DNA from: Streptomyces sp. NBC_01497
GTDB taxonomy: Bacteria; Actinomycetota; Actinomycetes; Streptomycetales; Streptomycetaceae
Length of the DNA stretch: 64,000 nt
Assembly: GCF_036250695.1 (NCBI RefSeq)
Contig: NZ_CP109427.1
Coordinates: forward strand, 7,378,001 to 7,442,000
Reading direction: 5' to 3'
A program made the position numbers and the translations under genes. The notes under the pieces are model-generated. The model worked only from the letters and a program-made list of their open reading frames with translations. It made no database searches and was not told the origin of the DNA. Shown piece after piece: positions 1-64,000 of the stretch (the first letter of the stretch is position 1; every line of letters begins with the position of its first letter).

Positions 1-717
1 CCGGTGCCCGTAGCGCCGCGAGGCCGAGTCGTCCGCCGCCAGCTCCACCAGCCGGTGGATCTCGTCGCGGAACGCGGCGAACACCGGGATCTGCGGGAAC
101 CCGTTCGCCAGCGCGCCGGAGCAGTGCCGCAACCAGTCGTGGCGGGCGCGCGCGTGGCCCTCCTCGTGCGCGAGGACGGCGTCGAGCTGGCGGTCCTTGA
201 GCCGGCGCAGCGCCGCCGTCGTGATCACCAGCTGCGGCGCCGCGCCCGGCAGCCACCAGGCGTCCGGCTTGTCGCCCTCCAGGACCACGAGGGGCTCCTC
301 ACCCGGCACCTCGCCGGGCAGCACGGGGGAGCGGACCAGCAGCTCCCGGCGGCGCTGCACGCGCCGCCTGCGGGACCGGTGGATCTCCCGGGTCAGCATC
401 GCGGCCGTCCACACCCCGCCGCTCGCCAGCACGATCGCGAGCGCCGCGGACCAGGGCCGGTGCCCGTCCAGCGCATAGGCCCTGGCCACACCCTCCGGAG
501 CCGTCGCGAAGACATGTCCTCTGACGGAAGCCCAGGTGGCGGCGGCGCTGAAGAGCATCGACAGGGCGAAACTCAGCAGGACGGCGGCGACGACGCACTG
601 CCAGACCCACAGCGCCACCACCGGCTCGCGCTCGCGCCAGTCGGCCCGCGACAGCAGCCGCGGTGCCACGACGGCGGCGAGCGCCCCGAGCAGCAACAGC
701 GCCAGCGAGACCATCAT
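1..717 (-). CDS. M56 family metallopeptidase, 5' part only
   Basis: Membrane-bound zinc protease of the BlaR1/M56 type. The first 239 residues are in the window and the frame is still open at base 1. ATG at 717 is followed at once by a second in-frame ATG. About three membrane segments are visible (residues ~1-20, 37-60, 85-105), then a cytosolic stretch with HEEGH at 184-188 (the HExxH zinc site) and Glu225 in ELAADD as likely third ligand. M56 proteins often pair with a BlaI/CopY repressor. None is present on the upstream side, so a partner would have to lie beyond base 1. There is no Shine-Dalgarno; a -10-like hexamer lies six bases before the ATG. Confidence 0.85.
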   Translation of the reverse strand, partial: MMVSLALLLLGALAAVVAPRLLSRADWREREPVVALWVWQCVVAAVLLSFALSMLFSAAATWASVRGHVFATAPEGVARAYALDGHRPWSAALAIVLASGGVWTAAMLTREIHRSRRRRVQRRRELLVRSPVLPGEVPGEEPLVVLEGDKPDAWWLPGAAPQLVITTAALRRLKDRQLDAVLAHEEGHARARHDWLRHCSGALANGFPQIPVFAAFRDEIHRLVELAADDSASRRYGHR

Positions 718-723
718 GGCCCC

Positions 724-729
724 AGCCTA
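724..729 (-). promoter_or_regulatory. -10 element for a probably leaderless M56 transcript
   Basis: On the minus strand TAGGCT (TANNNT type) ends six bases before the ATG at 717, and no ribosome binding site lies between. This spacing would start the mRNA at or next to the start codon. No convincing -35 box is seen. Inference from spacing only. Confidence 0.35.
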
Positions 730-991
730 TGAGGATCAAGGCACCCCGGATAAGGGCCCGGAGGGCACGTGACGCAGGACACTCCGCCCGCCGTCGGTCA
801 GCGGCGGCCCGGCAACTCCCCTCATGTGCGGGCCTGTCGGCCCCCGTACGGACCTCGCGGCCCGGTCGCGGACGAGGTCCGGCGGGGCCCGGCGCACGGG
901 AGCAGGGGAAGGGGGGGCGGGATGACCCGGCGGACGGGGCGGGGGACCGGAAGGTGTTCCGCGCGGCCGGGACGGCCGTCCGGAGCCGGCC

Positions 992-1612
992 TCACAGCGT
1001 GAGGAGCATGGCCAGCATCGCCGTCCCCATGGAGAGCCGGCACGCGAGCGCCAGCTCAGGACGGTCGCCCCAGCGCACCCCCCGCACCGGGCCGGGGCCG
1101 CCGGACGTCCCGGCGCTCCCGGCGCCGGCGGTGAGCGTCCCCGGCATGAGCCGCGCACCCGCCCACAGCACGTAGCCCGCGAAGTAGAGCAGCAGCAGTC
1201 CGGTGACCGCCGGCGACCCGGCCGCGCGCTCCGCGCCCATCCCGGCCATGCCGCTCATCCCCGCGTGGCCGGCCGGGGCGGCCGCCATCACCCACGCCAT
1301 GTAGACCATCGCCAGCATGCCGAGCAGATGGTGCAGGTGGTGGCCGGGACCCCCCCGGCGCAGCGCCATCGCCCCGCCCGCCGCGAGCGCGCCCGTCGCG
1401 AACACCGCCGCGTACGCCGTCCAGACCCAGCCGGGCGGGGCGATCACCGCGGCCGGCACCGCCATCGCGGCCATGCCGAAACCCATGAGGGCCTCGCCGC
1501 GCGCGGTGGCGCGCCGCTCCGGCGTCCTGCTGCGCGCGCGGAGCACGCAGTACGCCCCGGACGCCGCGCACAGCGCGACGAGCAGCCAACTCACCAACAA
1601 CGGTGCGTGCAT
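992..1612 (-). CDS. DUF5134 family membrane protein
   Basis: 206-residue integral membrane protein of unknown function. ATG at 1612 is chosen over an upstream in-frame start because GGGGGAGAG sits just ahead of it and the protein then begins directly with a membrane segment. About six hydrophobic segments are visible. The middle is rich in His and Met: HHLHHLLGML in one helix and a GHAGMSGMAGMG loop after it, which could bind metal. It lies upstream of the M56 protease on the same strand with a 274-bp gap that holds no other gene. DUF5134 proteins are widespread in Streptomyces without assigned function; the metal idea is inference. Confidence 0.8.
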   Translation of the reverse strand: MHAPLLVSWLLVALCAASGAYCVLRARSRTPERRATARGEALMGFGMAAMAVPAAVIAPPGWVWTAYAAVFATGALAAGGAMALRRGGPGHHLHHLLGMLAMVYMAWVMAAAPAGHAGMSGMAGMGAERAAGSPAVTGLLLLYFAGYVLWAGARLMPGTLTAGAGSAGTSGGPGPVRGVRWGDRPELALACRLSMGTAMLAMLLTL

Positions 1613-2054
1613 GGCGCGGCACTCTCCCCCGACGTGTCGGTACGGCCCAGCGGCGGCCTGCGCGGGGCAGTCGTTCCCAGGAAAGGGCTGCCCGGCCTGC
1701 TCGGCGCGCATACGAGCGCACGGGGACATCAGGGGGCGTGCCGGGCGGCGCTCGCGCCCCCGACGCTCTTTCCGTACCGGCGGTCAGGCTGCGAAGCCCG
1801 GCTCGTCCCGGGGCCTGGCGAGTGTCGACCCAGGCTTCCCGTGGACGCAGCGGAACAGCCTCGACACGGCGGTCTGCCGCGGTTCGACCCCCGCGACGCC
1901 GAGGGTTCCACGCGTGGCGGCACACACCGGGCTCGGCCCGGCGCGAGGGGCCCGCACGAGGCACGCGGCGCCGCCGCCGCCGGCCCTACCCGGAGGGAAG
2001 AACGGTGGGGAGGCATCGGCTCCCCACCGTTCCCGGGCCGCCCGCCCCAAGCGT
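1613..2054. other. 442-bp gap between the DUF5134 and oxidoreductase genes
   Basis: Separates two leftward genes. It holds the terminator at 2000-2032 and the ribosome binding site for the DUF5134 gene. The remaining sequence codes for nothing I can support on either strand. I compared it by eye with a cobalamin riboswitch and a tRNA and found neither. Confidence 0.6.
2000..2032 (-). terminator. Hairpin terminator after the oxidoreductase operon
   Basis: Perfect 13-bp stem (arms 2000-2012 and 2020-2032, 7-base loop) beginning 23 bases after the stop of the Gfo/Idh/MocA gene. No U-tract follows, as is usual in Streptomyces. Confidence 0.7.
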
Positions 2055-3137
2055 TCACGCGGTACGTACGGGCTCCGGACGCTCGCAGGTACTGCTGACC
2101 CGCAGAGTGCGTTCTTGTTCCGCCGCGTCGAGCAGCGTGAGCATCACATCCAGTACGTGGCGCGCGAGTTCGGCGGACGCGCGGTGCGGCCGCCCGGCCG
2201 CGAGGGCGTCCGACAGGTCGGCGAGGCCCGTCCCGCGGCCGCCGCCGGGGCAGCCGGCCGACACTGGAAGCGTCTCCCAGTCGCCGCCCGCCGCGAACAG
2301 GTCGACGGGCCCCTCGAAGCCGTTCGGGTCCGGGACGGACAGGGACCCCTCGGTGCCGTGCACCTCGATGCGCGGCAGCCGGGCGGCGTGGATGTCGAAG
2401 CTCATCACCAGGGTCGACAGGGCGCCGTCCGCGTGCTCCAGCACCCCGGTGACGTGGGTCTCCACCTCGACCGGGAAGACCGATCCCGCACGCGGCCCGC
2501 TGCCGACGACACGCTCCGCGCGCGGTCGCGAGGAGGCGCCGGTCACCCTGGTGACCGGGCCCAGCAGATGGACGAGCGCCGAGAGGTAGTAGGGACCCAT
2601 GTCGAGTAGCGGGCCGCCGCCCGGCCGGTAGTAGAACTCCGGGTCCGGGTGCCAGTGTTCGTGCCCTGCCGTGGTCATGAACGCGGTCGCGGCGACGGGC
2701 CTGCCGATGCGCCCGTCGTCCACGGCCCTGCGCGCGGTCTGGGTGCCGGTGCCGAGCACCGTGTCGGGCGCGCAGCCGACCCGCAGGCCGGCCGCCGCGG
2801 CGGTGCGCAGTATCGCGTCCGCCTCCTCACGGGTCGCGGCGAGGGGCTTCTCGCCGTACACGTGCTTGCCCGCGGCCAGTGCGGCGGTCGCGACCTCGGC
2901 GTGCACGGCGGGGATCGTCAGGTTGAGCACGGCGTCGACGTCGTCCCGTACGAGCAGGTCGGCGAGCGAGTCGGCGACCGCGGCACCGGGGGCCCGGTCG
3001 GCCACGGATGTCGCGCGGGCCGCGTCCAGATCCGTGACCGCCCTGAGGACGACGTTGTCCAGACGGGCCAGCGTGTCGAGGTAGGCGCCGCTGATCTTGC
3101 CCGCGCCCACCATGCCGATCCTCAGCGGCCGGCCCAC
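2055..3137 (-). CDS. Gfo/Idh/MocA family NAD(P)-dependent oxidoreductase
   Basis: 360-residue sugar or inositol-type dehydrogenase. The N-terminal Rossmann fold starts at once (IGMVGAGKISGAYL, about residues 7-20). The catalytic-Lys motif EKPLA follows near residue 95, and the C-terminal domain has GGPLLDMGPYY. GTG at 3137 is chosen because GAGAGGGGG precedes it and no conserved sequence lies upstream. The start overlaps the end of the ThuA gene by 16 bases, so the two are very likely translated together. ThuA plus Gfo/Idh/MocA pairs are recurrent in sugar catabolism. The substrate cannot be told. Confidence 0.92.
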   Translation of the reverse strand: MGRPLRIGMVGAGKISGAYLDTLARLDNVVLRAVTDLDAARATSVADRAPGAAVADSLADLLVRDDVDAVLNLTIPAVHAEVATAALAAGKHVYGEKPLAATREEADAILRTAAAAGLRVGCAPDTVLGTGTQTARRAVDDGRIGRPVAATAFMTTAGHEHWHPDPEFYYRPGGGPLLDMGPYYLSALVHLLGPVTRVTGASSRPRAERVVGSGPRAGSVFPVEVETHVTGVLEHADGALSTLVMSFDIHAARLPRIEVHGTEGSLSVPDPNGFEGPVDLFAAGGDWETLPVSAGCPGGGRGTGLADLSDALAAGRPHRASAELARHVLDVMLTLLDAAEQERTLRVSSTCERPEPVRTA

Positions 3138-3781
3138 AGCAACCCCCTCTCCGTGAGGGTGCGTACCTCGGGCACGTCGAAGTCGTCCGGTTTGTGGCCG
3201 ATGGTGGAGACGAAGACGCGCCCCGCCTCGACCGTCCTGGTCCACACGGCGGGCATGGTGACCGCGTGCGGACGCCGCTCGTCCGGCTCGAACTCGGTGG
3301 TCGCGAGCACGTCGATGTCCCCGTCGGTGGCCATCCAGTACTTCTCGGTGTGCACCCGGAAGTCACTGAGCCCGGCGATCACGGGGTGCTCGGAGCGCTC
3401 CTTGACCAGCTTCACCGTGTGGTCCGAGAAGCCGGAGGGGTGCATCAGGAACTGGCCGCCCGTCAGCAGGGTGTAGTCGACGTCGCCGCGGAACGCGTCC
3501 ACGATCCCGCCGTGCCATCCGGCGAAACCGGTGCCGGCGCGCACAGCCGTGACCAGCCCCTCGCGCTGTTGCGGCGTGATCTCACCCATCGTCCAGCACT
3601 GGATGATCAGGTCGGACGCGGCGAGGCGCCCGGCGTCCTCGTAGACGGCGAGGGTGTCGCTGACCTCGACCTCGTAGCCGTTGTCGCGGAGGAAGGGCAG
3701 GAACAGGTCGGTGATCGCCACCGGCTCGTGTCCCGGCCAGCCGCCACGGACGACCAGGGCACGTTTCTGTTCGCTCGTCAT
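3122..3781 (-). CDS. ThuA domain protein (class I glutamine-amidotransferase-like fold)
   Basis: 219 residues, the normal length for a single ThuA domain. Visible are the opening VVRGGWPGHEP, the LAASDLIIQCW strand, and GWHGGIVDAFR in the position of the amidotransferase-like core. ThuA proteins are linked to trehalose/sucrose and other disaccharide use (keto-sugar metabolism). Here it sits directly before a Gfo/Idh/MocA enzyme. Its ATG overlaps the stop of the preceding decayed frame (ATGA), which suggests the operon once had a further gene upstream. Confidence 0.9.
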   Translation of the reverse strand: MTSEQKRALVVRGGWPGHEPVAITDLFLPFLRDNGYEVEVSDTLAVYEDAGRLAASDLIIQCWTMGEITPQQREGLVTAVRAGTGFAGWHGGIVDAFRGDVDYTLLTGGQFLMHPSGFSDHTVKLVKERSEHPVIAGLSDFRVHTEKYWMATDGDIDVLATTEFEPDERRPHAVTMPAVWTRTVEAGRVFVSTIGHKPDDFDVPEVRTLTERGLLWAGR

Positions 3782-4020
3782 GCGCGTTGCACGCTCCCAT
3801 CGGTGTTGCGCGGCAGGGCCCAGCAGTCGTGCTGGAGCGGTTCGGGCACGGGGTACTTCGCGGCGGAGGCCCCGTCGAAGTCCACTCCGTGCCCCGGTTT
3901 CTCGTGGGGGGCGGGACCGCCCTCCGAAGCGATGATCGTACCGGGAAAGACCTCGTGGACGGGGGGTTGGCCGACGGTGGTCTCCTTCCCCCCGAAGGCG
4001 AGCGAGCTGGCGTCCCGCGC
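3778..4020 (-). pseudogene. 3' remnant of a mandelate racemase/muconate lactonizing (enolase superfamily) gene
   Basis: An 80-codon open frame with no start codon in a sensible place ends in TGA overlapping the ThuA ATG. Its last ~60 residues contain PGHGVDFD and AAKYPVPEPL, then PRNTDGSVQRA. This is the order seen at the C-terminus of enolase-superfamily acid-sugar dehydratases (PGLG-[VI]-[DE]-[FI]-D, then an AAKYPY-like element and a DGT/DGS tail). The catalytic barrel is missing: upstream of about 4020 the frame continues into Pro/Arg-rich junk. I read this as a gene that has lost its 5' part. The family call is from memory of motifs, not alignment. Confidence 0.5.
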
Positions 4021-4531
4021 GTGGGGCGCCCGGGGGAGGCTCGCATGTCCCGGGGGCCGGAGCCCCGGAGGCGGGCTCGCACCGGGCGGGCCGGGCGGGG
4101 CGTTGTCAGCTGTGCGGCGCGGTACACCGTTCGCAGCGTCGTCAACGCACGGGCCCCGCCGTCCCTCCTGTTGATGGCCGGGGCCTTGCGGCCCGGCCCG
4201 TGGGGGCCGCGGGATCGCGCGTGAGCGGACGGCGCGGGCGGTCCGCGCGTCAGGGCCCGGGCCATCTCCCCTTCGCCCGAACCCCGTTGATCGCGACGAC
4301 GCCGCTCACGGCGTTTGCCGGCCCGGAGCGAACTCCGGCCGGCCATCGCCCGCCGGAGGACCGGTCGGACTTCACCCCGCCACTGGGTCCGCGGGCCCCG
4401 CCGTCGGAGAATGGGCCGCACTACAACAACCGGATGGCGGGTGCTCTGATCGTGGTGAACGCGGTGATGGATCTCTTCCAGTGCGTCCAGAGGTACTGCG
4501 CGGGCAGCCCGGCCGGGGCGGTGGGGGTCTG
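4021..4531. other. 511-bp gap between divergent genes, possible deletion scar
   Basis: Lies between the broken enolase-type frame (leftward) and the epimerase (rightward). No intact gene is visible. A rightward frame beginning at ATG 4434 (33 codons, hydrophobic start MAGALIVVNAVMDLFQ) has strong GC3 bias and ends in a TGA that overlaps the epimerase ATG, so it may be the tail of a second lost gene. I do not recognise it. Confidence 0.4.
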
Positions 4532-5374
4532 ATGCGTGTCCTGGTCACCGGCGCCGCGGGCCACATCGGCGGGCATGTGCTCGACGAACTCCTCGGCGCG
4601 GGCCACGACGTGGTCGCCACCGACCTCGTACCCGTCGAGGACCCGCGCCCGGAGCGCGTGCACACCGGAGACCTCCGGGACGCGGAGCTTGTCGCCCGGG
4701 CCATGGAGGGTGCCGAGGCCGTCGTGCACCTGGGAGCGATCCCGCACCCCCATCTGCCCGACGCGGGGGCGCTGTTCGCCAACAACTGCCTCACCGCGTA
4801 CCGGGTGCTGGACGAGGCGGGCCGCACAGGGGTGCGCCGGGTGGTCGCCGCCTCCAGTCTGTCCGCGCTCGGATTCGCCTGGGCGCCCACCCCGCAGTCC
4901 CCGAGCCATGTGCCCGTCGACGAGGAACACCCCCTCGTCGTCCAGGACCCCTACGGGCTGTCGAAGGTCGTGCTGGAGGAGATCGCGCGCGCCACCCACC
5001 GGCGTTACGGCACCGGCATCGTGTGCATGCGCTTCCCGTTCGTCGGGGCGGGCGAGCGCCTCGCGGACCACCTCGCCGCTGTCGCGGCCGACCCCGGTGG
5101 CCGGCACTCCGCCGAGCTGTGGGGCTGGCTCGACACCAGGGACGCCGCGGAGGCCGTACGGCACGCCCTGGAGGCGGATATCCACGGCTGCCACGTCGTC
5201 AACGTCGCCGCGAAGGACACCTCGTCCCCGGTGCCCACCGCCGAGCTCCTGACCCGGCACCACCCCGGTGTCCCGGCGCTCACCGAACTCCCCGGGCACG
5301 CGGGCCTGTTCGACGTCAGTGCCTGCGCCGAGCTGATCGGCTTCACCGCGCGGCGCGGGTGGCGCGAAGCGTAA
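4532..5374 (+). CDS. NAD-dependent epimerase/dehydratase (extended SDR)
   Basis: 280 residues. It begins directly with the nucleotide-binding fold MRVLVTGAAGHIGGHVL (TGxxGxxG). The active-site pair is in DPYGLSK (YxxxK, about residue 132), after a Ser-rich VVAASSLSALG strand. The C-terminal domain is short, as in uronate-dehydrogenase-like and related sugar-acid SDRs, so a sugar acid substrate is plausible. The nearby ThuA/Gfo-Idh and enolase-type remnants fit a former sugar-acid locus. The start is ATG 4532, overlapping the preceding frame's stop. Confidence 0.85.
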   Translation: MRVLVTGAAGHIGGHVLDELLGAGHDVVATDLVPVEDPRPERVHTGDLRDAELVARAMEGAEAVVHLGAIPHPHLPDAGALFANNCLTAYRVLDEAGRTGVRRVVAASSLSALGFAWAPTPQSPSHVPVDEEHPLVVQDPYGLSKVVLEEIARATHRRYGTGIVCMRFPFVGAGERLADHLAAVAADPGGRHSAELWGWLDTRDAAEAVRHALEADIHGCHVVNVAAKDTSSPVPTAELLTRHHPGVPALTELPGHAGLFDVSACAELIGFTARRGWREA

Positions 5375-5579
5375 GGCCGCGTCGCCGCACGGGGCCACGG
5401 CCCGCCGGAGGCACGCGAGGATCCGGCCCTGCGCCCGTCGGAAGGCGGGACGGCCGTGGAGCTTTGGCGCAGGCACGTGGCCAGGACCGGGTGCCCCGGC
5501 CGCCGCGTCCGGGAGCGGCCGGGGGCCGCGTTACGCTCGGACTCCCGCCGTATCCCGCCCGCAGGAAGGACCCCGCCGT

Positions 5580-6194
5580 ATGGACCCGCAGACCGGCCCG
5601 CTCACCTACCGCGACGCCACGCCGGCCGACGTGGACGCCCTGGTCGATCTGGTGCAGTCCGCCTACCGCGGCGATGCGAGCCGGGGCGGCTGGACCACCG
5701 AGGCGGACATCCTCGAAGGGCAGCGGACCGACCCGCGGGGTGTCCTCGACGTGATCGAGGCGCCGGACAGCCGCCTGATCGTCGCGGAGCGCGACGGAGG
5801 CATCGTCGCCTGCTGCCAGCTGGAGGACCGGGGCGAGGCCGCCGCCTACTTCGGCATGTTCGCGGTGCGTCCCGGCCTGCAGGGAGCGGGTGTCGGCCGG
5901 CGGGTCATCACCGACGTGGAGCGCATCGCCCGTGACGAACTGGGCGCGCGCGAGATGCAGATGACGGTCATCTCCGTACGGGAGGAGCTGATCGCCTGGT
6001 ACGAGCGGCGCGGTTACCGGCGCACGGGCGTGATGACGCCCTTCCCGTACGGGGACGAGCGGTTCGGCAAGCCCACCAGGGACGATCTGCGCTTCGAGCT
6101 GCTCGTCAAGGGGCTCACCGACGCCGCGCCGCTCTCCGACGCCGCGACGGAGGGCCGGCCGAGCCCGGCGGACGCGTTCCCCGCGAACCGCTGA
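5580..6194 (+). CDS. GNAT family N-acetyltransferase
   Basis: 204 residues, one acetyltransferase domain (about 8-165) followed by a ~40-residue low-complexity tail. The acetyl-CoA site is in GLQGAGVGRRV (Q/RxxGxG/A), and the terminal part of the fold is IAWYERRGYRRTG. GCAGGAAGGA lies nine bases before the ATG at 5580. A TACGCT -10 candidate at 5532-5537 would give a leader of about 40 bases. It stands alone and its substrate is unknown. Confidence 0.88.
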   Translation: MDPQTGPLTYRDATPADVDALVDLVQSAYRGDASRGGWTTEADILEGQRTDPRGVLDVIEAPDSRLIVAERDGGIVACCQLEDRGEAAAYFGMFAVRPGLQGAGVGRRVITDVERIARDELGAREMQMTVISVREELIAWYERRGYRRTGVMTPFPYGDERFGKPTRDDLRFELLVKGLTDAAPLSDAATEGRPSPADAFPANR

Positions 6195-6353
6195 GCGACG
6201 GCGCGTCGCCGGTGAAGCGCTGACGGGGAGCCCCGCCCGGCGGGCGCGGCCCCGCTCGCGTCGTGGCGGGGACGCGGGCCCCGCCGGGTCCAGGCCCTGG
6301 GGCGGCGGTCACGGCCGGGCCCGCCGCGAGGCACGGACCGTTCTCCGAACCTC

Positions 6354-6381
6354 ATGCCCGATGCCCGATGCCCGATGCGCG
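6354..6381. repeat. Four tandem 7-bp copies of ATGCCCG
   Basis: Three perfect copies and one with a single change (ATGCGCG), end to end, between the convergent acetyltransferase and phosphodiesterase genes. Probably a slippage product with no visible function. Confidence 0.7.
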
Positions 6382-6400
6382 GGGCCCGGTGCCCGGGCCC
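6382..6400. terminator. Bidirectional hairpin terminator
   Basis: Perfect 8-bp stem GGGCCCGG / CCGGGCCC with a 3-base loop, 17 bases past the stop of the leftward phosphodiesterase gene and downstream of the rightward acetyltransferase gene. It could serve both. Confidence 0.5.
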
Positions 6401-6416
6401 GATGCGCCCGGTGCCG

Positions 6417-7100
6417 TCAGGCGCCGGTGCGGGTGGCCTCGCGGATCTCCGGCCGGTCCGTGGTCACCCCGTCCAGCCGGAACGCCCGCGCGAGCCGCAG
6501 GTGGTCCTCCGTGTTGACGACCCAGCCGAGCACCCGCAGCCCCTCGGCGTGCGCGCGCTCCACCACCTCCAGGGTCAGCCGCCGGATGTTGAGTGCGAGG
6601 GTCGCGACGCCCGCGGCCTTCGCCCGGTCGACGATGTCCCCGCCCCAGCGGCTCGCGATCAGCACCGTCCGCACGCCGGGCACCAGCCGGGCGATCTCGG
6701 CGACCGCCTCGTCGTGGAACGAGGACACCTCCACCCGCTCCACCAGAGAACGCTCGTGCATCACCGCCGCCAGCGCCCGCGCCGCCGCGGCGTCCTTGAT
6801 CTCGGCCTGGATCGGCGAGGCGACAGCGTCCAGCACCTCCTCGAAGACGGGCACGCGCTCGCCGCCGCCGGCGTCCAGTTCCTTCAGTTCGGCGAGGGTC
6901 AGCTCCGCGATCGGGCCGCTCCCGTCCGTGGTGCGGTCCACGGCCGTGTCGTGCATGACGACGAGTGCGCCGTCCTTGCTGAGGTGGAGGTCCAGTTCGA
7001 TCGCGTCCATCCCCGCCCGCTCGGCGTGCCGGAACGACCGCAGGGTGTTCTCGGGCTCGACGCCCATCACACCCCGGTGACCAATCGTGGGGATCGTCAA
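6417..7100 (-). CDS. Glycerophosphodiester phosphodiesterase
   Basis: 227 residues, a single GDPD TIM-barrel domain at the usual bacterial length and without a signal peptide, so cytosolic. The metal and catalytic residues are all present: His8-Arg9 (GHRG), Glu17-Asn18 (PENT), Glu35 and Asp37 (IELDLHLS), His50-Asp51 (VMHD). It hydrolyses deacylated phospholipids to glycerol-3-phosphate and an alcohol. Start ATG 7100. It faces the acetyltransferase gene and is transcribed alone. Confidence 0.94.
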   Translation of the reverse strand: MTIPTIGHRGVMGVEPENTLRSFRHAERAGMDAIELDLHLSKDGALVVMHDTAVDRTTDGSGPIAELTLAELKELDAGGGERVPVFEEVLDAVASPIQAEIKDAAAARALAAVMHERSLVERVEVSSFHDEAVAEIARLVPGVRTVLIASRWGGDIVDRAKAAGVATLALNIRRLTLEVVERAHAEGLRVLGWVVNTEDHLRLARAFRLDGVTTDRPEIREATRTGA

Positions 7101-7293
7101 GGCTCTCTCGCTTCCGTCGAGGGTGCCGCGCCCCGCTCCGGCCGGGGCCGCGTGATCGGCAGCCTAACGGGCACATGCCCTTTGTTCGATCGTTTCCGCT
7201 CGCAGGCCCCCGAATGAACGCCTCTGCGGCCCCGCAGGCCGCAAAATCCACGGCGAGAAGGGGGGTCGGGCAGGATAATTTGCGAGGCTGGCC

Positions 7294-7323
7294 TTGTGGT
7301 GGAGAACCGTTCACTTATACGCT
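7294..7323 (+). promoter_or_regulatory. Promoter of the DUF6421 operon
   Basis: TTGTGG (7294-7299) and TACGCT (7318-7323) with an 18-base spacer, 35 bases before the ATG at 7359. The surrounding stretch is unusually AT-rich for this genome (GATAATTTG just upstream). Confidence 0.45.
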
Positions 7324-7358
7324 GTCTTTACGCGAGGTTCTCCCGTGGAGGAAGTGAC

Positions 7359-8780
7359 ATGACGGAAATTCTTGTGCCGGGCACCGCCCAGACGACCACA
7401 TCCGACGCAGCGAGGGTGGTCGATCACCCGGCGTGGCCCGAACTCAAGAGCGCCGTCGAAGAGATCAGGCCCTGGCAGTCCAAGGACGGCTCCATCGACT
7501 TCGACGCCGAGGGCGCCCCCGCCCGGGAGGCCGCCGAGACGGCACTCCAGCGTGTCGTGGCGGCCGTCGAGCGGCTCTCGCCGCTCCTGCCGCACGACGC
7601 CGCGTACCACCGGGCGCTCGTCGCCGACCTGCGCAAGTGGGCCGACGGCGCGTTCGACGTGCCGGACTTCCTCGACTCCCTGCTCGCCTTCCAGCCCGCG
7701 GCGCACCGCGCCGACGGCCTGCAGCACCTCGCGGTCTTCCCCATGTACACGCAGAACGGCAACCCCGACCGCAACCTCGAAGCCGTGGTGCTGCGCATGG
7801 TCTGGCCCGAGTGGCTGGCCGAGCTGGAGCGCACCCGCTACGACAACCCGCTGTTCTGCGGGATCACCTTCGAGGGCTTCACGGCCGGCTACGACACGAA
7901 CTCCGCGGTGTTCTTCCCGGAGACGATCGCCGTGCGCGAGGTCCCCGACCGCTTCAGCTGGGGCGGCATCTTCTGCGACCGTGAGGCCGCCCGCTTCCGC
8001 CGCGTGTCCACCGCGGCCGTCGACCTGCTCGGCATCGAGCTGCCGGACGACGTGCGCGCCATGCTCTCGGACCAGGAGCGCTGCATGCAGGCGTTCGTCC
8101 TGTGGGACATGGTCCACGACCGTACGCACAGCCATGGCGACCTGCCGTTCGACCCCTTCATGATCAAGCAGCGCCAGCCGTTCTGGATGTACGGCCTGGA
8201 GGAGCTGCGCTGCGACCTCAACGCGTTCCGCGAGGCGGTCGCCCTGGAGGCAGAGGGCCTCCCGCAGGGACGCGACGTGCAGATCGCGGTCCTCTTCGAC
8301 CGGCTGTTCCGCTTCCCCGTCACCGGTTCGCGCGTCAAGAACTACGACGGTCTCGGCGGCCAGCTCCTCTTCGCGTACCTGCACAAGCACGACGTCGTGC
8401 GCTGGACGGACAACACACTGCGCATCGACTGGGACCGCGCCCCCGAGGTCACCAAGATGCTGTGCACCGAGATCGAGGACCTGTACCGCGCCGGCATCGA
8501 CCGCCCCAAGCTGGTCCACTGGTTCGCCGCGTACGAGCTGGTCTCCACGTACCTCTCCCCGCACCCCGGCTCGCGCTGGAACAAGGGTCCCGACGCGCTC
8601 GACCTCACCCAGCCGCCGCGCAAACTCGTCGACGAGGTGCTGCCGGACGAGTTTCCGCTCAGCATGTTCTACGAGGCCCTCTCCAAGAAGCTGAAGAACG
8701 TGGTGGCGTCCACGAGGGGCATCACGGCAACGACGCCGGAGCACGACACGGCCGGCCAGGACGAGCGGGCCGCCGCGTGA
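7359..8780 (+). CDS. DUF6421 family protein
   Basis: 473-residue cytosolic protein of a family without known function, conserved in Streptomyces. ATG 7359 has GGAGGAAG seven bases upstream, so it is preferred over an in-frame GTG 63 bases earlier. No membrane segment, signal peptide or common cofactor motif is visible. The middle carries a His-containing stretch (VHDRTHSHGDLPFDPF, about residue 250) and aromatic-rich segments that could be a metal or active site, but this is a guess. It is first in an apparent operon with an SDR (61 bases downstream) and a PLP-dependent lyase. Confidence 0.85.
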   Translation: MTEILVPGTAQTTTSDAARVVDHPAWPELKSAVEEIRPWQSKDGSIDFDAEGAPAREAAETALQRVVAAVERLSPLLPHDAAYHRALVADLRKWADGAFDVPDFLDSLLAFQPAAHRADGLQHLAVFPMYTQNGNPDRNLEAVVLRMVWPEWLAELERTRYDNPLFCGITFEGFTAGYDTNSAVFFPETIAVREVPDRFSWGGIFCDREAARFRRVSTAAVDLLGIELPDDVRAMLSDQERCMQAFVLWDMVHDRTHSHGDLPFDPFMIKQRQPFWMYGLEELRCDLNAFREAVALEAEGLPQGRDVQIAVLFDRLFRFPVTGSRVKNYDGLGGQLLFAYLHKHDVVRWTDNTLRIDWDRAPEVTKMLCTEIEDLYRAGIDRPKLVHWFAAYELVSTYLSPHPGSRWNKGPDALDLTQPPRKLVDEVLPDEFPLSMFYEALSKKLKNVVASTRGITATTPEHDTAGQDERAAA

Positions 8781-8841
8781 GCGACGGCGCCCGGGCGGCG
8801 GCGGACAGCGGCACGGACGGCGAGAACCAGGGGAGCGCGCG

Positions 8842-9666
8842 ATGACCAGCGAGAGCACACCGGCCGGCGAGAACGCGGGCCCGGCGGCGGAGAGCGTCGA
8901 CGCTCCGCACGTCCCCTCACTCGACGGCACGGTGATCGCGGTCGCGGGGGCGGCGGGTCCCGCGGGGCGCGCCGCCGTGCTGCGGCTCGCGGTCGCCGGC
9001 GCGACGGTGGTGGCGGCGGACGCCGACCAAAAACGCCTCGACGAGGTCGTCGAGGCCGCCGCGTACGCGGGCAGCACCAAGGTCACCGGCGCGACGGTGG
9101 ACCTGCTCGACGCCGCAGCGACCCGCGCCTGGGCCGAGCGCGTCGAGAAGGAGCACGGCGGTGTCGACGGCCTTGTCCACCTCGTGGGCGGCTGGCGCGG
9201 CGCCGCGTCCTTCGCCGAGAGCGACCTCGCCGACTGGGACCTGCTGGACAAACTCCTCATCCGAACCGTCCAGCACACCAGCCTCGCCTTCCACGACGGC
9301 CTCCTGCGCAGTGGCAGAGGACGGTTCGCCCTGGTCAGCGCCTCGGGCGCGACCAAGCCCACGGCGGGAAACGCGGCCTACGGCGCGGCCAAGGCCGCCG
9401 CTGAGGCCTGGACGCTGGCCCTTGGCGACTCCTTCCGCAGGGCCGCCAAGGCGGGGGGCGACGCCGAGCCGCGCGCGGCGGCTGCGATCCTGGTGATCAA
9501 GGCACTGGTGCACGACGCGCTGCGCGCCGAGCGCCCGGATGCGAAGTTCGCGGGCTACACGGACGTCAGGGATCTGGCCGAGGCCATCGCCGGGCTCTGG
9601 GACCGGCCCGCACAGGAAGTGAATGGACACCGTCTGTGGCTGACGCCCGAACCGAATCGACCCTGA
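8842..9666 (+). CDS. SDR family NAD(P)-dependent oxidoreductase
   Basis: 274 residues. After a ~28-residue variable leader comes a Rossmann strand with a glycine loop (VIAVAGAAGPAGRAAVL, about 31-47). The catalytic set is complete: Ser166/Ser168 in LVSASG, Tyr180 and Lys184 in AAYGAAK. GGGGAG precedes ATG 8842. It follows the DUF6421 gene, and its last 31 bases overlap the start of the PLP lyase gene, so the two are translationally coupled. Substrate unknown. Confidence 0.9.
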   Translation: MTSESTPAGENAGPAAESVDAPHVPSLDGTVIAVAGAAGPAGRAAVLRLAVAGATVVAADADQKRLDEVVEAAAYAGSTKVTGATVDLLDAAATRAWAERVEKEHGGVDGLVHLVGGWRGAASFAESDLADWDLLDKLLIRTVQHTSLAFHDGLLRSGRGRFALVSASGATKPTAGNAAYGAAKAAAEAWTLALGDSFRRAAKAGGDAEPRAAAAILVIKALVHDALRAERPDAKFAGYTDVRDLAEAIAGLWDRPAQEVNGHRLWLTPEPNRP

Positions 9667-10748
9667 ACCCGGCGACGGCGGGCGGCACCGACGCCCGCCG
9701 GCACCACGACCCCGCGGTGCGGGGCTTCGCCAGCGACAACTACGCCGGCGCCCACCCGGAGGTCCTCGCGGCCCTCACCCTCGCCAACGGCGGCCACCAG
9801 GTCGCCTACGGCGAGGACGACTACACCGCCCACCTCCAGGACCTCGTGCGCGGCCACTTCGGCCCGGCGGCGGAGACCTTCCCGGTCTTCAACGGCACCG
9901 GCTCCAACGTCGTCGCCCTGCAGTCCATGGTGGACCGGTGGGGCGGTGTCATCTGCGCCGAGAGCGCCCACATCAACACCGACGAGGGCGGCGCCCCCGA
10001 ACGGGTCGGCGCGCTCAAGCTCCTCACGGTGCCGACGCCCGACGGCAAGCTCACCCCCGCGCTCGTGGACCGGCAGGCGTTCGGCTTCGACGACGAGCAC
10101 CGCGCCATGCCGCAGGTCGTGTCGATCACCCAGTCCACCGAGTACGGCACGCTCTACACGCCCGACGAGATCAGGGCGCTGTGCGCGCACGCCCATGAGC
10201 GCGGCATGACGGTCCACCTCGACGGCGCCCGCATCGCCAACGCCGCCGCCGCACTCGGTGTACCGGTCCGGGAGTTCACCACCGACGCGGGCGTGGACGT
10301 CGTCTCCTTCGGCGGCACGAAGAACGGCATGGTCTTCGGCGAGGCCGTCATCGTGCTCAACCCGGACGCGGCGCGGGCCGTGAAGCGACTGCGCAAGCTG
10401 TCGCTGCAGCTGCCCTCCAAGATGCGGTTCGTCTCCGTGCAGTTGGAGGCGCTGCTCGCCGGCGATCTCTGGCTGCGCGGTGCGCGGCACGCCAACGCGA
10501 TGGCGCAGCGCCTCGCGGACGGGGTGCGGGCCGTGGACGGGGTGGAGATCATCTACCCGGTGCAGGCCAACGGCGTCTTCGCGCGACTGCCGCACGACGT
10601 GGCCCTGCGGCTGCAGAAGCAGTTCCGGTTCTACTTCTGGGACGAGGCCGCCTGCGAGGTCCGCTGGATGTGTTCCTTCGATACCAGTGAGGACGACATC
10701 GACGCGTTCGTGCGGGCGATCACCGAGGAGATGGCCCGCGAGGCCTGA
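9636..10748 (+). CDS. Threonine-aldolase-type PLP-dependent beta-eliminating lyase
   Basis: 370 residues of fold-type I PLP enzyme (beta-eliminating lyase / low-specificity threonine aldolase group). The substrate-binding start is FASDNYAGAHPEVL, cofactor-loop residues are in FNGTGSNV, and the aspartate binding the pyridine N is in VHLDGARIANA. Lys229 in SFGGTKNG is the expected Schiff-base lysine. GTG 9636 lies inside the SDR gene (31-base overlap). It would cleave beta-hydroxy amino acids such as threonine to glycine plus an aldehyde, but the operon partners hint at a different or linked substrate. Confidence 0.88.
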   Translation: MADARTESTLNPATAGGTDARRHHDPAVRGFASDNYAGAHPEVLAALTLANGGHQVAYGEDDYTAHLQDLVRGHFGPAAETFPVFNGTGSNVVALQSMVDRWGGVICAESAHINTDEGGAPERVGALKLLTVPTPDGKLTPALVDRQAFGFDDEHRAMPQVVSITQSTEYGTLYTPDEIRALCAHAHERGMTVHLDGARIANAAAALGVPVREFTTDAGVDVVSFGGTKNGMVFGEAVIVLNPDAARAVKRLRKLSLQLPSKMRFVSVQLEALLAGDLWLRGARHANAMAQRLADGVRAVDGVEIIYPVQANGVFARLPHDVALRLQKQFRFYFWDEAACEVRWMCSFDTSEDDIDAFVRAITEEMAREA

Positions 10749-10759
10749 TCCGGCTCGAC

Positions 10760-10810
10760 CGCGTCCCGCCGTGCCCGCGGGCGGCCCGTCCGCGGGCACG
10801 GCGGGACGCG
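10760..10810 (+). terminator. Very strong hairpin after the PLP lyase gene
   Basis: Perfect 21-bp stem (10760-10780 pairs with 10790-10810, 9-base loop), 11 bases past the stop at 10748. Unusually stable even for Streptomyces. Confidence 0.8.
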
Positions 10811-10937
10811 TCGGCAGCACCTCGGGGCCCTCCCGTGGCGGGCCGACGCCCGCGTCCCGCCACCGGGCCCCCGGCGCGGTGTGCGGGGCGTACGCAGGAC
10901 ACGTGGGGAACGCACGCACGCGGCACGAAAGCCATGA

Positions 10938-10975
10938 CAGGGGGGCGGCGGACCACTCGGTCCGCCGCCCCCCTG
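10938..10975 (-). terminator. Second strong hairpin between the convergent genes
   Basis: Perfect 17-bp stem (10938-10954 pairs with 10959-10975) with the 4-base loop ACTC, 58 bases past the stop of the acyltransferase gene that comes from the right. It can work in both directions. Confidence 0.75.
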
Positions 10976-11032
10976 CCATGCCGTGCCGCTGTCATGCCGT
11001 GCCGCGCGGGCGATCCTCCCGGCGGCGCCCGC

Positions 11033-11818
11033 TCAGGCGCCGGCTTCGCGCACCTCGGCGGCGGTCGGCGCGGTGCCGCCCAGATGGGCGGGCAGCCACC
11101 ATGTGTCGCCCGCGTCCTTGGGACGGCCGGGGTAGGCGCGCTGCGCCGCCTCCAGCATCTCCTGGACGCGCTCCCGCAGCCGTCGGGTGATCGGCCCCGC
11201 GTACTGGCCCTCGGGCGCCTCCAGACGCTCACCCACGCGCACGGTCACCGGAATGTGGCTGCGCCGGAAGTTGCGGGGCCTGCCCTTGGTCCAGATTCGC
11301 TGGGAGCCCCACAGCCCCATCGGGATCAGCGGCACCCCTGCCTCCTGCGCCATGCGCACCGCGCCGGTCTTGAAGCTCTTGAGCGTGAACGACGGCGAGA
11401 TGGTGGACTCGGGGAAGATCCCGATGATCTCGCCGGCCCGCAGACACGCCAGCGCGTCCGCGTACGCCTTCTCGCCCTGGTCACGGTCGACGGGGATGTG
11501 TTTCATGCCGCGCATCAGCGGGCCCGACACCCTGTGCCGGAAGACCGAGTCCTTCGCCATGAAGCGCACGAGGCGCTTCTGCGGCAGCGCGGTCAGACCC
11601 GCGAAGACGAAGTCGAGGTAGCTGATGTGATTGCTGACCAGGACGGCGCCGCCGGTACGCGGGATGTTTTCGCTGCCCTCCAGGTCGATCTTCACATCCA
11701 GCGCAGCGAAAACCGACCGGACGAAGCCGATGACCGGCCGATAGACGAGCTCTGGCATGTGGTGGGACCCTTCATTCTTCGGCATGTCGGCCCGATCGTG
11801 CCCGATGTGCGGGGTCAT
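11033..11818 (-). CDS. 1-acyl-sn-glycerol-3-phosphate acyltransferase (PlsC family)
   Basis: 261 residues. ATG 11818 is chosen because GAGGAGG stands six bases before it; a start at 11758 would also keep the whole domain. Acyltransferase motifs: NHISYLD (Asn63, His64, Asp69; HX4D), the RFMAKDSVFRH block (about 85-95), and FPEST at 135-139. It transfers an acyl group to lysophosphatidate at the inner membrane face; a hydrophobic N-terminal helix (about 26-40) may anchor it. Convergent with the PLP lyase gene. Confidence 0.93.
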   Translation of the reverse strand: MTPHIGHDRADMPKNEGSHHMPELVYRPVIGFVRSVFAALDVKIDLEGSENIPRTGGAVLVSNHISYLDFVFAGLTALPQKRLVRFMAKDSVFRHRVSGPLMRGMKHIPVDRDQGEKAYADALACLRAGEIIGIFPESTISPSFTLKSFKTGAVRMAQEAGVPLIPMGLWGSQRIWTKGRPRNFRRSHIPVTVRVGERLEAPEGQYAGPITRRLRERVQEMLEAAQRAYPGRPKDAGDTWWLPAHLGGTAPTAAEVREAGA

Positions 11819-11981
11819 GACCAGCCTCCTCGGTGGCGGGGCGGGAGATACTTGTCACGTCCGCCCCATGACTGCCCCCTACACGGAATAATCGCAGGCC
11901 GCGTGCGCGCTGCGGTGCGGTGGGTAGGTATCTGCCGTCCGGGTGGGCCGGGCGGCGATCAGCTTCGGGCGGGAGGCCACG

Positions 11982-12311
11982 GTGGACGGGCAGCACGGCG
12001 TACGGGCGCTCGGCGCCGCCGAGCTCGGCGCCGGGCTGGGGGAGCGGGCCACCCTCGTGCACTTCTCCAGCGCCTTCTGCCGCCCCTGTGTCGCGACGCG
12101 GCGCACCCTCGCCGAGGTCGCGGACATGGTCGACGGTGTGCGGCACGTGGAGGTCGACGCGGAGCGCAACCTCGCCCTCGTGCGGGAGCTGGAGGTGCGG
12201 TCCACCCCGACCGTGCTGGTGCTCGACGCCCGGGGCCGTATCGTCCGCCGGGCGGTGGGTCTGCCCCGCCGGGTCGATGTGATCGCCGCGATCGGCGAGG
12301 CCGTCAGGTGA
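11982..12311 (+). CDS. Thioredoxin-like protein with CRPC active site
   Basis: 109 residues, thioredoxin fold, no signal peptide. The redox site is FCRPC (Cys33, Cys36) in place of the usual WCGPC, so both cysteines stay but the Trp and Gly are replaced. The cis-Pro loop is RSTPTVLVLD. GTG 11982 follows GGGAGG; an in-frame ATG at 11943 is the alternative. Its stop overlaps the GTG of the flavin reductase gene (GTGA), so the two proteins are made together and may work on the same electron path. Confidence 0.85.
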   Translation: MDGQHGVRALGAAELGAGLGERATLVHFSSAFCRPCVATRRTLAEVADMVDGVRHVEVDAERNLALVRELEVRSTPTVLVLDARGRIVRRAVGLPRRVDVIAAIGEAVR

Positions 12312-12838
12312 GCGCCGCGTACGGTCTCGGCGCGCCGCGCGCGGAACAGCGGCCCGCCTCCGGGGAGCTTCTGAGAGCGGTCTTCCGGCGGCACGCGGCC
12401 GGCGTCGCCGTGATCACGGCGCACCGCTCGGGACGGCCCGTGGGATTCACCGCCACCTCCCTCACCTCGGTGGCCGCCGACCCCCCGATGGTCTCCTTCG
12501 GTGTGTCCTCCACGTCGTCGTGCTGGCCGGTGCTCGCCGAGACCACGTACGTCGGCGTGCATGTCCTCGGCGAGCACCAGCGCGAACTGGCGGCGACCTT
12601 CGCGCGCAGCGGCGCTGACCGCTTCGCCCCGCCGACCTCCTGGCGCCCGGGGCCCGAGGGGGTGCCGCTGCTCGACGGTGTGCTCGCCTGGCTGGTGTGC
12701 CGGGTGGAGGCCCGGGTGCCCGCGGGCGACCACCGGATCGTCGTCGCACGCGTCGTGACGGGGGATCCGGCCGGCTCGGGTACCCCGCTGCTGTACCACC
12801 AGGGCGGCTTCCACAGCCTCGGTCCTGTACGCGACTGA
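12308..12838 (+). CDS. Flavin reductase family protein (FMN-binding split barrel)
   Basis: 176 residues, the usual size for a DIM6/NTAB-type flavin reductase. It starts with LRAVFRRHAAGVAVIT, then GFTATSLTSV (flavin phosphate loop), and ends with an LLYHQGGFHSL barrel strand. These enzymes reduce FMN/FAD with NAD(P)H to feed a partner monooxygenase, or act alone as oxidoreductases. The only visible partner is the overlapping thioredoxin-like gene. The start GTG 12308 is fixed by the GTGA overlap. Confidence 0.9.
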   Translation: MSAAYGLGAPRAEQRPASGELLRAVFRRHAAGVAVITAHRSGRPVGFTATSLTSVAADPPMVSFGVSSTSSCWPVLAETTYVGVHVLGEHQRELAATFARSGADRFAPPTSWRPGPEGVPLLDGVLAWLVCRVEARVPAGDHRIVVARVVTGDPAGSGTPLLYHQGGFHSLGPVRD

Positions 12839-12962
12839 GGTCACAGTCACCAGTGCTTGCCCAGCGGGAACGAGGTGGGTGAGCATGGCTCGTACTGGCG
12901 AGTAATATTTACGCCGTGGCGGCCGGTCGCCGAGGCCGGACCACGGTGTGAACGGGCGCCTA

Positions 12963-12978
12963 TGGTTGTCTTCAACCA
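12963..12978. promoter_or_regulatory. Inverted repeat upstream of etfB
   Basis: TGGTTG-TCTT-CAACCA, perfect 6-bp arms, 46 bases before the etfB start. It overlaps a possible -10 (TATGGT, 12961-12966), the position of a repressor site. An AT-rich tract (TAATATTTA, about 12903-12911) lies further upstream. No known regulator is recognised. Confidence 0.35.
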
Positions 12979-13023
12979 AGGCAGCCCGTTAAGGACGACG
13001 GACAGACGTGCAAGGGAGCTGGC

Positions 13024-13809
13024 GTGAGCTTGAGGATCGTTGTCTGTGTGAAGTACGTGCCCGACGCCGCCGGCGACCGGCATTTCGCGGACGACCTCAC
13101 GGTCGACCGCGAGGATGCGGACGGTCTGCTGTCGGAGCTGGACGAGTATGCCGTCGAGCAGGCGCTGCAGATCGCCGATGATGCCGACGACGCCGAGATC
13201 ACCGTGGTGACGGTCGGTCCCGAGGATGCCAAGGACGCGCTGCGCAAGGCCCTTTCGATGGGTGCGGACAAGGCCGTCCACGTCGAGGACGACGACCTGC
13301 ACGGCACCGACGTGGTCGGTACCTCGCTGGTCCTCGCCAAGGCGATCGAGAAGACCGGCTACGACCTCGTCGTGTGCGGCATGGCCTCCACCGACGGCAC
13401 CATGGGCGTCCTGCCCGCGATGCTCGCGGAGCGCCTGGGCGTCCCGCAGGTGACGCTGCTGTCCGAGGTTTCCGTCGAGGGCGGCACCGTCAAGGGCCGC
13501 AGGGACGGCGACGCGGCCACCGAGCGGCTTGAAGCCTCGCTGCCCGCCGTCGTGTCGGTGACGGACCAGTCGGGCGAGGCCCGCTACCCGTCCTTCAAGG
13601 GCATCATGGCGGCGAAGAAGAAGCCGGTCGAGTCGCTGGACCTGGGCGACCTCGACATCGACGCGGACGAGGTCGGTCTCGGCGGCGCCTGGACCGCCGT
13701 CGACGCGGTGACCGAGCGCCCCGCCCGCACGCAGGGCACGATCGTCAAGGACGAGGGCGAGGGCGGCAAGCAGCTCGCTGCCTACCTGGCGGAGCAGAAG
13801 TTCATCTGA
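13024..13809 (+). CDS. etfB: Electron transfer flavoprotein beta subunit
   Basis: 261 residues, full length. N-terminal LRIVVCVKYVPD, then DEYAVEQALQI (nucleotide-binding domain), and the TVGPEDAKDALRKALSMGAD segment typical of EtfB. It forms a heterodimer with EtfA, carrying electrons from acyl-CoA dehydrogenases and similar flavoproteins to the quinone pool via ETF:quinone oxidoreductase. GTG 13024 with GGGAG six bases upstream. etfA follows after 93 bases in the same direction. Confidence 0.96.
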   Translation: MSLRIVVCVKYVPDAAGDRHFADDLTVDREDADGLLSELDEYAVEQALQIADDADDAEITVVTVGPEDAKDALRKALSMGADKAVHVEDDDLHGTDVVGTSLVLAKAIEKTGYDLVVCGMASTDGTMGVLPAMLAERLGVPQVTLLSEVSVEGGTVKGRRDGDAATERLEASLPAVVSVTDQSGEARYPSFKGIMAAKKKPVESLDLGDLDIDADEVGLGGAWTAVDAVTERPARTQGTIVKDEGEGGKQLAAYLAEQKFI

Positions 13810-13902
13810 CCCCGCCCCGTGGCCGCCGGGCCCACTGTCCGGCGCCGCGGTCCCCACGCGCCCACCAGCCCCCGTACTTCACTTTCGCAGGAGAGCAGTC
13901 CC

Positions 13903-14865
13903 ATGGCTGAAGTTCTCGTCTATGTCGACCACGTGGACGGTGCCGTCCGCAAGCCCACCCTCGAACTGCTGACGCTGGCCCGCCGCCTCGGCGAGCCCGT
14001 CGCCCTCGCGCTGGGTGCCGGCGCCGAGGCCACCGCCGCGACGCTGGGCGAGCACGGTGCGGTACGCGTTCTGACCGCCGACGCCCCCGAGTTCACCGAC
14101 TACCTCGTCGTGCCGAAGGTGGACGCGCTGCAGGCCGCGTACGACAGTGTGTCGCCCGTGGCCGTGCTGCTGCCCTCGTCGGGCGAGGCCAAGGAGATCG
14201 CCGCGCGGCTCGCCGTGCGCATCGGCTCCGGCCTGATCACGGACGCCGTCGACCTGGAGGCAGGCGACCAGGGCCCGGTGGCCACCCAGTCCGCCTTCGC
14301 CGCCGCGTACTCCACCAAGTCCCGTATCTCCAAGGGGACTCCGGTCATCACCGTGAAGCCGAACTCGGCCCCGGTCGAGCCGTCGGCGGCCGCCGGTACG
14401 GTCGAGGCGCTGGCGGTGTCCTTCGGCGACACCGCCACCGGCACCAAGGTCGTCTCGCGGGAGCCCCGCGAGTCGACGGGCCGCCCGGAGCTGACGGAGG
14501 CCGCCATCGTGGTCTCCGGCGGCCGCGGTGTGAACGGCGCGGAGAACTTCGCGGTCATCGAGGCGCTCGCCGACTCGCTCGGCGCGGCCGTCGGCGCCTC
14601 GCGCGCCGCCGTGGACGCCGGCTGGTACCCGCACTCCAACCAGGTCGGCCAGACCGGCAAGTCGGTCTCCCCGCAGCTCTACATCGCCTCCGGCATCTCG
14701 GGCGCGATCCAGCACCGGGCCGGCATGCAGACCTCGAAGACGATCGTGGCCGTCAACAAGGACGCCGAGGCGCCGATCTTCGACCTGGTCGACTTCGGCA
14801 TCGTCGGCGACCTGTTCGCCGTCGTGCCGCAGCTGACCGACGAGGTCAAGGCCCGCAAGGGCTGA
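13903..14865 (+). CDS. etfA: Electron transfer flavoprotein alpha subunit
   Basis: 320 residues, full length. ATG 13903 has GCAGGAGAG upstream. The FAD-binding C-terminal signature is clear: [16 protein letters not shown], then [18 protein letters not shown]. The N-terminal half carries the ETF beta-like domain. Partner of EtfB just upstream; together they accept electrons from beta-oxidation and amino-acid dehydrogenases. Confidence 0.97.
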
Positions 14866-14880
14866 CCGTTTCGCCGATCC

Positions 14881-14930
14881 CAGGGGCCCGGGGCCGCGCG
14901 GTGCACGTACCGCGCGGTCCCGGGCCCCTG
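14881..14930 (+). terminator. Terminator of the etfBA operon
   Basis: 22-bp stem with one G-U pair (14881-14902 with 14909-14930, 6-base loop), starting 15 bases past the etfA stop. Confidence 0.85.
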
Positions 14931-14948
14931 TCGTGCGCGGGCGCACCG

Positions 14949-14978
14949 TTGACGGGTGCGCCCGCCGCGCACTACCGT
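14949..14978 (+). promoter_or_regulatory. Promoter of the DUF6986 gene
   Basis: TTGACG (14949-14954) and TACCGT (14973-14978), 18-base spacer: the best match to a major vegetative promoter in the window. A transcript would start near 14985, about 55 bases before the ATG. Confidence 0.6.
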
Positions 14979-14988
14979 CGGAGCGTTG

Positions 14989-15005
14989 TTCAACAGAATG
15001 TTGAA
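14989..15005. promoter_or_regulatory. Operator-like palindrome in the DUF6986 leader
   Basis: TTCAAC-AGAAT-GTTGAA, perfect 6-bp arms around 5 bases, 10 bases after the -10 box, so a bound protein would block transcription. The size fits a dimeric repressor of the IclR or GntR type. No regulator gene is adjacent on this strand, so it may belong to a distant regulon. Confidence 0.55.
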
Positions 15006-15038
15006 GTCGGGCGCGGCGGCGACACAGGGAGCGGGTTC

Positions 15039-16340
15039 ATGGCACAGCAGGCGGAGCACGTCGTCACCAGCCTTCCGGACACCGTGCGCGGGGAGATCGA
15101 CACCGCCCTCGCACCCGTCGACGCGGAACTCGCCCACCGCTACCCCGGCGACCCCGGCACCCGCAGGCCCGTGCACACCGTCTACGTGCCCGCCGACGTG
15201 CTCACGGCCGCCACACCGCGCGCATGGGGCGACGCCGCGCTGGCCGCGCTCGACGAACACGCCCCGGACGCCGACGCGTTCGCGCGCGCCGTCGGCCTTG
15301 GCGAGGACCTCGCGCAGCCGGTGTACGACCGCGTCCGGGCCAAACTCGCCCGCGAACCCGTCGAGGACCTGCGCGTCGACTTCGAGGACGGCTACGGCAC
15401 CCGGGCCGACGCCGAGGAGGACCAGGCCGCCGCCCGCGCCGCGCGCCTCGTCCAGGAGGCGTACGGCACGGGCGGGGCCGCGCCGTGGACGGGCATCCGG
15501 ATGAAGTGCCTGGAGGCGCCGGTACGCGACCGGGCCCTGCGCACCCTCGACATCTTCCTCAGCGGGCTGATGGCGGCCGGCGCGCTGCCCGACGGCCTGT
15601 GCCTCACCCTGCCCAAGGTGACCTACCCCGAACAGGTCACCGCGATGGCGCGTGTCCTCGCCGCCTTCGAGGAGGCCCACGGACTCCCCGCGCGCCGGCT
15701 CGGGTTCGAGATCCAGATCGAGACCAGCCAGTCCATCCTGGCCGCCGACGGCACCGCCACCGTCGCCCGGATGATCCACGCGGCGGACGGCCGCGCCACC
15801 GGGCTCCACTACGGCACCTTCGACTACAGCGCCTGCCTCGGCGTCAGCGCAGCCGACCAGTCGAGCGACCACCCCGCCGCCGACCACGCCAAGGCGGTCA
15901 TGCAGGTGGCCGCCGCGGGCACCGGCGTCCGGGTCTGCGACGGCTCCACCAACGTCCTGCCCGTCGGCACCCGCGCCCAGGTCCACGAGGCCTGGCGGCT
16001 GCACTACGAACTGACCCGGCGCGCGCTGTCCCGGGCGTACTACCAGGGCTGGGACATGCACCCCGGCCACCTGCCCACCCGGTACGCGGCCGTGTTCGCC
16101 TTCTACCGCGAGGGCATGGCGGCCGCCGCCGCGCGGCTCGCGGCCTACGCCGCGCGCACGACGGGCGGTGTGCTGGACGAACCCGCCACCGCGAAGGCCC
16201 TCAGCGGCCACCTGCTGCGCGGCCTGGACTGCGGGGCGCTCGACCTCGCCGAGGTCACGACGGCGACCGGGCTGGACCGCGCCCGTCTGGAGGGTTACGC
16301 GGCACCCCGGCGCGGCGACCTCACCGGCGTGGCGCCCTGA
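15039..16340 (+). CDS. DUF6986 family protein, CitE/HpcH-aldolase-like
   Basis: 433 residues. ATG 15039 follows GGGAG. The protein looks like a phosphoenolpyruvate/pyruvate TIM barrel: VDFEDGYG (Asp114-Phe-Glu-Asp117) resembles the acidic metal loop of CitE and malate synthase, and [12 protein letters not shown] resembles their IET strand. A C-C bond lyase or synthase acting on a CoA ester, glyoxylate or pyruvate is therefore likely, but the reaction is unknown. It has its own promoter and a palindrome in the leader, so it is probably induced by a metabolite. Confidence 0.85.
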
Positions 16341-16378
16341 GCAAGGGGCCGCGCCGCCGGGCGCCAGGGCTCGAACGC

Positions 16379-17422
16379 TCAGTCGGACGGCGTCAGTTCG
16401 CCCGATCCGCGGGTGATCAGCCGGGTCGGCAGCACCACTCTCGACGGCGCTTCGGCCGCGCCGTCAAGGCGCTGGAACAGCCGCTCCGCCGCCGTGCGCC
16501 CGAGGGCCGCCGCGTCCTGTGCGACCACCGTCACGCCCGGGTCGAGCAGGTCGGCGAGCTCGATGTCGTCGAAGCCGACCAGTGCCACCGAACGGGAGCG
16601 CCCCGCCAGTACCCGTACGGCCGTCACCGTCACACGGTTGTTGCCCGCGAAGATCGCGGTGACGGGGTCGGGGGCGTCGAGCATCGTCACGACCGCCTCC
16701 CGTACCCGGTCGGGGTCGGTGGTGCCGAGCGAGATCCAGCCGGGCTCGATGACGAGACCCGCGTCCGCCATCGCCGCACGGTAGCCGCGCAGCCGTTCGG
16801 CGGCGGTGTGGATGGTCGACTGGTCGCCGATGAAACCGATCCGGCGGTGTCCGTGTTCCACCAGGTGCGTGGTGCCCGAGCGGGAGCCGCCGAAGCTGTC
16901 GGACAGCACGGTGTCCACGTCGATCCGGCCGGCCGGGCGGTCCACGAAGACCGTGGCGACGCCCGCTTTGATCTCCGGCTCCAGATAGCGGTGGTCGTGC
17001 CCCGCGGGCACCAGGATCAGGCCGTCGACCCGGCGCGCGCACAGGGCGAGCACCAGTTCCTGCTCGCGCTCGGGATCCTCGGCGCTCGACCCGTTGATGA
17101 GCAGCGCGCCGTGTGCGCGGGCGACCTCCTCGACCGCGCGGTTCAGCGGCCCGTAGAAGGGGTCGGCCAGGTCCTCGATCACCAGTCCGATGCTCGCGGT
17201 GCGGCCCTTGCGCAGCACCCGCGCGGAGTCGTTGCGCCGGAAGCCCAGCGCCTCGATGGCCTCCTGCACACGCCGCTCGGTGTCGGGGGTGACACCGGGC
17301 TCGCCGTTGACGACGCGGGACACCGTCTTGAGTCCCACACCGGCGCGGGCCGCGACATCCTTCATGGTGGGCCTGGTGCCGTAGCGCGGTTCAGGGCGGG
17401 GTCGGCGGGAGGATTCGGCCAC
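16379..17422 (-). CDS. LacI family transcriptional regulator
   Basis: 347 residues. N-terminal helix-turn-helix [19 protein letters not shown] (about residues 19-37), hinge helix after GFRRN, then a periplasmic-binding-type sensor domain to the end. GTG 17422 is the best start in front of the HTH; longer in-frame starts exist but have no ribosome site. It is divergent from a ROK sugar kinase, with two palindromes in the 167-bp space between them, so it probably represses that kinase and itself in response to a sugar. The codon pattern is normal. Confidence 0.93.
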
Positions 17423-17486
17423 AGTGTGCTGTCCTGTCGTCGGGTCGGTTTGCCTTGAACGGCTGTGGCGACGAGCATAGGCCCTG

Positions 17487-17498
17487 GACAACGTTGTC
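17487..17498. promoter_or_regulatory. LacI-type operator
   Basis: GACAACGTTGTC, a perfect 12-bp palindrome with the central CG typical of LacI-family operators, between the divergent LacI and ROK genes. Confidence 0.65.
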
Positions 17499-17522
17499 AG
17501 GTGAATGGAGACTGTTCACCTG
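17498..17522. promoter_or_regulatory. Second inverted repeat beside the LacI operator
   Basis: CAGGTGAA, 9 bases, TTCACCTG: perfect 8-bp arms that share base 17498 with the neighbouring palindrome. It could be a site for a second regulator or a hairpin in the ROK leader. Confidence 0.45.
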
Positions 17523-17589
17523 AGTTTGCAGGTCTACCCCCGTCCCCCAAGCGGCGGGACCCGTATCGATCCCTGGAGACCACACACCG

Positions 17590-18552
17590 ATGCATACCGA
17601 CCACGTCGCCGCGCTCGACATCGGCGGCACCAAGATCGCCGGCGCGTTGGTGGACGGCCAGGGCGGCATCCTCGTGCGCGCGCAGCGGCCGACCCCCGCG
17701 ACGGAGAGCGGCGAGCGGATCATGGGCGCGGTCGAGGAGGTCTTCCACGAGCTGATGGCCCACCCGCTCTGGGGCAGGGCCACGGCGGTCGGTATCGGCA
17801 GCGCGGGCCCCGTCGACGCGGCGGCGGGCACCGTCAGCCCCGTCAACGTGCCGGGCTGGCGCGGCTTCCCCCTCGTCGAGCGGGTGCGCGCGGTCGCGGG
17901 CGGCCTGCCGGTGACCCTCGTCGGTGACGGCGTCGCCATCGCGGCGGCCGAGCACTGGCAGGGCGCGGCACGCGGCCACGACAACGCGCTGTGCATGGTG
18001 GTCTCCACCGGCGTCGGGGGCGGACTCATCCTGGGCGGAGCGCTGCACCCCGGCCCGACCGGCAACGCGGGCCACATCGGCCACATCAGCGTCGACCTCG
18101 ACGGCGACCTCTGCCCGTGCGGCTGCCGGGGCTGCGTGGAGCGGATCGCGAGCGGGCCCAACATCGCACGCTGGGCCGCCGGTGCGGGCTGGCGGCCGGG
18201 CCCGGACGGCGACACGACCGCCGCCGCCGTGGCCGCCGCCGCGACGGCCGGGCATCCGATCGCGATCGCCGCGTTCGAACGGGCCGCGCAGGCCCTCGCC
18301 GCGGGCATCGCAGCGACCGCCACGCTGGTCGAGATCGACATCGTGGTGATCGGCGGCGGGGTCGGCAAGGCGGGCGACGTGCTGTTCGGCCCGCTGCGCC
18401 GCCGGCTGCGTGAGTACGCGACGCTCTCCTTCGTCCAGGGCATCCAGGTCGTGCCCGCGATGACCGGCACGGACGCGGGCCTCGTGGGCGCCGCCGCCGC
18501 GACGGGCCTCGGCAGCAGCAGGGACGACGACACGGCGGTGGTCGCCGGCTGA
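17590..18552 (+). CDS. ROK family sugar kinase-like protein
   Basis: 320 residues, no DNA-binding domain, so a kinase-type rather than regulator-type ROK protein. ATP-binding ALDIGGTKIAGALVDG (8-23); zinc site CPCGCRGCVE. Asp113 stands where the catalytic Asp is expected, but the usual NDAN around it reads GDGV, and the usual GExGH motif reads GNAGHIGH. The fold is intact, but sugar specificity may differ from glucokinase. GGAG lies 11 bases before ATG 17590. It is probably controlled by the divergent LacI protein. Confidence 0.87.
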   Translation: MHTDHVAALDIGGTKIAGALVDGQGGILVRAQRPTPATESGERIMGAVEEVFHELMAHPLWGRATAVGIGSAGPVDAAAGTVSPVNVPGWRGFPLVERVRAVAGGLPVTLVGDGVAIAAAEHWQGAARGHDNALCMVVSTGVGGGLILGGALHPGPTGNAGHIGHISVDLDGDLCPCGCRGCVERIASGPNIARWAAGAGWRPGPDGDTTAAAVAAAATAGHPIAIAAFERAAQALAAGIAATATLVEIDIVVIGGGVGKAGDVLFGPLRRRLREYATLSFVQGIQVVPAMTGTDAGLVGAAAATGLGSSRDDDTAVVAG

Positions 18553-18583
18553 AGCGGCTCGGGGCCGCACCGGTCCCGGCCGC

Positions 18584-18616
18584 GGAGCCCGGGCCCGGTT
18601 TTCGGGCCCCGGCTCC
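18584..18616 (+). terminator. Hairpin terminator after the ROK gene
   Basis: GGAGCC/CGGGCCCG pairs with CGGGCCC/CGGCTCC (14-nt arms with one bulge or mismatch) around a GTTTT-type loop, 32 bases after the stop at 18552. Confidence 0.65.
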
Positions 18617-18705
18617 CCGGGCGCGGCTTTCGTGGACCGGGGTCCCGGGCTCGGCCTGTCCGGTTCCCGCGGTGAGGGACCTCGCCGCGGGGGGCCTCGC
18701 CGTGC

Positions 18706-18803
18706 GGACCCCGCCGTACGCATCCCGCGCTACGGATCCCGCCGTACGGACCCCGCCCCACGGACCCCGCCCCACGGACCCCGTCCTACGGATCCCGACG
18801 TAC
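18706..18803. repeat. Seven tandem 14-bp repeats
   Basis: Seven head-to-tail units of the pattern GGACCCCGCCGTAC with 1-5 changes each; units four and five are identical. They lie downstream of both the ROK gene and the leftward secreted-protein gene. Not coding in a sensible frame. Likely a minisatellite. Confidence 0.8.
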
Positions 18804-18852
18804 GGGCGGTCCGGGCGGCGGTCCGCGACGGCGACACGCTGCTCCGGCTGCT

Positions 18853-19218
18853 TCAGCCGGTCGTCTGGCACGCCGCTCGGGCGCTGCCGCGGAACGTCAC
18901 GCACACCCTCGTGCCGCTGCCGAGGTTCCGGGTCGGCCAGGTGTGGATGAGGGCCTTTCCCGAGAGGGTGGCCGTGGCCGTGGACACGAGCCGGCCGCCG
19001 AGGTGGAGCGAGACGGTCCTGGACGTCGTCCCGGCGGGCGGGTTGGTCCAGATACCGGTGACCGCGTTCGTGGCGCCCTGGCCGTCGAGCCGTACGCAGA
19101 TCTGCGGCCCGGAGAAGTCATGGGTGCAGGCGCTGCTGTCGGCGGTCGCGGGCACGGCCGTCACCGACAGCGCGCCGCCCGCCAGTGCCACGACGAGAGC
19201 GGCGGGCACGCCTCTCAC
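18853..19218 (-). CDS. Small secreted protein of unknown function
   Basis: 121 residues. A typical Sec signal peptide (MRGVPAALVVALAGGALSV, cleavage near ATADSSA, residue ~26) is followed by a ~95-residue mature part with four cysteines (in SSAC, PQIC, TRVC, RAAC) that probably form two disulfides. I do not recognise a family. The GTG at 19218 overlaps the stop of the small upstream gene (GTGA), so it is translated with it. Confidence 0.7.
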   Translation of the reverse strand: MRGVPAALVVALAGGALSVTAVPATADSSACTHDFSGPQICVRLDGQGATNAVTGIWTNPPAGTTSRTVSLHLGGRLVSTATATLSGKALIHTWPTRNLGSGTRVCVTFRGSARAACQTTG

Positions 19219-19436
19219 GCGTCCACCCCGGCGCCGGACGCCCGCCGCGGTACGACCACGAGGAACAGATCGTGGTCGAGGTCCATCACGACCTCGGCCG
19301 GGGTCCCCTCGTCACGGCGGGCGCGCGCGAACTCCTCGGCGGGCAGGCTGCCGCGCGGTCCGCCTGCGGGAAACCTCTGCAGCACCGTTCTGGGGGCCCT
19401 GCGAGCCCTTGTCACACTTGTCACATCGGTATCCAA
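19215..19436 (-). CDS. Small basic protein, family not recognised
   Basis: Up to 73 residues. The C-terminal half (LPAEEFARARRDEG, then a hydrophobic MDLDHDLFLVVVPRR strand) looks conserved in style; the N-terminus is Arg-rich. The longest start is TTG 19436; GTG at 19424 or 19415 is equally possible, and none has a good ribosome site. It is coupled by a 4-base overlap to the secreted protein downstream. Function unknown; it may be a partner or regulator of that protein. Confidence 0.5.
   Translation of the reverse strand: MDTDVTSVTRARRAPRTVLQRFPAGGPRGSLPAEEFARARRDEGTPAEVVMDLDHDLFLVVVPRRASGAGVDA
19408..19425. repeat. Two tandem copies of CTTGTCACA
   Basis: Perfect 9-bp direct repeat near or inside the start of the small leftward gene and about 150 bases upstream of the kinase-NUDIX gene. 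The 9-bp period is close to one helical turn, as in sites for a protein that binds on one face of DNA. Could be an activator site or a -35 region. Confidence 0.45.
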
Positions 19437-19573
19437 CGACGCCCCAGGGCAAAGCGTTACGGTGCGCGTTGGTGTGTGAGGTTCGGGCCAAGGGTTTCCG
19501 TGGGAGGTAGTTGGGGGGAATCCACTGGGGGTTACGCAGCGGGCAACCGGCTGAGAAAGAGGGGGATCGATCC

Positions 19574-20608
19574 GTGATCGTATGGATCAACGGAGCGTTC
19601 GGAGCGGGCAAGACCTCCGTGGCGCGCGAACTGGTCGACCTGATTCCGAACAGCACCCTGTACGACCCCGACGTGGTCGGCGCGGGACTCGGCCGTCTGC
19701 TGCCGCAGAAGCGGCTCGCGGAGGTTGACGACTACCAGGACCTGCCGATCTGGCGGCGGTTGGTGGTCGACGCGGCGGCCGCCCTGCTGGCGGAGGTGGG
19801 CGGCGTGCTCGTGGTGCCGATGACCCTGCTGAGACAGGACTACCGCGACGAGATGTTCGGCGGGCTCGCGGCGCGGCGCATACCCGTCCGGCATGTGCTG
19901 CTGACGGCGGATGAAACGATCCTGCGCGAGCGGATAGCGCGGCGTGAGGAGTACGGGGACGACCCCGGCCGGGGCAGGAGCACACGGCGCTGGTGCTACG
20001 AGCACATCGAGCCCTACCGCTCGGCCCTGGGCGGCTGGCTGGCGCAGGACGCGCACCAGGTCGACACGACGGAGCTGACACCGGGACAGGCGGCGGCGCG
20101 GCTCGCGGAGGCCGTCCACACCGGTGCCGCCCCCGTCCGCGACATCGTGATGACGCCGGAACCCACGGGGGAGACCCTCGCGTCCGGCGTGCTGCTCTTC
20201 GACGACGCGGGCCGCGTACTGCTGGTCGACCCGACGTACAAGCCGGGCTGGGAGTTCCCGGGCGGCGTCGTGGAGCGCGGCGAGGCACCGGCCCGGGCCG
20301 GCATCCGGGAGGTCGCGGAGGAGATCGGCATCGAGCTCGGCGAGGTCCCCCGCCTGCTGGTGGTGGACTGGGAACCGCCCCGGCCGCCCGGCTACGGGGG
20401 CCTGCGGCTGCTGTTCGACGGGGGGGTCCTGCCCGCCGGCTCGCGGATCCTGCTGCCGGGTTCGGAGTTGCGGGCCTGGCGCTTCGTCACGGAGGCGGAG
20501 GCGGCGGAGCTGCTGCCGCCCGCGCGTTTCGCCCGCCTGCGCTGGGCGCTGCGGGCTCGGGAGCGGGGCGGGGTGCTGAACCTGGAGTCGGGTGTGCCGG
20601 TCGGCTGA
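19574..20608 (+). CDS. P-loop kinase fused to a NUDIX hydrolase
   Basis: 344 residues, two domains. N-terminal part (1-~185): P-loop GAFGAGKT at 7-14 in a TmrB/AAA_33-type small-molecule kinase, with YDPDVVG and an RIARREEYGDDPGR lid-like segment. C-terminal part (~195-330): NUDIX box Gx5Ex7REUxEExGU intact from Gly231 to Ile253 (GGVVERGE, then REVAEEIGI). GTG 19574 follows GAGGGGG. The kinase may phosphorylate a nucleoside or antibiotic-like substrate while the NUDIX part hydrolyses a nucleoside-diphosphate-linked compound. The two activities in one chain suggest a linked pathway or detoxification. Substrate unknown. Confidence 0.88.
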   Translation: MIVWINGAFGAGKTSVARELVDLIPNSTLYDPDVVGAGLGRLLPQKRLAEVDDYQDLPIWRRLVVDAAAALLAEVGGVLVVPMTLLRQDYRDEMFGGLAARRIPVRHVLLTADETILRERIARREEYGDDPGRGRSTRRWCYEHIEPYRSALGGWLAQDAHQVDTTELTPGQAAARLAEAVHTGAAPVRDIVMTPEPTGETLASGVLLFDDAGRVLLVDPTYKPGWEFPGGVVERGEAPARAGIREVAEEIGIELGEVPRLLVVDWEPPRPPGYGGLRLLFDGGVLPAGSRILLPGSELRAWRFVTEAEAAELLPPARFARLRWALRARERGGVLNLESGVPVG

Positions 20609-20625
20609 GGCCCCCTCCGGGGCCT
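20608..20625 (+). terminator. Short hairpin at the stop of the kinase-NUDIX gene
   Basis: AGGCCCC-CTCC-GGGGCCT, a 7-bp stem that begins at the last base of the stop codon. Confidence 0.45.
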
Positions 20626-21056
20626 TCCTGGGCGTCGCGTGGGAGCCCGGCCCGGTCGCTGGGCGGACGATCCGGCGGCCGCGGGGGTGCGACCGGGGCT
20701 GAACGCCCCTGCGCCGCCGCCGTGTTCGCGCGCGCCGCCGTTGCCGTAGCGCTGCCGTACAGCCGCCCCGGTCCCGCCGTACGCCCTCCCGGCCGCGTCG
20801 CCCGGTCGCCGGGCGACCCGTCGGGCGGAGGGCCGGGAGTGGGGTGGGTCGGCCGTCGTCGTCGGTGGCGGACGGGGCGGTCGGGTGGCCGGTACGCGGG
20901 GCATGCGCGTACCGATGCCTGGGGACCACGTACGGGACGGGCCGGCACGTGGGCCTCTACGCGGCCGTGCGGGCGGGAGCGGACCACAAGCGGCCGCCCG
21001 CACGCTGGTGACCGCCGTGCGGGCCAGGTGACGCGGCCCGCACGGCGGCCGATGCG
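20626..21056. other. 431-bp gap between convergent genes
   Basis: Holds the strong hairpin at 21012-21048. Apart from that I see only GC-rich sequence with no supportable gene on either strand. Confidence 0.5.
21012..21048 (-). terminator. Terminator of the dipeptidase gene
   Basis: Perfect 14-bp stem CCGCCGTGCGGGCC / GGCCCGCACGGCGG with a 9-base loop, 8 bases after the dipeptidase stop at 21057. Confidence 0.75.
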
Positions 21057-22439
21057 TCAGGCCTGCCGGGACGCCGTGTACCGGCGCAGGAAGTGGGCCT
21101 CCGCCACCGAAAGGCGGCGCATCTCCTCGGGATCCACGCTCTCGTTCACCGCGTGGATGCGGGCCTCCGGCTCGCTCAGGCCGATCAGCAGGATCTCCGC
21201 CTGCGGGTACAGGCCCGCCAGCGTGTTCGTCAGGGGGATCGAACCGCCCTGCCCCGCCGTCTGCATCTCCTGGCCCGGGTACGCCACCGCCATCGCCTCG
21301 GACATGGCGGTGTACGCGGGACTCGACGTGTCCGCGCTGAACGCCTGGCCCCGGCCCATGTCCTCGATCGCGACCCGTGCGCCCCACGGGACGTGCCGCT
21401 CGATGTGGGCCGTCAGCAGCTTCGTGGCCTCCACGGCGTCCTGGCCCGGCGGCACCCGCAGGCTGATCAGCGCACGGGCGCCGGCCTGGACCGACGGGGT
21501 CGCGCCGACGACCGGCGGGCAGTCGATGCCGAGCACCGTCACGGCGGGACGGGCCCAGATGCGGTCGCCGACCGAACCGGAGCCGATCAGAGCGACCCCG
21601 TCCAGTACCCCGGCGTCGGCCCGAAAATCGGCTTCCTCGTAGGTGAGTCCCGGCCAGTCCGCCTCCGCCGCGAGGCCGTCGACGGTCGTCGAACCGTCCT
21701 CGGCGCGCAGCGAGTCCAGCACCCTGACGAGCGCGGCGAGCGCGTCCGGCGCGGCACCGCCGAACTGGCCGGAGTGCAGGTTGCCCGCCAGCGTGTCGAC
21801 GCGGACGGCGAGCATCGTCATGCCGCGCAGCGTCGCCGTGACCGTGGGGACACCCGCGCGGAAGTTGCCCGTGTCGCCGATCACGACGGCGTCCGCCGCG
21901 AGCAGTTCGGGGTGCTGCTCCGCGTACCGTTCGAGCCCGGCCCCGCCCTGCTCCTCGGAGCCCTCGGCGATGAACTTCACCGTCACCGGCACCCCACCGT
22001 CGGCCTTGAGCGCGCGGAGCGCGAGCAGGTGCATCAGCACACCGCCCTTGCAGTCGGCCGTGCCGCGCCCGTACCAGCGTCCGTTCCGCTCGGTCAGGGT
22101 GAACGGCGGCGAGATCCAGGCCGCCTCGTCCAGCGGCGGCTGTACGTCGTAGTGCGCGTACAGCAGGACCGTCGGTGCGCCCTCCGGGCCGGCGAGCCGG
22201 CCGTACACCGACTGGGTGCCGTCCGGCGTGTCCAGCAGCGCGACATCCTCGAAACCCTCCGCGCGCAACGCCTCCGCGATCCAGCCGGCGGCCGCCTCGC
22301 ACTCGCTCACCGGGTACTGCTCGGGGTCGGCGACCGAGGCGAACGCGACGAGTTCCGCCAGTTCCGCCTTCGCCTTCGGCATGAGGGAAGCGACTGTCTG
22401 TGCGATCGGATCGATTTCCGGGATCGGATCCGTGGTCAT
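21057..22439 (-). CDS. M20 family dipeptidase
   Basis: 460 residues, normal for the PepV/carnosinase-like M20 group. The co-catalytic zinc residues lie in LYAHYDVQPP (His, Asp), GTADCKGG (Asp) and EGSEEQGG (catalytic Glu, zinc Glu); the last ligand His is near the C-terminus. ATG 22439 has AGGAGCG upstream. No signal peptide, so it acts on imported dipeptides in the cytosol. Divergent from the flavoprotein gene on its right. Confidence 0.92.
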   Translation of the reverse strand: MTTDPIPEIDPIAQTVASLMPKAKAELAELVAFASVADPEQYPVSECEAAAGWIAEALRAEGFEDVALLDTPDGTQSVYGRLAGPEGAPTVLLYAHYDVQPPLDEAAWISPPFTLTERNGRWYGRGTADCKGGVLMHLLALRALKADGGVPVTVKFIAEGSEEQGGAGLERYAEQHPELLAADAVVIGDTGNFRAGVPTVTATLRGMTMLAVRVDTLAGNLHSGQFGGAAPDALAALVRVLDSLRAEDGSTTVDGLAAEADWPGLTYEEADFRADAGVLDGVALIGSGSVGDRIWARPAVTVLGIDCPPVVGATPSVQAGARALISLRVPPGQDAVEATKLLTAHIERHVPWGARVAIEDMGRGQAFSADTSSPAYTAMSEAMAVAYPGQEMQTAGQGGSIPLTNTLAGLYPQAEILLIGLSEPEARIHAVNESVDPEEMRRLSVAEAHFLRRYTASRQA

Positions 22440-22544
22440 GGGCACGCTCCTGAGAGATGACACGTTGTACTGGTGGCTGCGGTCGGTTCACATGGGCCGA
22501 TGGCAGGATGATCCTCCCACAGCGGGTCCGGAGCGCCCGCGCCG

Positions 22545-22550
22545 TAGGAT
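22545..22550 (+). promoter_or_regulatory. -10 candidate for the flavoprotein gene
   Basis: TAGGAT, about 48 bases before the GTG at 22599, in the 159-bp space shared with the divergent dipeptidase gene. No clear -35. Confidence 0.3.
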
Positions 22551-22598
22551 GCCGTTCGTCAACAGTGCAACACGCCAAGTCGGGAGCAGAAGCACACC

Positions 22599-23924
22599 GT
22601 GAGCAGCGAGAACGCAGACGCCGGCCTGGAGAACGACGAAACGGTCTGGGATGTCGTCGTGGTCGGCGCAGGACCTGGCGGAGCATCCGCGGCCTACGCC
22701 GCCGCGGTCGCGGGCCGACGGGTGCTGCTCCTGGACAAGGCGGAGTTCCCCCGTTACAAGACCTGCGGCGGCGGAATCATCGGACCTTCGCGCGACGCAC
22801 TGCCCCCCGGCTTCGAACTGCCGTTCAAGGACCGGGTGCACGCGGTGACGTTCTCACTGAACGGCCGGCTGACCCGCACGCGCCGTTCCAAGCGCATGCT
22901 CTTCGGGCTCATCAACCGTCCCGAGTTCGACGCGGGCCTGGTCGAGCACGCGGAGAAGGCGGGTGCCGTCCTGCGTACGGGCGTCACGGTCTCCCGCGTC
23001 GAGCAGCACGGCCCGGCCGTGCCCGACCGCCGCACGGTCGCCGTGGTGCTCAACGACGGCGAGACGGTGCTGGCGCACGCGGTCGTCGGCGCCGACGGCA
23101 GTGCCAGCCGGATAGGCGCTCACGTCGGTGTGAAGCTCGACCAGGTCGACCTGGGCCTGGAGGCCGAGATCCCGGTGCCGCCCACGGTCGCCGAGGACTG
23201 GAAGGGCCGTATCCACCTCGACTGGGGCCCGCTTCCCGGCAGTTACGGATGGGTGTTCCCCAAGGGCGACACCCTCACCGTCGGCGTGATCTCCGCGCGC
23301 GGCGAGGGCGCCGCGACCAAGCGGTACATGGAGGACTTCGTCGCGCGCCTCGGCCTGGCCGGGTTCGAGCCGGCGGTCTCCTCGGGCCACCTGACCCGGT
23401 GCCGCGCCGACGACTCCCCGCTCTCCCGCGGCCGGGTCCTGGTCTGCGGTGACGCGGCCGGCCTGCTGGAGCCGTGGACGCGCGAGGGCATCTCGTTCGC
23501 ACTGCGCTCGGGACGTCTCGCGGGGGAGTGGGCCGTGCGGATCGCGGAGGCCCACGACGCGGTGGACGCGCGCCGCCAGGCGCTGAACTACGCCTTCGCC
23601 ATCAAGGCGGGCCTCGGTGTGGAGATGGCGATCGGGCGGCGGATGCTCTCCATCTTCGAGCGGCGCCCCGCGGTGATCCACGGTGCGATCACCTCCATCA
23701 GGCCCGCGTGGAACGCCTTCGCGGACATCGTGCGCGGCTCCACCACCCTGGCCGGCCTCGTCCGCACGCACCCGCTCGCACGCCGCGCGCTCAACATGAT
23801 GGACCGCAGGCAGGAGGCGGCCCGTACGACGGACGTGACGGCGGCGCCGGAGCCCGCCGACGGCGAGACGCCGGTCATCGGTGTGCACGAGACGGACGAG
23901 CGCAGGGCCGGATCCCCGGAGTGA
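22599..23924 (+). CDS. Geranylgeranyl reductase family flavoprotein
   Basis: 441 residues. FAD-binding VVVVGAGPGGASAAYAAA (about 19-36), followed by FPRYKTCGGG, the hallmark of the geranylgeranyl reductase family (PxxYxxCGG). The second FAD motif is GDAAGLLEPWTREGI. Such enzymes saturate isoprenoid chains; in actinobacteria they act on menaquinone or other polyprenyl lipids. GTG 22599 with GGGAGCAG upstream. Stand-alone gene, terminator directly after it. Confidence 0.9.
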   Translation: MSSENADAGLENDETVWDVVVVGAGPGGASAAYAAAVAGRRVLLLDKAEFPRYKTCGGGIIGPSRDALPPGFELPFKDRVHAVTFSLNGRLTRTRRSKRMLFGLINRPEFDAGLVEHAEKAGAVLRTGVTVSRVEQHGPAVPDRRTVAVVLNDGETVLAHAVVGADGSASRIGAHVGVKLDQVDLGLEAEIPVPPTVAEDWKGRIHLDWGPLPGSYGWVFPKGDTLTVGVISARGEGAATKRYMEDFVARLGLAGFEPAVSSGHLTRCRADDSPLSRGRVLVCGDAAGLLEPWTREGISFALRSGRLAGEWAVRIAEAHDAVDARRQALNYAFAIKAGLGVEMAIGRRMLSIFERRPAVIHGAITSIRPAWNAFADIVRGSTTLAGLVRTHPLARRALNMMDRRQEAARTTDVTAAPEPADGETPVIGVHETDERRAGSPE

Positions 23925-24446
23925 CGCGCCGCGTCTGAGCCGGTCCCGGAGGCGGGACCGGACACGGGACCGAAGGCGGGCCGTCGACGGCCGGGGTGAA
24001 CGGCCGGTGGACCGCACGACCGGGTGCACGGCGGGAGACCGGGCGACGTCGGACCGGCCGTCGGTGTCGGCCGGCCGGGTGTCGGACGGCCGGGGCGCGG
24101 CACGCCCGGCTGCCGGACGGCCGGGGAGTACCGCGCGTGGGATGTCGAGGTGTACCGCCGGGCACCGGCCGCCGGCCGAACGAGGGCGGGCGGATCGCCG
24201 TCTCCGGGCGCTGCTTCCCGGGGCCCCGGGCCCGACCGGCGAGCGTGCCCCGGATCGCCGCGCGCCGGGCGAGCCGGAGTGCCCCGGGGTCCGGTTCGCC
24301 TGCTCTCCCCGTCCGCCGGGTGCGGCGCCCGTCCGGTCCGGGTCCGCCGGGTCCCGGCGCCCGCCGCGTGAGCCGGCAGTTCGCCGGCCGGGGCCCGGTG
24401 CGTGCCGGGCCACGCGGCGCCGCCCGCCGGCTGTCCGCCGGCACCG
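23925..24446. other. 522-bp non-coding gap between convergent genes
   Basis: Extremely GC-rich. Contains the terminator at 23940-23961 and a direct repeat of CGGACGGCCGGGG (24083-24095 and 24114-24126, 31 bp apart) within a field of GGCCGG-like words. No gene can be supported on either strand. Confidence 0.55.
23940..23961 (+). terminator. Terminator of the flavoprotein gene
   Basis: CCGGTCCCG-GAGG-CGGGACCGG: perfect 9-bp stem, 16 bases past the stop. Confidence 0.7.
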
Positions 24447-24977
24447 TCACGAGGTGATCGTGATGCGGAAGACCGGGTGGTCGGGGGCGGCCGCGAGCAG
24501 TTCCTCGTCCGTCGACTTCACCGTCACGCCGTTGAAGAACCGGCCGACCTCCCAGCCCCACTTCTTCAGGTAGCCGCGCAGGATCTCGGGCCGCTCCGCG
24601 TCGGTCACCTCGGTCGCCGTGAACGCCCTGACCCTCTTGCCGACGCGCAGTTCACCGCCGCCGGCCGCCCGCATGTTGCGCACCCACTGGGAGTGGCCGC
24701 GTGCGGAGACCAGGTACTGGGTGCCGTGGTACGAGAACGGGTTGACCGGCAGCCGGCGCAGCTCGCCGGACGTGCGGCCGCGCACGGACAGCTCCGCCGT
24801 GCCCATGAAGCTCAGCCCGTGACGGCTCAGCCAGCCGATGGCCGCGTTCATCCGGGCGTCGAACGCGCTGACCCTGATGTAGTGCTGGTCCTGGTCACCG
24901 CGCCGCTCCGGCCGGCCCGACTGCTCCTGCTGCTGTGCCCTCTGCTCCTGCTGCTGTTCGTGGTCCGTGTGCGGCAT
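24447..24977 (-). CDS. Deazaflavin (F420)-dependent nitroreductase-like protein
   Basis: 176 residues. A Gln/Glu-rich leader (about 6-20) precedes a split-barrel domain of the DDN/DUF385 group: VRGRTSGELRRLPVNPF (cofactor-binding start), YLVSARGHSQWVRNMRA (F420 phosphate contacts), then VTDAERPEILRGYL. Family members reduce quinones, nitro compounds or other electrophiles with F420H2, or bind other flavins. ATG 24977 has GGAGGAT. Divergent from a TetR gene with operator-like palindromes between, so it is probably derepressed by the substrate or a toxic compound. Confidence 0.9.
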   Translation of the reverse strand: MPHTDHEQQQEQRAQQQEQSGRPERRGDQDQHYIRVSAFDARMNAAIGWLSRHGLSFMGTAELSVRGRTSGELRRLPVNPFSYHGTQYLVSARGHSQWVRNMRAAGGGELRVGKRVRAFTATEVTDAERPEILRGYLKKWGWEVGRFFNGVTVKSTDEELLAAAPDHPVFRITITS

Positions 24978-25010
24978 GGTGATCCTCCGGCGTACTGGCG
25001 GGACGTTTTG

Positions 25011-25025
25011 GAGAGCAGTGCTCTC
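25011..25025. promoter_or_regulatory. TetR-type operator, copy 1
   Basis: GAGAGC-AGT-GCTCTC, perfect 6-bp arms, 34 bases upstream of the reductase start. It shares 14 bases with copy 2. Confidence 0.65.
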
Positions 25026-25031
25026 GCTTGA

Positions 25032-25113
25032 GATCAGTGTGCACGTATCGCTGCTCCAAAGCAAGAGCAGTGCTCTCCTATGTGATCGATGATCCGTATA
25101 TGGCACACTGATC
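25032..25113. promoter_or_regulatory. Long-range inverted repeat around the TetR promoter
   Basis: GATCAGTGTGC (25032-25042) and GCACACTGATC (25103-25113), perfect 11-bp arms 60 bases apart, flanking operator copy 2. Could be two half-sites of a second factor, or loop DNA or RNA. Confidence 0.45.
25064..25078. promoter_or_regulatory. TetR-type operator, copy 2
   Basis: AGAGCAGTGCTCTCC, the same core as copy 1 and 52 bases (about five helical turns) from it, 39 bases upstream of the TetR start. The two copies would let one repressor control both divergent genes. Confidence 0.65.
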
Positions 25114-25116
25114 CGC

Positions 25117-25809
25117 ATGACGGTCATCCGAGGAGCCAGGGAACGCGCCCGCATCGAGGTCACGCAGGCGATCAAGGACGAGGCCCGCAGGCAGCTCGCC
25201 GCCGAGGGTGCGGCCAGGCTGTCGCTGCGCGCGATCTCCCGTGAACTCGGCATGGTCTCCTCCGCCCTCTACCGCTACTTCCCGAGCCGCGACGACCTGC
25301 TCACCGAGCTGATCATCGACGCGTACGACGCCCTGGGCGCCGAGGGCGAACGCGCACTCACCGCCGAGACCGGGGACGCCACCGCCCGCTGGACCGCCGT
25401 CTGCGAAGCCGTGCGCGCCTGGGCGCTGGCCCACCCGCACGAGTACGCCCTGATCTACGGCTCGCCCGTGCCGGGCTACACCGCGCCCGAAGCCACCATC
25501 GGCCCCGCGTCCCGCGTCGGACTCGCCCTGCTCTCCATCGTGCGGGACACCCACAGGTCCGGACAGCTCGCGCTGACCCCGCTCGTGGCCGTCGCCCGCC
25601 CCGAGGCGGAGCGGATGGCGACCGCCCTCGCGGACGACCTGCCGCCGGAGGCCGTGGCCGCTCTCGTCGCCGCCTGGGCGCAGCTGTCGGGACTGGTCTC
25701 CTTCGAGCTGTTCGGCCAGTTCCACAACGTGGTCGAGGACCGTGACGCGTTCTTCGCGCAGGCGGCACGGCGCCTCGCGTACGAGGCGGGGCTGCGTACC
25801 ACCGCCTGA
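25117..25809 (+). CDS. TetR family transcriptional regulator
   Basis: 230 residues. HTH in residues ~30-60 (LSLRAISRELGMVSSALYRY then FPSRDDLL), C-terminal ligand domain with the WHG-type layout (ARWTAVCEAVRAWALAHPHE; LYGS-like IYGSPVPGY). ATG 25117, no ribosome site. It very likely represses the divergent deazaflavin reductase and itself through the duplicated palindromes. Confidence 0.93.
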   Translation: MTVIRGARERARIEVTQAIKDEARRQLAAEGAARLSLRAISRELGMVSSALYRYFPSRDDLLTELIIDAYDALGAEGERALTAETGDATARWTAVCEAVRAWALAHPHEYALIYGSPVPGYTAPEATIGPASRVGLALLSIVRDTHRSGQLALTPLVAVARPEAERMATALADDLPPEAVAALVAAWAQLSGLVSFELFGQFHNVVEDRDAFFAQAARRLAYEAGLRTTA

Positions 25810-26016
25810 TCCCGGGGGCCCGGCAGCCGGCCCGGCGATTGGGGGGCGGAGGCGGACGGCGCGTCGGCGCTCGATCGGGTAGCGCGTCGACGGCGGCAGC
25901 CGCGCCGAGGCGGTGTGTCGCCGCCGAGCTGGCGGCGCCGTGGCGTGTACCGCGTACTCCGCGTGGAGTACGTCCGAGCCCGCCGGGCGGTGGACGCCGT
26001 GGTGGCGGGCGCGGTC

Positions 26017-26022
26017 TAGCGT
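26017..26022 (+). promoter_or_regulatory. -10 element for a probably leaderless kinase transcript
   Basis: TAGCGT six bases before ATG 26029, no Shine-Dalgarno between. Confidence 0.35.
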
Positions 26023-26028
26023 GACCGT

Positions 26029-27381
26029 ATGGAAGCGCAGCGCGCCCCGCGACGGGGCAGGGGACCGCGTCGCGGGGACGGGCGCCGGCCGCACCGGGCG
26101 CGCCGCGTCCGGGGCGGCGGTCCGCGTTTCGTGCGGGGCTGGGCGGCGGACGATCTGGCCGCCACGCGGCCGGTGCGTTCGACCGTGGCGGTCACCGCGC
26201 TCGTGGTGGCCGGCACCGTCGTCTCGGCGCACGGGCAGCCGCACCGCACAGGCCTCGACCCCCTGTCCTGGTCGCTGGTCCTCCTCGCGTGTCTGCCGCT
26301 CGTGCTGCGGTTCCGCCATCCGGTCGCGGTCGTCTACGTGGTCGTCGGCGCGGTCCTCGCCTACGCGGGGGCCGGTTTCCCGTTCGGGCCGATCTTCCTT
26401 GCCTGTGCCGTCGCCGTGTTCGCCGCGGTCGTCACCGGTCACCGGTATCCCGCCTGGGGCGCGGCGGCGGCACTCTGGGCCGGGCACGCCCTCGTCGCGC
26501 ACTGGCTCTACCGGTGGCTGCCGCCGACCGGGGACCATCCGGCCGGCTGGCTCGGGGAGACGGCCATCGCCGCCTGGACCCTCGTCCTGCTCGCCCTCTC
26601 CGAACTGCTGCGTTCCCGGCGTGAGCAGTGGACCCGCGAGCGGCGGGCACGGGCGGAGGCCGAGGTGCGCCGCAGGGACGAGGAACGGCTGCGCATCGCA
26701 CAGGAACTGCACGACGTCCTCGCGCACTCCATCTCCGTGATCAACGTGCAGGCCGGGGTGGGGCTCGCGCTGCTCGACTCCGACCCCGAACAGGCGCGCA
26801 CCGCACTGTCGACGATCAAGACGGCGAGCAAGGAGGCGCTCGGCGAGGTCCGGCAGGTGCTGGACGCGCTGCGGACACCGGGCGACGCGCCGCGCGCCCC
26901 CGCGCCCGGCCTCGACCGGCTGCCCGAACTCGCCCAGCAGGCGGGGAGCGCCGGGCTCACGGTGGACACGGAGGTCGTCGGCACACCGTTCCGGCTGCCG
27001 CCGGGCGCGGACCTCGCCGCTTTCCGCATCGTGCAGGAGGCGCTCACGAACGTGGTCCGCCATTCGGGGTCCCGCACGGCCGCCGTACGGATCGGCTACC
27101 GGCCCGGGGCCGTCGACCTGCGGGTGGACGACGAGGGCCCGGCCACGGGTGCGGACGCGGGCGGCAGCGGCAACGGCCTCACCGGTATGCGGGAGCGGGC
27201 CGCGGCGCTCGGCGGCACCGTCGAGGCGGCGGAACGGCCCGACGGCGGCTTCCGTGTCCGTGTCGTGCTGCCCGTGGAGCGGTCGTCTGCGGACGGACCG
27301 GTACCGACAACCCCTTGCCGGACCGGTACCGACAACCCCTTGACGGACCGATACCGACAACCTCTGGAGGAGAACGCGTGA
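26029..27381 (+). CDS. NarL-type sensor histidine kinase
   Basis: 450 residues. Arg-rich cytosolic start (1-45), four or five membrane helices (about 50-195, almost no extracellular loop, so it senses inside or at the membrane), coiled coil (195-222), HisKA_3 with His228 in AQELHDVLAHS, and an ATPase domain ending in the GNGLTGMRERAAALGG box. The last ~25 codons run through three 25-bp DNA repeats and encode a low-complexity tail (TTPCRTGTDNPLTDRYRQPL). Its stop overlaps the response-regulator start (GTGA). Confidence 0.93.
   Translation: MEAQRAPRRGRGPRRGDGRRPHRARRVRGGGPRFVRGWAADDLAATRPVRSTVAVTALVVAGTVVSAHGQPHRTGLDPLSWSLVLLACLPLVLRFRHPVAVVYVVVGAVLAYAGAGFPFGPIFLACAVAVFAAVVTGHRYPAWGAAAALWAGHALVAHWLYRWLPPTGDHPAGWLGETAIAAWTLVLLALSELLRSRREQWTRERRARAEAEVRRRDEERLRIAQELHDVLAHSISVINVQAGVGLALLDSDPEQARTALSTIKTASKEALGEVRQVLDALRTPGDAPRAPAPGLDRLPELAQQAGSAGLTVDTEVVGTPFRLPPGADLAAFRIVQEALTNVVRHSGSRTAAVRIGYRPGAVDLRVDDEGPATGADAGGSGNGLTGMRERAAALGGTVEAAERPDGGFRVRVVLPVERSSADGPVPTTPCRTGTDNPLTDRYRQPLEENA
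27295..27369. repeat. Three 25-bp tandem repeats at the kinase 3' end
   Basis: Units at 27295-27319, 27320-27344 and 27345-27369; each starts GGACCG[GA]TACCGACAACC, and the first two differ at one base. Because 25 is not a multiple of 3 each copy is read in a different frame. Each holds a CGGTACCG or CGATACCG near-palindrome. The last unit runs into the ribosome site of the regulator gene. Confidence 0.9.
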
Positions 27382-28043
27382 TCCGGGTCCTGCTCGCCGA
27401 TGACCAGTCCCTCGTACGGGCGGGCTTCCGCGCCCTGCTGGACGCCCAGCGGGACATCGAGGTGCTGGGGGAGGCAGCGGACGGCGAGGCGGCCCTGCGC
27501 CAGGTGCGCGAGATCCGGCCCGACGTCGTCCTGATGGACATCCGGATGCCGTTGCTCGACGGGCTCGCCGCGACCCGCGGGATCACCTCGGACGCGGCGC
27601 TCGACGGGGTGAAGGTCGTCATGCTGACCACCTTCGAACTCGACGAGTACGTCTTCGAGGCGATCCGCTCCGGCGCCTCCGGGTTCCTGGTCAAGGACAC
27701 CGAGCCCGCGGAACTCCTGCGCGCCGTACGGGCGGTGGTCGCGGGGGACGCGCTGCTCTCGCCCGGTGTGACCCGCCGGCTCATCGCGGAGTTCGCCTCG
27801 CGCTCCAAGGCGCCCGTGAACGCCGGGGGACTGGAGAACCTCACCGACCGGGAGCGCGAGGTGATGGCGCTCGTCGGCATCGGCCTGACGAACGACGAGA
27901 TCGCCCGTCGCCTCGTGGTCAGCCCGCTCACGGCGAAGACCCATGTGAGCCGGACGATGGTGAAGCTCGGCGCGCGGGACCGTGCCCAGCTCGTCGTGCT
28001 GGCCTACGAGACGGGGCTGGTGCGCCCCGGGTGGCTGGGCTGA
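27378..28043 (+). CDS. NarL/LuxR-type response regulator
   Basis: 221 residues. Receiver domain: LADDQ, phospho-acceptor Asp54 in VVLMDIRMP, Lys in GFLVKD. LuxR-type HTH at the C-terminus (LTDREREVMALVGIGLTNDE, then THVSRTMVKLG). GTG 27378 is set by the GTGA overlap with the kinase and by GGAGGAG upstream. The last 40 bases overlap the convergent DUF6332 gene. Confidence 0.95.
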   Translation: MIRVLLADDQSLVRAGFRALLDAQRDIEVLGEAADGEAALRQVREIRPDVVLMDIRMPLLDGLAATRGITSDAALDGVKVVMLTTFELDEYVFEAIRSGASGFLVKDTEPAELLRAVRAVVAGDALLSPGVTRRLIAEFASRSKAPVNAGGLENLTDREREVMALVGIGLTNDEIARRLVVSPLTAKTHVSRTMVKLGARDRAQLVVLAYETGLVRPGWLG

Positions 28044-28303
28044 ACCAGGCCCCTGCCGTCCCCGCCGCCGCTGTGGGTGCGGCCGCGCCGCCGCCAGGCG
28101 GTCAGGAGTTGGACGATCCGCGCCGCGAACACGGACGCGGCGAGTCCCGCACCGACGGTCAACGCCCCGGCGGGCAGATGGAGGACCACCGTCGCTGCGA
28201 CGGCCGCGCCGCCGACAGCCGCGGCCAGGAGTACGGCGCTCAGCAGCGCGAAGACGATCTCGACGGTCGCCGCGTCACGCTCCGCGGAGGTTCGTGTCCC
28301 CAT
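28004..28303 (-). CDS. DUF6332 family small membrane protein
   Basis: 99 residues, two membrane helices (about 13-35 and 43-68) after the characteristic opening GTRTSAERDAATVEIVFALL, then a basic tail. ATG 28303. Function unknown. Its 3' end overlaps the response-regulator gene by 40 bases, tail to tail. Confidence 0.8.
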   Translation of the reverse strand: MGTRTSAERDAATVEIVFALLSAVLLAAAVGGAAVAATVVLHLPAGALTVGAGLAASVFAARIVQLLTAWRRRGRTHSGGGDGRGLVQPSHPGRTSPVS

Positions 28304-28345
28304 GCGGCGATTCTCCCGGCCGACGTGCCCTGGCGGCAAGAGGGT

Positions 28346-29590
28346 TCAACCACGGGCACGGCGGTGGCCGGCGTCGCGGGCGGCGTGGCCGAGCACGGCG
28401 GCGATCGCCGCGAGGAGGCTGACCGTGGTGAGCGCGACGGGCATCGACAGCCAGTCGGCGAGGAAGCCGATCGCGGGCGGGCCGATCAGCAGTCCCCCGT
28501 ACCCGAGCGTGGACGCCACGGCGACGCCGTTCGGGCCGGCGAGCGCGCCGGCCCGCCCGATGGCGACCGGGAAGATGTTGGAGAGGCCGAGCCCCATCAC
28601 CACGAAGCCGGCGAACACCAGCCAGGTGACGGGCGCGAGCGCGCCGACCAGCATGCCGACGGCGGCCGTCAGGCCGCCGACGACCAGCGTGCCGCGCTGG
28701 CCGAAGCGTTCCTGCACGGCGGTGCCCGACAGCCGGCCGAGGGTCATGGCCAGCGCGAAGGCCGAGTAGCCGAAGGCCGCGAGGCCCGGCGCGGCTCCCA
28801 GGTCCTGCGTCAGGTGCAGCGCGCTCCAGTCGGACATCGAGCCCTCCCCGTACGCGGTGCACCCGGCGATCACACCGAACAGCACCACCGCGCCGGTGCC
28901 GGCCCTGACCGCGGTCCCTGCCCCACCGGGTGCGGGGGGCGGCGCGCCCCTGCGTACGGTCCCGGGTGCCGACGGCTCGGGCCCGCGCAGCAGGAACGGA
29001 GCCATGACGGCGGTGGCGACCAGCCCGATCGCCGCGAGGACGTCGAGGTGGACGCTGGGGGAGAGGTGGCTCGCGACGAGCCCGCCGAGCGCCGCGCCCA
29101 GCATGCCGCCGAGGCTGTAGACGGCGTGGAAGCTGGAGATGACGGGCCGTCGCAGGGCGGCCACCAGATCCACCGCCACCGCGTTCATCGCCACGTTCTG
29201 TCCCCCGTACCCCACCCCGAACACCACGAGCACCAGGCCCAGGGTGAGCGCCGAGTGCGTGTACGCGGGCAGGGCCACGGCCAGTGACATCAGGGCCGAG
29301 CAGCCCACCGTCACCGGTCGGGCGCCGAAGACCTTGCACAGCCGGCCGGTCAGCGTCATCGTGACGACGGCGCCCGCGGAGACCCCCAGCAGCGCGAGCC
29401 CGAGCGCGCTCGCCGAGGCGTCGGCCTGGGCCTTCACCGCCGGAATGCGCACGACCCAGCCCGCGAAGACGAAGCCGTCGAGTCCGAAGAACAGGGTCAC
29501 CGCCACACGCAGCCGGGACAGATGGTGCCGCTCGTCGTCCGCCGCGTGCAGGGGGGTGGTCGCGGTGGTGGGGCCTATGGCGTTCGTCAC
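28346..29590 (-). CDS. MFS transporter
   Basis: 414 residues, 12 predicted helices in two six-helix halves with a ~25-residue cytoplasmic loop between (after SAPGTVRRGAPPP). The pattern (FFGLDGFVFAGWVVRIPAVK at the start, GYGGQNVAMNAVAVDL in helix 4) fits the FucP/YbjJ-like branch found next to ROK regulators. GTG 29590 gives a short N-terminus before helix 1. Divergent from the ROK regulator gene, which probably controls it; substrate likely a sugar or a small metabolite. Confidence 0.9.
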   Translation of the reverse strand: MTNAIGPTTATTPLHAADDERHHLSRLRVAVTLFFGLDGFVFAGWVVRIPAVKAQADASASALGLALLGVSAGAVVTMTLTGRLCKVFGARPVTVGCSALMSLAVALPAYTHSALTLGLVLVVFGVGYGGQNVAMNAVAVDLVAALRRPVISSFHAVYSLGGMLGAALGGLVASHLSPSVHLDVLAAIGLVATAVMAPFLLRGPEPSAPGTVRRGAPPPAPGGAGTAVRAGTGAVVLFGVIAGCTAYGEGSMSDWSALHLTQDLGAAPGLAAFGYSAFALAMTLGRLSGTAVQERFGQRGTLVVGGLTAAVGMLVGALAPVTWLVFAGFVVMGLGLSNIFPVAIGRAGALAGPNGVAVASTLGYGGLLIGPPAIGFLADWLSMPVALTTVSLLAAIAAVLGHAARDAGHRRARG

Positions 29591-29686
29591 GGGTTTGTTT
29601 ATATCCGGCACAAAATCAGCATAGGGACCCTTGTGGAAGGCGACAAGACGATGGGCGGCGCAAGGGATCATGGGAGACTCGGCCTC

Positions 29687-30904
29687 ATGAACGGCAAGGC
29701 GGCCCCGATCCGCGCGCGGCTGGAGCGCGGCAGGAGCGCACTCGGCCCGGCGCTCGAACTCGTGCACACCGGGCGGGCGCCCACGCGTGCCGTGCTCACC
29801 TCCGAACTGGGTGTCACCCGGGCCACCGCGGGTGCCGTCGCCGCGGAACTCGAAGCGCTCGGGCTGATCAGCGTCGACTCACGGCCGGGCGCCGGGGCCG
29901 GCTCGCAGGGGCGCCCCTCGCACCGGCTGTCCGTCGACGAGGCGGGCCCGGTGGCACTCGCCGCGCAGGTGCACGCGGACGGCTTCCGGGTCGCGCTCGT
30001 CGGGCTCGGCGGCCGGATCGTCGCCACCGCGGCGGGCCGCGGCGTGGTCGAGGCGGACCCGGCGCAGACGCTCGGTGAGGCCGTCGCGGCGGGCGAGGCG
30101 CTGCTGCGCGAGAGCGGCAGGCGCTGCGTCGGCGCCGGGCTCGCCGTTCCGTCGGCAGTCGCGGAGCCCGAGGGCACCGCCCTCAACCCGCTGCACCTCG
30201 CGTGGCCCGCGGGCGCCCCCGTCCAGCGGATCTTCACCGAGCGGGTACGGGCCGTCGGCGTCGAGGGACCGGTGTTCACGGGCAACGACGTGAACCTGGC
30301 CGCGCTGGCCGAGCACCGGCACGGGGCCGGTCGCGGCGCGGACAACCTGCTCTGCGTGGCGACCGGGCATCGCGGCGTGGGCGGCGCACTCGTACTCAAC
30401 GGACGCCTGCACACCGGAAGTTCGGGTCTCGCTCTGGAGGTGGGGCATCTCACCGTCAACCCGGAGGGGCGGCCCTGCTACTGCGGCGGGCGGGGATGCC
30501 TTGACGTCGAGGCCGACCCGCTGGCCCTTCTCACCGCGGCGGGACGCGAACCGGGGCCGGAGACCAACCTGCTCCAGCAGGCCGTCGCCCTGCTGCGCTC
30601 CGAGTACGGCGACCCGGTGGTGCGCTCCGCCACCGAGCGGCTGATCGACCGTCTGGGACTGGGGCTCGCCGGGCTCGTGAACATCCTCAGCCCCGATCGC
30701 ATCATCCTCGGCGGCCTGCACGGTGAACTGCTGGCGGCCGACCCCGACCGGCTGCGTGCCGTCGTCGCCGACCGCAGCCTGTGGGGCCGCAGCAGCAGCG
30801 TCCCGGTGCTCGCCTGCGCGCTGGACCACAACAGCCTGGTGGGGGCGGCCGAGATGGCCTGGCAGCCCGTCCTCGACGATCCGCTCGGAGCCCTCACCGC
30901 CTGA
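29687..30904 (+). CDS. ROK family transcriptional regulator
   Basis: 405 residues. N-terminal winged HTH (about 20-65: APTRAVLTSELGVTRATAGA) fused to a ROK sugar-binding domain: VATGHRGVGGALVLNG, zinc site CYCGGRGCLDVE, and IILGGLHGELL near the end. ATG 29687 with GGGAGA upstream is preferred; ATG 29651 with GGAAGG is the alternative. It is divergent from the MFS transporter and most likely represses it until a ligand is present. Confidence 0.92.
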   Translation: MNGKAAPIRARLERGRSALGPALELVHTGRAPTRAVLTSELGVTRATAGAVAAELEALGLISVDSRPGAGAGSQGRPSHRLSVDEAGPVALAAQVHADGFRVALVGLGGRIVATAAGRGVVEADPAQTLGEAVAAGEALLRESGRRCVGAGLAVPSAVAEPEGTALNPLHLAWPAGAPVQRIFTERVRAVGVEGPVFTGNDVNLAALAEHRHGAGRGADNLLCVATGHRGVGGALVLNGRLHTGSSGLALEVGHLTVNPEGRPCYCGGRGCLDVEADPLALLTAAGREPGPETNLLQQAVALLRSEYGDPVVRSATERLIDRLGLGLAGLVNILSPDRIILGGLHGELLAADPDRLRAVVADRSLWGRSSSVPVLACALDHNSLVGAAEMAWQPVLDDPLGALTA

Positions 30905-31008
30905 CGCGCCCGCTCCCTCGTGCCCCCGCCTGCCGGGGTCTTGCGTCGTCACCCCGGATTCGGCCGACGTGCGAGGACGGACCGGGTGGCGCTGCCTCGC
31001 CGCGGTCC

Positions 31009-31993
31009 TCAGGGTGTGCGCCACCGCACAGCGAACGCGCGCGCCGGGTTCGCGGTCAGGATGCGGTCCACCGCCTCCGCACCCAGCGTCTGTTCGAGCC
31101 GCGGGCGGACCCGGCGCAGCAGATGCGGCATGCCCGGCGTCTCGGGCATCGTGGTGTCCCCGCCGAGCAGCAGCCGGTCCCCGAATCCGCGTCGGCCAGG
31201 GCCGCGAGCTGGTCCGCCAGCTGCCAGTCCGTGGCGTGATGGGCCCGTGCGGGGCCGTCGAAGGCCAGCCAGGTCCCGTACGCGGTGACCTGACGCTGCG
31301 TCACCTGATCGGGCAGCCGGCCGAGATGGCCGAGGATCACGTGCTCCGACGCCACGCCCTCCCGTTCGCACAGCAGCTCCGCCACGTCCAACGCGCCGGT
31401 CCCGAGCTCCAGATGGACCGCGACCGGCGCGCCGGTCGCGTGGTGCGCCTCGGCCGCGGCCGCCATCCTCCTGCGCGCGTGCGGGTCGAGGCCGTGGAAC
31501 GATCCGGCCACCCCGATCAGGCCCGCACGTACGCCCGTACCGCGTATGCCCTCGGTCAGTTCGGCCGTGAACAGCGTGGCGAGGTCCCTCCCGGCGGTCT
31601 CCGCCAGGAACTCGGGCGGGCAGTGGGCCTCCTGGTGCAGCCCGGTGGCCGCGACCACATGCACGTCCGCCGCCCGGGACATCGCCGCCAGGTCGGCGGC
31701 CCGCCGGCCATCCCGTACGGGGTCCACTGGACGACGGCCCGGCCGCCGACGTCCCGGTACTCCCGCAGCCGGGCGGCGGCGAACACGGGGTCGTCCCGTT
31801 CCTGCCCCGGCAGTCGCGGGCTGCGGATGAACAGGTGGTCGTGCGCGTCGCACAGTCCGAGTCCGGCGGGTTCGATGTCGCCCAGCACCGTCCGCACGGC
31901 GGCGGCAGGCGGCCGGGCCTCGGGGACGGCGGTGGACGCCTCCGGTTCGAGGCCCGCCCGGACGGAGCCGGAGGACGCGCGGATGTCACTCAC
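31009..31993 (-). pseudogene. Phosphotriesterase family hydrolase, two frameshifts
   Basis: Three frames together spell one ~328-residue amidohydrolase of the phosphotriesterase type. N-terminal part: CDAHDHLF (HxH metal site), then VVQWTPYGM. Middle part: AADVHVVAATG, HLELGTGALD, VILGHLGRLPD. C-terminal part: LLLGGDTT (metal Asp), then NPARAFAV. The frame changes near 31706 (PYGM-G-RRAADL expected, one G missing) and near 31185 (ADAGFGDRL expected, one G missing). Both are single losses in short G runs, so recent decay or sequencing error are both possible. Start uncertain (GTG 31993 used). Confidence 0.8.
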
Positions 31994-32532
31994 CGTGTCC
32001 AGCCGCCGTTGCTCCCTCGGGGTGAAACGTCGGTCCCTGGCGCCGGGCGCGGGAGGGACGGCAGAGATCACCGCACGGCGACGGCGCCGAGAGCCTGCCG
32101 AGCCGGGCTCCGGCGGCGGTGCTCACGCCTGCGGGCGCCCGTGCGACGGCCGGCGGCGCGAGATCCGGCATGGTGCGGGCCCGGCGGCTGCCGTTCCGGC
32201 CGCTGCCCTCGCGGTGCCGGACGGGCCGGGCCCGGTGCCCACGCGGGCTGCCTCCCCGCACCACCCGCGGCAGCGCGCGGGACGCTGCGACGGGCCGTTC
32301 CCGAGTGGTCAGGCGCGGCACACTACCCACGCGCGGGTATCCGAAGCAGGTACGGAAGGCCGGCGCGGAGGGCGCGGCACGGGAGCCCGGGGGCAGGACG
32401 GCGGGGACCCCGTACTCCCGGGGAGGTACGCGGGATGCCGCTGGCCGTACGACGACGCGGACGCGCCCGCGCGGGAGGCTCGCAGGGATCAGGAAACCCG
32501 CGATCCCGCGGCGACAGATGGAGTTGAGCCCC
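31994..32532. other. 539-bp gap between the broken hydrolase and the SHOCT gene
   Basis: Divergent upstream space. Long open frames exist on both strands but are Arg/Pro/Gly-rich GC artefacts without domain character. No hairpin or repeat of note. Holds the promoter and the GGAG ribosome site for the SHOCT gene. Confidence 0.5.
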
Positions 32533-32841
32533 ATGAACACGTCGGCATTCCAGGGCGGCGGACCCGGCCCGTGGATACTCTTCGTCCCGCTCGTCTGGGC
32601 AGCGGTCCTCGCGACCGTCTTCACCATCGTCCGCCATGCCCGGCGCGGCCGGTGGAGCGTGGGCCCTGTCGGGCCCCGGCAGACCATGGGCGCCCGTGGC
32701 GGCTACGACGAGCGGTCGCCGATCGCGATCGTCGGCCGCAGGTTCGCCGCCGGCGAGATCGACGAGGACGAGTACTGGCGCAGGGTGTCCGTACTGGACG
32801 AGCAGTTCGGCCGGCCCGGTGGCAGGAGCGCCGCGCTGTGA
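32533..32841 (+). CDS. Small membrane protein with SHOCT domain
   Basis: 102 residues. One membrane helix (about 13-35: WILFVPLVWAAVLATVFTIV), basic linker, then a SHOCT motif (about 61-92: AIVGRRFAAGEIDEDEYWRR), a short domain found at the ends of many unrelated membrane proteins and thought to help oligomerisation. ATG 32533 with GGAG ten bases upstream. Confidence 0.85.
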   Translation: MNTSAFQGGGPGPWILFVPLVWAAVLATVFTIVRHARRGRWSVGPVGPRQTMGARGGYDERSPIAIVGRRFAAGEIDEDEYWRRVSVLDEQFGRPGGRSAAL

Positions 32842-32844
32842 CGC

Positions 32845-32877
32845 CGGGCCGGGCGGCGTGAGTCGCCGCCCGGCCCG
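32845..32877 (+). terminator. Terminator of the SHOCT gene
   Basis: Perfect 14-bp stem CGGGCCGGGCGGCG / CGCCGCCCGGCCCG with a 5-base loop, 3 bases after the stop. Confidence 0.75.
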
Positions 32878-32907
32878 TGTCCCGTACGAGGCCCGTGTCC
32901 CGTACGG
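32872..32907. repeat. 18-bp tandem duplication
   Basis: GGCCCGTGTCCCGTACGA followed at once by the same word with one change in the last base. It overlaps the terminator arm. Confidence 0.75.
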
Positions 32908-32993
32908 GAGGCGCCGCGTCCCCCGGGCGGGGGGCCCGGCGAATCCGCCGGACCCGGTGCCGTCGGGGGCGCGATGCGCTGCCGCGCGTGTTG

Positions 32994-33521
32994 TCAGCCC
33001 ATGACGGCCGAGCGGGCCGTGGCGTGCCCGTACTCCAGGACGACCGCGGCGAGGTCGGCCGTGTCGAACGGGCCGTCCGTCGCCGCGCCGTACACCGGGC
33101 AGTGCGACGAGAGCGAGGCGATCGTGCCGGCCGGGGCCGGGAGAGTGAACCACACGCTCTTGCCGCCCACGCTCTGGCTCACCCCCCAGCTCTGGCACAC
33201 GGCCGCGATCAGGGCGAGACCGCGCCCGCCCGTGTCGTAGGTCGCCGCGGCCGTGAGGTTCGGCAGCCGCGGATCGTGGTCACTGACGGAGACCGTGAGA
33301 CGGTCGAGGAGCAGCTCGACGTCGACGGTGCACCGCTTGTCCGGCTGCGCGTGCCGGAGGACATTGGTCAGCAGCTCGGTCACTCCGAGTGCCGCGTGGT
33401 CGATCAACGGATCGAGGCGCCAGTAACGCAACTGCGCCGAGATGATTCTGCGGACCTGTCCGATCCGCGACGGCAGGGCATGGAGCTCCACCGTGCAGTG
33501 CCTGCTGTGCTGGCTGGTCAC
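32994..33521 (-). CDS. RsbW-like ATP-binding protein (GHKL)
   Basis: 175 residues, one GHKL ATPase domain of the anti-sigma-factor/SpoIIAB type. N-box ALGVTELLTNVLRHA, G1 region VSDHDPRLP, G2 region TGGRGLALIAAVCQSWGV. A ~40-residue C-terminal extension follows. Streptomyces has dozens of such proteins, which phosphorylate anti-anti-sigma factors and bind SigB-type sigma factors; no partner is adjacent. GTG 33521 with GGGGAG upstream. Confidence 0.9.
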   Translation of the reverse strand: MTSQHSRHCTVELHALPSRIGQVRRIISAQLRYWRLDPLIDHAALGVTELLTNVLRHAQPDKRCTVDVELLLDRLTVSVSDHDPRLPNLTAAATYDTGGRGLALIAAVCQSWGVSQSVGGKSVWFTLPAPAGTIASLSSHCPVYGAATDGPFDTADLAAVVLEYGHATARSAVMG

Positions 33522-33779
33522 GGCTGCGACTCCCCGAATTGAAGGTCCGGAAGAAGCGTGGTTCTTGCGCCAGCTGCCGGCTCGCGATCCGGCGGCCGTT
33601 GTGGGCCCGGCGGGTGCTGGTTCGCAGTGTCACCGCCATCTCACCCTGAGTGAGGTGGGACCAGCCTCGCCCAGCGGGGTGTCCCGCGCAACTCGCGCGG
33701 AGCCGAGGACCGGACGACGGCCCGGCTTATGGCTACCCAAAGTGAGCGTTTGGCGGAACACTGCGGTTGACTTGAGGGC

Positions 33780-35084
33780 ATGTCCGAGCACCGCACGCCG
33801 CCCGTTCCGCACCGCGGGGACCCCCTGGGGGGCACACCCGCCGCCCCCGCGCCGCACCCCGCCGAGGGCGGGCCGGCCCCCGCGCCGCTCTCCGCCGGCG
33901 CAGGGGCACCCCCCGGGCCCGGCCCGGCCGGTTTGGAGGGCGGGCGCCCGGAGCACGCCCCGTTCCAGGGGGCGCGGGGCACCGTCGATGTGGACCGCAG
34001 CGACCGTGCGTACAGGGACTGGCTCAAGGAGGCCGTACGCCGGGTGAAAGCGGACGCCAACCGGTCCGCGGACACCCACCTGCTGCGTTTCCCGCTGCCG
34101 GACCGGTGGGGCATCGACCTGTACCTGAAGGACGAGTCCACCCACCCCACAGGAAGCCTCAAACACCGCCTCGCCCGCTCGCTGTTCCTGTACGGGCTGT
34201 GCAACGGCTGGATCCGGCCCGGCCGTCCGGTCATCGAGGCCTCCAGCGGCTCGACCGCCGTGTCCGAGGCCTACTTCGCGAAGCTGATCGGGGTGCCGTT
34301 CATCGCGGTCATGCCCCGTACGACCAGCGCCGAGAAGTGCCGGCTGATCGAATTCCACGGCGGCAGCTGCCACTTCGTCGACGACCCCCGAACCATGTAC
34401 GAGCAGGCCGCACGTCTCGCCGCGACGGGCGGCGGCCACTACATGGACCAGTTCACCTACGCGGAACGGGCCACCGACTGGCGCGGGAACAACAACATCG
34501 CCGAGTCGATCTACGAGCAACTCCGGCTGGAGCGCTACCCGGAGCCCGCCTGGATTGTCGCGACCGCAGGGACCGGCGGCACCTCCGCGACCATCGCGCG
34601 GTACGCGCACTACATGCAGTACGACACGCGCGTGTGCGTGCCCGACCCGGAGAACTCCTGTTTCTTCGACGGGTGGACGCAGGGTGATCCGGGCGCCTGC
34701 AGCGACCGGGGCTCACGGATCGAGGGCATCGGCCGGCCCCGCATGGAGCCGAGCTTCATCACCGGAGCGGTCGACCGGATGATGAAGGTGCCGGACGCGG
34801 CGACCGTCGCCGCGGTGCGCGCCCTGGAGCGGCTCGTCGGCCGCAGGGCGGGCGGCTCCACCGGAACCGGGCTGTGGAGCGCCCTGCGGATCGTCGCCGA
34901 GATGATCGAACGCGGCGAACGCGGCAGCGTCGTCACCCTCATCTGCGATTCGGGCGACCGCTACCTCGACAAGTACTACTCGGACAGCTGGCTCGCGGCC
35001 CAGGGACTCGACATCGGCCCGTACACGGCGACGCTCGACCACTTCCTGCTGCACGGCAGTTGGCCGGGCGGGGCGGCCGCCTGA
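33780..35084 (+). CDS. PLP-dependent cysteine synthase/desulfhydrase family protein
   Basis: 434 residues. A ~65-residue Pro/Ala/Gly-rich leader precedes a fold-type II PLP domain. Lys128 in [13 protein letters not shown] is the Schiff-base lysine. The phosphate loop reads [13 protein letters not shown] where CysK has SGNTG, and [17 protein letters not shown] is present. The type resembles the mycobacterial cysteine desulfhydrase Cds1, so it may release sulfide from cysteine rather than make cysteine. ATG 33780, weak ribosome site TTGAGGG. Divergent from the RsbW-like gene. Confidence 0.88.
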
Positions 35085-35153
35085 CCGTCGGACGGCGCGT
35101 TCCTGACCTGACCCGCCCTGACCATCCCCGTCCCGGCGCGGCCGGGCACCGGC

Positions 35154-35179
35154 CCGGCTGCCCGGCGCCGGGCAGCCGG
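35154..35179. terminator. 26-bp palindrome between convergent genes
   Basis: Perfect palindrome: CCGGCTGCCCGGC followed by its complement, 69 bases after the PLP gene stop and 6 bases after the SRPBCC gene stop (leftward). Likely terminator for both. Confidence 0.6.
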
Positions 35180-35184
35180 CGTGC

Positions 35185-35658
35185 TCAGCGCTTGGGCAGG
35201 ACCAGCCGCCGGTCCAGCGCGCGCATCGAGGTGCGGAAGGTACGGGCGAGCGCCGGGCGGGCCGCCCGCACGAGCGCCCGGTACAGCGCCGCGCCGTCCG
35301 TGGCGATCGTCCACCGCACCCGTGTCCCCGGTGCGGCGGGGGTGAGGTGCCAGTCCTCGACGAGCGCGGAGACCCCCGGCGCGTTGGTGTGGTCCGTGCG
35401 GTACGCGTAGCGCACGGACGGGTGTGCGGCGAGCACCGTCTCCCAGAACTGACCGCCGCCCGACAGCCGCACCTGCCTGCCCTCGGGGGTACGCGACGCC
35501 ACCACCAGCCCCGAGAACCAGTCGGGCCAGTCCTCGGTGTGCTCCGCCAGTTCCCGGTACACGGCGTCGGGCGGCGCGACGAGTGCGGCGCCGAAGGTGA
35601 GGCGCACCGGCGCCGATTCCAGGAAATCCAGTTCCACAGGGTGTATTGGTCGGACCAC
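35185..35658 (-). CDS. SRPBCC family protein (polyketide cyclase-like fold)
   Basis: 157 residues, one helix-grip domain. Opening PPDAVYRELAEHTEDWPDWF is typical of SRPBCC proteins, then strands with GGQFWETVLAAHP and RVRWTIATDGAALYR before the long C-terminal helix. Binds a hydrophobic ligand; function unknown. GTG 35658 with GAGGGG upstream. It follows the large membrane protein gene (62 bases). Confidence 0.85.
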   Translation of the reverse strand: MVRPIHPVELDFLESAPVRLTFGAALVAPPDAVYRELAEHTEDWPDWFSGLVVASRTPEGRQVRLSGGGQFWETVLAAHPSVRYAYRTDHTNAPGVSALVEDWHLTPAAPGTRVRWTIATDGAALYRALVRAARPALARTFRTSMRALDRRLVLPKR

Positions 35659-35720
35659 GGCCCCTCACATCCCACCGGTCGGACAGGTGGCCGCGCGCCC
35701 GGTGGACGGGCAGCGCGCTT

Positions 35721-37697
35721 CTAAGGGACGGATTCCACCGAAGCGACCCCTTGAAGCCTCCCGCCGCTCGCCAGTCGCGCCGAGAGGTCCACCGTCCCGG
35801 TCCTGGGCGCGCGCACCGCCAGGGTCGCCGCCTTCGCGCCCGCCCGCACCCCGCCCGTCGCGGTGATCGACGTGACGGCCCGGCTGCCGGCCGCGAGCAG
35901 GTACCAGTGTCCGGCGGGCGAGCGCCACCGCGTTCCCGCCATCACATGCTGACCGAACCGGCTGCACAGTGCGGTGTTCTCCGCCTTCGCGACGAACGTG
36001 CCGGGGGAGGCCGGCGAGGGGGCCGGCTGCTGGAACTGCACCAGCACCCGGCCGGGGCCGCTCCAGGTGTCGGCGCGCGAGCACACCCAGGTGGCCCGGC
36101 CGCCGTGCTCGGGCAGGTTCTGCTGGGCGAAGGCCCAGTTGTTGACGCTCCTGGCGCCCGCGCCGCGCAGGTCGGGCAGGCTGCACGCGGTACGTGCCCA
36201 GCTCACCAGCGCGGGCCCCGACGTCGCCTCGCGCGGCGGGCGCGCGGGCGCGCCCCGACCGGGCGGCGGCGTGTACGTGAGATGGACGGGCGAGAGGTCG
36301 CCGAGGTCGGTGACGAGGAACGCGTGTTTCTCCACGATCTTCGGCGACGACCTCAGCTGGAGCGCGGGCCACGACCCGCAGGAGGCGCCCGCCGCAGGTG
36401 CGGCCACCGGGCCGGTGACGCCGTCCGGGGCGACGTTCACCGTCCGCGCCGGGGTGTCGGGGCGCAGCAGGTCCCTGCTGGTGGTCTCCGTGACCCACGG
36501 CGCGAGCAGGTAGCGCACCGAGTCCGCCGTGCGGCTCACCACGAGCGCCGCCGCCGTCGTCACGTCGCCGTCATCGGCCCGCGACACGTCGAGCGCCGCC
36601 GCGCCGCCGGGTGCGGCGACGGATTCCGCGTAGCGTGCCACCCGGCTCCCGTCGAACAGCAACACCACCGCCGCCTGCCCGGCGTTCGCCGCGTAGAGCA
36701 GTTGCGGGGGCCGCTGCGGCGGGGCCGCGTCCGTGCCGGGCGTCGCCGAGACCGCGAGCCGCCCCTGGCCCCCGCCAGGGGCGGTGCCCCACGCGGCGAG
36801 CGCGCGGCCGATCAGCGCCGTGTCGCGGACCCTGGCGCCGCGCGCGGGCCACACGGTGAAGTCGACCCTCGACGAGTGCGACCAGGCACCGGCCGGTGCC
36901 CGGAGCACCTGACGCGGGTCGAGCGCGCCGCTGGCGGCGTTGCCGGCGGGGCCCGCCGCGACCACGGCCGGATCGGGTCCCGCGCTGTCCGAGAGGGCCG
37001 CCGCCACCACGACGCCCAGGGCGGCGAAGGCCAGTGCGGTCGAGGCGAGGCGCCTGCGCTGCCTGCGGCGCAGCAGGTCCGTCGGCCGGGTCTGGACCGT
37101 GCACGGGTCGAACTCCCCGGTCCCGAGCAGTTCCTCCGCCCTGCCCTCCTGCTCGGCCGCCAGCCGGTCCGCCGCACGCACCGCCTCGTCGGGGGCCGCG
37201 GCGCCCGCCTCGGTGAGCAGCGAGAGCACCGCGGACGGCGGCAGTTCCTCCAGCACCCGCAGCGCCAGCGCCGCCCTGGCCGCCGCGTCGAGCGTCGACA
37301 GAGCCTGGTCCAGTCGCAGTTCGTCCCTGCCGCCCGCCCGGGGGAACAGGCGCAGGCCCGCCACGAACGGCAGCCCGCCGCCCACCGCGCGCAGTGCGCC
37401 GTCGCGCAGTGAGCGCCGTTCCCGGGCCAGCGAAGCCCGCAGGACGTCCGCCCGCACCCATGCGTAGGCCCGCTCCCGCCCGACCGTGACGCCGGGGGCC
37501 GAGGAGTGCGCGCGCGGCAGGGCGCGCTGGACGGCGCGGTGCGCGGCCAGCACCCTGCGGTGTCTGCCGAGCGCGGGCGGAAGGGTCAGATAGGCCAGGC
37601 GGACCAGGCGCGGATAGTGCTCCACGAGGGCGGCCTCGGCCTCGTCGCTGCCGGGAACGGGGCCCGTGTGCGCCGTGTCGGTGCGAGGTGTCGGCAT
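35721..37697 (-). CDS. Large membrane protein with sigma-factor-like N-terminus
   Basis: 658 residues, one membrane helix. Residues ~18-65 (EAALVEHYPRLVRLAYLTLP) resemble sigma region 2 and 136-165 (TLDAAARAALALRVLEELPP) resemble sigma region 4, but the DNA-reading part looks degenerate. A basic patch (RRRQRRR, ~210-216) precedes the helix at 217-236. The remaining ~420 residues are outside the cell, in a Gly/Ala-rich region and two or three beta-rich domains of no family I know. ATG 37697 follows GGAAGGCGGAG. It could transmit an outside signal to transcription, or the N-terminus may be only a relic. Confidence 0.8.
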   Translation of the reverse strand: MPTPRTDTAHTGPVPGSDEAEAALVEHYPRLVRLAYLTLPPALGRHRRVLAAHRAVQRALPRAHSSAPGVTVGRERAYAWVRADVLRASLARERRSLRDGALRAVGGGLPFVAGLRLFPRAGGRDELRLDQALSTLDAAARAALALRVLEELPPSAVLSLLTEAGAAAPDEAVRAADRLAAEQEGRAEELLGTGEFDPCTVQTRPTDLLRRRQRRRLASTALAFAALGVVVAAALSDSAGPDPAVVAAGPAGNAASGALDPRQVLRAPAGAWSHSSRVDFTVWPARGARVRDTALIGRALAAWGTAPGGGQGRLAVSATPGTDAAPPQRPPQLLYAANAGQAAVVLLFDGSRVARYAESVAAPGGAAALDVSRADDGDVTTAAALVVSRTADSVRYLLAPWVTETTSRDLLRPDTPARTVNVAPDGVTGPVAAPAAGASCGSWPALQLRSSPKIVEKHAFLVTDLGDLSPVHLTYTPPPGRGAPARPPREATSGPALVSWARTACSLPDLRGAGARSVNNWAFAQQNLPEHGGRATWVCSRADTWSGPGRVLVQFQQPAPSPASPGTFVAKAENTALCSRFGQHVMAGTRWRSPAGHWYLLAAGSRAVTSITATGGVRAGAKAATLAVRAPRTGTVDLSARLASGGRLQGVASVESVP

Positions 37698-37925
37698 CGG
37701 GACTCCGCCTTCCGCAGGTACTTCCGTGGCCACGCGGAAGGTGCAACGAAGGGATCATGCGAAGGTCGCACAACGGAGGGAGGAGACGTCAGTTCGGCCG
37801 TACCCGCACGAGGGAGGCCGCGGCCGGCTCGGCCGTGCGCACAAGGGGGCGCCGCCGCTCCGGCCGTGCCCGCGACCGGGTCGCCTGCCCGGGGCCCGCG
37901 CTGACCCCTGACGTCAGGTCGTCCC

Positions 37926-38357
37926 TCAGCGCAGGAGGTGGTCGACCTCCCGGCCGAACAGGAGCCGTCCCGCGTCCGCCGTCACCCCGTCGAACAGCCT
38001 CGGCGCGGCGGCGATCCGGACGTCCTCCAGCCACGCCACCCGGGTCCGCCCGGCTTCCGCGCGCACCCCGATCTCCGCCCAGCCCAGGACGACCCGGCCG
38101 CGCTTCTCCAGCCGGCAGCGGCCCATCCGCCCGTCGGACGGGGGCCGCCACACCACGACCTCCATCGGATCGTCGAACCCGGCGGGCCCCAGGCCCGTGC
38201 GCGCCACGATCACCGTGCCCTCGCGGGTCGGCCCGGGGGTCCGCACCGACATGCGCGTCAGCGGCACCCGGGCGGCGTGCGAGGACCAGTTGGTCATCCG
38301 CCGCCAGGTCTCCTCGACGCCGAGATGCGAGGTGCGCTCCACCCGGAAGGCCGTCAT
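37926..38357 (-). CDS. SRPBCC family protein
   Basis: 143 residues, one helix-grip domain. VERTSHLGVEETWRRMTNW at the start, then the central WRPPSDGRMGRCRLEKRG and the C-terminal helix FDGVTADAGRLLFGREVDHLL. Its ATG 38357 overlaps the stop of the DeoR regulator (ATGA), so the two are co-translated. Ligand unknown. Confidence 0.85.
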   Translation of the reverse strand: MTAFRVERTSHLGVEETWRRMTNWSSHAARVPLTRMSVRTPGPTREGTVIVARTGLGPAGFDDPMEVVVWRPPSDGRMGRCRLEKRGRVVLGWAEIGVRAEAGRTRVAWLEDVRIAAAPRLFDGVTADAGRLLFGREVDHLLR

Positions 38358-39196
38358 CCGGACTCCGGTGCCTCACCGGCGGCCCCCGCCACCACCAGCT
38401 CGGACAGCCGCTCACCGATCTCGTCCCGTGCCGCGCCCGACAGGCCCGCGTCCGTGACCAGCGTGTCGACCTGCTCCAGCGTCGCGAACGAACTGAGCCC
38501 GACCGTACCCCACTTGGTGTGATCCGCGATCACCACCACGCGCCGCGCCGCCTGCACGAAGTGCCGGTTGGTCTCCGCCTCGGCGAGGTTCGGCGTCGAG
38601 AGTCCGGCCTCCACCGAGATGCCGTGCACACCGAGGAACAGCACGTCGAAGTGGAGCGAGCGGATCGCCTGGTCGGCGACCGGCCCCACCAGTGAGTCCG
38701 ACGGGGTGCGCACCCCGCCGGTCAGTACCACCGTCGCGGCGCCCGCCCGGTGGCCGCCGAGCGGCATCGCCGGCTGCGCCGCGTGGAAGACGTCCGCGAC
38801 GCGCACCGAGTTGGTCACGACCGTCAGGTCCGGCACGTCGACGAGGTGCTGCGCGAGCGCGTACGTCGTCGTGCCGCCGGACAGCGCGATCGCGCTGCCG
38901 GGCACCACGAACTCGGCCGCCGTCCGCGCGATGTCCTCCTTCGCGGTCAGCTCCAGCGCCGACTTGGCCTCGAACCCCGGCTCGTGCGTACTCGCGTCGA
39001 CGACCGGCACGGCGCCGCCGTGCACCTTCGCGACGACGCCTTGCCGGGCCAGGATGTCGAGGTCCCGTCGGACCGTCATGTCAGAGACGCGGAGCGTACG
39101 CGTGAGCTCGTTGACGCGGACACCGCCACGCCTGCGTACCTCGTCCAGAATCAGCGCGCGCCGCTGCTCGGCGAGGAGGTTCCGGCTGTCGCCCAC
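38354..39196 (-). CDS. DeoR/GlpR family transcriptional regulator
   Basis: 280 residues. HTH at ~8-55: RALILDEVRRRGGVRVNELT, then LRVSDMTVRRDLDIL and GVVAKVHGGAV. Sensor domain with SGGTTTYALAQHL (phospho-sugar loop) and LFLGVHGISVEAGLSTPN. It usually represses sugar or sugar-alcohol catabolic genes in response to a sugar phosphate; no such operon is adjacent. GTG 39196, ribosome site GAGG. A palindromic operator was not found. Confidence 0.93.
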   Translation of the reverse strand: MGDSRNLLAEQRRALILDEVRRRGGVRVNELTRTLRVSDMTVRRDLDILARQGVVAKVHGGAVPVVDASTHEPGFEAKSALELTAKEDIARTAAEFVVPGSAIALSGGTTTYALAQHLVDVPDLTVVTNSVRVADVFHAAQPAMPLGGHRAGAATVVLTGGVRTPSDSLVGPVADQAIRSLHFDVLFLGVHGISVEAGLSTPNLAEAETNRHFVQAARRVVVIADHTKWGTVGLSSFATLEQVDTLVTDAGLSGAARDEIGERLSELVVAGAAGEAPESG

Positions 39197-39630
39197 CGCC
39201 CGACCTCGTCCTTCCCCTTCGGTTCCCTGGTGTCGCTTGGCCCTGCTGGGTCCTGCTTGTTTCCTGCATGCCGCCGTGCGGTCCCCGTGCCGTTCGCGTG
39301 CCGTCGTGCGGACGTCACGCCACCCCACCGCCCCGGGGCGCCACGGGTTCCCACATCCTCGCACGTGCCGAGCGGTGTGGAACGGCGGGCAGCGGGAAAC
39401 GATTCGGCACGGGCGGGGGATTTTCCGTGGATACGGGGCCGAAGCGGCGCGGGGTTCCGCGATGCTTGGCTCCGCCCCTGCCCCGTGCCCACGCGCACCG
39501 GCGCGCGATACCCGCGTGCCGTCCCGTTCGCCCTTCCTCCCGCCCTTCCCTCCGCCCTCCGTCGTCGGCCCCCGAGTCGCCGGACCCGTCCCCGTCAGCG
39601 TTCCCGTCCCCGAGAGCGAGTAGCCCCCCC
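39197..39630. other. 434-bp divergent promoter region
   Basis: Between the DeoR gene (leftward) and the membrane hydrolase gene (rightward). It should hold both promoters, but I cannot name a convincing -35/-10 pair. A lower-GC stretch with a T-rich word (CTTGTTTCCTGC, about 39255) lies nearer the DeoR gene. No gene. Confidence 0.45.
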
Positions 39631-42111
39631 GTGACCCCACCTCCACCGTCCACGGAACCCGTTCCGCCGCCGCTGCCCGCGGCGCCCCTCGCCCCGCAGC
39701 CGGACGCCACGCTCGAACTCCTCGTCCACGGCGTCGGCGGACACACCCCGCAGGAGATGCTCGACAGCGCCCGCACGGTACGGGTCAGCGGGGACGACAC
39801 GGCCGCCCTTCACCGCCGGGTCGACGACACCGACGCCGAGCGGCGCACCGATCCCGCCGCCGCCCGCACCGGGCCCGCCCAGGAGGCGTACTGCTGGTCC
39901 GGCCTGACCTCCGGCGGCGGCACCCGCGCCCTGTGGCTGCTCCTGCTGCCGTTCATGGTGGTCAACCTCGCGCACTGGATGCGCCCCGACACCCACGGAC
40001 TCCCGCGCCTGCGACGGCTGTACGGGGCACTCGTACGCCTTCTCGCCCTCACGCTGACCGTGCTGTTCACCGCCGCCGCGTGCGAGGTCGCCCTCGATCT
40101 GACGGCCTGGCAGTGCGCGGGCTCCGCCGTCTGCTCGGCCCACCGGTCCTGGCTGGCCTTCCTCTCGCCCGTCCACCACGGCTGGTGGTCCCTGCCGGGG
40201 CGCCGGCTCGCGCTCGCCGCCACGGTGCCCACGGGGCTCGTCGCTCTCCTGTGGTTCCTCTCCCACCGCACGTGGGCGATGTACGAGACCCAGCGGCCGC
40301 CCGGCGACGATCAGGAGGGCGTCCCGGACACCGACCCCGCCTCGCCGCGGCCCGCCCTCGCCCGCCCCGGCTTCTGGTACGGCCGCAGGATCGTCGCCAG
40401 GCTGCGCGGCGCGCACACCGCCGCCGGGTTCCTCACCGTCGCCGGTGCCCTCGCCCAGGCGGTCGGCCATCACGACGCCGCGTCCGGCGGCACGCCCGCG
40501 CTGATCGGACGGCTGCTCCTGGCGGCCGTCGGGGTCTGCGCGCTGGCCGCCGTGTGGGTGGTGTGCCGCAGCGGGCGCAGCGAATCCGTCCGCGACATGC
40601 GGCTCAACGGCGCCCTGAGCACGGCCCTGCCCTGGACGAGTCTGGCCCTGCTCGCCGTGACCGTGCTGTACGCCGGGTGGGCCCGCGCCGGTTGGCGCTC
40701 CTCCGGCTCCCTCAGCGGCGACGGCGCCTTCCGCGTCCTCGCGCTCGCCCAGGCCCTGCTGGTGGTGGCGCTCGCCTGCTGCGCCCTCGTGCTGCACCGC
40801 ACCACCCGCAGGTCCGGCACCGCGCTCGGGGGCCTCGGCGGGCCCGCCGTCGGGATGCTCGCCTGCGGCGTCGCGGGCGTCATGACCGGCGGGGTGGCCC
40901 AGCGGGTCGCCGACTGGCTGGACGGCGGCGCGACGCCCGGCATGGGCACCGCCGCCGCGCCCGCGCCGCCCGGCCTGCTGAGCTGGCAGGCGTCCGTCAT
41001 CCCCGTCCTGGTGGTGCTCCTGCTCGTACCCGTCGCCGCGCTCGCCGTACGGACCGCCCGCGCGGCGCGCGCCGAACGGCCGCGCGTCGAGGCCGACTAC
41101 GGTGTGGGCAGGGGCTCGGGGGAGCGTGCCGACGCGCTGCGTACCCGGCAGATCGCGGACCGCCGCGCCCTGGCCCGCGTCACCGACACCGCGCCCCGGC
41201 TCGTGGGCGTCCTCGCGGGCGCGGCCCTGCTGCTCGGCGCCGCCGCGGTGGTGCTGTCGTGGATCTCGGGCGAGGTGCCGGGCCGAGCCGCCGAGGACGC
41301 CGGGCCGTTCGTGCAGGCCGTCGCCGACACCGCGCAGGGGCTCGGGTCCTGGTTCGTGGGATTCGGCTTCCTCGCCTTCGTCACCCTCGGCAGGCTCGCC
41401 TACAGCCGGCCGGCCATCCGGCAGACCATCGGGATCCTGTGGGACGTCGGCACGTTCTGGCCGCGCGCCGCCCACCCGTTCGCGCCGCCCTGCTACGCGG
41501 AGCGCGCGGTGCCCGACCTGACCTGGCGTATCCGCACCTGGACCCGGGCCACCGGCGGCAGGCTGGTGCTGTCCGCGCACTCCCAGGGCACCGTTCTGGC
41601 CGCCGCCACCCTCTGGCAACTCGACCCCGCCACCCGCAGGAGGACCGCGCTCCTCACCTACGGCGCACCGCTGAAACGGCTGTACGGGCGCTGGTTCCCC
41701 GCCTACTTCGGCGAGCCCCAACTGTCCGAACTCCACCGCGAGACGCGCTGCTGGCGCAACCTGTGGCGCGACACCGACGCGATCGGCGGGCCCGTCGGGG
41801 CGCGTGAGGGCGGGGCGCTCCCCGGCGTGGACCGAGGGCCCCTGCGGGACCCGCTCGCGTACGGGCGGAGCACCCAGCGGCCGCTGCCCGAGGCCATCAA
41901 CGGCCACGGCGACTACCAGGCGGACCCCGCCTTCGCCGAGGAACGCGCCGCCCTGCTGCAGGCGTTGCTGCCGGTCCTCCCCGGGCAGCAGCGGCGCCCC
42001 GGGCCCCCGGACGGCGACGCCGGCCGCGGCACGGACGCCGGCCACGGTACGGAAGTGCCGCCCGCCGAGCGCGGCGGCCCTCAGGGCAGGACGGGCAGGT
42101 CGTCCGCGTAG
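39631..42111 (+). CDS. Multi-pass membrane protein carrying a split serine-hydrolase domain
   Basis: 826 residues. A Pro-rich leader is followed by LLVHGVGGHTPQEM (His33-Gly34), which looks like the first strand and oxyanion loop of an alpha/beta hydrolase. Then about eight to ten membrane helices (from ~105 to ~595), and only afterwards LVLSAHSQGTVLAAA with Ser651 in a GxSxG-like nucleophile elbow, plus INGHGDYQAD as likely catalytic His region. So the hydrolase fold is interrupted by a membrane domain. GTG 39631 lacks a clear ribosome site. The last 31 bases overlap the convergent ATPase gene. A membrane lipase/esterase is possible; substrate unknown. Confidence 0.75.
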   Translation: MTPPPPSTEPVPPPLPAAPLAPQPDATLELLVHGVGGHTPQEMLDSARTVRVSGDDTAALHRRVDDTDAERRTDPAAARTGPAQEAYCWSGLTSGGGTRALWLLLLPFMVVNLAHWMRPDTHGLPRLRRLYGALVRLLALTLTVLFTAAACEVALDLTAWQCAGSAVCSAHRSWLAFLSPVHHGWWSLPGRRLALAATVPTGLVALLWFLSHRTWAMYETQRPPGDDQEGVPDTDPASPRPALARPGFWYGRRIVARLRGAHTAAGFLTVAGALAQAVGHHDAASGGTPALIGRLLLAAVGVCALAAVWVVCRSGRSESVRDMRLNGALSTALPWTSLALLAVTVLYAGWARAGWRSSGSLSGDGAFRVLALAQALLVVALACCALVLHRTTRRSGTALGGLGGPAVGMLACGVAGVMTGGVAQRVADWLDGGATPGMGTAAAPAPPGLLSWQASVIPVLVVLLLVPVAALAVRTARAARAERPRVEADYGVGRGSGERADALRTRQIADRRALARVTDTAPRLVGVLAGAALLLGAAAVVLSWISGEVPGRAAEDAGPFVQAVADTAQGLGSWFVGFGFLAFVTLGRLAYSRPAIRQTIGILWDVGTFWPRAAHPFAPPCYAERAVPDLTWRIRTWTRATGGRLVLSAHSQGTVLAAATLWQLDPATRRRTALLTYGAPLKRLYGRWFPAYFGEPQLSELHRETRCWRNLWRDTDAIGGPVGAREGGALPGVDRGPLRDPLAYGRSTQRPLPEAINGHGDYQADPAFAEERAALLQALLPVLPGQQRRPGPPDGDAGRGTDAGHGTEVPPAERGGPQGRTGRSSA

Positions 42112-44492
42112 AGCAGGGTCAGGTCGTCCGTGCTGACCTCGGTCAGCTGGGCGACCCGGCCCGCGTGCCGTTCCACCATCGACTCGAACGTCTGGCGCGC
42201 GGTGCGGCCGTTGCCGAACGCGGGACCCTTCGGCAGCACCGTGAAGTACTTCAGCAGCGCCTCCGACGCGCCGTCGCCGAGCCGGTACTCGTGCTCGTCG
42301 GCCTGCTGCTCCACGATCCGCAGCAGTTGCTCGGGCGCGTAGTCGCCGAAGGTGATGGTGCGTGAGAAACGGGACGCCACACCGGGGTTGACGGAGAGGA
42401 AGCGCTCCATCTCCGCCGTGTACCCGGCGACGATCACCACGACCGCTTCCCGGTGGTCCTCCATCAGCTTCACCAGCGTGTCGATGGCCTCCTTGCCGAA
42501 GTCACGGCCCGAGTCCTCCGGTGAGAGCGCGTAGGCCTCGTCGATGAACAGCACTCCGCCCCGCGCCCTCTCGAACGCCTCCTGGGTACGGATGGCGGTC
42601 GAGCCGATGTGCTCGCCGACCAGATCCACCCGGGACACCTCCACGAGGTGGCCGCGCTCCAGCACACCGAGGGACGCCAGGATCTCGCCGTACAGCCGGG
42701 CCACGGTCGTCTTGCCGGTGCCGGGGGAACCGGTGAAGACCAGGTGGCGGCGGACGGACGCCGCCTTCAGGCCGGCCTCCTTGCGCCGTCTGCCGACCTC
42801 GATCATGTCGGTCAGCGCCCGTACCTCGCGCTTGACGCTCTCCAGGCCCACCAGGGTGTCCAGTTCGGCCAGTACGTCGTCCGACGCCCGGGCGGGCTCA
42901 GCCGCCGTGTCCTGTGCGGCGGGGGCCGGGGCGGTCGCCGGGACCTGCGCGGGCACCGTGCCGGGCGGGGCGGTGGACTGGGTCGCCGCGAGCACGCCCC
43001 GCGGCTCGGGTCCGGCCGACACCACCCCGCTCTCGTCGCTGGTGCAGTCCTCCACGAGCGGCCCTTCGTCCGTGAACTCGTACCCGCCGCGCGCGCACCG
43101 CTCCGTGCGGCAGCGGCTCAGGGTCGTGCGGCACCCGTCCATGATGTGGAAGCCGTAGCCGCCGCTGCCGGTCACCCGGCAGCTCCGGAACGTGCCGCGG
43201 CCCTCCGCCGAGACGTAGAACCCGGCCTCGGTCGGTGAGGTGATGACGCAGCGCTCGATCGTCGGGTCGGCGCCCTTCGTGACGATCACGCCCGTCTGCA
43301 CGGAGTCGATCGTGCACGCGGCGAGGGTGCCGCCGCTGCCGTGGTCCCTGAACCAGGCACCTGTGGAGGCGTGGCTGATCCGGCAGTCGTCGAGTTGCAC
43401 CGTCGCGCCGTCACTGACGGAGACCGCGGTGTTGCGCACCTGCGAGAGGTCGCTGTCGACCACGTCCACGCGCGAGCCCCGGTCCAGGACGAACAGTGCG
43501 TCCGGCACGTCGTGCACGCGGCACGCGTCCAGCACCGCCGTCGCCCCGTCGCTCACCCAGACCGCCGGGTAGTCGCCCGTGGAGTCATGTATCTCGCACT
43601 GGTTCGCGTCGACACGGGTGCCCGGGTCCCAGACCGACAGGCCGTTGCGGCCGAAGCGGCGCACCGTCGAGCGGGTCAGCGTGAGGACCGACCGCGAGCG
43701 CAGGTCCACCGCGTTCTCCGGCACGTCGTGGATGTCGCAGTCGGACAGGGTCAGCACGGCGTCCGTGTCGAGCGTGACGCCGTCCGCGGTCGTACGGTGA
43801 ATGGAGGAGTCGGTGAGATGGGCGGCGCCGCGCGAGGAGACATGCACGCCGGTGCCCTTGACCTCGTAGACCTCGCAGCCGATCGCCTCAAGTCCGGTGT
43901 TGTCGCCGGACACGCTGATCCCGGCGCTGGAGGCGTGGTGCACCCGGCAGCGTTCCAGGCGCGGATGCGCGCCGCCGCTGACCGAGATGCCGGCCTGGCC
44001 CGACGCGACGATCTCGCACTCCTCGTAGACGCCGCCCGCTCCGTCGAGGACCGCGATCCCGACACCGGCGGGGTTGTCGACGGTGGTGCGCCGCACCGTG
44101 GGCCTGGCCCCGCCGCGCACCTCTATGCCGCTGGCGGACCGCGTCACGATCCTGAGGTCGAGCAGTTCCGGCGTGCCGTCCTCGACGAGCAGCGCGGGCG
44201 CGGCCGAGTCCTGGCCCTCCACATGGATGTCCTGCACGGTGGCCGAGGCGCGCACCGTCAGCGGCACCCCGTCGTACGGCGCGATCCTGACGGAGCCGAG
44301 CGAGCCCTCGGGGCCGCGCAGCGTCACCGCGCGTCCGACGACGAGGTTCTCCCGGTAGGTGCCGGGGGCGACCGTCAGGATGTCTCCGTCGGCCGCGGCC
44401 TCCAGGGCTGCGGCGAGAGAGGTGTACTCACCCGTGCGGCGCCGCCACCGCGATGTTCCCGAGTGCGTCACCTGGACCGTGCCCTGTGCCAT
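42081..44492 (-). CDS. Parallel beta-helix protein fused to a CbxX/EccA-type AAA+ ATPase
   Basis: 803 residues. Residues ~20-480 are a right-handed beta helix (repeating 22-24-residue coils, GTYRENLVVGRAVTLRGPEG at the start, as in NosD/pectate-lyase-like proteins). An Ala/Pro linker (~490-535) leads to an AAA+ module: VGLESVKREVRAL, Walker A GSPGTGKTT with Lys594, Walker B FIDEAYAL (Asp651, Glu652), and sensor SRFSRTITF. In type VII secretion EccA and RuBisCO activase CbxX the same ATPase has TPR or no leader; here it is a beta helix. No signal peptide, so cytosolic. ATG 44492. Confidence 0.9.
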   Translation of the reverse strand: MAQGTVQVTHSGTSRWRRRTGEYTSLAAALEAAADGDILTVAPGTYRENLVVGRAVTLRGPEGSLGSVRIAPYDGVPLTVRASATVQDIHVEGQDSAAPALLVEDGTPELLDLRIVTRSASGIEVRGGARPTVRRTTVDNPAGVGIAVLDGAGGVYEECEIVASGQAGISVSGGAHPRLERCRVHHASSAGISVSGDNTGLEAIGCEVYEVKGTGVHVSSRGAAHLTDSSIHRTTADGVTLDTDAVLTLSDCDIHDVPENAVDLRSRSVLTLTRSTVRRFGRNGLSVWDPGTRVDANQCEIHDSTGDYPAVWVSDGATAVLDACRVHDVPDALFVLDRGSRVDVVDSDLSQVRNTAVSVSDGATVQLDDCRISHASTGAWFRDHGSGGTLAACTIDSVQTGVIVTKGADPTIERCVITSPTEAGFYVSAEGRGTFRSCRVTGSGGYGFHIMDGCRTTLSRCRTERCARGGYEFTDEGPLVEDCTSDESGVVSAGPEPRGVLAATQSTAPPGTVPAQVPATAPAPAAQDTAAEPARASDDVLAELDTLVGLESVKREVRALTDMIEVGRRRKEAGLKAASVRRHLVFTGSPGTGKTTVARLYGEILASLGVLERGHLVEVSRVDLVGEHIGSTAIRTQEAFERARGGVLFIDEAYALSPEDSGRDFGKEAIDTLVKLMEDHREAVVVIVAGYTAEMERFLSVNPGVASRFSRTITFGDYAPEQLLRIVEQQADEHEYRLGDGASEALLKYFTVLPKGPAFGNGRTARQTFESMVERHAGRVAQLTEVSTDDLTLLYADDLPVLP

Positions 44493-44692
44493 GGCGCTGT
44501 GCTGCCCCCACCTCGTGCGACTGTGGTGCTCCCGGCCGCGGCTTCAGGACCGGGCCGCGCACCACGTTAGCGCGCGCGGCGGAGGTGAGTTGACGTCACG
44601 ACCGGACGCCGGGGGAGGCACCGGGGTGCGGACCGCCCCCGCGAACGCGCTCCGCACGCCCCGCGTCCCGGGCGGCAGGCCGCCCGGGGGCC

Positions 44693-45304
44693 TCAACTGC
44701 CCGTGCCCGTACGTCCCCAGCGGGGCCCGACTTCGGCCCACTGCCGGTCCAGGCGCTTGTACCGCCGGTGTACGAGACGCCATACGGCGAGCCGCCAGGC
44801 GCCCAGCAGCAGGGCAGCGGCGAGGAGTGCGGCGACGATCCCGGAGAAGACGGCGTGGAAGTGGGCCACGTCCCCGTTCAGCGGGGGCTGCACCTGAGCG
44901 CCGTGCGTGTCGGTCCAGATGCTGAAGGTGTCGCCCGGCTGCAGCCGGGCGCGTGGCGCCGTGACCGTGCCGACGTGCTTCACGTTGCCCGGTGTGGTCC
45001 ACCGGGCGAGCACGCGCGCGTCGGAGTCCTGGGTGGCCGCCGCGTTGGGGTCGAAGAAGCCGACGTTCCCGTGCTGTTTCGCGTCGCCCACCATGACGGC
45101 CTTCGACTCGTGCCTCTCGTCGTGCTGGGTGGCGACCGTCCGCTGCAGCGACGAGTTGAGCGCCGCTCCGCTGAGCCAGCCCGCCGCGGGCGCCCCGAAC
45201 ACCAGCAGAAGGGCTGTCATGACTGCCAGCCACGCCTCCACCAGGTCCGTTGTACGACGCAGGGGGTTGTGCCGCCACTGCCAGATGCCCAGTATCACTC
45301 TCAC
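44693..45304 (-). CDS. Rv1733c family membrane protein
   Basis: 203 residues with the Rv1733c layout: IWQWRHNPLRRTTDLVEAWL, a first helix (~20-42), a ~95-residue extracytoplasmic part (DARVLARWTTPGNVKHVGTV, then LQPGDTFSIWTD), and a second helix (~153-175) with a basic tail. The family is abundant in Streptomyces and unknown in function; the mycobacterial namesake belongs to the dormancy regulon. GTG 45304 is the start directly before the conserved RVILGIWQW. Confidence 0.88.
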   Translation of the reverse strand: MRVILGIWQWRHNPLRRTTDLVEAWLAVMTALLLVFGAPAAGWLSGAALNSSLQRTVATQHDERHESKAVMVGDAKQHGNVGFFDPNAAATQDSDARVLARWTTPGNVKHVGTVTAPRARLQPGDTFSIWTDTHGAQVQPPLNGDVAHFHAVFSGIVAALLAAALLLGAWRLAVWRLVHRRYKRLDRQWAEVGPRWGRTGTGS

Positions 45305-45397
45305 TGTCCCGCGCCCCCTTCCGTCGGAAGCAACGCACCTGCCGGAGGCTCGGGTTCCCGCGGTGGTGGGGCTCACACAGGAGGCGCACAAAGAAAC

Positions 45398-45424
45398 AGG
45401 GCGGCTTCGTAGCGAAGCCGCCCT
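45398..45424 (-). terminator. Rho-independent terminator of the DUF6643 gene
   Basis: Perfect 12-bp stem AGGGCGGCTTCG / CGAAGCCGCCCT with a 3-base loop, followed in the leftward direction by a T-rich run (GTTTCTTTG). It is 54 bases after the DUF6643 stop and before the Rv1733c-like gene. Confidence 0.85.
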
Positions 45425-45478
45425 GCCGTGGCGTACGGGACCTCCCATTGGGTCCGGTGCGTGCCCGTCTGTTACGGG

Positions 45479-45970
45479 TCAGTACCCCCTGCCCTGGTAG
45501 GGCCTGTTGTACGGGTCGTCGTACGGCGACTGGGCCGCCGGGGCGGGAGCGGGGCGCATCGGCGCCGCGGGGCGCATCGCGTCGTACCCGCCGGCCGGCG
45601 CGGGGCGCTGCTGCATCGGGCGCTGCGGCTGCTGCTGGTAGCCGGGCTGCGGGCCGGGGTAGCCGCCGCGCGGCTGCTGGACCTGCTGCGGGATGTAGGG
45701 CGCGGGCGCCTGCTGGAGCGGCACGGGCTGCTGCTGCATCTGCGGGTAGCCGTACTGCTGCTGTATGGGTGCGGAGGGCGCCGCGGGCAGCGCCGGGAGG
45801 GACGACGGGAGGGCCGGCAGGTAGCTGGGGCCCGAGTCGTACGCGGAGGGCACGCGGATCGGAGCGATCTGCGGCGTGCCTCGCTCTGCGACGAGTGAGT
45901 CGTAGATCGGAGTGTCCGGAAACGACGGAGCGGTGTAGTAACCGCCGCCGTAGGAGCGGGGGGAGGTCAT
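45479..45970 (-). CDS. DUF6643 family protein
   Basis: 163 residues. The N-terminal ~50 residues (MTSPRSYGGGYYTAPSFPDT, then PIYDSLVAERGTPQIAPIRV) are the family signature; the rest is Pro/Gln/Tyr-rich and probably disordered. No signal peptide or membrane helix. Function unknown. ATG 45970; TAATCT seven bases upstream on the minus strand and no ribosome site suggest a leaderless mRNA. Confidence 0.87.
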   Translation of the reverse strand: MTSPRSYGGGYYTAPSFPDTPIYDSLVAERGTPQIAPIRVPSAYDSGPSYLPALPSSLPALPAAPSAPIQQQYGYPQMQQQPVPLQQAPAPYIPQQVQQPRGGYPGPQPGYQQQPQRPMQQRPAPAGGYDAMRPAAPMRPAPAPAAQSPYDDPYNRPYQGRGY

Positions 45971-45977
45971 GGGACAG

Positions 45978-45983
45978 AGATTA
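45978..45983 (-). promoter_or_regulatory. -10 element of the DUF6643 gene
   Basis: TAATCT on the minus strand, seven bases before ATG 45970. The surrounding 250-bp divergent region is the least GC-rich stretch in the window. Confidence 0.4.
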
Positions 45984-46220
45984 AGCCCACCATGTGTCGA
46001 TTGGGGAGTCTGCTTAGACGGTTCTTTAGGCAGCTCTGGGTTACTTCGGATCGCCAATGCGAGCGAACTTGCCAAAATCGGTCGTCGTGGCGCGTTTGAA
46101 TCCTGTAAAGGGCAAGTGAGAACCGGGTTACCGACGGGTCGCACCGCGTCCTGATGCGCCGCCGCGATTACGTTGGGAAGATGGACCGAGAGGTACGGAC
46201 GCGGCGCGATGGGGGAGATC

Positions 46221-47651
46221 ATGTCCATGCTTAAAGGGGCCAATGTGCGGGTCCCCGTGCCTGCCGTCCGCGTGGAATTGGGCTGGAGTTCGCGGCCCGG
46301 TGTGCCGGACGTCGACGCCTCGGCGCTGCTGCTGGTCGCCGGCCGGGTCAGGTCGGACGCCGACTTCGTCTTCTACAACCAGCCGTCCGACACCGCGGGC
46401 ACCGTCCGCCACGAGGGGAAACACCCCGGGGCATCGGCGTTCACGGACACCCTCTCCGTCGATCTGGCGCGCGTCGAGCCCGCCGTGGACCGCATCGTGA
46501 TCGCCGCGTCCGCCGACGGCGGCACCTTCGGCCAGGTGCCGGAGCTGTCCGTACGGATCACCGACGCCGCCACGGGCGAGGAGATCGCGCGCTACGACAG
46601 CGCGGACGCCACCGTGGAGACGGCGTACGTCATCGGGGAACTCTACCGGCGCCAGGGGGAGTGGAAGTTCCGCGCGGTCGGGCAGGGCTACAGCACCGGA
46701 CTCTCCGGTCTGGCACGGGACTTCGGCATCTCGGTGGACGAACCGGGAGGCGACGCAGGGGCGTTGGGCGCCCCGACCGCTCCGCCGGTCTCGCCCGCAG
46801 GCTCGGGGGCGCCCGCGCCGGCGACACCCCCGCCGCCGTCAGTGACACCGCGGGAACCACCGGCACCACCGGTGGCCCCGGCCGCTCAGGTGCCACCGGC
46901 ACCGCCCGCACCGTCCGCCGCACCGCTCTCTTCCACACCACCGGCCCCACAGGTCCCACCGGCGGCGCCGTTCACACCGGCCTCACAGGACCCACCGGCC
47001 CGTCCCGTTCGCCTGTCGAAGGTCACTCTCACCAAGGACGCCCCCTCCGTCTCGCTCGCCAAACAGGGCGGCGGCTCGGGAGCACTGCGGGTCAACCTGC
47101 ACTGGCAGGTGCGCAAGCAGCAGCAACCCAAGGGCTGGGGAGCCAAGTTGAGCCGCGCGCTCGCCGCGCCGGGCAACCTCGACCTCGACCTGTGCGCCCT
47201 CTATGAACTCGCCGACGGACGCAAGGGGGTCGTGCAGGCGCTCGGCAACGCCTTCGGGTCGCTGGAGAGGCCCCCGTACATCCACCTCGACGGCGACGAC
47301 CGCACCGGCGGCCTCGACGCGGGCGAGAACCTGACCGTCAACCTCGACCGTACGCGCGACTTCCGCCGCATCCTGATCTTCGTCACCATCTACGAGGGGG
47401 CCAGCAGCTTCGCCGACCTGGCGGCCACGGTCACCCTCCAGCCGCAGCACGGTGCCGCCATCGACTTCGACCTCGGCGAATCCACCGTGCCCTCGCGGGT
47501 GTGCGCGCTCGCGCTGCTCACGAACACCGGTTCCGACCTGGTGGTTCAGCGCGAGGCGCAGTTCCTCGTACCCGACCGGGGAGTGAGCCCGCAGCGAGCG
47601 GTCGACCGGGCGTACAACTGGGGCATGAACTGGACGCCGGGCCGCAAGTAG
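46221..47651 (+). CDS. TerD family protein with two TerD domains
   Basis: 476 residues, about 2.5 times a plain TerD protein. First domain ~1-175 ([34 protein letters not shown]), a ~90-residue Pro/Ala/Thr linker, and a second domain ~275-470 with the better-kept TerD motifs ([35 protein letters not shown]). These Asp-rich loops bind calcium in TerD. Associated with tellurite/stress resistance and proposed membrane signalling complexes. ATG 46221 is used; ATG 46209 and 46227 are in frame. GGGGGAG lies between the first and second. Confidence 0.9.
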
Positions 47652-47671
47652 CGCGCGGGCGGGGCCGGGTG

Positions 47672-47703
47672 CCGGTCACCCGCGGCCGGACGCGGGTGAC
47701 CGG
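47672..47703. terminator. Bidirectional terminator between TerD and glycosyltransferase genes
   Basis: Perfect 13-bp stem CCGGTCACCCGCG / CGCGGGTGACCGG with a 6-base loop, 20 bases past the TerD stop and 18 bases past the stop of the convergent gene. Confidence 0.8.
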
Positions 47704-47721
47704 GCGCGCGGGCCGGGCGGC

Positions 47722-48948
47722 TCAGGCCTCGGGCGTCGCCTCGGCCTCGGGCCGGGAGTAGGTGCGGCCCTTCCAGGCGGCGCCCCGCCCCCGGTAGTGC
47801 TGCACGGCCGAGTCGACGGTCATCAGCAGGTACAGCAGCGCGGTGAAGGGCAGGAGCGGCGCCGTCCACCACGGCTCGCGGTAGTAGCGCAGCATCGGCA
47901 GGTACGTGCCGGTCATCAGGGCCCAGGCGGCGGCACCTGCCCAGCCCGCCCAGGCGTCCGCGCCCGCGAGCCCGGTGACGGTCATGACCGGCGGCACCAG
48001 GTAGATCAGCGCCAGCCCCACCACCGTGCCGAACAGCACGAGGGGGTTGTGCCGCAACTGCGCGTACGCGCTGCGGGAGACCATCTTCCACAGGTCGGCG
48101 AGGCGCGGGTAGGGCCGGACACTGTCGACCCGGTCGGCGAGGCCCAGCCAGATCCGGCCGCCGCTGCCCTGCACGGCACGCGCCAGCGACACGTCGTCGA
48201 TCACGGCCTGCCGGATCGACTCCGGCACCCGGGCACGCTCCGCCGCCTCGGTCCGCAGCAGCACGCAGCCGCCCGCGGCGGCGGCCGTGCGCGACCCGGC
48301 CCTGTTGATCCAGCGGAACGGGTACAGCTGGGAGAAGAAGTACACGAACGCCGGCACCACGAGCTTCTCCCAGAAGCTCTCGACCCTCAGCCGCGCCATC
48401 TGGGACACCATGTCGTAGCCGCCGCCGCGCGCCGACTCCACCAGTCGGCGCAGGCTGTCCGGCTCGTGGGCGATGTCCGCGTCCGTCAGCAGCAGGTACT
48501 CGGGCTCCTTGGCACGCGCCCGCGTGATGCCGTGGCGTACGGCCCACAGCTTGCCCGTCCACCCCGCCTCCGGCTCACCGGGCGTAAGGACCGTCAGGGG
48601 CAGTCCGCCGTCCCGCTCCGCGAGCGAGCGCGCCAGATCGCCGGTGCCGTCACTGCTGCCGTCGTCGACGAGGAAGACCTCGGCCGTGCCGGGGTAGGCC
48701 TGTGCCAGCAGCGACGGCAGGCTCAGCGGCAGCACTTCCGCCTCGTCGCGCGCGGGCACGACGATCGCGACCGAGGGCCACCGCTCCTGCGCGGGCACGC
48801 CCTGCGCCCGCTCCGGCAGGCGCTGGTCCGTACGCCAGAAGAAGCCCTGCCCCACCAACAGCCAGCACCAGAGGGCCAGCGACACCACCGAGATCCACCC
48901 AACGACGCTCACCCGCCGCAGTCTGCCCCACCGGGGCCGGGCGGTCAC
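47722..48948 (-). CDS. Membrane-bound family 2 glycosyltransferase
   Basis: 408 residues. N-terminal helix (~14-34), GT-A domain (VAIVVPARDEAEVLPLSLPS; VFLVDDGSSDGTGDL; metal-binding LLTDADIAH), then a set of C-terminal helices (about 305-395) with HNPLVLFGTVVG. Resembles HpnB-type hopanoid or polysaccharide glycosyltransferases; acceptor unknown. The longest start GTG 48948 leaves only 19 bp to the divergent racemase gene; GTG 48909 is an alternative. Confidence 0.87.
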   Translation of the reverse strand: MTARPRWGRLRRVSVVGWISVVSLALWCWLLVGQGFFWRTDQRLPERAQGVPAQERWPSVAIVVPARDEAEVLPLSLPSLLAQAYPGTAEVFLVDDGSSDGTGDLARSLAERDGGLPLTVLTPGEPEAGWTGKLWAVRHGITRARAKEPEYLLLTDADIAHEPDSLRRLVESARGGGYDMVSQMARLRVESFWEKLVVPAFVYFFSQLYPFRWINRAGSRTAAAAGGCVLLRTEAAERARVPESIRQAVIDDVSLARAVQGSGGRIWLGLADRVDSVRPYPRLADLWKMVSRSAYAQLRHNPLVLFGTVVGLALIYLVPPVMTVTGLAGADAWAGWAGAAAWALMTGTYLPMLRYYREPWWTAPLLPFTALLYLLMTVDSAVQHYRGRGAAWKGRTYSRPEAEATPEA

Positions 48949-48955
48949 GGTCGAC

Positions 48956-48961
48956 TAGGGT
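48956..48961 (+). promoter_or_regulatory. -10 element for a probably leaderless racemase transcript
   Basis: TAGGGT six bases before GTG 48968. Confidence 0.35.
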
Positions 48962-48967
48962 GGCGTC

Positions 48968-49741
48968 GTGAAGATCGCGCTCATGGACTCCGGCATCGGG
49001 CTGCTCGCGGCGGCGGCCGCTGTACGGGGGCTGCGGCCGGACGCCGAGCTCGTTCTCTCCCATGATCCCGACGGTATGCCGTGGGGCCCCCGCACCCCGC
49101 AGGACGTCACCGCGCGGGCGCTCGCCGTGGCCCGCGCCGCCGCCGAGCACCGGCCCGTCGCGCTGATCGTCGCCTGCAACACCGCGTCGGTGCACGCCCT
49201 GCCCGCGTTGCGCGCCGCGTTCGAGCCCGGTCTGCCGGTCGTCGGTACGGTCCCCGCGATCAAGCCCGCGGCGGCGGGCGGCGGCCGGATCGCCGTGTGG
49301 GCGACCCCGGCGACCACCGGCAGCCCCTACCAGCGGGGACTGATCGCCGACTTCGGCGCGGGCGCCGACGTCACCGAGGTGCCGTGCCCCGGTCTCGCGG
49401 ACGCGGTCGAGCACGCCGACGACGAGGCGATCGACAAGGCTGTCGCCGCCGCCGCCGCGCTCACCCCGCGCGACGTCCGGGCGCTGGTGCTCGGCTGCAC
49501 CCACTACGAACTCGTACGGGAACGGATCGCCGCGGCCGTCGCTCCCGGCACCCTGCTGTACGGCTCGGCGGGCGCTGTCGCGACCCAGGCACTGCGCAGG
49601 GCGGGACTCGAACCGGATCCCGAGGCGGCCCCGGCGGGCCCGCCTGCCGTCCTCGCGAGCGGCCGGGACGCCGAACTGCCCCGGGCGGCGCTCGGCTACC
49701 CCGAGGGCCTGCTGCTCGCCATGGTGGGCCAGCCGGGCTGA
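48968..49741 (+). CDS. Aspartate/glutamate racemase family protein, MurI-like
   Basis: 257 residues, two alpha/beta domains with the two catalytic cysteines: Cys70 in VACNTAS and Cys177 in LGCTHYE. N-terminal MDSGIG corresponds to MurI's DSGVGG, and HDPDGMPWGPR takes the place of GDNENFPYG. It may be the cell-wall glutamate racemase or an amino-acid racemase paralogue; motif spacing does not decide. GTG 48968. Confidence 0.85.
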   Translation: MKIALMDSGIGLLAAAAAVRGLRPDAELVLSHDPDGMPWGPRTPQDVTARALAVARAAAEHRPVALIVACNTASVHALPALRAAFEPGLPVVGTVPAIKPAAAGGGRIAVWATPATTGSPYQRGLIADFGAGADVTEVPCPGLADAVEHADDEAIDKAVAAAAALTPRDVRALVLGCTHYELVRERIAAAVAPGTLLYGSAGAVATQALRRAGLEPDPEAAPAGPPAVLASGRDAELPRAALGYPEGLLLAMVGQPG

Positions 49742-49923
49742 CGCGGGGGCGGGCTCCGTCCGTGGCCCGGCTCCTTGCGGCGAGCGGTGGACCCCGGCCA
49801 CCGACCGCCTGCGGTCACCGGCGCCCCGACCGTCGGCCGCCCGGTACGGCCCGGGCCCTCTCCGGCCCCCGGGAACGGTGTGTCCCGGCCCCCTCCAAGG
49901 GCCCCGTTCTTCCGGAATCTGGG

Positions 49924-49929
49924 TACGCT
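49924..49929 (+). promoter_or_regulatory. -10 element upstream of the PH-like membrane protein gene
   Basis: TACGCT, seven bases before ATG 49937, no ribosome site. Confidence 0.35.
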
Positions 49930-49936
49930 GCATGCC

Positions 49937-50494
49937 ATGACGGAGCACTCACGGCACGACGGCGCCCCCGCCGACGCCGCGACGAACCTGACCGAGATGT
50001 GGTCGGGCCGGGCGAGGAACCGTGTGCAGTGGCTGCTGGCCGCCTGCGGGGCCGGGTGCATCGCGCTGGGCGTCGGGCTGGTCGTCAACGCGAACTGGAC
50101 CTCAGGGGTCGCCGCCCTGCTGATCGCGATCATCGGCTGCTTCGCCGCCGGGCTGCTGGTGCTGTTCGGCACGCTCGCCTTCGTGCATGTCGGTGTACGG
50201 ATCGACGAGGAGTGCCTGGAGGTGCGGTGCGGGCACATGGGCGTGCCGCGCCGGCGCATCCCGCTCGCGCAGGTCGTCGACGCGGACTTCGCACCGCGCG
50301 TGACACCGCACCAGTGGGGCGGCTGGGGATACCGCTGGCTGCCGGAGAAGGGCACCGCGGTGGTGGTGCGCCGGGGCGAGGGCCTGGTGCTGCGCATGCG
50401 GGACGGGCGCGACTTCACCGTGACGGTGGACGACGCCCAGTCGGCCGTACGCATCCTGCGCGCCCGCTGCCGCGGAGGGCGCGCCGCCGCGTAG
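49937..50494 (+). CDS. Membrane protein with a bacterial PH-like domain
   Basis: 185 residues. Two membrane helices (about 31-51 and 54-80) then a ~95-residue soluble part with the beta-rich pattern of bacterial PH domains (VRIDEECLEVRCGHMGVPRR, GYRWLPEKGTAVVVR, a C-terminal helix DDAQSAVRILRARC). No specific family recognised. ATG 49937. Confidence 0.7.
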   Translation: MTEHSRHDGAPADAATNLTEMWSGRARNRVQWLLAACGAGCIALGVGLVVNANWTSGVAALLIAIIGCFAAGLLVLFGTLAFVHVGVRIDEECLEVRCGHMGVPRRRIPLAQVVDADFAPRVTPHQWGGWGYRWLPEKGTAVVVRRGEGLVLRMRDGRDFTVTVDDAQSAVRILRARCRGGRAAA

Positions 50495-50599
50495 GGCGGG
50501 CGGGCCGGCAGCGGATCGAGTCGCGGCGCGCCGCGAAGCCGGCTGCTCCCATCCCGCCTCCCGTGCCCCCGTGCCGAAGACGCCGAGCCGCACACACCG

Positions 50600-50650
50600 G
50601 GGCGGGACGCGCCCGTGAACGCACCGGGCGGGACGCGCCCGTGAACGCAC
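50600..50650. repeat. Two copies of a 25-bp sequence, 26-bp period
   Basis: Copies at 50600-50624 and 50626-50650, identical, beginning GGGCGGGACGCGCCCGTGAA. Each contains a short GGGC...GCCC inverted repeat. Lies downstream of the PH-like gene and of the convergent ligase gene. Non-coding. Confidence 0.8.
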
Positions 50651-50767
50651 GCGCCGAGCCCGGGCGTGTCCCTCCAACCGCTCGTCGCCTGAGCCCCGCA
50701 CGTCGTCCCCTCGCGCCTTATCCATCCCCGCCCGCCCTGGACGGCCCGGGCCGTGAGGGTCCGCGCG

Positions 50768-51763
50768 TCACCCGTACGGCGCAGCGCCCGCCCGGTTCGT
50801 CGTGGCCAGGCCGGCGAGGACGCCCGCCGCCGCCGTCACCGGCGCGAAGCTCAGGGCGTCGCTGACCGTCGCAAGGACCGCGAGGCTCGTCAGCGACGCG
50901 CCCGCCGCCACCGCGACGGGCGTCGCGCACGGCGAGCGCGCGAGCCCGTACAGCAGCCAGCCGTATCCGCAGGCCAGCAGGGCGAGACCGACCACGCCCT
51001 GTTCCGCCGCCTCCTGGAGCGCCGCCGAGTGAGGGCTGTCGTCCGGCGGCACCGACAGCGCGGCGGCCGGGCTCAGCTCCGCGAAGCGGCCGGGACCCGC
51101 ACCGAACACCGGATGCCCGGCGGCGATGGCCGCCGCGTCGCGCCACAGCGCGACCCGCTGCGCGGACACCGCGCCGCCCGGCGCCGGCTCGCCGCGCGCG
51201 AGAGCCCAGGTGCCGCCCACCGCCGCCGCCGCGACGAGCCCGAACACCGCCAGCGCCAGGCCGCGGACCCGCCCGCCCGACCGCTCCCGTACGGCCAGCG
51301 CGCTCAGTGTCACGGCGACGGCGGCCACACAGCCACCGGTCGAGCCCAGCGCGACGGCTTCGGCGATCACCGCCGCGACCAGGAGCCGCAGCGGCCAGGC
51401 CCACGGCCCCGTGGTGACGGCCCGGGCCGCGCAGCAGGCCGCGCCCGCGGCCAGCGCCAGCAGCGCCGCGACCTCGCCCAGATGGTCCGGGCGCAGGGCC
51501 CGCGCGGTGACCACGGCCAGCGCGAGCAGCGTCAGCGACGCGCTCGCGGCCGCGGCGACCGGCACGAGCGATCCGCTGATCCGCCCGCACGCGTATCCCG
51601 CCACCACGGCGAGCACCGCGAGCAGGACCCCCTCCGGCCTGCCGTTGCCCGCCGCCGCGCTGATCAGCGCCCATACGGCACAACAGCCGGGCACGACGAC
51701 CCCCACCGATCCGGGCGCCCCGCCGCGCCCGGAGACGGCAGGTCTCTCCTGTGTCGCTGCCAA
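50768..51763 (-). CDS. O-antigen ligase/polymerase-like membrane protein
   Basis: 331 residues, about nine or ten membrane helices. The largest loop has the Wzy_C-type elements VALWRDAAAIAAGHPVFGAG and SPHSAALQEAAEQGVVG with the expected His. Such proteins ligate or polymerise lipid-linked sugars. The start is uncertain: TTG 51763 with a GGGGGG stretch upstream is used; a GTG further downstream would shorten it by ~24 residues. Divergent from lnt. Confidence 0.75.
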   Translation of the reverse strand: MAATQERPAVSGRGGAPGSVGVVVPGCCAVWALISAAAGNGRPEGVLLAVLAVVAGYACGRISGSLVPVAAAASASLTLLALAVVTARALRPDHLGEVAALLALAAGAACCAARAVTTGPWAWPLRLLVAAVIAEAVALGSTGGCVAAVAVTLSALAVRERSGGRVRGLALAVFGLVAAAAVGGTWALARGEPAPGGAVSAQRVALWRDAAAIAAGHPVFGAGPGRFAELSPAAALSVPPDDSPHSAALQEAAEQGVVGLALLACGYGWLLYGLARSPCATPVAVAAGASLTSLAVLATVSDALSFAPVTAAAGVLAGLATTNRAGAAPYG

Positions 51764-51898
51764 TCCCTCGACCCCCCGTCGAAGACTGGCGACACCGTAA
51801 CGGCTTCTCTCCCCGGCGCGTGCATACCGTGCGAAGGAAAGAACGCTCGAACAAGAAGACCCACGCCCCGGACACCCCACGAGCCCCACCGTGCTCGG

Positions 51899-51929
51899 CT
51901 GACGTCCACACAACTACGCGCCGTACACT
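51899..51929 (+). promoter_or_regulatory. Promoter of lnt
   Basis: CTGACG (51899-51904) and TACACT (51924-51929), 19-base spacer. The -10 ends seven bases before the GTG at 51937, which has no usable ribosome site, so the transcript is probably leaderless. Confidence 0.45.
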
Positions 51930-51936
51930 CCCGAGG

Positions 51937-53565
51937 GTGAGCGCCACCGTAACGTCGGTCGAGACCCCGCAGCCCGAGCCCGCCCCGGCTCCCGCCACCG
52001 CCAAACAGCGCTTGCCGGCCCGGCTGGCCAGACCGGCCGCCGCGGTCGCCGGGGGGCTCCTGCTGTACGCGAGCTTCCCGCCGCGCCCCCTGTGGTTCCT
52101 CGCCCTGCCCGGCCTCGCGCTGTACGGCTGGAGCCTGTACGGACGCAGGCTGCGGGCCGGCTTCGGCCTCGGCCTGCTCGGGGGACTCGCGTTCCTGCTG
52201 CCGCTGCTGGTGTGGACGAGCGTCGAAGTGGGGTCCTTCCCCTGGATCGCGCTGTCCGTCGCCGAGGCGGTGTTCATGGGCTTCGCCGGTCTGGGCATCG
52301 CGGCCGTCAGCAGGCTGCCCGTATGGCCGCTGTGGGCGGCCGGGATGTGGATCGCCGGGGAGGCCGCCAGGTCCCGGTTCCCGTTCGGCGGCTTCTCCTG
52401 GGGAAAGATCGCCTTCGGCCAGGCGGACGGCGTGTTCCTGCCCCTCGCCGCCGTCGGCGGCACGCCCCTGCTGAGCTTCGCCGTCGTCCTGTGCGGCTTC
52501 GGACTCGCCGAGGCCGTCCGCCAGGCCGTCGCGTACCGCAGGACCAAGGTGGTGCCGCGGGGGGCGGTGACCGCCGCGGCCGTCACCGTCCTCGCGCCCC
52601 TCGCGGGCGCGTTCGCGGCGCTGCCCCTGGTGTCGAACACCCCCGAGAAGGGCTCCGCCACCGTCGCCGCGATCCAGGGCAACGTGCCGCGCATGGGCCT
52701 CGACTTCAACTCCCAGCGCGCCGCCGTGCTCGACAACCACGCACGGCAGACCCTCAAGCTCGCCGCGGAGGTCAAGGCGGGCAAGCGGCCGAAGCCCGAC
52801 ATCGTGCTGTGGCCGGAGAACTCCTCGGACATTGACCCGCTGCATGACGAGGGCGCGCGCCTGACCATCGACGCCGCGGTGAAGGCCATCGGGGTGCCCA
52901 CCGAGGTCGGCACCCTCGTGCAGAACCCGGGGCCCGACGGGAAGCTCTACAACACGCTCATCAACTGGAGCCCCACGAGCGGCCCCGGCGCGATCTACGA
53001 GAAGCGCCACATCCAGCCGTTCGGCGAGTACATGCCGATGCGCTCCATCGCGGAGAAGTTCAGCAAGGACGTCGACCTGGTCCGCGAGGACTTCACCCCG
53101 GGCACCAAGGTCGGCGTGTTCACCATGGCGGGCATCAAGGTCGGCTTCGCCACCTGCTACGAGGCGGCCTTCGACAACGACGTGCGCGACCCGGTCACGG
53201 CGGGTGCCGAGATCCTCGCCGTACCCAGCAACAACGCGACCTTCGACCGCAGCGAGATGACGTACCAGCAGCTCGCCATGGACCAGGTGCGCGCGGTGGA
53301 GCACAGCCGCGCCGTCGTCGTCCCGACCACCAGCGGTGTCAGCGCGATCATCCGCCCCGACGGCACCGTCGCCCAGCGCAGCGGCATGTTCACGCCGGCC
53401 ATCCTGGAGGAGAAGGTCCCGCTGCGCACGTCGCTCACCCCGGCGACGCGGCTCGGTACCGGTCCCGAGTGGCTGCTCGTCGCGGTCGGCGCCGCGGGCG
53501 TCGTCCTCGTGGTGGTGCGTACCGTACGGGCCCGGCGCAGCGGTGCGGCGGCGTCCGACGCCTGA
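51937..53565 (+). CDS. lnt: Apolipoprotein N-acyltransferase
   Basis: 542 residues. Six or seven N-terminal membrane helices (about 30-240) then a nitrilase domain with the full catalytic set: Glu294 in LWPENSS, Lys356 in YEKRHIQPFGEY, Cys407 in GFATCYE. One more helix near the C-terminus (~512-530). Adds the third acyl chain to lipoproteins on the outer face of the membrane. The GTG start is set by the promoter position. Followed by a NUDIX gene 45 bases on. Confidence 0.95.
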   Translation: MSATVTSVETPQPEPAPAPATAKQRLPARLARPAAAVAGGLLLYASFPPRPLWFLALPGLALYGWSLYGRRLRAGFGLGLLGGLAFLLPLLVWTSVEVGSFPWIALSVAEAVFMGFAGLGIAAVSRLPVWPLWAAGMWIAGEAARSRFPFGGFSWGKIAFGQADGVFLPLAAVGGTPLLSFAVVLCGFGLAEAVRQAVAYRRTKVVPRGAVTAAAVTVLAPLAGAFAALPLVSNTPEKGSATVAAIQGNVPRMGLDFNSQRAAVLDNHARQTLKLAAEVKAGKRPKPDIVLWPENSSDIDPLHDEGARLTIDAAVKAIGVPTEVGTLVQNPGPDGKLYNTLINWSPTSGPGAIYEKRHIQPFGEYMPMRSIAEKFSKDVDLVREDFTPGTKVGVFTMAGIKVGFATCYEAAFDNDVRDPVTAGAEILAVPSNNATFDRSEMTYQQLAMDQVRAVEHSRAVVVPTTSGVSAIIRPDGTVAQRSGMFTPAILEEKVPLRTSLTPATRLGTGPEWLLVAVGAAGVVLVVVRTVRARRSGAAASDA

Positions 53566-53596
53566 CCTGTTCGCACGGGGCCGCGGGGGCGGGCCG

Positions 53597-53602
53597 TAGG
53601 GT
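53597..53602 (+). promoter_or_regulatory. -10 element upstream of the NUDIX gene
   Basis: TAGGGT, eight bases before ATG 53611, no ribosome site. Confidence 0.35.
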
Positions 53603-53610
53603 CGGGCGGC

Positions 53611-54090
53611 ATGGGAACACCTGACTTCATCAAGGACATCCGGACCGGCGCCGGTCACCAGCTGCTTCTGCTGCCCGGAGTCACCGCGATCGTCTTCGAC
53701 GACGACGGACGGGTACTGCTGGGCCGCCGCGCGGACAACGGCGAATGGGCGCTCATCGCGGGCATCCCCGAGCCGGGTGAACAGCCCGCCGCCGCCGCGG
53801 TGCGCGAGGTGTACGAGGAGACGGGCGTGCACTGCGAGACGGAACGCGTCGTCTCGGTGCACGCGACGCGACGGCCCATCACGTACCCGAACGGCGACGT
53901 GTGCCAGTTCATGGACATCACCTTCGCCTGCCGGGCGGTCGGGGGCGAGGCGCGCGTGAATGACGAGGAGTCCCTGGAAGTGGCCTGGTTCCAGGTCGAC
54001 TCGCTGCCCCAGTTGCGGGACTTCGCACTGTTCCGCCTCAAGCAGGCGCTCGCCGAGGCGCCCACCTGGTTCGAGCCGGCGACCGGCTGA
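53611..54090 (+). CDS. NUDIX hydrolase
   Basis: 159 residues, one NUDIX domain. The box is complete: GIPEPGE, seven residues, REVYEETGV (Gx5Ex7REUxEExGU, about residues 51-73). FDDDGRVLLGRRADNGEW precedes it and DEESLEVAWFQVDSLP follows, as in NADH-pyrophosphatase-like and MutT-like proteins. Substrate unknown. ATG 53611. Confidence 0.92.
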   Translation: MGTPDFIKDIRTGAGHQLLLLPGVTAIVFDDDGRVLLGRRADNGEWALIAGIPEPGEQPAAAAVREVYEETGVHCETERVVSVHATRRPITYPNGDVCQFMDITFACRAVGGEARVNDEESLEVAWFQVDSLPQLRDFALFRLKQALAEAPTWFEPATG

Positions 54091-54202
54091 CCGGCACCGG
54101 CCGGCCCACGCCGCACGCGGTGCCCGGCCCGGAGGAGCTCGTGGTCCCCGTCCCGGAACAGGCCGTGATGCCCGCCCCGGAACGGTCCTTGATCCTCGGG
54201 CC

Positions 54203-54208
54203 TAGGCT
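54203..54208 (+). promoter_or_regulatory. -10 element upstream of the SDR gene
   Basis: TAGGCT six bases before ATG 54215, no ribosome site. The same hexamer and spacing stand before the M56 gene at the left end. Confidence 0.4.
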
Positions 54209-54214
54209 GGGCGC

Positions 54215-55042
54215 ATGACGCAGACCGACGCGAGCGGCACCGCCCCCCACCCCTCAGGCCGCCCGGGCGGCCTCGCCGGTCTCGACCTGCGGGGCCGCAC
54301 CGCCCTCGTCACCGGTGCCGCGAGCGGCATCGGCAGGTCCTGCGCGCTGCGGCTCGCCGCCGCCGGGGCGAGAGTCAGGGCGCTGGACCGGGACGCGGCG
54401 GGGCTCGACGCGCTGACCGCCGCGTACGCCGCCGGCGGTGACGGGAGCCTGGCGGCCGAGGTGCTCGACCTCACCGACCTCGACGCCGCCGAACGCGCGG
54501 CGGCCGGCGCGGACATCCTCGTCAACAACGCCGGGCTGCAACTGGTGAAACCCATCGAGGAGTTCCCCGGCGAGGTCTTCCACACCGTGCTCACGGTGAT
54601 GCTGGAGGCGCCGTTCCGGCTCATCAAGGGCGCGCTCCCGCACATGTACGCGTCCGGGTGGGGCCGGATCGTCAACATCTCCTCGGTGCACGGGCTGCGT
54701 GCCTCGCCCTACAAGTCCGCGTACGTGGCCGCCAAGCACGGCCTGGAGGGGCTGTCGAAGACCGCCGCGCTTGAAGGCGCGGCCCACGGGGTGACCTCCA
54801 ACTGCGTCAACCCCGCCTACGTACGCACGCCGCTGGTGGAGCGGCAGATCGCGGACCAGGCCGCGGCGCACGGCATCCCGGCGGAGCGCGTGGTGCGCGA
54901 GGTGATGCTCACGGACACGGCGCTCAAGCGGCTGCTGGAGCCCGAGGAGGTCGCCGAGGCCCTCGCGTACCTGTGCACGGAGCAGGCGTCGTTCATCACC
55001 GGCTCGTCGCTGCCGCTGGACGGTGGCTGGACCGCGCACTGA
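54215..55042 (+). CDS. SDR family dehydrogenase, 3-hydroxybutyrate dehydrogenase-like
   Basis: 275 residues. ~25-residue leader, cofactor loop TGAASGIGRS (about 35-44), NNAGLQLV, catalytic Ser in NISSVHG, and Tyr/Lys in SAYVAAKHG. The C-terminal RLLEPEEVAEALAYLCTEQA and FITGSSLPLDGGW fit 3-hydroxybutyrate dehydrogenases. It would oxidise D-3-hydroxybutyrate to acetoacetate with NAD, but related SDRs use other hydroxyacids. Alone, terminator directly after it. Confidence 0.87.
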   Translation: MTQTDASGTAPHPSGRPGGLAGLDLRGRTALVTGAASGIGRSCALRLAAAGARVRALDRDAAGLDALTAAYAAGGDGSLAAEVLDLTDLDAAERAAAGADILVNNAGLQLVKPIEEFPGEVFHTVLTVMLEAPFRLIKGALPHMYASGWGRIVNISSVHGLRASPYKSAYVAAKHGLEGLSKTAALEGAAHGVTSNCVNPAYVRTPLVERQIADQAAAHGIPAERVVREVMLTDTALKRLLEPEEVAEALAYLCTEQASFITGSSLPLDGGWTAH

Positions 55043-55049
55043 GCGCCGG

Positions 55050-55076
55050 GCGGGGCCGGGCGATCCCCGGCCCCGC
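55050..55076. terminator. Bidirectional terminator between SDR and flavin reductase genes
   Basis: Perfect 11-bp stem GCGGGGCCGGG / CCCGGCCCCGC with a 5-base loop, between two convergent genes. It would end the nine-gene leftward cluster. Confidence 0.7.
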
Positions 55077-55116
55077 GTGGTCCGCCGCGTGCGACGGCCG
55101 CGGGCGCCGCTGTGCG

Positions 55117-55803
55117 TCAGCGGCCGGGCTCCGGTGGGAGCGGGGCGAGCGCGGCGAACGCGCCGTCGTGGTGCACGAGCGCGGGACCCGAGTGATGGCC
55201 GCCGCCCCGCTCGACCTCGCCCACCACCAGCAGGTGGTCGCCGACCACCTGACGCAGGGTCACCTTCGCGGTGAGCCACGCGGGTACGCCGTCGAGGAGC
55301 GGCAGCCCGTCCTCACCCACCGTCCAGGACGCGCCCGCGAAGCGGTCGACGCCGCTGCGCGCGAACCGCGTCGCGAGCGCCGTGTCGGCCGTGCCGAGCA
55401 CATGGACGGCGAACCGGTCCGCCGCGCGGACCGCCGCAACCGTCGAGGCCGTGAGCCCCAGGCAGAACGAGACGAGTGCCGGGTCGAGCGAGACCGAGGT
55501 GAACGACGTCGCGGTGAAACCGGCGGGGCCCGGCACGGTGATCACCGTGACACCCGACGCGTGGCGCCGCAGCGTGCGCCGCAGGACCGCACCGCTGTGC
55601 CCGCCCGGACCGGTGGCCGGTGGGCGATGACCGGGCGAGGCGGCCTCCTGCCCCGCCGCCTCGCGGACGGGGTGCTCGCGGGTGGTGCTCTCACGGGCTG
55701 TGCGGTCACGGGTCGCGGTCTCACGGCCCGGGGTGTCGCGGGTCGCGGTGTCGCGCGTGCTGTGCTCACGGGCGGCGGGGGAGTGCTGCGCGGAGACGGT
55801 CAT
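55117..55803 (-). CDS. Flavin reductase of the organosulfur-type cluster
   Basis: 228 residues. An unusual ~65-residue leader of Arg/Glu/Thr/Asp repeats (TRDTATRDTPGRETATRD) precedes a normal flavin reductase domain: RRTLRRHASGVTVIT, GFTATSFTSVSLDPA, and FHVHHDGAF-type end (LVHHDGAFAALAPL). It would supply FMNH2 to the SsuD-like and DszC-like enzymes upstream. ATG 55803 has GGGAAGAAG; an in-frame ATG at 55872 overlaps the hydrolase stop and would add 23 residues. Confidence 0.87.
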   Translation of the reverse strand: MTVSAQHSPAAREHSTRDTATRDTPGRETATRDRTARESTTREHPVREAAGQEAASPGHRPPATGPGGHSGAVLRRTLRRHASGVTVITVPGPAGFTATSFTSVSLDPALVSFCLGLTASTVAAVRAADRFAVHVLGTADTALATRFARSGVDRFAGASWTVGEDGLPLLDGVPAWLTAKVTLRQVVGDHLLVVGEVERGGGHHSGPALVHHDGAFAALAPLPPEPGR

Positions 55804-55868
55804 GCCGCTTCTTCCCTTCGAGGAGGACGGTGCGGGCGGGTCCTGGCGGCGGCGCGGGCCGGCCGCCT

Positions 55869-56615
55869 TCATGCGTCGGTGAGGGTGAGCAGCGGCCGTG
55901 CCGCGCCGTTCGCGCGCAGCCGCTCCAGCCAGAGCACGACCGTGGCCGCCGTGGTGCGGTGCGTGATGTCGTTGAGGGTGTCGTGCACCCCGCCGTGCAC
56001 CACACCGAGCGCGGCGCCCGGCAGGCGCCCGGCCCGCCGCACCGCCTCCTCCAGGGGGGTGACCGGGTCCGCGTCGCCGTGCAGCAGCAGGACGGGGACC
56101 CCGGGCACCGCCTCGGCGCGCAGCGAGTCCGGCACCGGGTCGGCGAGGCCCCCGCGTACGAACACCTCGTCACCGCTCAGCCGCGCCCGGTGCGTCGGGC
56201 AGGACGTACGGGCGGCCAGTTCGGCGTCCCAGCCGGCGTCCCTGTGCCGTGTGCCGCCGGGCCCGGTGGGCGCGGTACCCGCCGCCACCACGGCGTCGAT
56301 CCGCGGCGCGGACTCGCGCGAGGCGGCGGCGTGCAGGGCCTGGAGCGCCCCCGTGTCGGAGCCCACGAGGACGACGGGTGCCACCGGGTCGGGTCCCGCC
56401 GCCGTGTGCGCGGCGGCCAGCACCTCGGCCGGCCCGTCCTCGGGACGGACGGGGACCGCGTGCACCACATAGCCGTCGAAGGCGAGGCGCCTGCCGAACC
56501 GCTCGTACACCAGCGGGTGTTCACCCCGGCCGGGCAGGACGAGCAGGGTGCCGCGCGGGGCGATGCCCGCCGGCGGGTGCCAGCCGGCGCGCGCGGGGGA
56601 GGACGTCACGGTCAT
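55869..56615 (-). CDS. Alpha/beta hydrolase with Asp in the nucleophile position
   Basis: 248 residues, alpha/beta hydrolase fold. TLLVLPGRGEHPLVYERFG gives the oxyanion region; the nucleophile elbow reads VGSDTG, so the residue in the Ser place is Asp87, as in haloalkane dehalogenases and epoxide hydrolases. LLLHGDADPVTP supplies the acid and VVHGGVHDTLND the His. The ATG at 56615 overlaps the stop of the monooxygenase (ATGA). Role probably a hydrolytic step on the oxidised substrate. Confidence 0.85.
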   Translation of the reverse strand: MTVTSSPARAGWHPPAGIAPRGTLLVLPGRGEHPLVYERFGRRLAFDGYVVHAVPVRPEDGPAEVLAAAHTAAGPDPVAPVVLVGSDTGALQALHAAASRESAPRIDAVVAAGTAPTGPGGTRHRDAGWDAELAARTSCPTHRARLSGDEVFVRGGLADPVPDSLRAEAVPGVPVLLLHGDADPVTPLEEAVRRAGRLPGAALGVVHGGVHDTLNDITHRTTAATVVLWLERLRANGAARPLLTLTDA

Positions 56616-57850
56616 CGGGTGCTCCCCGCGGTGGCGGGCCGCGCCGCGGTTGCCGCGCGGTGCGCCAGCTCCTGGCGGACGAGCGGCAGCAGGTGCCGGC
56701 CGTAGTCGATGGCGTCGTCCAGGGGGTCGTATCCCCGGATCAGGAGGGTCGTCGCGCCGATGTCGACGTAGTCGAGCAGGGCCCGTGCCACCGTCTCCGG
56801 AGTCCCCACGAGGGCGGTGGTGTTGCCGCCCGCGCCCGTCGCCGAGGCGGTCGGTGTCCACAGCGCGCGATCGTGCAGGTCGCCCTTCGCGGCGGCGGCG
56901 AGCAGCCGCCGCGAGCCGGCGTTCTGCGGCGCCCCGAGCTGCGGGCCGCGCCGCGCCTGGTCGAAGAACGCCCGCCCGGAACCGGACTTGATGGTGTCGA
57001 GGATGCGGTGTGCCCGCTCCCAGGCGAGCTCCTCGGTGGCGCCGAGGATCGGCCGGAACGACACACTGATACCGGGTCGTCCGGCGCGTCCGGCTTCAAC
57101 GGCCGCCGCGCGTACGGAGGCTATCTGCTCCGCCGTCTCGGCGAGGGGTTCGCCCCACAGCGCGAACGTGTCCGCGTGCCTGCCGCCGACGCGGTACGCG
57201 GCGTCGGAGGATCCGCCGAAGTACAGCGGGATGCCGGTGCCATGGACCGGTGGCACCCCGTTCGCGTAGTCCTCGAAGCGGTAGTGGCGGCCCTCGTGGC
57301 TGAACGGTTCCGGCGACGCCCAGGCGCGGCGCACGATCGACAGGTACTCGTCCGTGCGGTCGTAGCGCTCGTCCTTGTCCAGGAAGTCGCCGTCCCTGCG
57401 CTGCTCGGTGTCGTTGCCGCCGGTGATGATGTGCACGGCCACCCGGCCGCCGGTGAACTGGTCGAGCGTCGTGAACGTACGGGCCGCCAGGGTGGGCGCG
57501 ATGAACCCGGGCCGGTGCGCGACGAGCAGACCGAGGCGCTCGGTGTGTGCCGCCACGTATGCCGCGACCTGCACCCCGTCGGGGCGCCCCGAGCTGTAGC
57601 CGATGAGGATGCGGTCGAAGCCCGCGTCCTCGTGGGCCCGGGCGAAGCGCGCGGTGTAGGCCCGGTCGATGGCGGGACCGCTCGGCGCGTGGGTCTCCGA
57701 GGCGTGCTGGGTGCCGATCATGCCGATGAACTCGACGGTGGTGGGAGCGGCGGCCCCGGCCGCCGGCGCGTCGCTGGGCGCCCCGGGCGCCGGTGTGTCC
57801 CGCGCGGGTGTGCCGGCTCCGGGCGTGCTGGTCGTCGGTGTGCTGGTCAT
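56612..57850 (-). CDS. SsuD-like FMNH2-dependent monooxygenase (LLM class)
   Basis: 412 residues, luciferase-like TIM barrel. Several stretches follow alkanesulfonate monooxygenase SsuD: GFDRILIGYSSGRPDG, LVAHRPGFIAPTLAARTFTT, GGNDTEQRRDGDFLD, IPLYFGGSSDAAYRVGG and FALWGEP. With FMNH2 and O2 it would cleave a C-S bond (or oxidise a related compound). ATG 57850, GAAGGGGAA upstream. It sits two bases after the DszC-like gene and overlaps the hydrolase gene. Confidence 0.92.
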   Translation of the reverse strand: MTSTPTTSTPGAGTPARDTPAPGAPSDAPAAGAAAPTTVEFIGMIGTQHASETHAPSGPAIDRAYTARFARAHEDAGFDRILIGYSSGRPDGVQVAAYVAAHTERLGLLVAHRPGFIAPTLAARTFTTLDQFTGGRVAVHIITGGNDTEQRRDGDFLDKDERYDRTDEYLSIVRRAWASPEPFSHEGRHYRFEDYANGVPPVHGTGIPLYFGGSSDAAYRVGGRHADTFALWGEPLAETAEQIASVRAAAVEAGRAGRPGISVSFRPILGATEELAWERAHRILDTIKSGSGRAFFDQARRGPQLGAPQNAGSRRLLAAAAKGDLHDRALWTPTASATGAGGNTTALVGTPETVARALLDYVDIGATTLLIRGYDPLDDAIDYGRHLLPLVRQELAHRAATAARPATAGSTR

Positions 57851-57852
57851 GG

Positions 57853-59121
57853 TCAGTTCCCCTTCTGGGTACGGGATGTGGTGGCGGGCGGGGTGCCGTG
57901 CGAGGTGGCGGCGGGGGAGCCGGGCGCGGCACGGTCGAGGACCGCGCCGCCGAGGGCGAGGAGCACGGAGTCGTCCTGCGGGGTGTGCACGCGGGAGCAC
58001 AGCACGTCGCGGTGGTGGCGCTGGAGCGGGTTGGCCCGGGTCAGGCCGTGGTTGCCGGTCAGTGCGACGGCCGCTTCCACGGCGCTGATCGCCGCGCGGG
58101 TCGCCAGCACCTTGATGGCGCCCGCCTCCCGCGCCGCCTCCGCGTCCCCCGCGTCGACGCGCCGGGCGTAGGTGTCCACCAGCGTGTCGGCACCGAGCAG
58201 GGACGCCTCGATCTCACCGACGGCCGTCCGGAACCGGGGCAGGGTGGCGAGCGGTGCGCCGAGCGCGGTCGGCACGCGTTCGTGCAGGAAGCCGGTCAGC
58301 CAGTCGAGGGCCGCGCGCGCGACGCCGAGGTAGAGGGCGGGCAGGCCGAGCGCGTTCCACGCGCCGGTCACCGCGTCCGGGCGGGCGCCGGGGGTGTCAC
58401 CGGCCGGCGCGAGGTGGAGCACGTCGTCGAGCGGTACGCGTACGGAGTCGAGGACGACGTCGTCGCTGCGGCTGGCGCGCAGACCGACATGGTCCCAGGT
58501 CGGCTCCACGGTGAGGCCGGGCCTGCCGGCCCTGACGACGAACGAGCCGACGCGCACGGGGTCCTCGTCGGTCCTTGCGAAGACGAGCAGGTGGCTGAGG
58601 CCCACCGCGCCCGTCGAGTAGATCTTGCGCCCGGTCAGCCGCCAGTTCCCGCCGTCCCTGCGGGCGGTGGTCGCGGGCAGGCCCCCGCGTACGGGGCTGC
58701 CGAGTTGGGGTTCCACCCGCAACGCGTTGACCAGTGCGGGCCCTTCGGCCGACGCGGCGAGGAGCTCCGCGTAGGCGGCCCCGGGCCAGCTCGGTGTACG
58801 GGCCTCGGCGGCATGGGTGAACAGGGTCATCGCGCTCACCAGGGCGACGGCCGGGTCGCCCGCGCCGAGCGCGCGCAGGATGCGGACCGTGTCGGCGAGT
58901 GAGGCGCCGGGGCCCCCGTGCCGGGCGCCCACCGTCGCGGTCAGCAGCCCTGCGGCGTGGACGTGCGCGAACCCCTCGTAGGGGAAGGTGGCGTCGCGGT
59001 CGTGCTCCGCGGCCCGCTCGGCGAGGGCGGCGGTGACGGCGGGCAGCCGCCCGAGGTCGAGGGGCGGGGGCGACCCGCCCCTGAGGGGTGGTGTGTCGGT
59101 GGTGGAGCGGGCACGGCTCAT
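57853..59121 (-). CDS. Acyl-CoA-dehydrogenase-fold monooxygenase, DszC/SfnB-like
   Basis: 422 residues, full acyl-CoA dehydrogenase fold: N-terminal helical domain (FPYEGFAHVHAAGLLTATVG), beta domain with SHLLVFARTDEDP, and C-terminal helical domain ending GNHGLTRANPLQRHHRDVLC. The catalytic Glu of true dehydrogenases is not apparent, and the NHGLTR-N-L-R-RD end is that of the DszC/SfnB/IBM-type flavin oxygenases that hydroxylate or oxidise sulfur compounds with FMNH2. ATG 59121 with GAGG. Confidence 0.85.
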   Translation of the reverse strand: MSRARSTTDTPPLRGGSPPPLDLGRLPAVTAALAERAAEHDRDATFPYEGFAHVHAAGLLTATVGARHGGPGASLADTVRILRALGAGDPAVALVSAMTLFTHAAEARTPSWPGAAYAELLAASAEGPALVNALRVEPQLGSPVRGGLPATTARRDGGNWRLTGRKIYSTGAVGLSHLLVFARTDEDPVRVGSFVVRAGRPGLTVEPTWDHVGLRASRSDDVVLDSVRVPLDDVLHLAPAGDTPGARPDAVTGAWNALGLPALYLGVARAALDWLTGFLHERVPTALGAPLATLPRFRTAVGEIEASLLGADTLVDTYARRVDAGDAEAAREAGAIKVLATRAAISAVEAAVALTGNHGLTRANPLQRHHRDVLCSRVHTPQDDSVLLALGGAVLDRAAPGSPAATSHGTPPATTSRTQKGN

Positions 59122-59133
59122 GGGACCTCGATC

Positions 59134-59163
59134 GGTGCGGGTGCGGGTGCGGGTGCGGGTGCG
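59134..59163. repeat. Five tandem GGTGCG hexamers
   Basis: Perfect (GGTGCG)5 just upstream of the DszC-like start, in the 199-bp gap after the transporter ATPase gene. A short-sequence repeat that can change length by slippage. Confidence 0.85.
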
Positions 59164-59320
59164 GCGGGGTGGTGCGTGGTCGCGGTCGCGGACCTGGGCT
59201 GCGGGGCGCGATGCCGCGCGTGTCGCCGGTCGTGACGGGGCTCGGCCGCTTGCCCGTCCGGCCGGGATCGCGCATCCGCCGACCGCCGGGGCGGGCGTAC
59301 GCGTGGACCGGCGGAGGACG

Positions 59321-60502
59321 TCATGTGCCCAGCCGGGTACGCCAGTTCGCCGCGTGGTGGCACGCGACGGTGTGCGGGACGGCCCGCCCCGGCGCTCCGG
59401 AGGCCGGACCACGCGCGGCACGCGAACTCGTGCCGCCTGCCGACGCGTTCACTTCGCCGCCCGTCGACGGCCCGCCGGGCAGCACCTCTTCGCTCCCGTT
59501 CCCGCCGGGCACCGGCTCGGCCGTGGGTTCCTCGACGCACTCCGGCCCCGCGAAGCGGCAGCGCGGCGCGAACACGCAGCCCCGGTCCTCGGGCCACGGC
59601 ACCCGGTCCGGATCGGGCCGCAGCAGCGCGGGCCGGGGCCCTCGCGTCCCCGCCACCCTGGGCGCGGACGCGGTCAGCAGCGCCGTGTACGGATGGCGCG
59701 GCGCGCTCAGCACGCCGTTCGCCGGACCGTCCTCGACGAGGCGGCCCCGGTACAGCACGGCCACCCGGTCGGCGATCCCCGCGAGCGAGCCGAGGTCGTG
59801 CGAGATCACCACCACCGCGAGGCCGAGTTCGGCGCGCAGCCGGTCCAGCAGTCCGAGCACCAGGTTGCGGTTGGACGCGTCGAGGGCGCTGGCGGGCTCG
59901 TCGGTGATGAGCAGGCGCGGCCGGGTCACCAGGGCCCGGGCGAGCGAGACGCGCTGTCGCTGCCCGCCGGACAGCTCGCCCGGGGTCCGGGGGCCCTGGA
60001 GAACGGGATCGAGGCCCACGAGGCCCAGGGCCTCGTCCGCGCGGGCCGCGCGTTCGCGGCGGTCGCCGGTCCGCGCGGCGGCGAGCGGCTCGGCGACGAC
60101 CGCGCGGACCGTCAGTTCCGGGTCCTGCGAGCGCAGCGGGTCCTGGAACATGTACTGCATCCGTCCCGAGCGGCGGAAGTCCCGCAGTTCCGCGCCGTGC
60201 GTCCGGGCCAGGTCGCGGCCCTCGAAGAGGACGCGGGCGCCCGGTTCCGGCCGTACGAGGCCGACGGCGGCGCGGGCCAGGGTCGTCTTGCCGGAGCCGG
60301 TCTCGCCGATGATCCCGACGATCTCCCCGGCCCGCACGGTGAGGCCGACGCCGCTCAGTACGCGGGTGGCCGGGCCGCGCGGGCGCGTGCCACCGCCGGC
60401 CGGCGTGCCGTACGAGACGGACAGTCCTGCGATGCTCAGCAGCGTCCCGTCCGCCCGCTCCCGTGGCGGGGACAGCACGCGCGACGCGGGTGCGGTGCTC
60501 AC
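59321..60502 (-). CDS. Opp/Dpp-type ABC transporter ATP-binding protein (second)
   Basis: 393 residues. Walker A GETGSGKTT, Q-loop QYMFQDPLRS, signature LSGGQRQRVSLARAL, Walker B LLITDEPASALD, H-loop ISHD. C-terminal oligopeptide-transporter region with cysteine cluster GCVFAPRC and FAGPEC, then a ~60-residue Gly/Ser/Ala-rich tail. GTG 60502 overlaps the stop of the first ATPase gene (GTGA). Pairs with it to power the importer. Confidence 0.93.
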   Translation of the reverse strand: MSTAPASRVLSPPRERADGTLLSIAGLSVSYGTPAGGGTRPRGPATRVLSGVGLTVRAGEIVGIIGETGSGKTTLARAAVGLVRPEPGARVLFEGRDLARTHGAELRDFRRSGRMQYMFQDPLRSQDPELTVRAVVAEPLAAARTGDRRERAARADEALGLVGLDPVLQGPRTPGELSGGQRQRVSLARALVTRPRLLITDEPASALDASNRNLVLGLLDRLRAELGLAVVVISHDLGSLAGIADRVAVLYRGRLVEDGPANGVLSAPRHPYTALLTASAPRVAGTRGPRPALLRPDPDRVPWPEDRGCVFAPRCRFAGPECVEEPTAEPVPGGNGSEEVLPGGPSTGGEVNASAGGTSSRAARGPASGAPGRAVPHTVACHHAANWRTRLGT

Positions 60503-61587
60503 GCGCTCGCTCCTTTCGGTGCGGGGGCCGACGTGGTGGCGCCCGTCGCCTGCCCGGTCTGCGGCGGGGCCGCGCGGTCGGGGTTTACGGGGTGCAGGCA
60601 GCGGGCCGTACGCCCGTCCTCGAAGGTGCGCGTGGCGACGGGCCCCGCCGTGCACTCGGACGTGACGTGGGCGCACCGTTCCGCGAACCGGCAGCCCGGC
60701 AGGTCGGCACCGGCCTCGGGCGGCCTGCCCGGGATGACGGCAAGGTCGCGCCGGTCCGCCGGATCGACGGACGCGACCCGCAGCAGGGCCTCGGTGTACG
60801 GGTGCGCCGGTGCGGCGAGCACCCGCGTCGTGGGGCCCTCCTCGACGATCTCGCCCGCGTACATGACGAGGACACGGTCGCAGTTCTCCGCGACCACTGC
60901 CAGGTCGTGGGTGACCAGCAGCAGGGCGAGCCCGCTGTCCTCGCGCAGCCGCCTCAGCAGCTCCAGGATCTCCGCCTGGACGACGACGTCGAGCGCGGTG
61001 GTCGCTTCGTCCGCGACGAGCAGCCGGGGCTCGCAGGAGACGGCGGTCGCGATGAGGACTCGCTGGAGCATGCCCCCGGACAGCTCGTGCGGGTAGCGCC
61101 GGTACACCTCGTCGGGCTCGTGCAGCCCTACGGCGGCCAGGAGTTCGACCGCCCTGGCCCGTGCCCAGGAACGCGAGAGGCCGCGCCCCACCCGGAGCTG
61201 CTCGGCGAGTTGCCGCCCCACGGTGAGGGAGGGGTTGAGGTAGGAGGCCGGGTCCTGGAACACCGCGCCGATCACCCGGCCCCGCACCCTGTTCCACTGC
61301 GCGCGGGTGTACGCGGTGAGGTCGGCGCCGGTCGCGGGCAGGCCGATGCGCCCGCCCGTGACCGCGCAGCCCGGTGGCAGCACACCGAGCACCGAGCGGC
61401 AGGTGAGGCTCTTGCCGCTGCCGGACTCGCCGACCAGACCGACCGATTCCCCGTCGGCCACGGTGAACGAGACGTCGCGCACGGCGCGAGCGCCCGAAGG
61501 GACACTCACGTCGAGCCCGTCGACGGACAACACCGTTTCCACCGGCCGCCGGGGTCGCACCGGCCGCTCATCAGCCCGTACTGACAT
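60499..61587 (-). CDS. Opp/Dpp-type ABC transporter ATP-binding protein (first)
   Basis: 362 residues. Walker A GESGSGKS at 53-60, Q-loop AVFQDPASYLNP, signature LSGGMLQR (Arg of the usual LSGGMRQR replaced by Leu), Walker B LLVADEATTALD, H-loop VTHD. C-terminal GCRFAERCAH cysteine region of peptide importers. ATG 61587 overlaps the preceding permease gene by 17 bases. Confidence 0.93.
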   Translation of the reverse strand: MSVRADERPVRPRRPVETVLSVDGLDVSVPSGARAVRDVSFTVADGESVGLVGESGSGKSLTCRSVLGVLPPGCAVTGGRIGLPATGADLTAYTRAQWNRVRGRVIGAVFQDPASYLNPSLTVGRQLAEQLRVGRGLSRSWARARAVELLAAVGLHEPDEVYRRYPHELSGGMLQRVLIATAVSCEPRLLVADEATTALDVVVQAEILELLRRLREDSGLALLLVTHDLAVVAENCDRVLVMYAGEIVEEGPTTRVLAAPAHPYTEALLRVASVDPADRRDLAVIPGRPPEAGADLPGCRFAERCAHVTSECTAGPVATRTFEDGRTARCLHPVNPDRAAPPQTGQATGATTSAPAPKGASA

Positions 61588-62545
61588 GGCTGTCCGCGTC
61601 CTGTTCACGGGCCGGGGACACCGGCTCGTCGTCGGCTGCCGGGGTGGGGAGCACCACCGGACGTGGGGGAGCGGGCGCCGCCACCGCCGTGCGCCGCGCG
61701 GAGCGCCGCCGGCTTGTGCCGGCCCGCCCGCCGGGCGCGGAGGCGTCCCGGATCGCGTCCGCGAGCAGGTTGAGGGCCCCGACCGTGATCATGATCGCCA
61801 CGCCGGGCACCAGCGGTGCCCACGGCTGCTGCGACAGGTAGCCGAGATCGGAGGCGAGCATGCCGCCCCAGGTGGGCGCCGGGGGCTGCACCCCGAGGCC
61901 GAGGAACGTCAGCGACGCGACGACCAGCAGCGCCTGCCCCATGGCCTGGGCCGTCGTCACCGCGATCGTCGGGAGGATCTTGCCCCACACGTGGGTCCGC
62001 AGGATCCAGCCCCGCGACGCGCCCATCAGCTCGGCGGCCTCCACGTACTGTGCCTGCCGCAGGCCGAGCGCGGCGGCCCGGGTGACGCGGAAGTACAGCG
62101 GGGCGAACAGGAGACCGAGGGCGAGCATCGCCTGGTGCACACCGTTGCCCAGCACCCCCACCACGGCGATGGCGAACACCGTGAACGGCATGATCATCAG
62201 GGTGTCGGCGGTGCGCTGCGACACCCACGCGAAACTCCTGCCGAACCACACGGACGCGAGACCTGGCAGCACACCGAGCACCAGCGCGGATCCGACGGCC
62301 TCCAGCGCGCCGACAATCGACGGGCCCGTGCCCGCGAGCACCCTGCTCAGCACGTCGCGGCCCAAGTAGTCGGTGCCCAGCAGGTGGTGGCCGCCGGGGC
62401 CCTGGAGCAGGTCCTCGGGCCGCTGTCCCAGCGGATCGTGCGGGGCCAGTGCCCCGCCCGCGACGGCCACGACGGCGATCAGCAGGAGCACACCGAGCGC
62501 CACTCGGGCGGACGGCCGGGTGAGTGTGCGGCGCAGTGTCCTCAT
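61571..62545 (-). CDS. Opp/Dpp-type ABC transporter permease (DppC-like)
   Basis: 324 residues, six membrane helices, DppC-type opening HDPLGQRPEDLLQGPGGHHL and the GTDYLGRDVLSR motif. The EAA loop is EAAELMGASRGWILRTHVW. A ~55-residue charged, Arg/Ala/Pro-rich C-terminal tail follows the last helix. ATG 62545 overlaps the stop of the DppB-like gene (ATGA). Confidence 0.93.
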   Translation of the reverse strand: MRTLRRTLTRPSARVALGVLLLIAVVAVAGGALAPHDPLGQRPEDLLQGPGGHHLLGTDYLGRDVLSRVLAGTGPSIVGALEAVGSALVLGVLPGLASVWFGRSFAWVSQRTADTLMIMPFTVFAIAVVGVLGNGVHQAMLALGLLFAPLYFRVTRAAALGLRQAQYVEAAELMGASRGWILRTHVWGKILPTIAVTTAQAMGQALLVVASLTFLGLGVQPPAPTWGGMLASDLGYLSQQPWAPLVPGVAIMITVGALNLLADAIRDASAPGGRAGTSRRRSARRTAVAAPAPPRPVVLPTPAADDEPVSPAREQDADSHVSTG

Positions 62546-63591
62546 GACGCGTCCCGCCGTTCCGGGCGCCGGCCCTGCCTGCTGCCGCCGCGTGCCGCCG
62601 GGTTGAGGGCGGCGAGCGCCGCGTCGACCGCGAGGTTCGCGATCAGCACGACAGCGACCGTGACCAGGAGTGTGCCCTGGATGACCGGAATGTCGTGCTG
62701 CTGGGCCGCCTGGAGGGAGAGCTGGGCGAGTCCCGGCAGGTTGAAGATCTTCTCGGTGACGACGGCGCCGCCGAGGATCACCGGGACGCTCATCCCGAGG
62801 ACGGTCAGCGCCGGTCCGGCCGCGTTGCGCAGCACGTGTCCGAACAGCACGCGGCGTGCGGTGAATCCGCGCATCTCCGCCCCCGTGACGTAGTTCTCGC
62901 GCAGCGCCCCGACGAGCGAGGTGCGCAACTGCCGGGCGATGGAGGCCGCCGCGTCGAGGCTGAGCGCGAAGGCGGGCAGCAGCGCGTACCGCAGCCATTC
63001 GCCGGCGCTCTGGTCGAGCGGCACGTACCCGCCGGTCGGCAGGGCACGGAACTGCACGGCGAACACCACGATCAGCACGATGCCGATGAGGAACGGCGGC
63101 AGGGTCGACAGCACGGAACACACCACCGTGACCGCCCGGTCGACGCGCCCGCCGCTGTGCAGCGCGGCCGTGATGCCCGCGCCGCCGCCGAGTACCACGG
63201 CGAACAGCAGCGCGAGCCCCGCGATCGAGAGGTCGACCGGCAGCGCCAGTCGCACACTGTCGGCGACCGGCACACTGGTGAACCAGGACGTGCCGAGGTT
63301 CCCCGTCAGCGCGTGCCCGAGCCAGTCGAGGAACTGACGGGGCAGCGGCTGGTCCAGGCCGAACTGGTGCTCCATCCTGGCGATGTCGGCCGGGGTCGCC
63401 GTGTCGCCGAGGACCGCGGCGGCCGGGTTCGCGCCGGACAGCGCGCCCAGGGCGAACGTGAGGACACTGGCCAGGACGAAGACCGTGCAGGTCGTGACCA
63501 GCACCCGGCCGGCGGAGCGCGGGGCACGGGCGAACCGGCCGCGCCATGCCGGGGCCCGGGGCGCCGGGGGCGCGAGCGGCTGAGCACTCAT
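62542..63591 (-). CDS. Opp/Dpp-type ABC transporter permease (DppB-like)
   Basis: 349 residues, six membrane helices in the DppB layout, GLDQPLPRQFLDWLGHAL after the first helix and GNLGTSW before the second. EAA loop ENYVTGAEMRGFTARRVLF. ATG 63591 overlaps the stop of the binding-protein gene (ATGA). Confidence 0.93.
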   Translation of the reverse strand: MSAQPLAPPAPRAPAWRGRFARAPRSAGRVLVTTCTVFVLASVLTFALGALSGANPAAAVLGDTATPADIARMEHQFGLDQPLPRQFLDWLGHALTGNLGTSWFTSVPVADSVRLALPVDLSIAGLALLFAVVLGGGAGITAALHSGGRVDRAVTVVCSVLSTLPPFLIGIVLIVVFAVQFRALPTGGYVPLDQSAGEWLRYALLPAFALSLDAAASIARQLRTSLVGALRENYVTGAEMRGFTARRVLFGHVLRNAAGPALTVLGMSVPVILGGAVVTEKIFNLPGLAQLSLQAAQQHDIPVIQGTLLVTVAVVLIANLAVDAALAALNPAARGGSRQGRRPERRDAS

Positions 63592-64000
63592 GCGACGGTC
63601 ACCCCCTCGAACCGCTGCACGACGGGGAACGGTGGAATGGGGGAGACCTGCGCGGTGCGGGCGAGGATGCGCGGCACGGTGTAGAGGAAGACGTTCGGCA
63701 TGGTGCGGACGGCGATGCCGGTGGCCTTGCGCAGTGCGGAGGGGTAGCCGGGTGAGTCGAGGGGTGTCCGGCTGACGGCGGCGATCGCCGCGTCCAGTTC
63801 ACCCGGGCTGCGGCGGGCCGGGTTCATCAGCCCCTGCCTCCCGAAGAGGACCTGGAACGCCTGGGTCGCGGACTCCCGTCCCGCGAACTGGTCCACGTAG
63901 AGGGACTTGCTGCGCTGCACGTAGACGAGTTCGGTGGCGCGGGCCGTCGGGACCGTCTCGATGGACGCCTTGATGCCGACCTTCGCGAGCTGTGCCTGGA
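63588..64000 (-). CDS. Family 5 extracellular substrate-binding protein, C-terminal part
   Basis: The last 136 residues of a peptide/nickel-type substrate-binding lipoprotein; the 5' part lies right of the window. Visible: QAQLAKVGIKASIETVPTAR and YVDQFAGRESATQAFQVLFG, then a C-terminal region with SPIPPFPVVQRFEGV. It is the first gene in the transporter cluster and would fix the substrate, but nothing in this part reveals it. Confidence 0.87.
   Translation of the reverse strand, partial: QAQLAKVGIKASIETVPTARATELVYVQRSKSLYVDQFAGRESATQAFQVLFGRQGLMNPARRSPGELDAAIAAVSRTPLDSPGYPSALRKATGIAVRTMPNVFLYTVPRILARTAQVSPIPPFPVVQRFEGVTVA

Follow-up and report, generated by a model that had tools for sequence, protein, structure and literature searches.

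The window, a 64,000-nucleotide stretch of DNA from Streptomyces sp. NBC_01497, ends in a leftward gene cluster that is probably a sulfur-scavenging operon. Under Rrf2 and leader-peptide control it would import an organosulfur compound, and two flavin oxygenases would free the sulfur together with SsuD and a hydrolase. An organosulfur pathway was the core of the original prediction, and it has gained support from three sides: the operon leader resembles a sulfur-type leader family, an SsuD gene often lies in or beside the operon in relatives, and the enzyme module recurs in four sister loci with an SsuABC importer and a sulfurtransferase-like gene. In a literature search of titles and abstract openings, with most subscription journals outside its coverage, no description of the cluster, its operator or its leader was found.

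Layout and conservation of the operon

Nine genes of the predicted families lie on the minus strand. From left to right they encode an HpaC/FerA-like flavin reductase (PF01613; 55117..55872), an alpha/beta hydrolase with a monoacylglycerol-lipase-like fold (55869..56615), a luciferase-like (LLM) FMNH2 monooxygenase of the SsuD/MsuD superfamily (56612..57850), an acyl-CoA-dehydrogenase-fold flavoprotein that is probably an FMNH2-dependent S-oxygenase (57853..59121), Dpp/Opp-type ABC ATPases 2 (59321..60502) and 1 (60499..61608, alternative start 61587), permease 2 of the OppC/NikC type (61571..62545), permease 1 of the OppB/NikB type (62542..63591) and an SBP_bac_5 binding protein (63588..65162; L009:9589-11163). 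Five junctions are exact 4-nt overlaps, as between the reductase ATG at 55872 and the hydrolase stop; the LLM and flavoprotein genes are 2 nt apart, and ATPase 1 and permease 2 overlap by 38 nt, or by 17 nt if the alternative start is used. The close packing described earlier breaks down at one point, a 199-nt gap (59122..59320) between the flavoprotein and ATPase 2 genes, in whose place relatives carry a second LLM gene and/or a BisC-family molybdenum S/N-oxide reductase gene. The binding-protein gene is present as claimed, but the window end cuts it, leaving only its 3′ part (63588..64000) inside, and it is complete only beyond. The locus also extends past the nine genes: beyond the binding-protein gene come genes for a thioredoxin-fold protein, an Rrf2 regulator, a cupin and, at L009:14248-15408, a true SsuD.

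The same nine-gene order was sought in relatives, in 20 close-orthologue loci drawn from 28 near-full-length matches (at least 63% identity), and 19 of them had it. A second LLM gene is found in 14 of the 19, and SsuD lies inside or adjoins the operon in 12 of the 19. Four of 20 weaker-match loci, the sister loci, combine the same flavoprotein, LLM and hydrolase with an SsuABC importer; they also carry a mercaptopyruvate-sulfurtransferase-like protein and a GlcD-like oxidase.

Seventeen loci with a flavoprotein homologue but no LLM served as a control (match threshold, E 1e-10). None of the 17 had a match to Rrf2, cupin, thioredoxin-fold protein, hydrolase, SsuD, S/N-oxide reductase, SsuB or SsuC, and the binding protein and permease 1 were each matched in one. 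These weaker homologues sit in other neighbourhoods (ten of the 17 inspected), and it was only such LLM-free paralogues, not copies of the cluster, that were found beside clearly non-sulfur pathways. A phylum-wide single-protein search matched one of 396 genomes, the window's own, a count that is not usable as evidence of absence because four candidates were scored per genome.

Oxygenases, hydrolase and importer

The sulfonate-binding residues of MsuD are W195, R225 and R296, and alanine variants of the two arginines gave no measurable sulfite, according to PMC8234197. A MAFFT alignment shows W195 kept in the LLM proteins but, in all 38 rows, Ser in place of R225 and Thr or Ser in place of R296. 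HMMER places R225 alike, and the LLM profile has no Arg in the loop. Most flavin-site residues are retained, while two more conserved MsuD positions are altered (N104 to His, H123 to Lys). The description 'SsuD-like' is thus right for the superfamily but not for the sulfonate site. With both arginines missing, the LLM is likelier to cleave the C–S bond of a sulfone or sulfoxide than that of a sulfonate. The neighbouring SsuD has all three residues. Its scores fall somewhat under the cut-offs (467 of 510 bits for PRK00719, 456.8 of 518.2 for TIGR03565), and we call it SsuD because of these residues and its best match.

The LLM was considered as a second SsuD, an identity that we reject because of the R225/R296 replacement. 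A broader reading, in which the operon serves sulfonate use only, with the LLM as a second alkanesulfonate monooxygenase and a broad sulfonate importer, would suit the true SsuD adjoining the operon, the SsuABC importers of the sister loci and the LLM's top hits in NCBIfam and the PDB, which are SsuD/MsuD. We regard it as improbable: besides the loss of both arginines, the LLM reaches only 207.7 of 510 bits for PRK00719 (and 207.5 of 518.2 for TIGR03565), and a pure sulfonate route should not need an acyl-CoA-dehydrogenase-fold oxygenase. The LLM also falls under the SfnG cut-off (129.4 of 382.95 bits, TIGR04021).

The flavoprotein, predicted to be DszC/SfnB-like, does have the acyl-CoA-dehydrogenase fold. 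Its scores, however, are below the cut-offs for SfnB (116.3 of 430.9 bits, TIGR04022) and DszC (47.5 of 850 bits, NF043015), and it is nearer to unnamed acyl-CoA-dehydrogenase-type-2 proteins (PDB 5z8t and 5gj7) than to DszC or MsuC, scoring 203.5 bits against 5z8t and 46.7 against MsuC (6u76). Our literature search found no function for 5z8t or 5gj7. A nitrososynthase is among the better PDB matches, and both oxygenase superfamilies also perform N- and C-oxygenation, so that two-component hydroxylation of a non-sulfur natural product or xenobiotic has to be weighed. Such a role is very unlikely in the company of the leader peptide, SsuD, the sulfurtransferase and SsuABC.

In the hydrolase, Asp replaces the nucleophilic Ser of GxSxG in 23 of 23 aligned sequences; here the nucleophile elbow has Asp87 (GSDTG). 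The same sequences all keep Asp183 and His211. The fold matches S33 and monoacylglycerol lipases, yet the protein does not qualify as a Ser hydrolase.

The importer is of the Dpp/Opp/Nik class, with SBP_bac_5, two BPD_transp_1 permeases and two ATPases with oligo_HPY, all five passing their Pfam gathering scores. From this class the original prediction had drawn a peptide-like or S-substituted cysteine substrate, a step that was not borne out. Of 98 distinct LLM loci, a Dpp-type importer is present in 36 and an SsuABC-type importer in another 36; the remaining 26 show no recognised importer. The two types have been exchanged at least twice on the LLM tree. Because one set of enzymes is found beside two importers that are unrelated to each other, the substrate cannot be told from importer type by itself, and we reject the inference of a peptide from it. 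The binding protein also matched 11 NCBIfam families, in each case below the cut-off. Its alignments to solved structures end before the C-terminal part, and in a comparison with two other SBP_bac_5 proteins this region was too divergent for a ligand to be read.

Uptake and breakdown of a peptide-like compound, an S-substituted cysteine or a glutathione conjugate, as in the Bacillus subtilis CmoO/CmoJ and ScmK routes, would draw on the Dpp-type importer and on YliB (GsiB glutathione-binding family), second among the solved binding proteins nearest to the one encoded here. The Cmo (S-alkylcysteine) and Scm (S-succinocysteine) routes likewise use LLM C–S monooxygenases for organosulfur salvage. 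They also use N-acetyltransferase and deacetylase families, both lacking from the cluster, and the LLM falls on a different branch by score (MsuD 186 bits, YtnJ, which we take to be CmoJ, 44 bits). Given in addition the SsuABC-type importers that accompany the same cassette in 36 of the 98 loci, we think this substrate class unlikely. In Rhodococcus, proteins raised on dibenzothiophene include SsuA, SsuB, TauA and TauB, and the passages covered contain neither 'dipeptide' nor 'peptide ABC' (PMC8557817).

Leader peptide and candidate operator

Of 25 loci, 24 have a conserved leader ORF (...RTSSALCR) ahead of the operon (21 of 22 once duplicates are removed); here the leader and operator lie outside the window (L009:11639-11771; C1:7443638-7443770). 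The leader scores 16.5 bits against an NF042934 cut-off of 27 (22.5 and 17.4 for the copies in L028 and L074), and only the C-terminal 13 positions of the model match the operon leaders. It is treated here as a relative of this cis-regulatory leader family, not as a member. Five places in the genome score above the cut-off, all upstream of sulfur-type genes: ThiS-like plus cysteine synthase, cysteine dioxygenase plus rhodanese, SsuE, a nitrite/sulfite reductase and the SsuD of the locus. Of these, the nitrite/sulfite reductase (NIR/SIR) gene may code for a nitrite reductase. Not every place under the cut-off is sulfur-like: one (25.3 bits) precedes a GST-like gene and another (L138, 22.3 bits) a gene that by eye resembles a cation symporter; L138 is the only one of the four minus-strand sub-cut-off places read (L137-L140) with an assignable downstream gene.

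Conservation is poor in the sequence that follows the leader ORF. A terminator scan turned up no hairpin after the leader on the operon strand, its one site being on the other strand, and against Rfam L009 had a single match, far under the gathering score (21.5 of 40 bits). A mycobacterial polycysteine leader is available for comparison (cited in PMC9031893).

A palindromic candidate operator stands in front of both Rrf2 and the importer operon. One candidate Rrf2 target is AATGGATGTCAAGATGTGTCCATT, and another is the site before the binding-protein gene. Between the thioredoxin-fold and binding-protein genes the candidate occurs in 25 of 25 loci with scores of 14.8-35.6, whereas the highest score among 24 mononucleotide shuffles was 9.9; the training set included sites from four of the 25 loci (five with the duplicate). 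The operator is assigned to the Rrf2 regulator by position only. Genome-wide the operator pattern has two exact matches, one of them at the operon. Allowing up to two mismatches makes it too loose (449 matches, 292 for the reversed control), and we therefore do not call a regulon beyond the locus. Upstream of Rrf2, an initial search for dyads was dominated by coding sequence.

Proposed pathway and relation to known systems

In the scheme that we favour, cysteine or sulfate shortage would turn on the importer operon through Rrf2 at the palindromic operator and read-through past the cysteine-type leader. The importer, whose class is clear from its sequence, would take up a small soluble organosulfur compound. 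By its family role, the flavin reductase would provide FMNH2 to both oxygenases. The flavoprotein may oxygenate sulfur, from sulfide or sulfoxide to sulfone or from sulfinate to sulfonate, and the LLM may cut the C–S bond of the sulfone or sulfoxide. From a resulting sulfonate, the adjoining SsuD would free sulfite. The hydrolase, with aspartate at the nucleophile position, may trim the substrate or an intermediate. The molybdenum S/N-oxide reductase that some relatives have would be expected to work in the opposite direction to oxygenation, and it counts against an oxygenase scheme.

The nearest parallel may be the dimethylsulfone route of Pseudomonas and Acinetobacter, which uses SfnG, MsuC and MsuD or SsuD with MsuE/SsuE (PMC13352529). 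It shares the set of an LLM, an acyl-CoA-dehydrogenase-fold oxygenase, SsuD and a flavin reductase in sulfur scavenging. Unlike that route, the operon has its own ABC importer, hydrolase, Rrf2 and leader peptide, its LLM and flavoprotein miss the SfnG and SfnB cut-offs, and the substrate is probably different. The Dsz 4S pathway (DszA, DszB, DszC) likewise pairs a DszC-fold flavoprotein with an LLM C–S cleaving enzyme, but the nine genes include an ABC importer and none that is DszB-like. SsuABCDE also joins an ABC importer to an FMNH2 monooxygenase under sulfur-type control, and the locus includes a true SsuD; the differences lie in the Dpp/Opp-type importer and in the LLM without sulfonate-binding arginines.

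More tentatively, and with less confidence than in sulfur scavenging as such, we suggest a widespread cassette with interchangeable importers, in which the LLM clade with Ser/Thr for the arginines and the acyl-CoA-dehydrogenase-fold clade might constitute a new C–S cleavage system. With the Asp-nucleophile hydrolase, and sometimes a molybdenum S-oxide reductase, it might act on a soil organosulfur compound outside the known pathways.

To our knowledge, the actinobacterial enzymes that free carbon-bound sulfur are only partly known. More than 95% of soil sulfur is organic, mainly sulfate esters and sulfonates (abstract of PMC4267179). The importers found here are a warning against reading a substrate from importer type by itself. 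The two oxygenase clades and the unusual hydrolase are candidates for C–S cleavage assays, and because the operon recurs with a predicted operator and leader peptide, its regulation is directly testable.

Layout and conservation of the operon

The genome carrying the window comprises 9.08 Mb in two contigs, and the window occupies C1:7378001-7442000. Nine leftward genes with the protein families of the original prediction are borne out on the minus strand, at 55117-65162 in window numbering; the window edge at 64000 cuts the binding-protein gene. Adjoining the operon on the opposite strand (window 54215-55042) is a 3-hydroxybutyrate-dehydrogenase-like SDR gene, with no match in L011-L029, the loci with the same gene order described below.

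The neighbourhood beyond the window was read from L009, a 20-kb stretch across its right edge. There a Thioredoxin_5 protein (L009:11783-12793), closest in the PDB to the YjbH-type entry 6ghb, is followed by an Rrf2 regulator (L009:12793-13203) and, on the strand opposite to the operon, by a cupin (L009:13344-13898) and the alkanesulfonate monooxygenase SsuD (L009:14248-15408). Of 30 distinct sequences of the thioredoxin-fold protein, 28 carry a CPW[AS] motif; the Rrf2 of Streptomyces sp. NBC_01497 has two cysteines, at positions 27 and 60. After SsuD, on the other strand, lies a set of genes that by eye is urease-like (accessory genes and large subunit; L009:16233-19999).

With the flavoprotein, of acyl-CoA-dehydrogenase fold (window 57853-59121), as query against 249 genomes of the family, 103 had a match. 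Near-full-length matches elsewhere at an identity of at least 63% numbered 28, of which 20 were fetched, together with 20 weaker ones. Of the 20 close loci, 19 (L011-L029) share the nine-gene order in a gene-neighbourhood comparison; in the exception, L030, the flavoprotein stands alone. A second luciferase-like monooxygenase (LLM) lies between ATPase 2 and the flavoprotein in 14 of these 19, and SsuD is within or adjoining the operon in 12. The same gap in several relatives (including L020, L021 and L027) holds a BisC-family molybdenum S/N-oxide reductase, which there shares an operon with two oxygenases; the L027 enzyme (L027:7006-9432, 808 aa) scores 893 bits against a subfamily cut-off of 1018.

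Predicted operator sites and leader peptide

A palindrome, AATGGATGTCAAGATGTGTCCATT in its Streptomyces sp. NBC_01497 form, is common to the divergent cupin/Rrf2 gaps (14/14, these being the very gaps from which it was derived). Outside the window, it predicts operators before Rrf2 (L009:13257-13280) and before the importer operon (L009:11748-11771). The operon-side site, approximately ATGAGACACCNNNNGGTGTCCATT, is related to the cupin/Rrf2 palindrome and more symmetrical. Placed between the binding-protein gene and the thioredoxin-fold gene, it is present in 25/25 loci (22 without duplicates), scoring 14.8-35.6, with four of the sites (five with a duplicate) belonging to the training set; that of Streptomyces sp. 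NBC_01497, outside the training set, scores 29.9, and the best score over 24 shuffled 20-kb sequences was 9.9. Amycolatopsis, Actinokineospora and Nocardia loci have sites too, mostly weaker, and a further site precedes the flavoprotein-LLM pair of L057. Operon-type operators also precede LLM genes without an importer match in Streptomyces rugosispiralis, iranensis and endocoffeicus (L056, L062, L064), which are perhaps remnants of the operon.

Overlapping or directly following the operon-side operator, before the importer operon and outside the window, is a leader ORF of 24-36 codons, HPGVVCRYVDFLRTSSALCR (L009:11639-11713, C1:7443638-7443712; the start is maybe at 11749). It aligns with the C-terminal portion of the NCBIfam family NF042934, 'putative leader peptide', at 16.5 bits, below the cut-off of 27. 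Across the whole genome five places exceed this cut-off, and behind them lie ThiS-like and cysteine synthase genes, cysteine dioxygenase and rhodanese, SsuE (221 bits against a cut-off of 164), nitrite/sulfite reductase, and the SsuD of the present locus. Below the cut-off the genes are mixed: one place has a GST-like gene behind it, another a gene that by eye is cation-symporter-like, and three have no assigned gene, so that a low score is no proof by itself. The stronger argument for a leader is sequence conservation: the ending RTSSALCR, or a close variant, occurs in 24/25 loci (it is absent from L029), and the upstream cysteine (VVCRYVD) in 19 of the 23 copies readable there (not in L015, L061, L065 or L112). 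For mycobacterial leaders, PMC9031893 reports attenuation by the supply of cysteine, and the operon leader is possibly a cysteine attenuator.

Oxygenases and hydrolase

According to PMC8234197, the alkanesulfonate monooxygenase MsuD grips sulfonate through W195, R225 and R296 together with the backbone of residue 299, and its R225A, R296A and W195A variants gave no measurable sulfite. The 38 cluster LLMs, a set that counts the second LLMs too (the operon's own LLM is at window 56612-57850), all keep W195, R77, Y127 and S178 in MsuD numbering. Both sulfonate arginines are replaced in 38/38, R225 by Ser and R296 by Thr or Ser, as are H227 (Arg), N104 (His) and the phosphate-binding H123 (Lys); in SsuD proteins of the same alignment set R225 and R296 are kept in 13/13. 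HMMER alignments agree on the R225 position. Because of these replacements the cluster LLM is unlikely to grip sulfonate, for which a sulfone or sulfoxide would be the simplest alternative substrate. The flavoprotein is nearest to PDB entries 5z8t/5gj7 (203 bits). Next come acyl-CoA-dehydrogenase and nitrososynthase-like enzymes; MsuC and DszC stay under 50 bits.

The predicted structure of the alpha/beta hydrolase (window 55869-56615) is confident (mean pLDDT 91.2) and best matches monoacylglycerol lipases (E 5.4e-13). Asp87 sits at the strand-helix turn where those lipases carry serine; Asp87, Asp183 and His211 are invariant in 23/23 aligned sequences.

Importer exchange and function

Scanning the LLM alignment against genome contigs gave at least 526 relatives, of which the best 80 were kept (L051-L130). 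These best 80 fall in Streptomyces, Actinacidiphila, Streptacidiphilus, Kitasatospora, Dactylosporangium, Amycolatopsis, Actinoplanes, Pseudonocardia, Saccharopolyspora, Frankia, Actinokineospora, Nocardia and others, with a few alphaproteobacteria; among the matches listed, the nearest named loci are from Streptomyces. Together with the other fetched loci, and minus six identical or contained proteins, they make a set of 98, in which tblastn thresholds recognised 36 Dpp-type importers, 36 of the SsuABC type and none in 26, some of these on short contigs. The LLM tree needs three importer changes, two of them forced by its starred branches (a quick method, with several long branches).

Over the 36 Dpp and 36 Ssu loci, respectively, the six duplicates being out, we found the hydrolase in 30 and 25, flavoprotein in 31 and 16, Rrf2 in 18 and 19, cupin in 18 and 26, thioredoxin-fold protein in 22 and 5, second LLM in 19 and 2, BisC in 15 and 4, SsuD in 15 and 10, flavin reductase in 28 and 8, and sulfurtransferase in 0 and 9; the module is thus incomplete in some loci, most of all in the Ssu group. 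Two annotated plasmid records also pair LLM and flavoprotein with an ABC importer: Pseudonocardia pBCI1-2, where it has two permeases and a build like that of peptide-type importers, with a 'lysophospholipase' gene close by and a rhodanese-like gene ∼8 kb off, and a Bradyrhizobium plasmid, where it has one permease, with cysteine dioxygenase ∼10 kb off.

Four of the 20 weaker loci (L036, L042, L044 and L045) carry a sister system, comprising LysR, hydrolase, a mercaptopyruvate-sulfurtransferase-like protein, SsuC, SsuB, SsuA-like proteins, LLM, flavoprotein and a GlcD-like oxidase (gene families tested on L036). The 16 remaining weaker loci and L030, all without an LLM of the operon's clade, served as controls: Rrf2, cupin, thioredoxin-fold protein, hydrolase, SsuD, BisC, SsuB and SsuC were each found in 0/17, and binding protein and permease 1 matched in 1/17 (L049). 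In L031, L034, L040 and similar loci a flavoprotein homologue of 50-57% identity stands alone in a conserved LLM-free neighbourhood.

The original prediction took the Dpp-type importer as a hint of a larger or peptide-like organosulfur substrate; since importers are exchanged between relatives, their type says little about the operon's substrate. Three lines speak for a probable role of the nine-gene operon in sulfur scavenging: its leader peptide, the linkage to SsuD, and sister systems that combine SsuABC with a sulfurtransferase.
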